Notes under the pieces: generated by a model
The model's database searches: none
Seen by the model: the letters and a program-made list of their open reading frames with translations, nothing else
What the model was told of the DNA's origin: nothing
Program-made: the position numbers and the translations under genes
Shown: positions 1-21,604 of the stretch, in pieces
Position numbering within the stretch: the first letter of the stretch is position 1
Layout of the letters: the number at the start of each line of letters is the position of its first letter
Virus record (IMG/VR): IMGVR_UViG_3300020190_000415
Location: 1 to 21,604 of that record
DNA length: 21,604 nucleotides
Direction: 5' to 3' (one strand)
Source: a virus

Positions 1-93
1 AAACTGTTGATTGTTGATATTGTTTTGATCAACATCTGCTGCATGTGAAGCTATACTAAAAAATAAAGTTATGAGTAATACCAAAGCTTTCAT
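1..93 (-). CDS. Secreted or periplasmic protein, N-terminal part only
   Basis: Reading leftward from an ATG at 93, 31 codons run off the window edge without a stop. The first 18-19 residues form a classic Sec signal peptide: Met-Lys, a hydrophobic core (ALVLLITLFFSIA) and a small-residue cleavage site at SHA-A or HAA-D. The mature protein begins Asp/Asn/Gln-rich (DVDQNNINNQQ). An AAGGAG ribosome site lies 6 nt before the ATG, so the start is secure. Function is not recognisable from so short a piece. Secreted phage proteins include lysis, superinfection-exclusion and curli-like proteins, but nothing here chooses among them. AT-rich late-promoter-like boxes lie just upstream. Confidence 0.75.
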   Translation of the reverse strand, partial: MKALVLLITLFFSIASHAADVDQNNINNQQF

Positions 94-123
94 TTAAATC
101 TCCTTAGTTGTTGTTTCTATAAT

Positions 124-153
124 TATTTATTGAAACGCGCTCGAAAATTTATA
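124..153 (-). promoter_or_regulatory. Possible late promoter of the secreted-protein gene
   Basis: On the minus strand the 87-bp gap before the signal-peptide gene contains TATAAATT (153-146) and AATAAATA (131-124). Each is one base from the T4 late -10 box TATAAATA, which is seen exactly before gp22 and the tail protein in this window. Which box is used, if either, cannot be decided from sequence. Confidence 0.35.
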
Positions 154-180
154 TGCCGTTTGGTATACGTCAGTATATAC

Positions 181-303
181 CTATTTAGTTGGTAGGTTAT
201 TTTCTTTTTGAGGCTCGGGTTTAACTTCACGATCCTCGGGGACTTTGCCCCAACCTACCGTCTTATCCCATTCTTGTTGAGTGTACTTATAATCCTGCGT
301 CAT
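181..303 (-). CDS. Small hypothetical protein, 40 aa
   Basis: An ATG at 303 opens a 40-codon frame ending in TAG at 181-183. It overlaps the end of the omega-like gene by 17 bp, and an AGGA ribosome site sits 8 nt before the start inside that gene, suggesting coupled translation. The peptide starts MTQDYKYTQQEWDKTVGWG and is charged and proline-rich toward its end (EDREVKPEPQKEN). No membrane segment or known motif is visible. It is the last gene of the bS21 operon. I do not recognise the family. The ribosome site and operon position support a real gene. Confidence 0.55.
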   Translation of the reverse strand: MTQDYKYTQQEWDKTVGWGKVPEDREVKPEPQKENNLPTK

Positions 304-514
304 CTATAATATCCTGCAATGCTTGATTGATAGGTTTATAGCCATAATAGTGGAGCTTCTCTGCTTTACGATCTAAGAAGTCTCTTCGTTTAGTAATGTC
401 TCGGGCCATGTGTGCTGCCATCAAGATCATATAATACCTGTTACCTACAGCGTTTACTGCTTTTTGCACGTCGACCCTTGGTAACTCAGGTCGGTTCTTT
501 TTGTCCTGTTGCAT
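287..514 (-). CDS. RNA polymerase omega subunit-like protein (RpoZ family)
   Basis: This 75-aa protein resembles bacterial RNA polymerase subunit omega. Residues 13-40 read PRVDVQKAVNAVGNR followed by YYMILMAAHMARDI, against the E. coli omega start ARVTVQDAVEKIGNR followed by FDLVLVAARRARQM. The hallmark G-N-R, the AA..AR helix and a later KPINQAL segment (family: K-x-T/V-x-x-AL) are in order. Omega binds the C-terminal region of beta-prime and helps assembly and ppGpp response in bacteria. A longer frame opens at 553, but I chose ATG 514 because GGAGG lies 8 nt before it and the overlap with the upstream gene falls to 29 bp. It lies in the operon bS21, 20-aa, 67-aa, omega-like, 40-aa. Whether it enters host polymerase or competes with host omega is inference. 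Confidence 0.75.
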   Translation of the reverse strand: MQQDKKNRPELPRVDVQKAVNAVGNRYYMILMAAHMARDITKRRDFLDRKAEKLHYYGYKPINQALQDIIDDAGL

Positions 515-689
515 TCCACTGTCCTCCATAATAATGTTCAAGTTTGCCTTCATTGTTAAGTCTTTGGTCTCCGTCTTGTGGAGCGTCTAACTTAACTGAC
601 CAATCGATGGCATCAAAGTTCTTATCAAATTCTTTTGTGGCTGACTTTGATAAGATGCTATCACTAGTGATGTCATTCTTTGCTACCAT
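486..689 (-). CDS. Hypothetical protein, 67 aa, acidic and polar
   Basis: The start ATG overlaps the stop of the preceding 20-aa gene as TAATG, a translational-coupling arrangement, and the end overlaps the omega-like gene. The protein is polar, with Ser/Asp-rich N-terminal residues (NDITSDSILSKS), a central acidic part, and a YYGGQWNATG segment near the C-terminus. There is no signal peptide, membrane helix or catalytic motif. I do not recognise the family. Its place between a ribosomal-protein gene and an RNA polymerase subunit-like gene makes a role in host takeover possible, but that is context only. Confidence 0.65.
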   Translation of the reverse strand: MVAKNDITSDSILSKSATKEFDKNFDAIDWSVKLDAPQDGDQRLNNEGKLEHYYGGQWNATGQKEPT

Positions 690-751
690 TATTTTGCCTT
701 ATCTTTTTTAGGTCTGCCTTTTGATTCTTTTTTCTTATCACGATTACCCAT
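689..751 (-). CDS. Very small lysine-rich protein, 20 aa
   Basis: A 20-codon frame starts at ATG 751 with AAGGAG 6 nt upstream (758-763, overlapping the bS21 stop codon) and ends in TAA, whose last base is the A of the next ATG. The peptide begins MGNRDKKKESKGRPKKDKAK: about half of its residues are Lys or Arg and it has no hydrophobic stretch. The good ribosome site and the coupling on both sides support translation. Such a peptide could bind nucleic acid or the ribosome, but no function can be assigned. It is too short for usual gene finders. Confidence 0.6.
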   Translation of the reverse strand: MGNRDKKKESKGRPKKDKAK

Positions 752-761
752 TATGATCTCC

Positions 762-1019
762 TTAATATAGTTTTGGTGGTAACTTTGTAGATGCTACTTT
801 CTTAAGCCATCTCTTACGAGATTGATTCTTGGCTTTCTTACGCGCGATGCATGGTTTCTCGTACTGCATACGATCACGTATCTCTTGTAAAAGACCAGAG
901 TCTTGTACTTTGTTTCTAAACTTCCTGAAAGCCTTCTCGAACTGGCCATCAGGCACGTCTACTGCAAGGCCTTGCCTTTCGTCTGGTCTTGGTTTAAACT
1001 TTTTATTTGGTATAGCTAT
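762..1019 (-). CDS. rpsU: Ribosomal protein bS21 homologue, probable ATA start
   Basis: Small-subunit ribosomal protein bS21 helps mRNA base-pair with 16S rRNA during initiation. The body (FEKAFRKFRNKVQDSGLLQE, then YEKPCIARKKAK and a basic tail ending KLY) follows E. coli S21 (FDVALRRFKR, FYEKPTTERKRAKA, TRLY). The only canonical start is GTG at 956, which gives 64 aa, lacks a nearby ribosome site and cuts into the conserved N-terminal strand (LAVDV). Upstream, the same frame stays open to a TAG at 1035-1037. It has AAGGAG at 1027-1032 placed 7 nt before an ATA at 1019, and no ATG, GTG or TTG follows that site. I therefore place the start at ATA 1019 (85 aa), extending the N-terminus by IAIPNKKFKPRPDERQG-like residues. 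bS21 genes are known in several aquatic phages. The family call is strong; the start is an inference. Confidence 0.85.
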   Translation of the reverse strand: MAIPNKKFKPRPDERQGLAVDVPDGQFEKAFRKFRNKVQDSGLLQEIRDRMQYEKPCIARKKAKNQSRKRWLKKVASTKLPPKLY

Positions 1020-1045
1020 TTTGATTCTCCTTGACTAATATGCCC

Positions 1046-1074
1046 ATTATACCATAATTATTAATTAATGTACA
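1046..1074 (-). promoter_or_regulatory. Sigma70-type promoter of the bS21/omega-like operon
   Basis: On the minus strand TGTACA (1074-1069), a 17-bp spacer beginning TTAA, and TATAAT (1051-1046). Transcription would start about 10 nt before the AAGGAG of the bS21 gene. It is one of seven sites with this architecture in the window. The -35 box sits only 4 bp past the T-run of the pqqA terminator. Confidence 0.8.
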
Positions 1075-1078
1075 TAGT

Positions 1079-1110
1079 AAAAAATAAAGGGGACATTTTA
1101 AGTCCCCTTT
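1079..1110 (-). terminator. Intrinsic terminator after pqqA
   Basis: A perfect 9-bp stem (arms 1110-1102 and 1094-1086, read AAAGGGGAC and GTCCCCTTT on the minus strand) with a 7-nt loop is followed by ATTTTTT. It lies 37 nt past the pqqA stop and separates pqqA from the bS21 operon, making pqqA a one-gene transcript. Confidence 0.85.
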
Positions 1111-1146
1111 GCCGACCGAGTATCCCCAGTCCATGTACTAGAACAA

Positions 1147-1218
1147 TTACTTGTTCATTACGTACATTGTTACTTCGAAACCGAAGCGCATTTCAGTTGC
1201 AGCTGGTTTTGTCCACAT
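1147..1218 (-). CDS. pqqA: PqqA: precursor peptide of pyrroloquinoline quinone
   Basis: A 23-codon frame from ATG 1218 to TAA 1147 encodes a peptide starting [11 protein letters not shown] and containing GFEVTMY. Klebsiella PqqA is also 23 aa and reads MWKKPAFIDLR and GLEVTLY at the same positions. Glu15 and Tyr19, the two residues that PqqE crosslinks to build PQQ, are both present at identical positions. Length, N-terminal MW-K-PA, Arg11, Gly13 and ExxxY all agree, so the call is firm despite the small size. AAGGAG lies 8 nt before the ATG. The gene has its own promoter (1342-1370), a leader of roughly 115 nt, and a terminator (1079-1110). No pqqB, C, D, E or F is in the window, so maturation would depend on host enzymes. 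PQQ is the cofactor of periplasmic methanol and other alcohol or sugar dehydrogenases. Confidence 0.9.
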
Positions 1219-1250
1219 AGTAGTTCTCCTTTGTTTATAAAATATTGCGT

Positions 1251-1325
1251 TTATAAACTCATGTCAGTAGAGATATCAATAAGATAAAGGTCTACCTTGA
1301 GGCCTATATAACTTTGTACAATCAT
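1251..1325 (-). other. Short leader frame with a PqqA-like stretch, 24 aa
   Basis: In the pqqA leader an ATG at 1325 opens 24 codons ending in TAA at 1251. The peptide contains IGLKVDLY, which recalls the PqqA core GLEVTLY but with Lys in place of the essential Glu. No ribosome site precedes the ATG. It could be a decayed pqqA copy, a leader peptide, or chance. Two TTATAAAC direct repeats lie between it and pqqA. Confidence 0.2.
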
Positions 1326-1341
1326 TCAACCATACAGATAC

Positions 1342-1370
1342 ATTATATCATGACTTTGATTTAATGTACA
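1342..1370 (-). promoter_or_regulatory. Sigma70-type promoter of pqqA
   Basis: On the minus strand TGTACA (1370-1365), a 17-bp spacer beginning TTAAAT, and TATAAT (1347-1342). It has the same architecture as the promoters of bS21, MoxR, VWA, the 60-aa gene and uvsY. The implied transcript has a leader of roughly 115 nt before pqqA. I see no known riboswitch in that leader. Confidence 0.8.
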
Positions 1371-1414
1371 TAATTACTTATACAATATTTATTAAAAAGG
1401 ACTAGTTAAAAGTA

Positions 1415-1441
1415 TTAAAAAGTAATAAACCTGTTATTATT
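1415..1441 (-). terminator. Weak AT-rich terminator after the 66-aa gene
   Basis: Arms 1441-1433 and 1429-1421 can pair over 9 bp with one mismatch and one G-U around a 3-nt loop, overlapping the stop codon, and are followed by TTTTT on the minus strand. The stem is almost all A-T, so termination strength is doubtful. Confidence 0.35.
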
Positions 1442-1637
1442 CAGCTGGTGTTTCTGATTGCGCTTGTTCAGCAGCTGTAGCTTGTTCTGCTGCTAATTTT
1501 TGTTGCTCTGCAAGTTGAATTTCACCTTGTTGTTTAATTTTAGAGATTAATACAACGATCTCATCGAATGGGTGTTTACCCAAAGAACGAAGAATGGTAT
1601 TAATTTCTTCAATTGTTAAATCAAGTTTGATGCTCAT
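1437..1637 (-). CDS. Small conserved phage protein, 66 aa
   Basis: The first 40 residues have the pattern LTIEEINTILRSLGKHPFDE followed by VVLISKIKQQGE. I associate this pattern with a short protein recurrent in marine T4-like and other cyanophage-type phages, whose function is unknown to me. The C-terminal third is a low-complexity Ala/Glu/Gln tail, likely helical or disordered. AGGAG lies 5 nt before the ATG, and only 8 bp separate it from regA, so it is probably on the replication transcript. No membrane segment or catalytic motif is visible. The family resemblance is from memory and cannot be tested here. Confidence 0.75.
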   Translation of the reverse strand: MSIKLDLTIEEINTILRSLGKHPFDEIVVLISKIKQQGEIQLAEQQKLAAEQATAAEQAQSETPAE

Positions 1638-1645
1638 AAAAACTC

Positions 1646-2083
1646 CTAGTTATTAATAGTAACGTTACGTTTAATACCGCCGATGTTATATTTCGGTACT
1701 AATTCCCACTCAGATTTTTCTTTGTATGAAACAACTTTGATCTGAGATAGAGAAGCCTTTGGTTCTGCCTTGGATTTATCTAAAATCTTAAGCAGACCCC
1801 AATCTTGTAGTAATTCAGCTATGACATTTCGTCTCTCGATATCGGACATAGAGATATCAGATTCTTTGCCATCAAGGGCAAACAATTCTTTAAAGTGTAC
1901 GATGAAGTACTTACCTTGTTTATGTAGTATATGGCATGACTGGAATAGCTTCTTGTCTTTTCTAGACGCTATACCGATGCGGGTTAGAGTTTCTCTGACT
2001 TTGAGGAAGTTATCTGGTTCGATCAAGTCAACTTCTAACATTGCATCAGGTGTCCAATCATAATACACCATTGCTATAGACAT
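1646..2083 (-). CDS. regA: RegA translational repressor
   Basis: RegA binds start regions of phage early mRNAs and blocks translation. This protein follows T4 RegA closely: the DNFLKVRETLTRIGIAS and KKLFQSCHILHKQGKYFIVHFKEL segments, RRNVIAELLQDWGLLKI, then a C-terminal EWELVPKYNIG. T4 RegA has LKVKETLTRMGIA, YQSCHILQKKG, WLLEDWGL and EWKLVPKYTIG. The frame opens at 2083, but T4 RegA begins at the position equal to Met15 (ATG 2041), so the first 14 residues may be an extension or untranslated. Neither start has a strong ribosome site. It follows gp62 as in T4, but gene 43 (DNA polymerase) does not follow. A TATAAATA box lies directly upstream. Confidence 0.93.
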   Translation of the reverse strand: MSIAMVYYDWTPDAMLEVDLIEPDNFLKVRETLTRIGIASRKDKKLFQSCHILHKQGKYFIVHFKELFALDGKESDISMSDIERRNVIAELLQDWGLLKILDKSKAEPKASLSQIKVVSYKEKSEWELVPKYNIGGIKRNVTINN

Positions 2084-2117
2084 TATAAAATCACTTTCTT
2101 TATTTAATTACATAATA

Positions 2118-2125
2118 TATTTATA
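2118..2125 (-). promoter_or_regulatory. Late-type promoter box before regA
   Basis: TATAAATA read on the minus strand, followed by TATTATG, in the short gap between gp62 and regA. It equals the T4 late box and the boxes before gp22 and the tail protein. A late promoter before an early regulator is unexpected, and AT-rich gaps produce such boxes by chance, so support is moderate. Confidence 0.45.
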
Positions 2126-2131
2126 AGGTTT

Positions 2132-2512
2132 CTAGTTTCTACCGCCCTTATCATAGGCTTGTTGGAGTTCTATTAACTGCTTGGGTGTCAAGATATTTAA
2201 TACTTCATAAGCTTTCTTTTCAGAGTACTTGTAATGGTTCATGATAAGCTTAAGGCTGTCTGTAGTGGCTTCCTTCTTATGCCATTTTGAAAACCTCTTT
2301 TTCTTTGGGATAGAGTTCTTGAGGAACTCAAATTGCCACTTCTTAGGAATATCCCTGATCACGTTCATCTGGTTGGCATATAAGACTGTGTCTGGAAAGA
2401 ATGATAGGCCTTTGTTTATGATAAAGGCATTATAGTCCTTCTCTGCTTGAGGGTCTGTAAATAGATCCTTCTTGTTCTCGTTTATAGCATTAAGAAAATC
2501 AAATGGTGTCAT
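2132..2512 (-). CDS. 62: Clamp-loader small subunit gp62
   Basis: gp62 joins gp44 in the complex that loads the gp45 sliding clamp. The protein is 126 aa, shorter than T4 gp62 (187 aa) as in cyanophage-type relatives. It starts MTPFDFLNAINENKKDLF and has the FFPDTVLYANQMN and PKKWQFEFLKNSIPKKKRFSKW segments that I associate with the gp62 family. The C-terminal half is basic and helical. It overlaps the preceding membrane-protein gene by 14 bp and precedes regA, the T4 order. Identification rests on motif memory plus conserved gene order (45-44-62-regA). Confidence 0.85.
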   Translation of the reverse strand: MTPFDFLNAINENKKDLFTDPQAEKDYNAFIINKGLSFFPDTVLYANQMNVIRDIPKKWQFEFLKNSIPKKKRFSKWHKKEATTDSLKLIMNHYKYSEKKAYEVLNILTPKQLIELQQAYDKGGRN

Positions 2513-2819
2513 TGAACTCTACTTCTTTTAGGTTTGAAGACCTCGCCATGAATGATGTATTTGGGTATCTCTTACGAAGGTCGTCTACCATCTCATTCTT
2601 TGAGTTAGCATATCCTAAGAACGAGTTATCCTTCCTATCATACGCGTACACCCTATCTTTGATCTTGACTAGATCAATATCCACTACTTTTAACTTTGTT
2701 TCTATTGGCGAGTTTGCTATACTATCAAGCATTAACTTCATCTTATAGTTGATTAATACTCTTTGTATGTACCAACCTAAAGCAACTCCTAATAATGCGC
2801 CGACTATGAATGTTAACAT
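2499..2819 (-). CDS. Hypothetical membrane-anchored protein, 106 aa
   Basis: Residues 2-19 (LTFIVGALLGVALGWYIQ) form one hydrophobic segment, followed by a basic stretch (RVLINYKMK). This predicts an N-terminal inner-membrane anchor with a soluble domain of about 80 residues. That domain has alternating charged and hydrophobic residues (VDIDLVKIKDRVYAYDRKDN) suggestive of beta strands. It starts at a TAATG junction with the preceding gene and overlaps gp62 by 14 bp. It is placed between the two clamp-loader subunit genes, which are adjacent in T4. I do not recognise the family. Confidence 0.75.
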   Translation of the reverse strand: MLTFIVGALLGVALGWYIQRVLINYKMKLMLDSIANSPIETKLKVVDIDLVKIKDRVYAYDRKDNSFLGYANSKNEMVDDLRKRYPNTSFMARSSNLKEVEFNDTI

Positions 2820-3025
2820 TATTTCCCTTCGAACGGCGGTGTTCCACCGTTTTTAATGTACTCGTCGATCGTCCTAAGCTTTGCGTTATGTATGTTGATC
2901 GCGGTTTCACGGATATCGTCAGGTTTATCTACATGATCTAGTTTGATAAACCCACGTTCTATTAAATAGATCGCTTTATCCCAGTCCTCTGCATCATACT
3001 GGTCTTTTATTATTTCATCTTGCAT
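2819..3025 (-). CDS. Hypothetical acidic protein, 68 aa
   Basis: It starts inside the end of gp44 (16-bp overlap) and ends at the TAATG shared with the membrane-anchored gene. The protein is acidic and probably helical (DAEDWDKAIYLIERGFIKLD), with a repeated Ile/Asp-rich pattern and a C-terminal GGTPPFEGK. There is no signal, membrane helix or known motif. Overlaps on both sides tie its translation to gp44 and onward to gp62. Family unknown. Confidence 0.7.
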   Translation of the reverse strand: MQDEIIKDQYDAEDWDKAIYLIERGFIKLDHVDKPDDIRETAINIHNAKLRTIDEYIKNGGTPPFEGK

Positions 3026-3945
3026 TGTGCCATGATCTCCGTTAGTGCAGCCATGAGGTTTACTTCATGATCTGCTACGAATGCAGCCTTATACTGATAA
3101 TCGGCAAGTATCAATACTAGTTGAGGTATACTCGCTGCTTCTATGTTCACAGAAGACGTGTCGTATAGCTGCCTAAATATATTTATAGTATCTGAATCTC
3201 CATTCTTAGCTACCCATTTCCTAACTTCTGTGTAGTTTTTATCTTTGAGGTTAGTGATGAGTTGTTTGAATGACTCTTCAGTTACATTTAATAATATGCC
3301 TGAGTCGATCTTACCAGACACAGAATAACGTTGTAGTTCATTTAGTACACGTCTCCAATCTGGAAAGTGTTTAGTCACTAACTCTGCTACAACTTTTTGA
3401 TCTGCTACAATATTCTCTTGAGTAAGTATATTCATTACTCGTTTAAAGAACGATGAAGCAATTTGTTGCTTTTCATTATTCTCGATCTTGAAATCAATCA
3501 CACTACACCTTGAATGGAGAGGATCAATGATTCGGTTCTTATAGTTACACGTAAAGATGAAACGACAGTTGTTAGAGAATTCTTCGATGAAAGCTCTAAG
3601 AGCTGGTTGTGTAGAGTTTGGGTTTAGATAGTCTGCTTCGTCTAGTATGATGACTTTCTTTGAGTCAGTCAAAGATACTGTTGAGGCAAATGATTTGATC
3701 TTGGTTCTGAGTACGTCAATACCTGATTCCTCAGACCCGTTGATGAGTAGGTATTCGGCACCTATCTCGTTACATAATGCTTTGGCTACAGTGGTTTTAC
3801 CTACACCTGCTGTACCACAAAACAAGAAGTTTGGTAGTTCACCAGTTTGGACGAACTGCTTAAATGTTTCTTTTAAGTTCTTTGGTAAGACACAATCGTC
3901 GATCTTTTGTGGACGATACTTCTCCACCCATAAGTATTCTTGCAT
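3010..3945 (-). CDS. 44: Clamp-loader large subunit gp44 (AAA+ ATPase)
   Basis: gp44 is the ATPase that opens and loads the gp45 clamp. In order it has the N-terminal LWVEKYRPQ typical of clamp loaders (residues 5-13), Walker A GTAGVGKT (44-51), Walker B VIILDEAD (98-105), and the arginine-finger SRC motif (145-147). These are followed by a lid and a helical collar domain. The length of 311 aa is close to T4 gp44 (319 aa). It follows gp45 by 18 bp and precedes two small genes and then gp62. Every key residue is intact. Confidence is high from motifs and neighbours together. Confidence 0.96.
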   Translation of the reverse strand: MQEYLWVEKYRPQKIDDCVLPKNLKETFKQFVQTGELPNFLFCGTAGVGKTTVAKALCNEIGAEYLLINGSEESGIDVLRTKIKSFASTVSLTDSKKVIILDEADYLNPNSTQPALRAFIEEFSNNCRFIFTCNYKNRIIDPLHSRCSVIDFKIENNEKQQIASSFFKRVMNILTQENIVADQKVVAELVTKHFPDWRRVLNELQRYSVSGKIDSGILLNVTEESFKQLITNLKDKNYTEVRKWVAKNGDSDTINIFRQLYDTSSVNIEAASIPQLVLILADYQYKAAFVADHEVNLMAALTEIMAQCKMK

Positions 3946-3963
3946 AATAACTCCATGATATAA

Positions 3964-4629
3964 TTAAATCTCAAATGTACTATCTGCTTCAATCGCTACA
4001 TAATAAATTAAACTATTGATACTTTGTGACACAAAACGAGAGATCTTTTTAGACGAGATCGATACGTCATAGTTGCCACTGATCAGTTTAAGGTTATCAA
4101 CTTTGATGTTGACTTTGAATACTAAAGATGATGGACAGATGTCATATTGATATGAGTTAGCTGTCTTATTCTTTTTATCAGACACTACTACTGATATTGT
4201 TGTACCATTACCAACGAATGACACGTCTGTAGCTTTAAGTAATGGTGCAGTCTTAAGGATATTATTTAGTACAGCTGAGTCAAGCTTAAACTCGATCTCT
4301 GCTTGTGGAAATACGATGTCCTTCTTAGGAGCAACGATTGCTTCTTCTGAAGCTTTGAACCATTTAATAGAGCTATTACCTTCTTTGATTAACAATGTCT
4401 TGTCATCAAAAGTTAAGTTCGGATCATTGAATAATGATAGAGCACCAAGCAGCTCGTTCACGTCATAGATACCGAACTGTTCAGGAAATGTTTCAGCTAC
4501 CGTTACTGTAGACATGATCTCAGAACCTACAGCTATAGTAGAGATGGTATTTCCAGGTTTAAATAATAAGTTGCTGTTGATGTTTGCATAGTTTTTAATT
4601 ATACTGAGCGTCTCTTTACTTAGTTTCAT
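3964..4629 (-). CDS. 45: DNA polymerase sliding clamp gp45
   Basis: gp45 is the trimeric processivity clamp for phage DNA polymerase and, in T4, the mobile activator of late transcription with gp55 and gp33. The 221-aa protein (T4: 228 aa) begins MKLSKETLSIIKNYANINSN and has the gp45 pattern LLFKPGN, FGIYDVNELLGALSLFNDP and a middle FKASEEAIVAP segment. It ends with an Ile/Tyr-rich strand region (YYVAIEADSTF). There is no catalytic motif, as expected. It overlaps the preceding small basic gene by 14 bp and is followed by gp44. Gene order (45-44-62-regA) supports the call. The gp55 sigma factor it would partner in late transcription is encoded at 12597-13154. Confidence 0.95.
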   Translation of the reverse strand: MKLSKETLSIIKNYANINSNLLFKPGNTISTIAVGSEIMSTVTVAETFPEQFGIYDVNELLGALSLFNDPNLTFDDKTLLIKEGNSSIKWFKASEEAIVAPKKDIVFPQAEIEFKLDSAVLNNILKTAPLLKATDVSFVGNGTTISVVVSDKKNKTANSYQYDICPSSLVFKVNIKVDNLKLISGNYDVSISSKKISRFVSQSINSLIYYVAIEADSTFEI

Positions 4630-4852
4630 CTGTCTTCACCCCTTTCTTATAACGTTTTAAAATCTCACTAGAATCTTCCATATTATTTAATAAATTTCCT
4701 AATAAACCTATAGCTTTTACTGGAGATTTATAACCAGATGTAAACATCTTTAATTGTCGGCCTACTCTAACCCATACACCTCTTTCTGGATCATAGTATT
4801 TTTTTGCCATACGACGCCATGCTTTCATTTTATTTTTACTTGTTTTGCTCAT
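4616..4852 (-). CDS. Hypothetical small basic protein, 78 aa
   Basis: The start overlaps the previous gene's stop as ATGA, and the end overlaps gp45 by 14 bp. The first 35 residues are strongly basic and aromatic (KMKAWRRMAKKYYDPERGVW), followed by a Gly/Leu-rich middle (KAIGLLGNLLNN) and a lysine-rich end. It could bind nucleic acid or the clamp, but no family is recognised and there is no catalytic motif. Tight coupling to gp45 suggests a replication-time product. Confidence 0.7.
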   Translation of the reverse strand: MSKTSKNKMKAWRRMAKKYYDPERGVWVRVGRQLKMFTSGYKSPVKAIGLLGNLLNNMEDSSEILKRYKKGVKTDETK

Positions 4853-5181
4853 TGCTCATACTCACTTTCATCAAGATCTAACATAAACATAATACAACAT
4901 AATGCATGTGCTAAGTGATTAATACCAGTCTCTGGATCACTTATCTCGCCTTCTTTGTATGCCCATAGATGACGCTGTGCTGCATCAAAGTATCTACGAG
5001 GACCGTCTGGAACTCTACGCCAATTATCAGGCTCATATTTTTCTGCACCAAATGTCAATACTCTAACCGTCTCACGTAAAGCAAGTGGAGGCAATAAACC
5101 ATATTGTAGTTTACCTCCATCAAATTTACGACCACCTTTGTGATCTTTGCTTTGTGAAATCTTTAGCTCGTCTTTTCTCAT
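4849..5181 (-). CDS. dATP/dGTP diphosphohydrolase-family protein (DUF5664 type)
   Basis: The 110-aa protein carries the family pattern I know from phage DUF5664/'dATP/dGTP diphosphohydrolase N-terminal' proteins. This is a GGRKFDGGKLQYGLLPPLAL segment (16-35), then VLTFGAEKYEPDNWR, then RYFDAAQRHLWAY, EISDPETG and INHLAHALCCIMFML with a closing acidic LDLDESEYE. The His and acidic residues in the last two helices resemble the metal site of the MazG-like helical fold. A characterised relative acts in the purine dNTP pool of a 2-aminoadenine phage. Nothing in this window shows the other genes of that pathway, so a general dNTP-pool role is as likely. It starts just after a strong hairpin and is coupled by ATGA to the next gene. 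Family call good, substrate unproven. Confidence 0.75.
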   Translation of the reverse strand: MRKDELKISQSKDHKGGRKFDGGKLQYGLLPPLALRETVRVLTFGAEKYEPDNWRRVPDGPRRYFDAAQRHLWAYKEGEISDPETGINHLAHALCCIMFMLDLDESEYEQ

Positions 5182-5224
5182 ACTGTCTCCTCTGTTTAAG
5201 ACTCTCGTTTGAGAATACTAAAGA

Positions 5225-5245
5225 GAGGAGGCATTGCGCCTCCTC
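5225..5245 (-). terminator. GC-rich hairpin between two genes
   Basis: A perfect 8-bp stem, GAGGAGGC and GCCTCCTC, with a 5-nt loop lies 27 nt past the winged-helix gene. On the minus strand it is followed by TCTTTAGTATTCT, a poor T-run. It may be a partial terminator or an mRNA-end stabiliser, and could set the level of the gp45 operon downstream. Confidence 0.55.
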
Positions 5246-5271
5246 GAATTGACTTACTAGAGATACCAATC

Positions 5272-5523
5272 TTAGAATGCTGAACCACCTAAGATTTGAT
5301 AAGCTGCAGCCACCATCTCACGGCTTGGTTTACCAAGTCTGTAACGTGTGGTTGTTTCGCCATTCCATAATTTTGAATTGTTAGCATAAACTGCATAACC
5401 CTTCATACGTAATTGACGAACTGCTTCATGCGGATTAGCAAGACCGAAACGAGCTGTGATTTGCTTAGCTGTTACAGTTTTACCTGCTTGAAGGTAAGTG
5501 ATTAATGATTTTGTTGCTGACAT
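5272..5523 (-). CDS. Small winged-helix/HTH protein, 83 aa
   Basis: The protein opens MSATKSLITYLQAGKTVTAK. A helix-turn-helix follows at about residues 15-42, with Thr-Ala-Lys-Gln-Ile-Thr-Ala-Arg-Phe-Gly starting the first helix and EAVRQLRMKGYAVY as the recognition helix and wing. This fits a small DNA-binding winged helix. The frame is open to an ATG at 5646, but I chose ATG 5523. It has AAGGAG 8 nt upstream and a promoter -10 at 5599-5604, which would start transcription inside the longer version. Its own promoter and a hairpin after it make a nearly single-gene unit, so it may be strongly expressed. The target is unknown: a phage regulator or a host-transcription modifier are both possible. 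Confidence 0.75.
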   Translation of the reverse strand: MSATKSLITYLQAGKTVTAKQITARFGLANPHEAVRQLRMKGYAVYANNSKLWNGETTTRYRLGKPSREMVAAAYQILGGSAF

Positions 5524-5598
5524 ACTATTACTCCTTGAAATCGCGACTTTATGGGAATTTTTGATAAGATTGTCGCTTATCTCACCAAATACTAAGCT

Positions 5599-5627
5599 AT
5601 TATACCCTGTTTTTGAATTAAAGTTAA
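5599..5627 (-). promoter_or_regulatory. Promoter of the winged-helix gene
   Basis: On the minus strand TATAAT (5604-5599) is preceded by GGG and, 17 bp upstream, TTAACT (5627-5622). The -10 and the GGG match the other promoters, while the -35 deviates from TGTACA toward TTGACA. It supports the start at 5523. Confidence 0.6.
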
Positions 5628-5652
5628 ATAATTTTTTTAAGTTCATAATATA

Positions 5653-5997
5653 TTACGGCTTTAGACCGTACTCCTTGATCACGTTATTTAATAATGGTGA
5701 GAACCTTGTTAGGTCAATCACCGCTTCTACTTTTCCACTGTGATAGTCCTGCAATTCCGAGTCAGTGGGCCTCGGAAATTTGTAAACACCTTTTGCTACT
5801 TTGTTTTCTGATACGATTAACCAATTAGGATAACCTAACTTAGGACATCCTGAGTCACGTTTACTAAGCATGATCTTATGGTAATCTTGCATCTCAATTA
5901 ATTCAATCTCGTCTGCATCATGATCGAAGCGATTCATCACCTCGATCACGTACATTTTCTGTGTTGGCTTCAGTTCCTTAAATTGCATTGGATCCAT
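5653..5997 (-). CDS. Hypothetical protein, 114 aa
   Basis: It starts inside the last codons of the MoxR-like gene (20-bp overlap; a second ATG at 5988 is equally placed) without a good ribosome site, so its translation probably depends on the upstream gene. The sequence looks like a compact alpha/beta protein: KMYVIEVMNRFDHDADEIEL, a single CPKLGYPNW segment, and a Leu/Asp-rich end (VIDLTRFSPLLNN). There is no membrane helix or known active site. I do not recognise the family. Linkage to the MoxR-VWA pair suggests a shared role. Confidence 0.7.
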   Translation of the reverse strand: MDPMQFKELKPTQKMYVIEVMNRFDHDADEIELIEMQDYHKIMLSKRDSGCPKLGYPNWLIVSENKVAKGVYKFPRPTDSELQDYHSGKVEAVIDLTRFSPLLNNVIKEYGLKP

Positions 5998-7213
5998 TCG
6001 GTATAGTTGGTGTTACCGTTTGACCAGCTGTCGCAGCATTATAAGCATCGCTGATAGTGTAGGCTGCAGCATCACTTATAACTGGTTCATCACCTAAGTT
6101 AACTACTTCTGGTGGAGGGTTCGAGATCTTATCGAACACATCCATGAATGCAGCTTTGGTTTGTGGATCAAAACGGTTACAACATAACTGGATAGCTTTG
6201 TCCTTCTTTTTGAAGATGCTGAACGCACGTACGATGTGAGTCATACGACGTGTTGTAATGGTCTCGTCTACACCTCCGTCTTCGAACGTACGACGGATTG
6301 CATCAGCCCATTTAATAAGGGTGTCTGCAAAGTCTTGGTCCTCACAGTTATAGTGCTTCATGAGGTTCTTAACGATCTTCATTTCGGTCGCTGCGTTAGG
6401 ATACTCTTGTTCGAATGTCACTGCGAAACGCTCTAAGAATGCTTCGTTAAGTACGTTTGTACCGATGTATCGACCATCGTCTGAACCTTTACCCTTTGTG
6501 TTAGCTGTAGCAATGATATTGAAACCACCAGCTGGAACGATTACCTCGTTCTTAAGCTTGAAGTAATAAGGCTTGCCTTCGAGTATAGGTTGTAAACACA
6601 ATAGTGTGTTAGCTGAACCAGCATCGATCTCGTCAAGTAGTAGTGTGTAACCATTACGCATAGCTACGAGCACTGGACCCTCGACGATTTGTACGTTACC
6701 ATCAACGAGTGTCTTAGCACCGATGAGTTGCTCTTCGTCAGACATCATGTTAAGATTAACACGGATGAGTGGCTTTTTGAACTTAGCACAGATCTGCTCG
6801 ATCATGGTTGACTTACCGTTACCAGTAGGACCAGCGATGTAGGCTGGATAGAATAGACCAGCTTTGATGATGGTCTCAAGATCCGTATAGTTGCCGAAAG
6901 GTACATAGTTAGGATCTTTGGCTGGGATCAATGTCTCAGGCTTTTCGAAGTTTACGATAGCTTCGCTTTTGATTTGTACTGGAGTATTTACCACTTTAAG
7001 CACAGGTTTTGGAATGTGTGTAGGCACCTTCACGTTATAAACACCACGTGATACTTGACCAGCGATCATGAACCAAGGCATGGTATCATAACCTAATGAA
7101 TTTACCACTGCCATCAGATCCGTCTTACTGATCTCAGGCTTTTTAGCCAGGGCTGGATAAGTCTCGAATAGCTTTGCTTGGAGTTCAAGCTTTTGTTCAC
7201 TTTTATATCTCAT
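5978..7213 (-). CDS. MoxR-type AAA+ ATPase, phage 'CobS' class
   Basis: This 411-aa protein has an N-terminal domain of about 110 residues that includes a SLGYDTMPWFMIAGQ stretch. An AAA+ core follows with Walker A GPTGNGKST (about 127-135), Walker B TLLLDEID (about 188-195), sensor 1 IIATANT (about 235) and an ERF arginine-finger region. Such ATPases are commonly annotated cobS in T4-like cyanophages. CobS with CobT forms the cobalt-inserting chelatase ATPase in vitamin B12 synthesis, but MoxR-VWA pairs more generally remodel or activate target proteins. The upstream gene is its VWA partner. It has its own TGTACA-17-TATAAT promoter. A true B12 role is not shown by sequence. Confidence 0.88.
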   Translation of the reverse strand: MRYKSEQKLELQAKLFETYPALAKKPEISKTDLMAVVNSLGYDTMPWFMIAGQVSRGVYNVKVPTHIPKPVLKVVNTPVQIKSEAIVNFEKPETLIPAKDPNYVPFGNYTDLETIIKAGLFYPAYIAGPTGNGKSTMIEQICAKFKKPLIRVNLNMMSDEEQLIGAKTLVDGNVQIVEGPVLVAMRNGYTLLLDEIDAGSANTLLCLQPILEGKPYYFKLKNEVIVPAGGFNIIATANTKGKGSDDGRYIGTNVLNEAFLERFAVTFEQEYPNAATEMKIVKNLMKHYNCEDQDFADTLIKWADAIRRTFEDGGVDETITTRRMTHIVRAFSIFKKKDKAIQLCCNRFDPQTKAAFMDVFDKISNPPPEVVNLGDEPVISDAAAYTISDAYNAATAGQTVTPTIPNGSNAI

Positions 7214-7245
7214 AATATAGTTCTCTCCTTATTTAATATAAAACC

Positions 7246-7274
7246 ATTATACCCTAAATATGATTTAATGTACA
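7246..7274 (-). promoter_or_regulatory. Promoter of the MoxR-type gene
   Basis: TGTACA (7274-7269), 17 bp beginning TTAAAT and ending GGG, and TATAAT (7251-7246), all on the minus strand. It lies within the 35-bp repeat shared with the promoter before the VWA gene. Confidence 0.8.
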
Positions 7275-7297
7275 TAGGCCCTAAGTTATTGATTTTA
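7263..7297 (-). repeat. 35-bp direct repeat, copy 1
   Basis: The 35 bp at 7263-7297 are identical, in the same orientation, to 9447-9481. The shared block contains the TGTACA -35 box, a GGGCCTA element and ATCAATAACTTA. The two copies bracket the whole VWA gene. Confidence 0.9.
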
Positions 7298-7310
7298 ATG
7301 GATATATTCA

Positions 7311-9407
7311 TTAAGCTACCAAGCCTATGAATTGATTAAGTAATATACGACTGGTCTTCTTATTTGAGAGTACTTTGGTAAGCTCCCGGGCGATCCTGGC
7401 AGCACTCTCCTTGGTACCTATATTAAGCTCTTTATCCTCTTCAATCTTAGTCTTGGATTCAGCCACTATGAAGAGCTCGTCACGACCTGTATCCTTAAGG
7501 GTCGTAAAGCCGTTACGTCTCATGTCTCGCTTCATGGTCTCAATAGCTGAATAATAACTAGCTTGTGAAGTATAACCATAATGTGTAGACATAGCCATCA
7601 CTAATGATCTATATGAAGGACGAGTGATGTAAAATCCTACAGTAGTGATAGCGTATCTATCTTTGATCATCTGTAGTAGTGACTTAGTTTGCTCTGCGCT
7701 GTCATTCATAGGATAATGTTTATGAGTCACTGTATCAGATATGAATGGTTTAGTAGTCACATAATCTTTGTTATCAACGAATGTCCTGCGTGAACTGACT
7801 ATGTCATAGCCTGTTCTTATACGTTCACCTTCGCCATCAGTCAGCGTGATGAGTGTCGTTTTTTCTATGCCGTTCTTATTCTTAAATTCAGGGATGTAGT
7901 TGTATAACCATGCTAACGCTGAGTTGAGTGGTGTACCAGATGTCTTGAAGTTACCAATATTGTTAAAGTATCTTGATAATGTGATAGTTATCATCTTGTT
8001 GAATTCTGATTGAGACATCTTAGATGAGAATAACTCCATCATCACAAGACCATACGTATCTACTTCTTTATCGCTGTATAGTTGTTTACGACTGCCATCA
8101 TCGTTTCTATAGCGACGATCATCCCATCCATTAGTGAATGCAAATACTTGGAATGGGATCTGAGCACCGCGACAAAACATTGCTAATGAGATGACTTGTT
8201 CTAATGTAGGACGTAATACACCGTCCATAGAAGCTGACCAATCCAATAAGAATATCATACCATGGTTCTTACCGTTAGGGATAGTCATGACTTGTTTGAA
8301 GATGTCATCGTTGAGTTTATATGCATAAAGCTTTTTACCGTCTAATGAACCTGTCTTAGCGATCTTAGCACGCTTATAGTTTTGTGCTGACTTACGCATC
8401 TCAAATTCTTTTATAAGATAGTTAACGATATTTTTTGAACCAGCTTTGAACTTCTCAGCGCGTTCGATATCGTCTTGAGTAATAAGCTTATGGTTATTAA
8501 GCTCATCTTGATACTCAGAATGTTGCTTGAACACTTCGTTATAAGTTACCAAAGGATTTATTTTAAATTTAGGGATTGTAATGTACTCATACCTAACTGA
8601 TGTATCAGCAAGCTCATCGATCTTATTCTTAAGTGACTTTTCTGTTTGCGATTCAAGCATATCTTCGAGGCTGTCTTCAAGATCTTTTAATGGATCTTGC
8701 TTAGTTGATGGTGATGGTTGACTTTGCTCTTCAGTCTCTTCTAAGTCTTCAGTCTCATCAGCTTCGAACTGTTGTGTGTTATCTTGCTCTTCGTTCTCTT
8801 CGTCATCAAACTCGTCGTGTTGATCTGATTGAGATTTCATCTCTTCGATCTTGTCTTCCATAGCTTGCTTAGAATAGTCATAAATCTCTTTAGCTAGATT
8901 GATGACATCATCACATGTTTCAGTCTCTTCAGCACGTCTTACGTAAGCTTTCTCTACTTCGTCAAACGTTACTCCGCATGAGTAACCAGCTTTGAAATAT
9001 AGGTTGATCTTATCGATCAACAACATGTCTTTGAAACCATTAGCTACACCAAAGAAGTCGCGATCGTTAAGTTCTTTGTAACCTAAGTTGAATGACTTAC
9101 GAAGACCAGGATATCTGCGCTTCATAAGTTTTTCAATACGAACGTCCTCAAGCACATTCATGTAACCTGAGAAGTGTGGTGTGTTTTTATAAGGGTTGTT
9201 TGTTACGTATGCTTCCTCAGTAGTATATAAAGCATGACCAACTTCGTGACCTACTAACATGTCGAGTAAGTCTTGTGTCATGTCCTTCCACTGAGGAAGT
9301 CTTAGTGTACGGTTTACGATGTCAAACGAAGCAGTACTAACTGGAGCTTGTACCACAGTTAGGTTTTCATTTGCTAATAATTTTGCTACTAAGTCAATTT
9401 TTGTCAT
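7311..9407 (-). CDS. Zincin-like plus VWA-domain protein, phage 'CobT' class
   Basis: This 698-aa protein has three parts. The N-terminal region carries HEVGHALYT (His54, Glu55, His58), a zinc-metalloprotease HExxH motif. Residues about 190-245 are an acidic low-complexity linker rich in Asp, Glu and Gln. The C-terminal half is a von Willebrand A domain with the metal-ion site DWSAS (about 388-392) after LLD, a later threonine in TSGTPLN, and TLTDGEG. CobT of B12 chelatases has the acidic linker and VWA layout, while the HExxH part is not needed for that job. With the MoxR-type ATPase just downstream it forms a MoxR-VWA pair. Catalysis by the HExxH site is unproven. Promoter and ribosome site (GGAG) are clear. 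Confidence 0.87.
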   Translation of the reverse strand: MTKIDLVAKLLANENLTVVQAPVSTASFDIVNRTLRLPQWKDMTQDLLDMLVGHEVGHALYTTEEAYVTNNPYKNTPHFSGYMNVLEDVRIEKLMKRRYPGLRKSFNLGYKELNDRDFFGVANGFKDMLLIDKINLYFKAGYSCGVTFDEVEKAYVRRAEETETCDDVINLAKEIYDYSKQAMEDKIEEMKSQSDQHDEFDDEENEEQDNTQQFEADETEDLEETEEQSQPSPSTKQDPLKDLEDSLEDMLESQTEKSLKNKIDELADTSVRYEYITIPKFKINPLVTYNEVFKQHSEYQDELNNHKLITQDDIERAEKFKAGSKNIVNYLIKEFEMRKSAQNYKRAKIAKTGSLDGKKLYAYKLNDDIFKQVMTIPNGKNHGMIFLLDWSASMDGVLRPTLEQVISLAMFCRGAQIPFQVFAFTNGWDDRRYRNDDGSRKQLYSDKEVDTYGLVMMELFSSKMSQSEFNKMITITLSRYFNNIGNFKTSGTPLNSALAWLYNYIPEFKNKNGIEKTTLITLTDGEGERIRTGYDIVSSRRTFVDNKDYVTTKPFISDTVTHKHYPMNDSAEQTKSLLQMIKDRYAITTVGFYITRPSYRSLVMAMSTHYGYTSQASYYSAIETMKRDMRRNGFTTLKDTGRDELFIVAESKTKIEEDKELNIGTKESAARIARELTKVLSNKKTSRILLNQFIGLVA

Positions 9408-9429
9408 AATCTCTCCGATTTATATAACC

Positions 9430-9458
9430 ATTATATCAAAAAGGCTATTTAATGTACA
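9430..9458 (-). promoter_or_regulatory. Promoter of the VWA gene
   Basis: TGTACA (9458-9453), 17 bp beginning TTAAAT, and TATAAT (9435-9430) on the minus strand, about 23 nt before the VWA start codon. It shares its -35 half with the 35-bp repeat. Confidence 0.8.
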
Positions 9459-9481
9459 TAGGCCCTAAGTTATTGATTTTA
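9447..9481 (-). repeat. 35-bp direct repeat, copy 2
   Basis: Identical to 7263-7297 over 35 bp. A further partial copy of its ATCAATAACTTA part overlaps the end of the 60-aa gene (about 9493-9504), and an inverted copy lies just after gp46 (about 9822-9833). Confidence 0.9.
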
Positions 9482-9498
9482 TTAAATAATTATGTAAG

Positions 9499-9681
9499 TT
9501 ATTGATCTAGAAGATATTCTTGGTAGTTAGTTAAAGGATAGCCAAAGTTGTATTTTGCTTGGATCCAAGATGATGCTAGAGTAGATTCTTTGAGCTCACA
9601 GTCATTGGCAAGTTTGGTGTCAATGATAAGTCGATTTTGTGATGGTGAAAATTGTAAGTAATAAGTGATTTGTGTTGTCAT
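9499..9681 (-). CDS. Hypothetical protein, 60 aa
   Basis: A 60-codon frame with AGGAG 6 nt before its ATG and a dedicated TGTACA-17-TATAAT promoter upstream, both good signs of expression. The protein begins MTTQITYYLQFSPSQNRLII and has an alternating pattern fitting beta strands, with several Tyr and one Cys. There is no membrane segment and no recognised domain. It sits alone between gp46 and the VWA gene, flanked by copies of the ATCAATAACTTA element in opposite orientations. Confidence 0.65.
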   Translation of the reverse strand: MTTQITYYLQFSPSQNRLIIDTKLANDCELKESTLASSWIQAKYNFGYPLTNYQEYLLDQ

Positions 9682-9704
9682 ATATCTCTCCTAGTTGAAA
9701 TAAC

Positions 9705-9733
9705 ATTATACCCTAATATCGGATTAATGTACA
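9705..9733 (-). promoter_or_regulatory. Promoter of the 60-aa gene
   Basis: TGTACA (9733-9728), 17 bp beginning TTAATC and ending GGG, and TATAAT (9710-9705) on the minus strand. The -10 region is one arm of a perfect 11-bp inverted repeat (9707-9717 with 9750-9760). Confidence 0.8.
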
Positions 9734-9760
9734 TGGGCCCCTGGCCCCAATTAGGGTATA
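9707..9760. repeat. 11-bp inverted repeat around a GC-rich core
   Basis: TATACCCTAAT at 9707-9717 and its exact complement ATTAGGGTATA at 9750-9760 enclose 32 bp that include the TGTACA -35 box and a GGGCCCCTGGCCCC stretch able to form a second small hairpin. In an AT-rich genome this GC-rich core stands out. It could be an operator or a cruciform. Confidence 0.7.
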
Positions 9761-9830
9761 TTTGCCTATCTAGGAAAAAAGATCGCTGTCCTGGGCGCTG
9801 CTGGGTGACTATGCTATATAAATCAATAAC

Positions 9831-11549
9831 TTAAGAATTTGTTACTACGGTGGAGAAGTCGTTTGTCTTTTCAAAGCGGATGTTGTTCTTAAACTTATCA
9901 AGGAGCACATCGCCTTTATGGGATATGACGAACACATTGGTGTTTTCTCCAAGTGTATCCATCACTGATAGGAAATAGTCAGTACCCGCCACATCAAGAC
10001 TAGAGTCGAATATCTCGTCTAGTAATAATAGGTTGGTGTTGACTGAGTTTTTCATCTTAGCTATCTGGCGCCAAGTAAATAGGATTGCCAAGTCGATACG
10101 CATCTTTTCTCCTTCTGAGAACGAGGCATACGTGAACTCATCTCTAAATCTAGATTTAATTGTTTCATTAAAAGATTCGTCGAGCTCGAACTTAACAAAG
10201 AAGTCCATTGCTGAGAGGTACATGTTAATCAACTTGTTCATAGCTGGTAAGTATTCACGAATGATCGTGGTCTTGATACCAGTGTCCTTAAGTAATACGC
10301 TTGCTATCTCTTGCAATTGTTTTTCTTTAACAAGAGTCATCTTTACTTCATTCTTTTGTAGAGCTTCATTAGCTAGTGTTTTGATCTTATCTTTCTCTAC
10401 ATCGATATCGCCTTGTACAGATAACTCAGTGATCTCTTTTTCAAGCTGATTGTTTGCTTTCATAAGCATGTTCATCGCGTTGATCTCTGTTGAGATTAAG
10501 ATGTTCTTATCTTGTATTTGATTAAGTATGCCTTGCTTCTCTTGTAAGTCAATGCTCAACTTAGCATAAGCAGAATTAAGTGTATCCATATTATTAGTGA
10601 TCTGCTGTTTACTTTCAGTTATCTTACCGATGATCTTATCTTTATGTTCGTGTTGGATGCCTTGCTCACACGATGGACACGTCTCATTACTGGTAAAGAA
10701 CTCGATGTGTTCATCAACTTGTGCAAGCTTCTGTGATAACTTATTCATGTTTGATTTACATGTGTCGATATTTTTATCTACATCAAGCTTATCTATTAAC
10801 TTAGTGTTCAACTCTTCAATGTCTTTATTGAGTAGATTTACAAGATGTGTCTTATCATTTATCTCTAAGATGTTAGTACCGATTTTATCTCTTAAGACTT
10901 TAACGTTTTGATCTTTAGAGTGTTGTAGAGAATCGATCAAACTCTTTTGAGCTTTAGCTTGTTCAGTGATGATACGTATCTCTGTCTCAACAGAAGTTAG
11001 TTCCTCTTTGTTTTCTACCATCTTTTCTTTAAGTATAATATTCATAGTAGAGAATACTTTGATGTCAAGGATATCTTCAATGACTTCACGACGTTGCCAC
11101 ACAGGTAACTGCATGAACGGTACAAAGGAAGCAGACCCTAATATCACGACTTGGGTAAACGTTTTATAATTAAGTTTTAGGATCTGCTGTTCGAGCACTT
11201 TTTGATAATCTTTTACAGCCGCGTCTTGATTGATGATGGTGCCGTTTTGATATATCTCAAAGATATTTGGTTTGATCCCTCGCACCACACGGTACTTAGT
11301 GGGACCAATATCAAACTCAATCTCAACCACACAGTTCTTTTGGTTGATAGAGTTTACTAGTTGATTCTTGTTGACGTCTCTAAATGGTTTATTGAACAGT
11401 GAGAAGGTAAGTGCATCAAGGATAGTAGACTTACCTTCACCGTTTTTCCCAACGATTAAGGTTGTTGAGTGACCATTTAGTTCGACTTTATTTGGGACAT
11501 TACCAGTTGATAAAAAGTTTTTCCAACTGACAGACTTGAATATAATCAA
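9831..11549 (-). CDS. 46: Recombination endonuclease subunit gp46 (Rad50-like)
   Basis: gp46 with gp47 forms the T4 Mre11-Rad50-type complex that resects DNA ends for recombination-dependent replication and degrades host DNA. The 572-aa protein (T4: 560 aa) has an N-terminal Walker A GKNGEGKST (34-42) and a long coiled coil with a central zinc hook CPSC (about 289-292). The ABC signature FSEGEKMR follows at about 476-483, then Walker B LLLLDEIFD at about 507-515. All ATPase residues are intact. It starts by overlapping gp47 by 4 bp. No clear terminator follows; the roughly 150-bp gap after it holds a GC-rich stretch with TTTTTT and the promoter of the 60-aa gene. Confidence 0.96.
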   Translation of the reverse strand: MIIFKSVSWKNFLSTGNVPNKVELNGHSTTLIVGKNGEGKSTILDALTFSLFNKPFRDVNKNQLVNSINQKNCVVEIEFDIGPTKYRVVRGIKPNIFEIYQNGTIINQDAAVKDYQKVLEQQILKLNYKTFTQVVILGSASFVPFMQLPVWQRREVIEDILDIKVFSTMNIILKEKMVENKEELTSVETEIRIITEQAKAQKSLIDSLQHSKDQNVKVLRDKIGTNILEINDKTHLVNLLNKDIEELNTKLIDKLDVDKNIDTCKSNMNKLSQKLAQVDEHIEFFTSNETCPSCEQGIQHEHKDKIIGKITESKQQITNNMDTLNSAYAKLSIDLQEKQGILNQIQDKNILISTEINAMNMLMKANNQLEKEITELSVQGDIDVEKDKIKTLANEALQKNEVKMTLVKEKQLQEIASVLLKDTGIKTTIIREYLPAMNKLINMYLSAMDFFVKFELDESFNETIKSRFRDEFTYASFSEGEKMRIDLAILFTWRQIAKMKNSVNTNLLLLDEIFDSSLDVAGTDYFLSVMDTLGENTNVFVISHKGDVLLDKFKNNIRFEKTNDFSTVVTNS

Positions 11550-12604
11550 ACAACCTCCTGGTTAATTGCTTCAATATATAGGGATTTTACGAAAGATTTA
11601 ATAGCTTCTTTATCTCCTTCCGTTTGGATGGAATCAATGTAATTACCAAGAATGCTAACAGTATCTTCCAAATTAATCTCAGAATCAATGGTACCTTCGT
11701 TGAACTCTGATAAGTCTTCGATGATCTTAACTTCATATGGTTGTTGTTCGTATAGTGTGTTAACAAACCTATCAAATTTATATAGATCGGTTTTATTTAT
11801 AACAACTAACTTAATATACTTATCCTTTATTTCAATTGTTGTAAGATCGATTGGTTCTACATCTTTATCATTATACTCGATCTTTTCATGTATAGTGAAT
11901 GGGTTTTGGATAAACTCTAGTTGTCTTGTCTCTGTATCAAACACTGAGAATCCTTTTAGATCTCCAGCATCTTGCCATGTCATCTCGTACGGTGTACCAA
12001 TGTACTCTATGTTTTCTGCTTTTGATCTTGTATGATAGTGACCAGATAATACTCGTTCATACTTTGCAAACATCTCATGAGATAGTCCCTCTTCTGCATA
12101 CATGCCGCGATGCATAGGAAATCCAGCTAATTCAAAATGACCAAGACATAGTTCAGATTTACTATTATCGATGAACTTGAATACTTTATCCTCGTTCTCT
12201 TTACATATCCATGGTATAAGATCAATGCTTGCATTATCTTCATGTATACGAGTAGGTTCATCTATGACAAGTATGTTATCGTATTCACCTAAGATCAATG
12301 ATTGTGCATTAACAGCTAGCGACTCTTTCCAAAATATATCATGGTTGCCAAGGAGTGTTATGAGTTGGATACCTCTGGCCTCTAGTTCATTAAAGAAGTA
12401 TCGTTTGCATTCTGCTAGGGTATTGAAGTTAATGAACTTGCGACGATCGAATAGATCTCCTAGTTGATATATAGCCTTGATATTATGCTGTTGCATGTAA
12501 GGAAATAAGCATTGACTATAAAACTTCTCATAGTAAGAATGAAACTTGAGAGAATCTCCTCTTACTCCAAAGTGGGTGTCGCCCAAGATGATTAGTTTAC
12601 TCAC
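11546..12604 (-). CDS. 47: Recombination endonuclease subunit gp47 (Mre11-like)
   Basis: The nuclease partner of gp46. Metallophosphoesterase motifs appear in order from the N-terminus: LGDTHFG (residues about 7-13), QLGDLFDRR (about 47-55), LLGNHDIF (about 85-92), GHFELAG (about 155) and SGHYHTRS (about 187-194). Together they form the two-metal site. The frame is open to a TTG at 12619, but I chose GTG 12604 (352 aa). GAGG lies 9 nt before it, the protein then begins MSKLIILGD like other gp47 proteins, and GTGAGTAA overlaps the gp55 stop neatly. T4 gp47 is 339 aa. Gene order 55-47-46 matches cyanophage-type T4-like phages. Confidence 0.95.
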   Translation of the reverse strand: MSKLIILGDTHFGVRGDSLKFHSYYEKFYSQCLFPYMQQHNIKAIYQLGDLFDRRKFINFNTLAECKRYFFNELEARGIQLITLLGNHDIFWKESLAVNAQSLILGEYDNILVIDEPTRIHEDNASIDLIPWICKENEDKVFKFIDNSKSELCLGHFELAGFPMHRGMYAEEGLSHEMFAKYERVLSGHYHTRSKAENIEYIGTPYEMTWQDAGDLKGFSVFDTETRQLEFIQNPFTIHEKIEYNDKDVEPIDLTTIEIKDKYIKLVVINKTDLYKFDRFVNTLYEQQPYEVKIIEDLSEFNEGTIDSEINLEDTVSILGNYIDSIQTEGDKEAIKSFVKSLYIEAINQEVV

Positions 12605-13154
12605 TACGTTCGTCCTCAATAAAAGTATCTAAAGTTATAGTGTCCTTCTTTTTCTTACGTTTATTTTTTATACGCTCTTCAAACTTATCATCAAACGTTC
12701 CGTGTTGTTGCATGAATCCAATAAACCCGTTATAAAAGTCATCATCGTCGTGGTTTTGTGTTTCATAGGATTCAAAAGTATTATCTCTTATGAGTTTACC
12801 ACGTATGTATGATTGTTTCTTTTCTTTTTCAATACGTCTAAGGAAAGCATAATAAATGATTTGAGTAAAGTATGAGAATGGATTAGACGATTTTTCTGGA
12901 TTAAAGTTGTCAAAATACATGATACAATTCTCTATACCATCGAGGATCATGTCATCTTTATAGGAATAATTTATGAAGTTGGGGCGATTAGCTAGTTTAG
13001 TTGCTATCTTTAATACACATTCACCAAGATAATTTGATATCGGTGGTTTAGGATCTCCACCAGATTCTGCTTCGCGACATTGCTTTTGATATTTTTTGAT
13101 CGCTTCGAGGAAGTCGACATTGTTTACGTAGTGCACCGGTTTCTTGTCCGACAT
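12597..13154 (-). CDS. 55: Late-transcription sigma factor gp55
   Basis: gp55 is the small sigma-like protein that directs host RNA polymerase to TATAAATA late promoters and contacts the gp45 clamp. The N-terminus MSDKKPVHYVNNVDFLEAI matches T4 gp55 (KPKYNYVNNKELLQAI). The middle has KDDMILDGIENCIMYFDNFN and a PFSYFTQIIYYAFLRRIEKE segment like T4's [21 protein letters not shown]. The C-terminus is basic then acidic. A GTG at 13163 is in frame, but ATG 13154 has AGGTGA 5 nt before it and matches the family start. Length 185 aa equals that of T4 gp55. It has its own promoter, and late boxes that it would read occur before gp22, the tail protein and regA. Confidence 0.94.
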   Translation of the reverse strand: MSDKKPVHYVNNVDFLEAIKKYQKQCREAESGGDPKPPISNYLGECVLKIATKLANRPNFINYSYKDDMILDGIENCIMYFDNFNPEKSSNPFSYFTQIIYYAFLRRIEKEKKQSYIRGKLIRDNTFESYETQNHDDDDFYNGFIGFMQQHGTFDDKFEERIKNKRKKKKDTITLDTFIEDERSE

Positions 13155-13183
13155 GAATATCACCTATGTTAATTATTAAGATC

Positions 13184-13212
13184 ATTATACTATAATACAA
13201 TTATAAAGTACA
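13184..13212 (-). promoter_or_regulatory. Promoter of gp55-gp47-gp46
   Basis: TGTACT (13212-13207), a 17-bp spacer, and TATAAT (13189-13184) on the minus strand. It is the only copy with a changed -35 base. It restarts transcription after the inserted glycosyltransferase-methyltransferase gene. Confidence 0.7.
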
Positions 13213-13217
13213 ATTAT

Positions 13218-14807
13218 TTAGGAACGAATAAAAAGTAATTCTACTATTACTCCTTTAGATAATAGCTCAGAAACATACTGTTCGGTTTGCAAAATAGGAT
13301 CGGGCAATCCCGGTTGTATTGGATCTCCTTCCCAATTATTGGGTGGGTGTTTTAATAAAATCCTTACATCAGAAAATCCTAAATTAATTAATGGATCATA
13401 CACATTTTGAATCAAAGATTGTTCGGATTTTATCATAGGATTTAATTCTACTATTATGGATGATACTCTATTGTCATCTAAAGTTTTGGTCATACCTTTA
13501 ATTACAAATTCTTCATGCCCTTCCACATCCATTTTAATTACTATATTCGTAGAATACGGACATATAGATTCAGAATCAATTTGTGAGGTAATTACAGAAT
13601 ATTTTGTTCCAGATGCTCTAATTTCAAGACTCGATCCGCCCATGTTATGCGGATCATCTATTAAATTTATAACATCTCCATCTGTATTTGAACACGCAAC
13701 TTCTCTGACAGTTATCCTATTTTGCCAACCATTTGCATTAATAGATGTTTTTAATAATTTACATGTAAGCGGGTGTGCCTCAAACGCTAATACTCTAGCT
13801 CCACACATTGCAGCAGTAAATGAATGTAATCCTATATTCGCCCCAATATCAATGAATAATGTTTTATTATCGCATAGTTTAGCTATCGCTGCAGCCACAC
13901 TTGGCTCCCAAGTTTTACCGCTTGCAATCTGTCTGCTTATATAATCATCGTCATTATGTGTATAACAAAGAAAATCTTTTGATCCAATAAATGGAATAAC
14001 TCTTTTAAATATTGGGAATAGATTTATATGAACACCTTGATCATATATCCATTTGGTCCTATCTTCAATTTGTTTATCAGTTAAATCATACTGTATACCA
14101 TATCCCAAATTAAATTGGTGCTTAATCCTCTCTCGAGTAGTCTGAGTTCTATTAAATTCACGTGTTTGCCCTATATATCTCCAATGAAGCATAACGGGTT
14201 TATCTATACATTCTAATGATGGTTGATTAAATTGTGGATTCCAATAATGTTGACCTACTTGAAAATTAGTTTCTACAATAGCATTAGGATTAAATATCAT
14301 TGGCTTATCATACATATAAGGATCTTTATTGATAAGCTTGTGTATTGGATCTTCTCGTAGTCCTTTAAGTGCAGATAAGTTTGGTTGTTGATGCGTTGAA
14401 AGTCTAGCTAAACAATTTTTAAATTCATCATCTTTAATAATAATTGCTATACTAATAACTGAACTGTGTGTTATTTTATTTTCTTTCCACTCAGTTAAAG
14501 CTGAAATTATATCATTTGGGTATTTTGGGAAAAAGATTAATTCATCTGTATCTGCAATAATAACATAATCAGCATGACCGCGTGACTCTTTCCATGCCTC
14601 ATTTTTCATTTTTATATTAGTTTTATCACATAGTCTATTAGTTTCTAACTGTCTAATTTCACGACCAGCTGATTTAATAATATCAATACTGTCATCAGTG
14701 CAACCTGCATCATAAAATATAATACGATCTGCCGTTTCATAATGTTTTAAAACAACACGAACTAAATCAGAATCATTCCATATTGGCATGTACACCCAAT
14801 ATTTCAT
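13218..14807 (-). CDS. Glycosyltransferase 2-like + FkbM methyltransferase fusion
   Basis: The 529-aa protein joins two enzymes. Residues 1 to about 250 look like a GT-A glycosyltransferase: an N-terminal YWVYMPIWNDSDLV strand, DAGCTDDS (about 34-41) and the metal-binding DTD in IADTDEL (about 83-89). Residues about 300-529 form an FkbM-type SAM methyltransferase: LFIDIGANIGLHSF (about 314-327, SAM motif I), AFEAHP, and IKMDVEGHEEFVIKGM (about 420-435). FkbM enzymes O-methylate sugars. The pair probably modifies a glycan, such as a virion glycan or host surface polysaccharide. It is more AT-rich and Ile/Asn-rich than its neighbours and interrupts the usual uvsW-to-gp55 stretch, suggesting later acquisition. 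AAGGA precedes the ATG. Confidence 0.85.
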   Translation of the reverse strand: MKYWVYMPIWNDSDLVRVVLKHYETADRIIFYDAGCTDDSIDIIKSAGREIRQLETNRLCDKTNIKMKNEAWKESRGHADYVIIADTDELIFFPKYPNDIISALTEWKENKITHSSVISIAIIIKDDEFKNCLARLSTHQQPNLSALKGLREDPIHKLINKDPYMYDKPMIFNPNAIVETNFQVGQHYWNPQFNQPSLECIDKPVMLHWRYIGQTREFNRTQTTRERIKHQFNLGYGIQYDLTDKQIEDRTKWIYDQGVHINLFPIFKRVIPFIGSKDFLCYTHNDDDYISRQIASGKTWEPSVAAAIAKLCDNKTLFIDIGANIGLHSFTAAMCGARVLAFEAHPLTCKLLKTSINANGWQNRITVREVACSNTDGDVINLIDDPHNMGGSSLEIRASGTKYSVITSQIDSESICPYSTNIVIKMDVEGHEEFVIKGMTKTLDDNRVSSIIVELNPMIKSEQSLIQNVYDPLINLGFSDVRILLKHPPNNWEGDPIQPGLPDPILQTEQYVSELLSKGVIVELLFIRS

Positions 14808-14839
14808 TTATAGTTCCTTGATATCATAATAAAAATAAT

Positions 14840-14868
14840 TGTACATTAATTTGGAGTTGAGGTATTAT
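14840..14868 (+). promoter_or_regulatory. Forward-facing promoter-like site before the fusion gene
   Basis: On the plus strand TGTACA (14840-14845), TTAA-starting 17-bp spacer, and TATTAT (14863-14868): the same architecture as the seven minus-strand promoters but facing right, against the 14884-15327 gene. Because TGTACA is palindromic, the same box could also serve the leftward fusion gene with a weak -10 (TATCAA, 16 bp away). Confidence 0.4.
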
Positions 14869-14883
14869 AACTGTATCTGGTGG

Positions 14884-15327
14884 TTAATGTATTAGCTTAG
14901 ATGTATCTGGAATAATCATTACATCAGGTAACTCTTCTTCATACTCTTGTTTTCTAAACATGTTCTGAAGCTTCTCTGCTAGTTCTTTCATCTCGTTCGG
15001 GTTATAGGCTTCTTGGGGAAAAGTGGTCGCACGGCCTAAAAAGTCGTCCACAGATTTATGGTATTCATTTATGTAACGGGGATCCATGTCTTGAATGAAT
15101 AACACGTGTTGTTTTGTGAAGGTATATTCGTCAGATGCTGAGAAGTGGGTCCATGCACCAAGTACGATAGAATCCATGACTTGACCATGAATAGACCTAG
15201 GTACATGTTTCACTGTCATAGGGAACATACATCTTACCTCATAATCATCTTCAGTGATGAGTTGAGTAAGGATTTCGTCTCCGCTTACCAGCTTTATTAC
15301 TACGTATCTATCTAACTCTGCAACCAT
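14884..15327 (-). CDS. Conserved phage protein, possible Sm-like N-terminus, 147 aa
   Basis: The start is the TAATG shared with the uvsW stop. The first half (YVVIKLVSGDEILTQLITED followed by YEVRCMFPMTVKHVP) has the strand-turn-strand pattern 'K-L-V-x-G-D-E-I', as seen in Sm-like small beta barrels that bind RNA. The second half is helical and acidic (MKELAEKLQNMFRKQEYEEELP). A protein of this kind commonly follows uvsW in cyanophage-type T4-like phages, as I recall, without known function. The Sm-like idea is pattern inference only. A promoter-like site faces this gene from its 3' side, which could give antisense RNA. Confidence 0.75.
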   Translation of the reverse strand: MVAELDRYVVIKLVSGDEILTQLITEDDYEVRCMFPMTVKHVPRSIHGQVMDSIVLGAWTHFSASDEYTFTKQHVLFIQDMDPRYINEYHKSVDDFLGRATTFPQEAYNPNEMKELAEKLQNMFRKQEYEEELPDVMIIPDTSKLIH

Positions 15328-16820
15328 TAAATGTTTACCTCGTAGACTTTATAGTCAAACTTTTCCTCTGAGTATATCTTAACTCGCTCAACAAAATGAT
15401 TCAATGTGTGGTTCTTTCTAGATTTCCATTGCATATCATCTGCGATATCGTATAATTTAAGATGAGTCTTGCCATCTTTTAACCTAAGTCCTCTGCCTAT
15501 TGACTGTAAGTTCCTGATCTTAGACTTAGTGGGACTAGCAAAGATGATGTTTTCTATGCTAGGTATATTTATACCCATTGAGAACGTAGCATATGAAGCC
15601 ACTATGATGGTATTATTTCCAAGTTCGGTATTCTTGCGGATATCCTCTCGATCTAATGTCTCTACTCCACCATGCACTACATAGACGTTCTTGTCGGGGG
15701 CTTTTGCTTTAATAGCTTCATATAAAGGTATACCATGCTTCTCTACGAATTGGAATAATACAAGTGTGTTGCCTTTACATGATGTAGTAAGGTTTCGTAT
15801 GAATTTATTTCGTGCTTCGTTTAATACTAAGTACTCCATCTCTTCTTGATATGTTTGTTCTTTACAAGCCTTACGTATCTCATCTTTGTATTTTAGTACG
15901 ACACAGTTGATGTCGATCTGCACGACCTTACCATCATCCATAAGTTCTTTCGTAGTCGTAACTCTATGGACTGGCCCAAATAAACCTTCTAATGTTAATT
16001 GATTGATCTTCTTATTATCGATGGTGCCTGTAGTACCGATACGATACTTAACATGTTGCATACGTTCCATGATAGTAATCAATGATGTTGCTTTAAATTG
16101 ATGAGCTTCGTCACCAACTATAACATCAAAATTCTCAAACCATTGTTTAGGCTGTGTATAGATGGATTGCCATGTAGTGATCAATACGTTCTTAGTAAAG
16201 TCTCTTGTAAATCCTGAATATAGTTTTTGACAATTATCTTTTACCGACCATTGATTATGTGATGAGTAGTCTTCAAAGTCTGAGTACATCTGCTCTACTA
16301 ATGATGTGGTAGGTACAACTATGATCGTCTTACGATCCTCTTCAAGGTGCCATCTCATTAGACAATAGATCATGAATGATTTACCAGATGCGGTAGGAGA
16401 TAGTAAGACCGTACGATTAAGGTTTAGTGATGTCTGTACAGCGGCGATCTGATAATCACGAGCTATGATTGGTTGACCACGACCATATAGATCTAGATCA
16501 TGTATAAACTTGGTGACTTGTTCTGTTGAGTAGTTATGTAGATCTAATGGTTTTGCATATTCGTCTGTTGGATTAAATGTTAGTTCATAATTATTACGCT
16601 GTGCAAACTCTAAGACATACTGATATAAGCCTGCATATAGCGTCTTCCTGATTAATGAGTACAGTCGGACTTTGCCATCCCATAACCTAGCTTTAAACTT
16701 AGGGGTAAACCTTGCACCAGGAACCTCGTAAGTAAAGAACGATTCAAGCTCTTGCTCACATCCCGCGTCTCCGTATACACGGATGTTTACTTCATTAATT
16801 TTTTCAATGGTTAGTTTCAT
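15327..16820 (-). CDS. uvsW: UvsW recombination DNA helicase
   Basis: UvsW is a superfamily 2 helicase that unwinds R-loops and branch-migrates recombination intermediates. It switches T4 from origin to recombination-dependent replication. The protein (497 aa; T4 503 aa) has an N-terminal DNA-binding domain with FTYEVPGARFTPKFKARLWDG, Q-like RDYQ, Walker A SPTASGKS (about 139-146), DEAH in VGDEAHQF (about 233-240), TGT, and motif VI QSIGRGLR (about 437-444). All helicase motifs are complete. The frame is open nine codons upstream to 16847, but I chose ATG 16820, which forms TAATG with the uvsY stop and matches the family start. Confidence 0.95.
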   Translation of the reverse strand: MKLTIEKINEVNIRVYGDAGCEQELESFFTYEVPGARFTPKFKARLWDGKVRLYSLIRKTLYAGLYQYVLEFAQRNNYELTFNPTDEYAKPLDLHNYSTEQVTKFIHDLDLYGRGQPIIARDYQIAAVQTSLNLNRTVLLSPTASGKSFMIYCLMRWHLEEDRKTIIVVPTTSLVEQMYSDFEDYSSHNQWSVKDNCQKLYSGFTRDFTKNVLITTWQSIYTQPKQWFENFDVIVGDEAHQFKATSLITIMERMQHVKYRIGTTGTIDNKKINQLTLEGLFGPVHRVTTTKELMDDGKVVQIDINCVVLKYKDEIRKACKEQTYQEEMEYLVLNEARNKFIRNLTTSCKGNTLVLFQFVEKHGIPLYEAIKAKAPDKNVYVVHGGVETLDREDIRKNTELGNNTIIVASYATFSMGINIPSIENIIFASPTKSKIRNLQSIGRGLRLKDGKTHLKLYDIADDMQWKSRKNHTLNHFVERVKIYSEEKFDYKVYEVNI

Positions 16821-17257
16821 TACATTCCAGCTAAGAACTTTTTCCATTCAATACCGTTTTTGAGTTGCCAATCTCGGGCTTTGATTTGTCCTAAAATACC
16901 TTCGAGTAGATAACCCATGGTTTCTAGGTATTCGATCTTAGTATTTAGGTTGATAAGATCTTGGTCGCCTTGAAGGAACTCGTCCATCTCGTTCTTAAGT
17001 GGCTTGATTAGTTGATAAGGCTCCCAACCCAATTGTTGTAGCTCTTCTCTTGATAGTTCGCCTCTGTAATACCTAAACTTATTCTTACGAAGTATGTTAT
17101 AGTCAGCTCTAGCCTTTGTTAGCTTAAGCTTAACTCCAACCATTAGCTTTATGTATTTAGAATGAACCTTTGCTGTTTCAGTAGAAGCTTCACCTAGATG
17201 ATTATCATCGATGAGGCTATCTTGTTCCCACATCTGCTGAATCTCTTCAATATTCAT
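16820..17257 (-). CDS. uvsY: UvsY recombination mediator
   Basis: UvsY loads the UvsX recombinase on gp32-coated single strands. The 145-aa protein (T4 137 aa) begins MNIEEIQQMWEQDSLID (T4: RLEDLQEELKKDVFID). It has VHSKYIKLMVGVKLKLTKA (T4: LYSKWLNKHSSIKKEM), a basic KNKFRYYRGELS stretch, and ends LEGILGQIKARDWQLKNGIEWKKFLAG (T4: LDAIKSRGFAIKHIQDMRAFEAG). The order uvsY-uvsW is the reverse of T4's but normal for cyanophage-type relatives. A TGTACA-17-TATAAT promoter lies 25 nt upstream of the start. Confidence 0.92.
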   Translation of the reverse strand: MNIEEIQQMWEQDSLIDDNHLGEASTETAKVHSKYIKLMVGVKLKLTKARADYNILRKNKFRYYRGELSREELQQLGWEPYQLIKPLKNEMDEFLQGDQDLINLNTKIEYLETMGYLLEGILGQIKARDWQLKNGIEWKKFLAGM

Positions 17258-17281
17258 AATTTACCCATTTTATAAAATTAC

Positions 17282-17310
17282 ATTATACTACATAATCTAT
17301 TTATTGTACA
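17282..17310 (-). promoter_or_regulatory. Promoter of uvsY-uvsW
   Basis: TGTACA (17310-17305), a 17-bp spacer starting ATAAATAG, and TATAAT (17287-17282) on the minus strand. It restarts early/middle expression just after the late tail-protein gene. Confidence 0.8.
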
Positions 17311-17313
17311 TGT

Positions 17314-17895
17314 TTAATTTGCAGCTCCAGCAGCACTCGTAGTTGAAGCAGGGTCTACGAAGTTGTAATAGTTATACCTAAATGTGGCTGTGCCTATCAA
17401 GTAGTTAACATCATTTAAGTTAGCCGAGAAGGGTAAAGAAGATATGCTGACTGGATGTAGGTCTCTAAATAATATAGTTTTAGAAGCGGTATTTTGGCTA
17501 GTTAAGATCTCTAACACCCCGTCAGAGTAGTTATTAACCATGCCTCCATAACGGCTACTCCCTACAGTAGCATCTTGTCCAGCTAAAGCTTGATGTTGAA
17601 GGTAATTTTCTGGGAAACCTAGTGCAATTATCCAATCAAATATACCTTTATAGTTAGCTAAGTTTTCGTCTACTAAGAACTGTATAGTTAAGTCACCAAA
17701 TCGTATCATATCGCCAGGTACACCAATAGTAGAAAGCGGTGTTGGTAAAGGTATTGATGGCAACTCGATCTCAGGCAAATTAACTTCTTGACAAAAATAT
17801 GTCAAGTCTGGTAATTTAGATATTGATAACCTAAACCCGGTAGGTGATAGAGGGTTTATGTTGGATGGTACTGGGCAATTCGCGTTTGCTGTCAT
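17314..17895 (-). CDS. Tail protein, T4 gp3/gp19-like tube fold
   Basis: The 193-aa protein has the pattern of tail-tube-fold proteins found next to gp23 in cyanophage-type phages. It shows FRLSISKLPDLTYFCQEVNLP near residue 22, VPGDMIRFGDLTIQFLVDE (about 59-77), the helix YKGIFDWIIALGFPENY (about 82-98), and a C-terminal FRDLHPVSISSLPFSA followed by DVNYLIGTATFRYNYYNF. In such phages it is often annotated gp3 (tail completion/sheath terminator); gp19 (tube) shares the fold, so I give no symbol. It has an exact late box, an AAGGAA ribosome site, and lies after the gp23 terminator, consistent with late virion expression. Confidence 0.78.
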   Translation of the reverse strand: MTANANCPVPSNINPLSPTGFRLSISKLPDLTYFCQEVNLPEIELPSIPLPTPLSTIGVPGDMIRFGDLTIQFLVDENLANYKGIFDWIIALGFPENYLQHQALAGQDATVGSSRYGGMVNNYSDGVLEILTSQNTASKTILFRDLHPVSISSLPFSANLNDVNYLIGTATFRYNYYNFVDPASTTSAAGAAN

Positions 17896-17919
17896 GATTG
17901 ATTCCTTTATTACATACTC

Positions 17920-17927
17920 TATTTATA
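17920..17927 (-). promoter_or_regulatory. Late promoter of the tail protein
   Basis: TATAAATA on the minus strand, followed by GAGTATG, 24 nt before the start codon. It matches the T4 late -10 box exactly and lies directly after the gp23 terminator, as expected for a restart of transcription by gp55-RNA polymerase. Confidence 0.75.
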
Positions 17928-17930
17928 TGC

Positions 17931-17956
17931 AATAAAAAGGGCTCTTGCGAGCCCTT
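17931..17956 (-). terminator. Intrinsic terminator after gp23
   Basis: A perfect 8-bp stem, AAGGGCTC and GAGCCCTT (17956-17949 with 17944-17937), capped by a GCAA tetraloop and followed by TTTTTATT on the minus strand. It lies 30 nt past the capsid gene stop. Confidence 0.92.
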
Positions 17957-17986
17957 CTTATCAATGTAGTTGCCTTACGGCTATTA

Positions 17987-19297
17987 TTACATTAAGTTTG
18001 TAACTGTCACTTTTCTGTAGTAGTAATTTGCGTTAGCAACGATAACGTTGTTATCAGAATTACCATCATCCAAGTTAACAAATGGGTTAGCAACAATACC
18101 GTAACGTGTCTTGAAGCCAATTTTTGGTTGGAATGTGTTAGGATCAACAGCACGAACCAATTGGAGAGGCACGTATGGGCAGTAGAATAAACCAGCATCA
18201 AATGCTGATGTACCCTTGTAGCCAACTACGAAGAATTGTGAACCAGAAGCAGATGGATTGCTACCGCCGCTATATGGATCAACATAAACTTTGTACTTAC
18301 CGTTTAAAACACCAGCGAATGTTGTTGAAGCTTCATCAACGTTCAATGATGTTGAAAGAGCTGGAGCGTAATCTAATACACCTGCCATAGCCATTGCAGA
18401 AGCAACGTCGCTTGAACAGATGATGAAATTACCACGGCCTCTACGTGTTTGTTGAGCAATCGCGTTAGCGTCACGTTCAACTTGGAATAAGAGACCTTTA
18501 AATTTCTCTACAGACCAACGACCGTTAGAGTCAACGTCTAAGTCGAATGTACCAGCTGTTGCAGTACCATGTTGTGCACCAACTTTAGCAGTAGCGTAAA
18601 CAGTTCTTACAACTTCACGGTTGATTTCAGCAAGGATTTCTGTTGAAAGGATGTTGCTTAATTCGCCTTCAGCATCTAAACCATGAACTGATTTCAAGTC
18701 TTGAGCTAACTCGATTGAGTATTCAGCTTTAAGAGCACGTGTTTTAGCTGTTACAGATGTCTTCTCGATTGAGAAAGCCATTTGATGGAAGTCAGAAGGT
18801 GTTGAACCTAAGTCTTCCGCAGTAGCTGTAGTCATACCTATACCAGTTTGGATTGAACCTGGGTGTACGCCAGAGTGTGTACCAGCACCAGCAAAGTCAG
18901 TATCAGCTTCGTTAAATAACGCTTCTGTACCAGCTTGTGTTGTATAACGTGATTTCATCGCGAAGATGAGACCAGTTGGTTGTGTCATTGGTTGAACACC
19001 AGCGATGTCGTATGCAATCATTTGTGGCATTGCACGACGTACTAACGCGATAAGAACTGGGTCGAAACCAGCTACTGTACCTGTTGCATCACCAGCACCA
19101 CCTAAAGCGATACCTGTACCGCCTGAGTTAGCAGGAGCAGTTTCGAAAAGTGCTTCTGCACCTTTTCTCATTTCACGCTCTTGGTTTTCTAATAGAATCG
19201 CAGTAACTTCCTTACGGTAGTTATCTTTGATATCTGGAAGTGACTTATGCTCTAAGATCGGCTCCCATTTTTTTACTAAGTCTTGACGAGTTGTCAT
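17987..19297 (-). CDS. 23: Major capsid protein gp23
   Basis: gp23 builds the phage head. The 436-aa protein (T4 521 aa; shorter in marine relatives) shows the T4-like pattern: LLENQEREM near residue 35, DPVLIALVRRAMPQMIAYDIAGVQPMTQPTG (about 79-109), ALKAEYSIELAQDLKSVHGLDAE, and a C-terminal FVVGYKGTSAFDAGLFYCPYVPLQ with FKTRYGIVANPF. An LFE site (residues 50-52) before TAPANSGG fits the (L/I)xE cut of the gp21 protease; about 52 residues would be removed. That site is inferred. AAGGAAA precedes the ATG, 12 bp after gp22. No gp24-type vertex protein is visible, as in cyanophage-type phages. Confidence 0.96.
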   Translation of the reverse strand: MTTRQDLVKKWEPILEHKSLPDIKDNYRKEVTAILLENQEREMRKGAEALFETAPANSGGTGIALGGAGDATGTVAGFDPVLIALVRRAMPQMIAYDIAGVQPMTQPTGLIFAMKSRYTTQAGTEALFNEADTDFAGAGTHSGVHPGSIQTGIGMTTATAEDLGSTPSDFHQMAFSIEKTSVTAKTRALKAEYSIELAQDLKSVHGLDAEGELSNILSTEILAEINREVVRTVYATAKVGAQHGTATAGTFDLDVDSNGRWSVEKFKGLLFQVERDANAIAQQTRRGRGNFIICSSDVASAMAMAGVLDYAPALSTSLNVDEASTTFAGVLNGKYKVYVDPYSGGSNPSASGSQFFVVGYKGTSAFDAGLFYCPYVPLQLVRAVDPNTFQPKIGFKTRYGIVANPFVNLDDGNSDNNVIVANANYYYRKVTVTNLM

Positions 19298-19308
19298 TTT
19301 TGTTTTCC

Positions 19309-20394
19309 TTATTTAATGTTGTCGAGTGCTGACATATACTTACTGATTGTAGGATCAACAGGCTTTTTAACTTCCTCTGTTAAACTTTCAACCGGTGTAT
19401 CTGTTACAACAGACTCAACGATTGTTGATGTCACCTTGTTTGTGAAATAATTTTCACGTATTGTCTTAACCTTAGTTTCGAAAGACTCTTCATCTTCAAA
19501 GACTAACTCTTCAGCAAGACCAAAGAATTTTTCTTTATCTGTTTCAGCAAGTCCTTCTGCGCCGTCAGCAATGATAGCTTCACGAGTTGCTTCGTTGATG
19601 ACTTTCGCCATTTCAACGTTAGCCGCAACTTGTTCATCTAACTTAGCTTGTAGGTCTGCAATTGCTTCTTCCATAGAACCTAATACATCGAATTTTTCCT
19701 CAGGAACATCGATATAGTGTTCTTCGAATAGGCCTTTAAGACCAGAAACAAAGCCTTCTAAGATATCAGACTTCATACCACTTTCAAGGGCAATTTCATT
19801 ATTTTGCATCCACTGCTCAGCAACGTAGCTGAGATATCCATCAACTTTTTCAACAAGACCCTCTTGATTCTGAGCGATAGCTTCTTCAAGCTTCGCATCA
19901 AATTCTTCTTGTAAACGAGTTACTTCTTCTTTTACTCGTGTTACGATAGCTGCTTCGAAGATTGTTGCTGCTTTAGCTTTAAATTCCTCTGAGAGGTCTT
20001 CACCGTTTACTAATGCATCAACGTCTTCTTTAAAATTAACTGCTGGACCTGCCGCTGTAGCTGGGATTACATCCTTAGCTGTACGGATAGGTGCTTGATC
20101 ACCAGCGTTAGCATGTGCTGTTGCAACGTTAGGTTTCTTAGAAGCAACTTCTGCTTCTTTTTCGTCTTGTGCGTTGTTCTTAGCATTAGCTTCATTTGGT
20201 ACTGGATTTTCAGCAGGAACTGAGTTAGTAGCTGTACGAAGTACTGCTTGGTCGCCTGCTGCAGCATCTTTAGTTACTGCATTGTTGGGACCACTTTCAG
20301 CACCAGCTAAATGTGATTCTTCATCAATTTGTTCTGCAGAATCTGTAGCTTTTGATTCAGCTAAGATTTGTGCAATTTTTTGTTCGATCGACAT
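19309..20394 (-). CDS. 22: Prohead core scaffolding protein gp22
   Basis: gp22 forms the inner scaffold of the immature head and is later cut to peptides by gp21. The 361-aa protein is very acidic and Ala/Glu-rich. Its N-terminal third is low-complexity and has an internal repeat (GDQAVLRTATNSVPA and GDQAPIRTAKDVIPA, about residues 47-61 and 96-110). The rest is predicted long helix and coiled coil (LQEEFDAKLEEAIAQNQEGL). The C-terminus ends with SKYMSALDNIK, a scaffold-type ending. Its place between gp21 and gp23 is diagnostic. AGGAG precedes the ATG, and a late box lies about 40 nt upstream. Confidence 0.92.
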   Translation of the reverse strand: MSIEQKIAQILAESKATDSAEQIDEESHLAGAESGPNNAVTKDAAAGDQAVLRTATNSVPAENPVPNEANAKNNAQDEKEAEVASKKPNVATAHANAGDQAPIRTAKDVIPATAAGPAVNFKEDVDALVNGEDLSEEFKAKAATIFEAAIVTRVKEEVTRLQEEFDAKLEEAIAQNQEGLVEKVDGYLSYVAEQWMQNNEIALESGMKSDILEGFVSGLKGLFEEHYIDVPEEKFDVLGSMEEAIADLQAKLDEQVAANVEMAKVINEATREAIIADGAEGLAETDKEKFFGLAEELVFEDEESFETKVKTIRENYFTNKVTSTIVESVVTDTPVESLTEEVKKPVDPTISKYMSALDNIK

Positions 20395-20434
20395 CTTTTT
20401 CTCCTATTTTTGTGTATCTTTACAGATATACTAT

Positions 20435-20442
20435 TATTTATA
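20435..20442 (-). promoter_or_regulatory. Late promoter of gp22-gp23
   Basis: TATAAATA followed by ATAGTATA on the minus strand, touching the end of the gp21 gene and 41 nt before the gp22 start. It is identical to the T4 late box. Confidence 0.75.
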
Positions 20443-20443
20443 G

Positions 20444-21094
20444 TTATTTAATTTTCGAGAGGAAAGTTTGGAATGCCCTAATCTTTGCCTCTTGTAAATT
20501 TTTACTAGACGCACGACGGATATTCGCCTGCATTTCTCGTAAGTCTTTCTCCACAAACCTTCCATCGACCATAACCCATTCCTTAGACTCCATCACACCC
20601 TCTACGAAAGCATTAGGGGCTGATGGGTCAGCTACGATATCCGCAGCTGTCGCTAAAGTGAAATCTTTACCAACATATGATACGTCACCTTTTCGATCGA
20701 GCGAACCCATACCTCTTGAAGATACACCTAGTGTAGCTCCTTCGTCGATAAGGGACTTTACGATCTTACCATAAGGTGTATCCATGATCTTAGCTTTACC
20801 AATGAAGTTATCACCTTCACGGCGTAAGTTCTTGATCATATGTGATACACGATCTAAGTTGATCGTTGGTGAATCAGGATGACCTAACTCGCCAAATGCA
20901 CGATTTTTACTGACGTACTCGTCGTTATATCGTTTTACCTCATTATCAAGTATCTCTACTGGATAGATGCGGCCGTTACGATTCTTTAAGTTCGATTGAA
21001 GGAATACGCCTTCAATGAAGTATTCTTTGCCCTTACCTAGTTTTTCTTCAACTAAGTACTTAACTTGTTCGGTGTGTTCTTTTATGAGTTTCAT
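20444..21094 (-). CDS. 21: Prohead core protease gp21
   Basis: gp21 is the serine protease that matures the T4 prohead. The 216-aa protein (T4 212 aa) begins with YFIEGVFLQSNLKNRNGRIYP (25-45) and carries the catalytic His72 in AFGELGHPDSP. The nucleophile serine (Ser125 or Ser126) lies in LGVSSRGMGSL. The downstream FTLATAADIVADPSAPNAFVEG stretch is typical of the family. Both catalytic motifs are intact. It sits 3 bp after the upstream structural gene and before gp22, the standard order. The C-terminal tail is basic. Confidence 0.95.
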   Translation of the reverse strand: MKLIKEHTEQVKYLVEEKLGKGKEYFIEGVFLQSNLKNRNGRIYPVEILDNEVKRYNDEYVSKNRAFGELGHPDSPTINLDRVSHMIKNLRREGDNFIGKAKIMDTPYGKIVKSLIDEGATLGVSSRGMGSLDRKGDVSYVGKDFTLATAADIVADPSAPNAFVEGVMESKEWVMVDGRFVEKDLREMQANIRRASSKNLQEAKIRAFQTFLSKIK

Positions 21095-21097
21095 CTT

Positions 21098-21595
21098 TTA
21101 TACCTTATCTGGTGAACCTGAAAGAGTTGTAGAAGCGCCAACGCGAGTTTCGTCATCGTATGCGCCATATTTTTCGTACTCAATCTTGCTATAGTATCCA
21201 GCAACTTTATGTAATACCAAATATGTAGTAACGTTTGCACCACTAGTACCACCATGTGTAACTACTAAGTTACTAGTATTCTGTAAGTTATTAGTAAAGC
21301 CATACTGATTGTATTGCATCGTCACAGCATGTTCTGGAGAAGCCGCAACAGCTATGTATCCTGTAGCACCAGTAGCTCCGCGATTAACTACAAGTGTTGA
21401 TCCTGGTAAACCGCTGCTGTAAACGCCAGAGATGTTTACTGTTGGAGCTGAGTAGTCTGTAGATCCAGTAGCACCTAGTGCTTGTCTACCATTAACTAAA
21501 TCTGTTAATGAGATCGTCGCTGTATCATTCGCACCCTCAACCTTAACTACAGTTTCTAGATGAGAGTTTTTAATAATTGAGCTAATTAATGCCAT
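21098..21595 (-). CDS. Probable virion structural protein, 165 aa
   Basis: The ATG at 21595 leaves only 9 bases of upstream sequence in the window, so the start is likely but its ribosome site is partly unseen. The protein begins MALISSIIKNSHLETVVKVEG and is rich in Gly, Thr, Ser, Ala and Val, with short collagen-like GATG repeats (LGATGSTD, RGATGATG). It has an alternating beta-strand pattern throughout and few charged residues until the end (KIEYEKYGAYDDETR). This fits a head-decoration or other virion beta protein. It lies 3 bp before gp21, in the slot between the portal gp20 and gp21 of cyanophage-type phages. The exact role is unknown. Confidence 0.75.
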   Translation of the reverse strand: MALISSIIKNSHLETVVKVEGANDTATISLTDLVNGRQALGATGSTDYSAPTVNISGVYSSGLPGSTLVVNRGATGATGYIAVAASPEHAVTMQYNQYGFTNNLQNTSNLVVTHGGTSGANVTTYLVLHKVAGYYSKIEYEKYGAYDDETRVGASTTLSGSPDKV

Positions 21596-21604
21596 TGTTA
21601 TTCT

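Follow-up and report, generated by a model that had tools for sequence, protein, structure and literature searches.

A T4-like phage, which presumably infects methanol-oxidising Methylophilaceae, carries a gene for PqqA, the 23-residue peptide precursor of the cofactor PQQ, in a transcription unit with a phage promoter, a structured leader RNA shared with host pqqA genes and a terminator of its own. Extra host-type PqqA made by the phage probably sustains PQQ supply, and hence methanol dehydrogenase and energy, until lysis. The DNA analysed (the window) is the whole viral record IMGVR_UViG_3300020190_000415, 21,604 bases long. Its PHROGs matches include the major head protein gp23, the head protease gp21, the late sigma factor gp55, RegA and the clamp loader gp44, and its capsid protein is nearest (62%) to that of Melnitz, a phage of OM43. 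Elsewhere in the window, a 529-aa ORF (13218-14807, minus strand) resembles a glycosyltransferase family in its N-terminal part and a methyltransferase family in its C-terminal part (PHROGs). The pqqA unit has the following parts, the promoter class being given with all of its copies.

1342..1370, minus strand: promoter TGTACATTAAATCAAAGTCATGATATAAT, TGTACA-17-TATAAT, belonging to a phage promoter class with six exact copies
1046-1074, 1342-1370, 7246-7274, 9430-9458, 9705-9733 and 17282-17310, minus strand: promoter class TGTACATTAAAT...TATAAT, six exact copies
1226..1231, minus strand: ribosome binding site AAGGAG, read from the sequence
1147..1218, minus strand: pqqA ORF, 23 aa, matching Pfam and NCBIfam profiles at twice their curated cut-offs
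1086..1110, minus strand: intrinsic terminator of the pqqA unit, AAAGGGGACTTAAAATGTCCCCTTTATTTTTT, a perfect terminator in sequence

A preliminary description of this DNA had taken the peptide for PqqA, and the profile searches bear this out, with 42.4 bits for PF08042 (cut-off 21.1, E 6e-11) and 40.4 bits for TIGR02107 (cut-off 20, E 2e-10). Glu15 and Tyr19, the cross-link pair of PqqA, are both present in the peptide, as had been noticed. A PqqA DNA pattern matches the window once and none of 100 shuffles, and no chain in the Protein Data Bank matches the peptide. The gene lies outside any pqqBCDE operon, with no PQQ gene adjoining; location in such an operon is common for pqqA, not defining, and hosts too hold many dispersed copies.

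The strong ribosome site, the promoter and the terminator were all found as first described. The one-gene unit that had been proposed from them stands with two additions, namely the structured leader RNA (1308..1219) and the promoter of the next unit (1074..1046). The exact promoter motif occurs six times in the window, always on the minus strand, against 0.01 expected, and the copy at 1074..1046 opens the unit after pqqA. In the sister contig L036, the order regA - promoter - leader - pqqA - terminator - S21 is retained, with a terminator of its own, and the leader and ORF of pqqA are almost unchanged, while the genome pieces have 77-78% DNA identity with the window. Since order, promoter, leader, ORF and terminator are kept at this divergence, the one-gene unit is real as a sequence feature. 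The promoter stands at the same distance from the ATG in L036 and in a second relative, L413, and pqqA gene order is kept in both; pqqA is here a host-like gene inside a true phage genome, as is expected of an auxiliary metabolic gene.

Downstream, the pqqA unit is adjoined by a gene for a homologue of ribosomal protein S21 (762-956, minus strand; PF01165 48.9 bits against 27), which is the first recognised gene past the second TGTACA promoter (1074..1046). A possible RNA polymerase omega subunit is encoded at 287-553 (minus strand), with 23.8 bits for TIGR00690 against a cut-off of 23.6 and 21.0 bits for Pfam PF01192, under its cut-off of 26. This candidate is retained in L036, L413 and L356 at 64-73% identity.

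The window peptide is identical, letter for letter, to 53 of 157 bacterial PqqA from the bacterial loci retrieved, many of them of Methylophilaceae, and at the DNA level the gene differs from a Methylotenera copy in 2 of 72 nt. Among the matches listed, 23 different DNA versions in phage genes encode this exact peptide, and pN/pS of phage pqqA is 0.31 at the codons left free by the search pattern, which fixed W2, K4, P5, R11, G13, E15, T17 and Y19, so that conservation at these residues is built in. Silent changes dominate, and phage pqqA, judged from its codons, is maintained by selection. Scans of the viral contigs covering MWTKP-type peptides and first-codon-base changes gave no match with a non-G first base in codon 15 and none with a non-T first base in codon 19, against 91 of 120 and 95 of 120, respectively, for the positive controls. 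Glu15 and Tyr19 are retained in every phage PqqA examined; the leader-anchored scan described below is free of the residue conservation that is built into the pattern. Two phage contigs (L358 and L384) encode a divergent PqqA, MW(V/E)KPxATELRWGFEICMYVANR, in which Thr17 is replaced by Cys and Glu15 and Tyr19 are kept.

A PqqA search of viromes had been proposed in the preliminary description; with the PqqA DNA pattern, pqqA was found in at least 120 of 2.9 million viral contigs. All 120 among the matches listed are ORFs of 23-25 residues that start with ATG. An SD-like ribosome site precedes 126 of 127 phage pqqA genes, isolates and the window included, and a terminator lies within 100 nt of 41 of 125 (0.9 expected). 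Shared genes link the contigs to several unrelated types of phage. In T4-like phages, pqqA follows regA in eleven contigs and lies elsewhere in others, and these differing places point to several separate acquisitions of the gene by such phages. In one phage contig (L069, 1445-1510, plus strand), a ROSE-type RNA thermometer lies between regA and pqqA (RF02523, 54.3 bits against 43). The region ppk - pqqA - pqqBCDE in a sequence recorded as Acinetobacter phage MD-2021a (L283, CAKLQF020000010.1) is a bacterial chromosome that looks mislabelled, and it was excluded.

A tblastn search also located pqqA in a phage genome from spring water and in methylophages that are in culture, namely Venkman, P19250A, MEP301, MEP401, MEP402 and Melnitz. 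Among cultured methylophages, five groups have the gene, and carriage is claimed for these named methylophages, not for methylophages as a whole. As had been foreseen, the gene is missed by annotation: it is present without annotation in Venkman, P19250A, MEP301 and MEP402, and in Melnitz and ctXG6705 a spurious antisense ORF overlies it. Publications describing Melnitz, MEP301, MEP401/402 and Venkman make no mention of phage pqqA.

Three features lie beyond the preliminary description: an operator-like motif in other phages, the host-shared leader RNA and group I intron alleles in relatives. The operator-like motif, ATGA(A/T)3TC or ATGATTTTAC (full forms TAATGATTTTCATTAG and CATGAAAATCATGAG), occurs before 41 of 103 phage pqqA genes of a non-redundant set; shuffles give 1.0 (maximum 3), and of 308 other ORFs in these phage contigs 3 have it. 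Among 129 host pqqA genes, 48 have its core, ATGA(A/T)3TC, upstream, where 3.0 would be expected; the sites belong to the host pqqA loci L130-L274 and the phage pqqA loci L010-L129. ATGA(A/T)3TC is absent upstream of the window pqqA, where the phage promoter is used instead. A degenerate ATCAAAGTCATG within the window promoter is not claimed as an operator motif.

The leader of the window comprises the following elements.

1219..1308, minus strand: structured pqqA leader RNA (motif R1/R2), with covariation; cmsearch gives 70.6 bits with R1, of which this leader is a training member, and 67.0 bits with R2
1291..1296, minus strand: helix P2, 5' strand GGTAGA, a covarying helix with 98.4% of cells paired
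1266..1271, minus strand: helix P2, 3' strand TCTACT, which pairs with the GGTAGA strand
1233..1258, minus strand: hairpin GTTTATAAA-cgcaatat-TTTATAAAC, read from the sequence, directly before the ribosome site

Twelve aligned phage leaders share a six-pair helix with a covariation of 0.717 (0.208 in shuffled alignments), and RNAalifold on the same leaders gives an additional outer helix. The covariance model of these twelve found new matches in marine Methylophilaceae, where pqqA is present as a tandem pair and the leader stands immediately ahead of the first copy. The alignment of host and phage leaders, which was fitted to the inner helix, has two helices with 95.2% of cells paired; its covariation is 0.655 compared with 0.247 when shuffled (none of 500 reaching 0.655) and at most 0.16 when slid. 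A refined model, into which nine of the host leaders went, detected one leader in each of 17 of the 143 Methylophilaceae genomes, all 17 genomes being 1.2-1.4 Mb in size. Every one of these 17 leaders precedes pqqA and has the operator-like motif upstream. In marine host leaders, GTTTATGTT...AACATAAAC stands in place of the window hairpin at 1233..1258.

A leader pattern blind to the peptide had 109 matches in the 2.9 million viral contigs, which are partly redundant and comprise 58 distinct leader sequences. The complementary helix is present in 101, of which 88 precede a full pqqA, nine an intron-split pqqA and four a contig end, with no other gene behind any of them; all 97 phage leaders with readable sequence behind thus precede pqqA, and the eight matches without the complementary helix are the same eight without pqqA. 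In Rfam, the c-di-GMP classes included, the leader has no credible match, and nothing unusual is seen when the 199-nt region of the pqqA transcript is folded as a single sequence (z -0.46), the structure being visible through covariation only. Between the ribosome site and a conserved CUC, pairing has a mean probability of 0.18 (0.07 in controls), a weak preference, and simple sequestration of the ribosome site by this CUC was set aside as weak. From its conserved pairing and place, we read the leader as a putative cis-regulatory RNA. No report of a pqqA leader RNA was found in the open-access literature, and the leader, whose target gene is obvious, offers a concrete candidate for a cis-regulatory class not described before.

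The window represents an intron-free allele of a gene that is split in some relatives.

1178..1179, minus strand: empty intron insertion site; L413, L415 and L356 carry an intron exactly here

In 14 viral contigs, an insertion of 231-278 nt splits pqqA between the first and second bases of the Phe14 codon. Three of these introns exceed the cut-off (50) of the group I intron family of Rfam, RF00028, with 84.9, 65.3 and 65.3 bits; exon 1 ends in U and the intron ends in G. The joined exons encode a full-length PqqA with Glu15 and Tyr19 in all 12 contigs with the second exon in reach. On paper, the pqqA introns are therefore predicted to be splice-competent and to restore full PqqA. They occupy one site and comprise three or more sequence types. 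L413 and L356 share synteny with the window (regA - leader - pqqA - intron - S21 - 486 - rpoZ), and L413 has the pqqA promoter of the window. Introns are carried by L413, L415, L356, L411, L414, L412, L342, L385, L386, L389, L327 and L351. Nine leader-linked ORFs of 15-16 aa were at first read as truncated, decoy-like PqqA; their downstream exon and RF00028 matches show that they are intron-split genes. No report of an intron in pqqA was found in the open-access literature. The alleles of a 72-nt gene with and without the intron offer a clean system for studies of phage intron homing and splicing. A bolder proposal, somewhat doubtful in our eyes, is that a new riboswitch-like RNA of marine Methylophilaceae senses PQQ or a related metabolite, by which they control pqqA, and that their phages took RNA and gene together, tuning PqqA to cofactor demand, the 72-nt gene being important enough for a self-splicing group I intron of its own and among the smallest intron-split protein genes.

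The preliminary description had left it to be checked whether the host lacks or carries pqqA. All 143 Methylophilaceae genomes carry it, with a median of 4 copies (range 1-12), and in the presumed host genomes these copies are dispersed; a full-score pqqE is present in 135 of the 143. Each of the 50 larger viral contigs has exactly one pqqA, and among these 50, many of them fragments, none has PqqE over the cut-off and none has a PQQ-dependent alcohol dehydrogenase. With PqqE and several dispersed pqqA copies in the hosts, and no other PQQ genes in the phage contigs, maturation of phage PqqA most likely relies on the host, and phage pqqA would therefore add dosage. In PMC9851590, work is cited in which expression of multi-copy pqqA in a methylotroph goes up with PQQ synthesis and a cell extract turns added PqqA into PQQ. 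Extra template for host PqqB-E, as the preliminary description proposed, is the role best supported by these data, though it would require that host PqqE processes the peptide, that PQQ is raised or maintained and that the phage gains from this. The gene would be a genuine host-derived pqqA, kept by a T4-like Methylophilaceae phage as an auxiliary metabolic gene and expressed as a short transcript from the phage's own promoter, starting with a structured leader like that of host pqqA. The phage peptide would be the same substrate as the host's; in it, host PqqD/PqqE would join Glu15 to Tyr19, and PQQ would then be completed by host proteases, PqqB and PqqC. Because one PqqA is consumed per PQQ and host transcription likely falls in infection, the phage-driven copy would keep PQQ going. 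On the other side, PqqA may not be limiting, because the hosts already hold several copies of its gene.

The preliminary description had also offered the peptide as a competing substrate, which would occupy PqqD/PqqE as a decoy, lower host PQQ and shut off methanol oxidation, and the presence of pqqA without other PQQ genes in these phages would suit such a role. Yet the phage peptide is the host's own, letter for letter, and an identical substrate adds product rather than blocks its formation; no version without Glu15 or Tyr19 came to light in two targeted scans and one peptide-blind scan, and this idea is regarded as very improbable. PQQ might instead be raised for a purpose other than methanol oxidation, such as antioxidant action, signalling, release on lysis or another host PQQ enzyme. 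PQQ has redox roles besides methanol dehydrogenase, and the phages searched carry no dehydrogenase themselves, both of which would fit; all clear carriers and the nearest gene relatives, however, are methylotrophs, in which methanol dehydrogenases dominate among the PQQ enzymes, and phage populations of Lake Baikal with pqqA also encode methanol dehydrogenase (PMC7678222). A non-methanol purpose is accordingly considered unlikely.

Two further readings make the peptide secondary or idle. Strong conservation of the leader and its constant association with pqqA would fit a view in which many copies of the RNA are the active part and titrate a ligand or protein governing host pqqA. Among the first 120 phage pqqA genes listed, the majority are without this leader, counting the leaders that could be aligned, while the peptide is under purifying selection and the introns are predicted to splice so that it is restored, and an active RNA with a secondary peptide can hardly be credited. 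A neutral hitch-hiker acquired from hosts would be short, identical to host copies and close to them in DNA (2 nt), all of which is true of this gene. Neutrality is contradicted by the pN/pS value, silent changes being dominant, and is at odds with recurrence in several phage types and positions, dedicated terminators in one third of phage pqqA genes, the retention of regulatory signals and intron alleles that appear splice-competent; its probability seems very small indeed. Supply of extra PqqA for host PQQ synthesis is thus preferred.

Methanol oxidation is a major one-carbon step of coastal seas and lakes and is controlled by the supply of PQQ. If methylophages routinely bring the consumable precursor peptide, a viral control over methanol turnover has escaped notice, since pqqA is too small to annotate, even in well-studied isolates. 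Cultured host-phage pairs exist, with Venkman and Melnitz on H5P1 and MEP401/402 on FZCC0133.

Phage pqqA as a kind of gene is already known, and its breadth, the host-shared leader and the intron alleles are, as far as we are aware, new. One report of phage pqqA was found in the open-access literature: PqqA is encoded by VP_266, a T4-like phage of Lake Baikal that was assigned to Methylophilaceae, and support of methanol oxidation was proposed as its purpose (PMC7678222, 2020). VP_266 is like the window phage in being a T4-like Methylophilaceae phage with PqqA; the report differs in dealing with one assembled virus and with methanol dehydrogenase in phage, and the parts consulted describe no leader, intron, promoter or breadth (PMC7678222). 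There, P19250A is said to encode none of these genes (PMC7678222), whereas it does carry the unannotated pqqA given above. A c-di-GMP riboswitch lies beside a pqqA in Methylophaga nitratireducenticrescens GP59 (PMC12530212, Table 4). Like the phage leader, it is a cis-acting RNA beside pqqA in a methylotroph, whereas the phage leader has no Rfam match and a different conserved core. The window gene shares with bacterial PqqA, especially that of the dispersed multi-copy pqqA of Methylophilaceae, the same letters, size, Glu-x3-Tyr and stand-alone copies; it is unlike them in being phage-borne, with a phage promoter and no adjoining pqqBCDE. Cyanophage psbA is a host-like gene with a used-up product that is kept in T4-like phages and is sometimes split by a group I intron. 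Auxiliary metabolic genes of the psbA type thus resemble phage pqqA in their likeness to host genes, their consumed product, their occurrence in T4-like phages and, at times, their group I intron, while phage pqqA stands apart in that its product is a 23-residue cofactor precursor peptide encoded by a gene of 72 nt.

Follow-up and report, generated by a model that had tools for sequence, protein, structure and literature searches.

The closest described counterpart of the gene pair considered here comes from the group 2.2 jumbo phages, for which passages of PMC7824862 describe a MoxR AAA+ ATPase encoded beside a vWA protein with an N-terminal metallopeptidase and propose a role in virion assembly. 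NorQ/NorD, CbbQ/CbbO and Midasin (MDN1/Rea1) likewise couple a MoxR-clade ATPase to a VWA/MIDAS partner, but their clients are other than those of the pair studied here. A further relative is the cobaltochelatase CobNST (PDB 9uka), whose ATPase, N-terminal domain and VWA domain are homologous to those of the phage proteins. The phage genes, under the names cobS/cobT, have been counted among B12 auxiliary metabolic genes in several virome papers up to 2026 (PMC13390420, PMC11183165, PMC12043954), and a passage of PMC8651126 calls the ‘peptidase’ label of the phage gene a mistake.

The window analyzed in this study is a 21.6-kb virus fragment, part of the genome of a T4-like phage; all features for which coordinates are given below lie on its minus strand. 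Both ORFs of the pair, a MoxR ATPase and an HExxH-bearing VWA protein, were confirmed where the original prediction had placed them: the first (5978–7213; phrog_249; 411 aa) is a MoxR/CobS-like AAA+ ATPase (AAA_5, E = 4e-16) with intact Walker A (residues 128–135; 6809–6832) and Walker B (residues 191–197; 6623–6643) motifs, and the second (7311–9407; 698 aa) belongs to phrog_459 (E = 3e-175), annotated variously as ‘CobT’ or ‘peptidase’. The latter is composed of a predicted zincin metallopeptidase domain (residues 1–191; 8835–9407), an acidic linker of low model confidence (residues 192–250; 8658–8834; pLDDT <50 at 196–238) and a VWA domain at about residues 380–650 (7458–8270). The MIDAS motifs of this last domain are intact (DWSAS 389–393, SGTP 490–493 and TDG 523–525, supplying D389, S391, S393, T492 and D524), and its top structural matches are the MDN1 MIDAS domain (Z 16.2) followed by the NorD VWA domain (Z 15.3). 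The ATPase matches CobS, NorQ, CbbQ and Midasin at the sequence level. Hence, the locus presents a MoxR-clade ATPase adjoining a VWA gene with a MIDAS, the arrangement that defines the MoxR AAA+/VWA pairs, and its architecture is the same as that described in those passages of PMC7824862. A CobS-like ATPase gene was found within 1.5 kb of the VWA gene in 50/63 loci. A nine-locus clade, known from fragmentary records, showed no recognizable ATPase.

The active-site motif of the N-terminal domain, HEVGH (residues 54–58; 9234–9248), is intact, as had been claimed, and provides the predicted metal ligands H54 and H58 and the predicted catalytic base E55. The original prediction would have been undermined by a poorly conserved HEVGH; instead, among 88 viral relatives, HExxH is kept in 86, and the contigs of the remaining two begin downstream of the motif. 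Among 15 deeply diverged homologs from phages and plasmids, it is kept in 14, the version from Paraburkholderia having lost it. In an alignment of 17 sequences with 15–52% identity to the window protein, the only invariant columns are H54, E55, H58, N84, D88 and E92, and E55 is invariant together with the histidines in 61/61 rows of a further alignment as well as in these 17/17. The last three of these positions sit in a helix (residues 79–98) of the AlphaFold2 model, within a second motif, NVLEDVRIE (residues 84–92; 9132–9158), in which D88 or E87 is the predicted third metal ligand; the choice between the two is uncertain, since E87 is replaced by D or V in 2/17 rows. Thus, judging from sequence conservation, the HExxH of the phage VWA proteins is not a chance word, and the domain unites it with a conserved catalytic Glu in the manner of zincin metallopeptidases.

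As Foldseek searches with the full-length model were swamped by VWA domains, the N-terminal domain was folded separately, yielding a model with a pLDDT of 91.4. All 21 structural matches to it with Z ≥ 4.6 are zincin-type proteins, including ArdC, IrrE/PprI, SPRTN and the minigluzincin jannalysin, with the modest top score (Z 6.2) going to ArdC, the anti-restriction metalloprotease of plasmid R388. These proteins and the other minigluzincins (abylysin, selecase) display a zincin fold around the HExxH helix, which the model would probably share; however, the structural scores are weak (Foldseek E-values of 0.045 at best) and the matched structures have no ATPase or VWA partner. The PDB entry for CobT (9uka) was absent from the Foldseek rows, and sequence searches against solved structures with either the window VWA protein or the N-terminal profile gave chance matches only. 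In Pseudoalteromonas phage XG4, the peptidase and VWA domains are encoded by separate ORFs, which indicates an independent peptidase module.

The distribution and genomic context of the pair extend well beyond T4-like phages. A tblastn search with the VWA protein recovered matches in 463 phage records, and a VWA protein with HExxH and a nearby ATPase gene is also found on plasmids typed as conjugative (IncC IP40a, Providencia pPROV013-PER and P. aeruginosa pPUV-1) and on Thiomicrorhabdus pTmrp1, typed as mobilizable. In unrelated elements, the two genes are adjoined by DNA replication and recombination genes: a raw count over the fetched stretches gives a clear gene of this kind in 10 of 13 annotated loci and a B12 gene, besides the pair itself, in 0/13. 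Left out of this count are L015, which has lost the motif and shows no ATPase, the unannotated L017, and L106, where the match does not coincide with an annotated VWA gene. In the window, the pair is flanked by gp46/gp47, encoding the SbcC/SbcD-like recombination nuclease (9831–12619; phrog_77, phrog_100), and by the genes for the gp44 clamp loader and gp45 sliding clamp (3010–4629; phrog_168, phrog_223). Among T4-like contigs with enough flanking sequence, gp46 lies within 1.5 kb in 50/70 loci, gp45 is present in 29/31 and gp44 in 26/31, though synteny in these phages is largely inherited and the loci are not independent. Further, an exact TGTACA-N17-TATAAT promoter-like site of sigma70 type precedes the VWA gene (9430–9458) and the ATPase gene (7246–7274), and is common to them and uvsY (site at 17282–17310; gene at 16820–17257; UvsY, phrog_231, E = 1e-38).

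Taken together, we propose, with a probability of roughly one half, that the pair constitutes a MoxR-class AAA+ ATPase and a VWA co-chaperone with a tethered zincin metallopeptidase that acts at the replication/recombination stage, rather than a cobaltochelatase. Briefly, the VWA/MIDAS domain would dock a client protein, which the ATPase ring might then remodel or pull using ATP, allowing the N-terminal HExxH domain, with H54, H58 and either D88 or E87 binding the metal and E55 serving as base, to cut it. One task of such a machine could be to clear away or process proteins bound to DNA that is being replicated or recombined; DNA replication and recombination is the likely stage, a view supported by association. 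If true, two genes that very commonly occur together in marine phages would encode an ATP-driven protease/remodelling machine of DNA replication and recombination, which could be studied in experimentally amenable systems, IncC plasmids among them. Relative to the account in those passages of PMC7824862, where the pair itself was already noted, the additions here are the breadth of the HExxH–VWA pair, including conjugative plasmids, the disappearance of the HExxH site from the chelatase lineage (cellular CobT) and the replication context. The published alternatives, B12 synthesis and virion assembly, match this new evidence less well.

In the virion assembly proposal, the ATPase and VWA protein would form a chaperone pair, with the peptidase trimming structural proteins as capsids or tails mature. 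It has been advanced in PMC7824862 for the same architecture, as described in the passages concerned, and the window also encodes head genes; however, these include that for the gp21 head protease, with which the phage is already equipped, and gp19 and gp22 are preceded by TATAAATA, in contrast to the uvsY-type site of the VWA and ATPase genes. Moreover, since conjugative plasmids, which are non-viral, carry the pair with its HExxH, a general role in virion assembly is excluded, and we regard such a role as an improbable explanation. We judge equally improbable a metal-loading or cofactor-insertion chaperone akin to NorQ/NorD or CbbQ/CbbO, in which the HExxH would carry or insert a metal with no cutting. 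The NorQ and CbbQ matches of the ATPase and the second rank of NorD among those of the VWA domain favor it, but the annotated loci have no constant metalloenzyme neighbor, and E55, as a predicted catalytic base and not a metal ligand, would be unnecessary for metal carriage, such that its invariance argues for catalysis. Accordingly, of the options originally offered, namely a metal-loading, protein-remodelling or proteolytic machine, the latter two provide the best reading of the sequences and models, while metal loading is disfavored by E55. Slightly less probable still is a counter-defense function, whereby the machine would remove a host restriction or defense factor with the replication neighbors being incidental: the ArdC match and the spread of the VWA family across phages and conjugative elements suit this idea, but the constant place amid replication genes and the near-invariant active site are unlike a fast-evolving defense gene, and PADLOC gave no match for either of the two VWA proteins tested.

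The proposal in passages of PMC8651126 and later virome papers that these are cobaltochelatase subunits hijacking host CobN to raise B12 synthesis is very unlikely: PF06213 and PF11775 do match several plasmid and phage relatives, and the window ATPase weakly matches the CobS profile TIGR01650, but at 96 bits against a cut-off of 558, with 19.4 bits against 759 for the VWA protein and the CobT profile TIGR01651, while CobN/BchH (PF02514) is encoded in the same element in 0/20 phage or plasmid records carrying the VWA gene (a host-encoded CobN being conceivable), the neighbors in phages and plasmids are not B12 genes and the chelatase lineage has no HExxH. No evidence was found for chelatase activity, which had been named as a possible refutation. 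Hence, our results point, contrary to that passage of PMC8651126, to the ‘peptidase’ label fitting the sequence and B12 synthesis fitting poorly.

The window also holds a genuine pqqA gene (1147–1218; TIGR02107, 40.4 bits against a cut-off of 20), which had suggested a link of the pair to methanol dehydrogenase and PQQ. The link was examined by regular expression and by DNA pattern; in the latter search, a pqqA pattern appeared in 7 of 26 records with the VWA gene, all from the close clade of the window, and in 0/15 more distant ones. This link is therefore not supported, and pqqA is rejected as a general partner.

The relationship to the cellular chelatase is nevertheless one of homology: at the sequence level, the N-terminal domains of the phage VWA protein and cellular CobT are homologous, by way of a plasmid/phage set and PF06213. 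A direct hhalign comparison of the T4-like phage profile with cellular CobT is weak (probability 26%), whereas the links through that set reach 97.3% and 99.95%. We collected 120 cellular CobT loci, 79 of which yielded an aligned N-terminal domain, the other 41 being truncated or giving no regex match. HExxH is found in 0/79 of these domains, in keeping with the original contention that the motif is dispensable for a chelatase subunit, and N84 and D88 are mostly gone along with it. Over residues 1–350 of the open frame in all 120 loci, there is a single HExxH word (L211), located about 130 residues N-terminal to the domain. A CobS-like ATPase is also encoded by Staphylococcus phage G1 and Listeria phage P100, with HExxH in 0/8 ORFs read. 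Caulobacter has CobT but gave no match to the CobN/ChlH family. We tentatively suggest that the true cobaltochelatase CobS/CobT might have arisen when an AAA+/VWA protease machine of mobile elements lost its peptidase site, with cells that have CobST but no CobN (SAR11, SAR86, Caulobacter) perhaps keeping an ancestral non-B12 job; this is a possibility to which we give less credence than to the protease/remodelling reading itself. When the ATPase tree was recomputed with five long branches removed, the cellular group stayed single.

The 21.6-kb virus fragment has a T4-like gene order on its minus strand, given here under T4 gene names and interrupted in places by unnamed ORFs: gp21, gp22, gp23, gp19, uvsY, uvsW, gp55, gp47, gp46 and a 60-aa ORF, followed by the VWA protein, the ATPase, four ORFs, gp45, gp44, gp62 (named from its position), regA and pqqA. 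The ORFs of the 698-aa VWA protein (7311–9407) and the 411-aa MoxR/CobS-like AAA+ ATPase (5978–7213) were confirmed, with HEVGH at residues 54–58 of the former. Upstream of gp55, a single ORF (13218–14807) joins a glycosyltransferase-like part to an FkbM methyltransferase domain.

The original prediction made much of this intact motif in the VWA protein, and its conservation holds: HExxH is present in 86 of 88 viral loci (11, plus 77 added by a later pattern search), and in the other two (L029 and L030) the sequence begins downstream of the motif position. A second motif, N-x-x-E-D-x-R-x-E, occurs in all 88, having been partly selected for by the search; because RIEKLMK, one of the two patterns used for the 77 loci, overlaps it, only the HExxH count is selection-free. 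H54, E55, H58, N84, E87, D88, R90 and E92 are invariant across the window protein and 60 relatives (31–80% identity to it). Among 15 deeply diverged homologues, from IncC and other plasmids, phage-plasmids, a Pseudomonas megaplasmid and phages of Rhizobium, Roseobacter, Gordonia, Vibrio, Bacteroides, Synechococcus and Pseudoalteromonas, HExxH is kept in 14, the exception being from Paraburkholderia. When the window protein is aligned with 16 relatives at 15–52% identity, leaving out Gordonia and Paraburkholderia, H54, E55, H58, N84, D88 and E92 are the sole invariant columns.

Taken with the predicted structure, this sequence pattern suggests that the N-terminal domain (residues 1–191) is a zincin. 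Modelled alone it reaches pLDDT 91 (full-length protein, 77), and the top twelve Foldseek rows against the PDB are all zincins, jannalysin first, with weak E-values (0.045 at best). After re-alignment, all 21 rows at Z ≥ 4.6 are zincin-type proteins, including ArdC at Z 6.2; the fold is likely, not proven, because Z below 8 can reflect a common arrangement. The VWA portion of the full model resembles MDN1-MIDAS (Z 16.2) and NorD (Z 15.3). Among viral models, the N-terminal domain matches a 355-aa protein of Haloarcula hispanica tailed virus 2, whose cobT is described in PMC8651126 as divided between two ORFs. Similarly, in Pseudoalteromonas phage XG4 (L017, 7926–10168) the peptidase and VWA domains are two ORFs, in swapped order.

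Cellular CobT differs at these sites. In the 79 alignable N-terminal domains, from 120 cellular loci retrieved with a CobT motif, HExxH is found in none; E87 and R90 are retained in 79 and E92 in 76, with N84 and D88 mostly replaced (N in 6, D in 4). Because D88 and N84 go with HExxH while E87 persists, D88 would be the first candidate for a third metal ligand. For this domain, hhalign links the mobile-element set to cellular CobT at 97.3% and to T4-like phages at 99.95%; a direct comparison of T4-like phages with cellular CobT gives only 26%. Pfam PF06213 matches both a Roseobacter phage protein carrying HEAGH (E 2e-15) and a pHCM2 protein (E 7e-33). In an unrooted 56-row tree of the partner ATPases, several of whose branches are very long, all 28 cellular CobS proteins form a single group (SH-aLRT 99; 97 with five long branches removed), and one change suffices for the HExxH state of the partner.

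A role of the pair in B12 synthesis (PMC8651126) fits poorly. No CobN/BchH/ChlH family match was found in 20 phage and plasmid records (control genomes, 5/14 positive), and no B12 genes beyond the pair are annotated in the fetched stretches of 13 loci. The CobN/BchH family is also absent from 13 (L113, L119, L128, L133, L144, L147, L148, L154, L163, L174, L175, L177, L181) of 22 CobT-bearing cellular genomes, many of the 22 being incomplete single-cell or metagenome assemblies; the negatives include all SAR11 (6/6) and SAR86 (3/3) genomes tested. In Caulobacter vibrioides CobT scores above cut-off, yet there is no CobN-family match. Some sphingomonads and a Caulobacterales genome are also among the 13 that have CobT without the family.

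Where the flanks of a T4-like contig are long enough, the ATPase lies within 1.5 kb of the VWA gene at 50/63 loci and at 1.6–2.5 kb at 6 of the remaining 13; the other 7 belong to a nine-locus HExxH-VWA viral clade (L036, L046, L047, L053, L055, L069, L071, L077, L092) in whose records no match to the window ATPase was found. In L069 the gene is near exonuclease and ligase families. The recombination gene gp46 is within 1.5 kb at 50/70 loci; gp47 occurs in 52/62, gp45 in 29/31 and gp44 in 26/31. Across different elements, the fetched stretch clearly includes a gene of replication or recombination at 10 of 13 annotated loci, a count set against no formal null: ssb-recT-exo (Providencia), ssb-bet-exo (IncC), ssb-primase-exonuclease (Thiomicrorhabdus), DnaB/primase/dnaE (Aeromonas), dnaE (three further loci), T4 genes (one locus), primase-helicase-polymerase (ICP2) and DNA polymerase (Bacteroides phage). 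The context is weaker at a P. aeruginosa megaplasmid, CRP-810 and Gordonia.

The window has six exact TGTACA-N17-TATAAT sites, each on the coding strand. Four directly precede the VWA gene, the ATPase gene, the 60-aa ORF and uvsY; the others lie upstream of pqqA and of an ORF starting near 956. Allowing up to two mismatches raises the number to 17, where 5.75 would be expected; the exact form is retained in only part of the relatives examined. TATAAATA precedes gp19 and gp22, but it occurs in the window no more often than expected by chance. Going by these sites, the pair looks early or middle, not late.

Hence, we propose as the most likely working of the pair AAA+ remodelling coupled to cleavage by a tethered zincin: the VWA domain would hold a client protein, the AAA+ ring would remodel it, and the zincin, with H54 and H58 as predicted metal ligands and E55 as predicted base, would cut it. 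The machine would act at the replication/recombination stage, as the gene associations suggest. Virion assembly, put forward in PMC7824862, is ruled out as a general role by the presence of the pair on conjugative plasmids. Since that report on jumbo phages already describes a MoxR-VWA-metallopeptidase architecture, ours is a broader variant of it rather than a new architecture, together with the correction of a common annotation.

A MoxR/VWA gene set on pCAR1 was noted in 2009 as conserved in R478, Rts1, SXT and R391 (PMC2642839). A DUF3150 gene lies close to both genes in conjugative plasmids (L013, L016, L099, L100), and its product may be a third component. The phage-borne pqqA peptide gene (1147–1218; TIGR02107 above cut-off) was seen in 7/26 related records, all within one close clade, and may hint at a methylotroph host.
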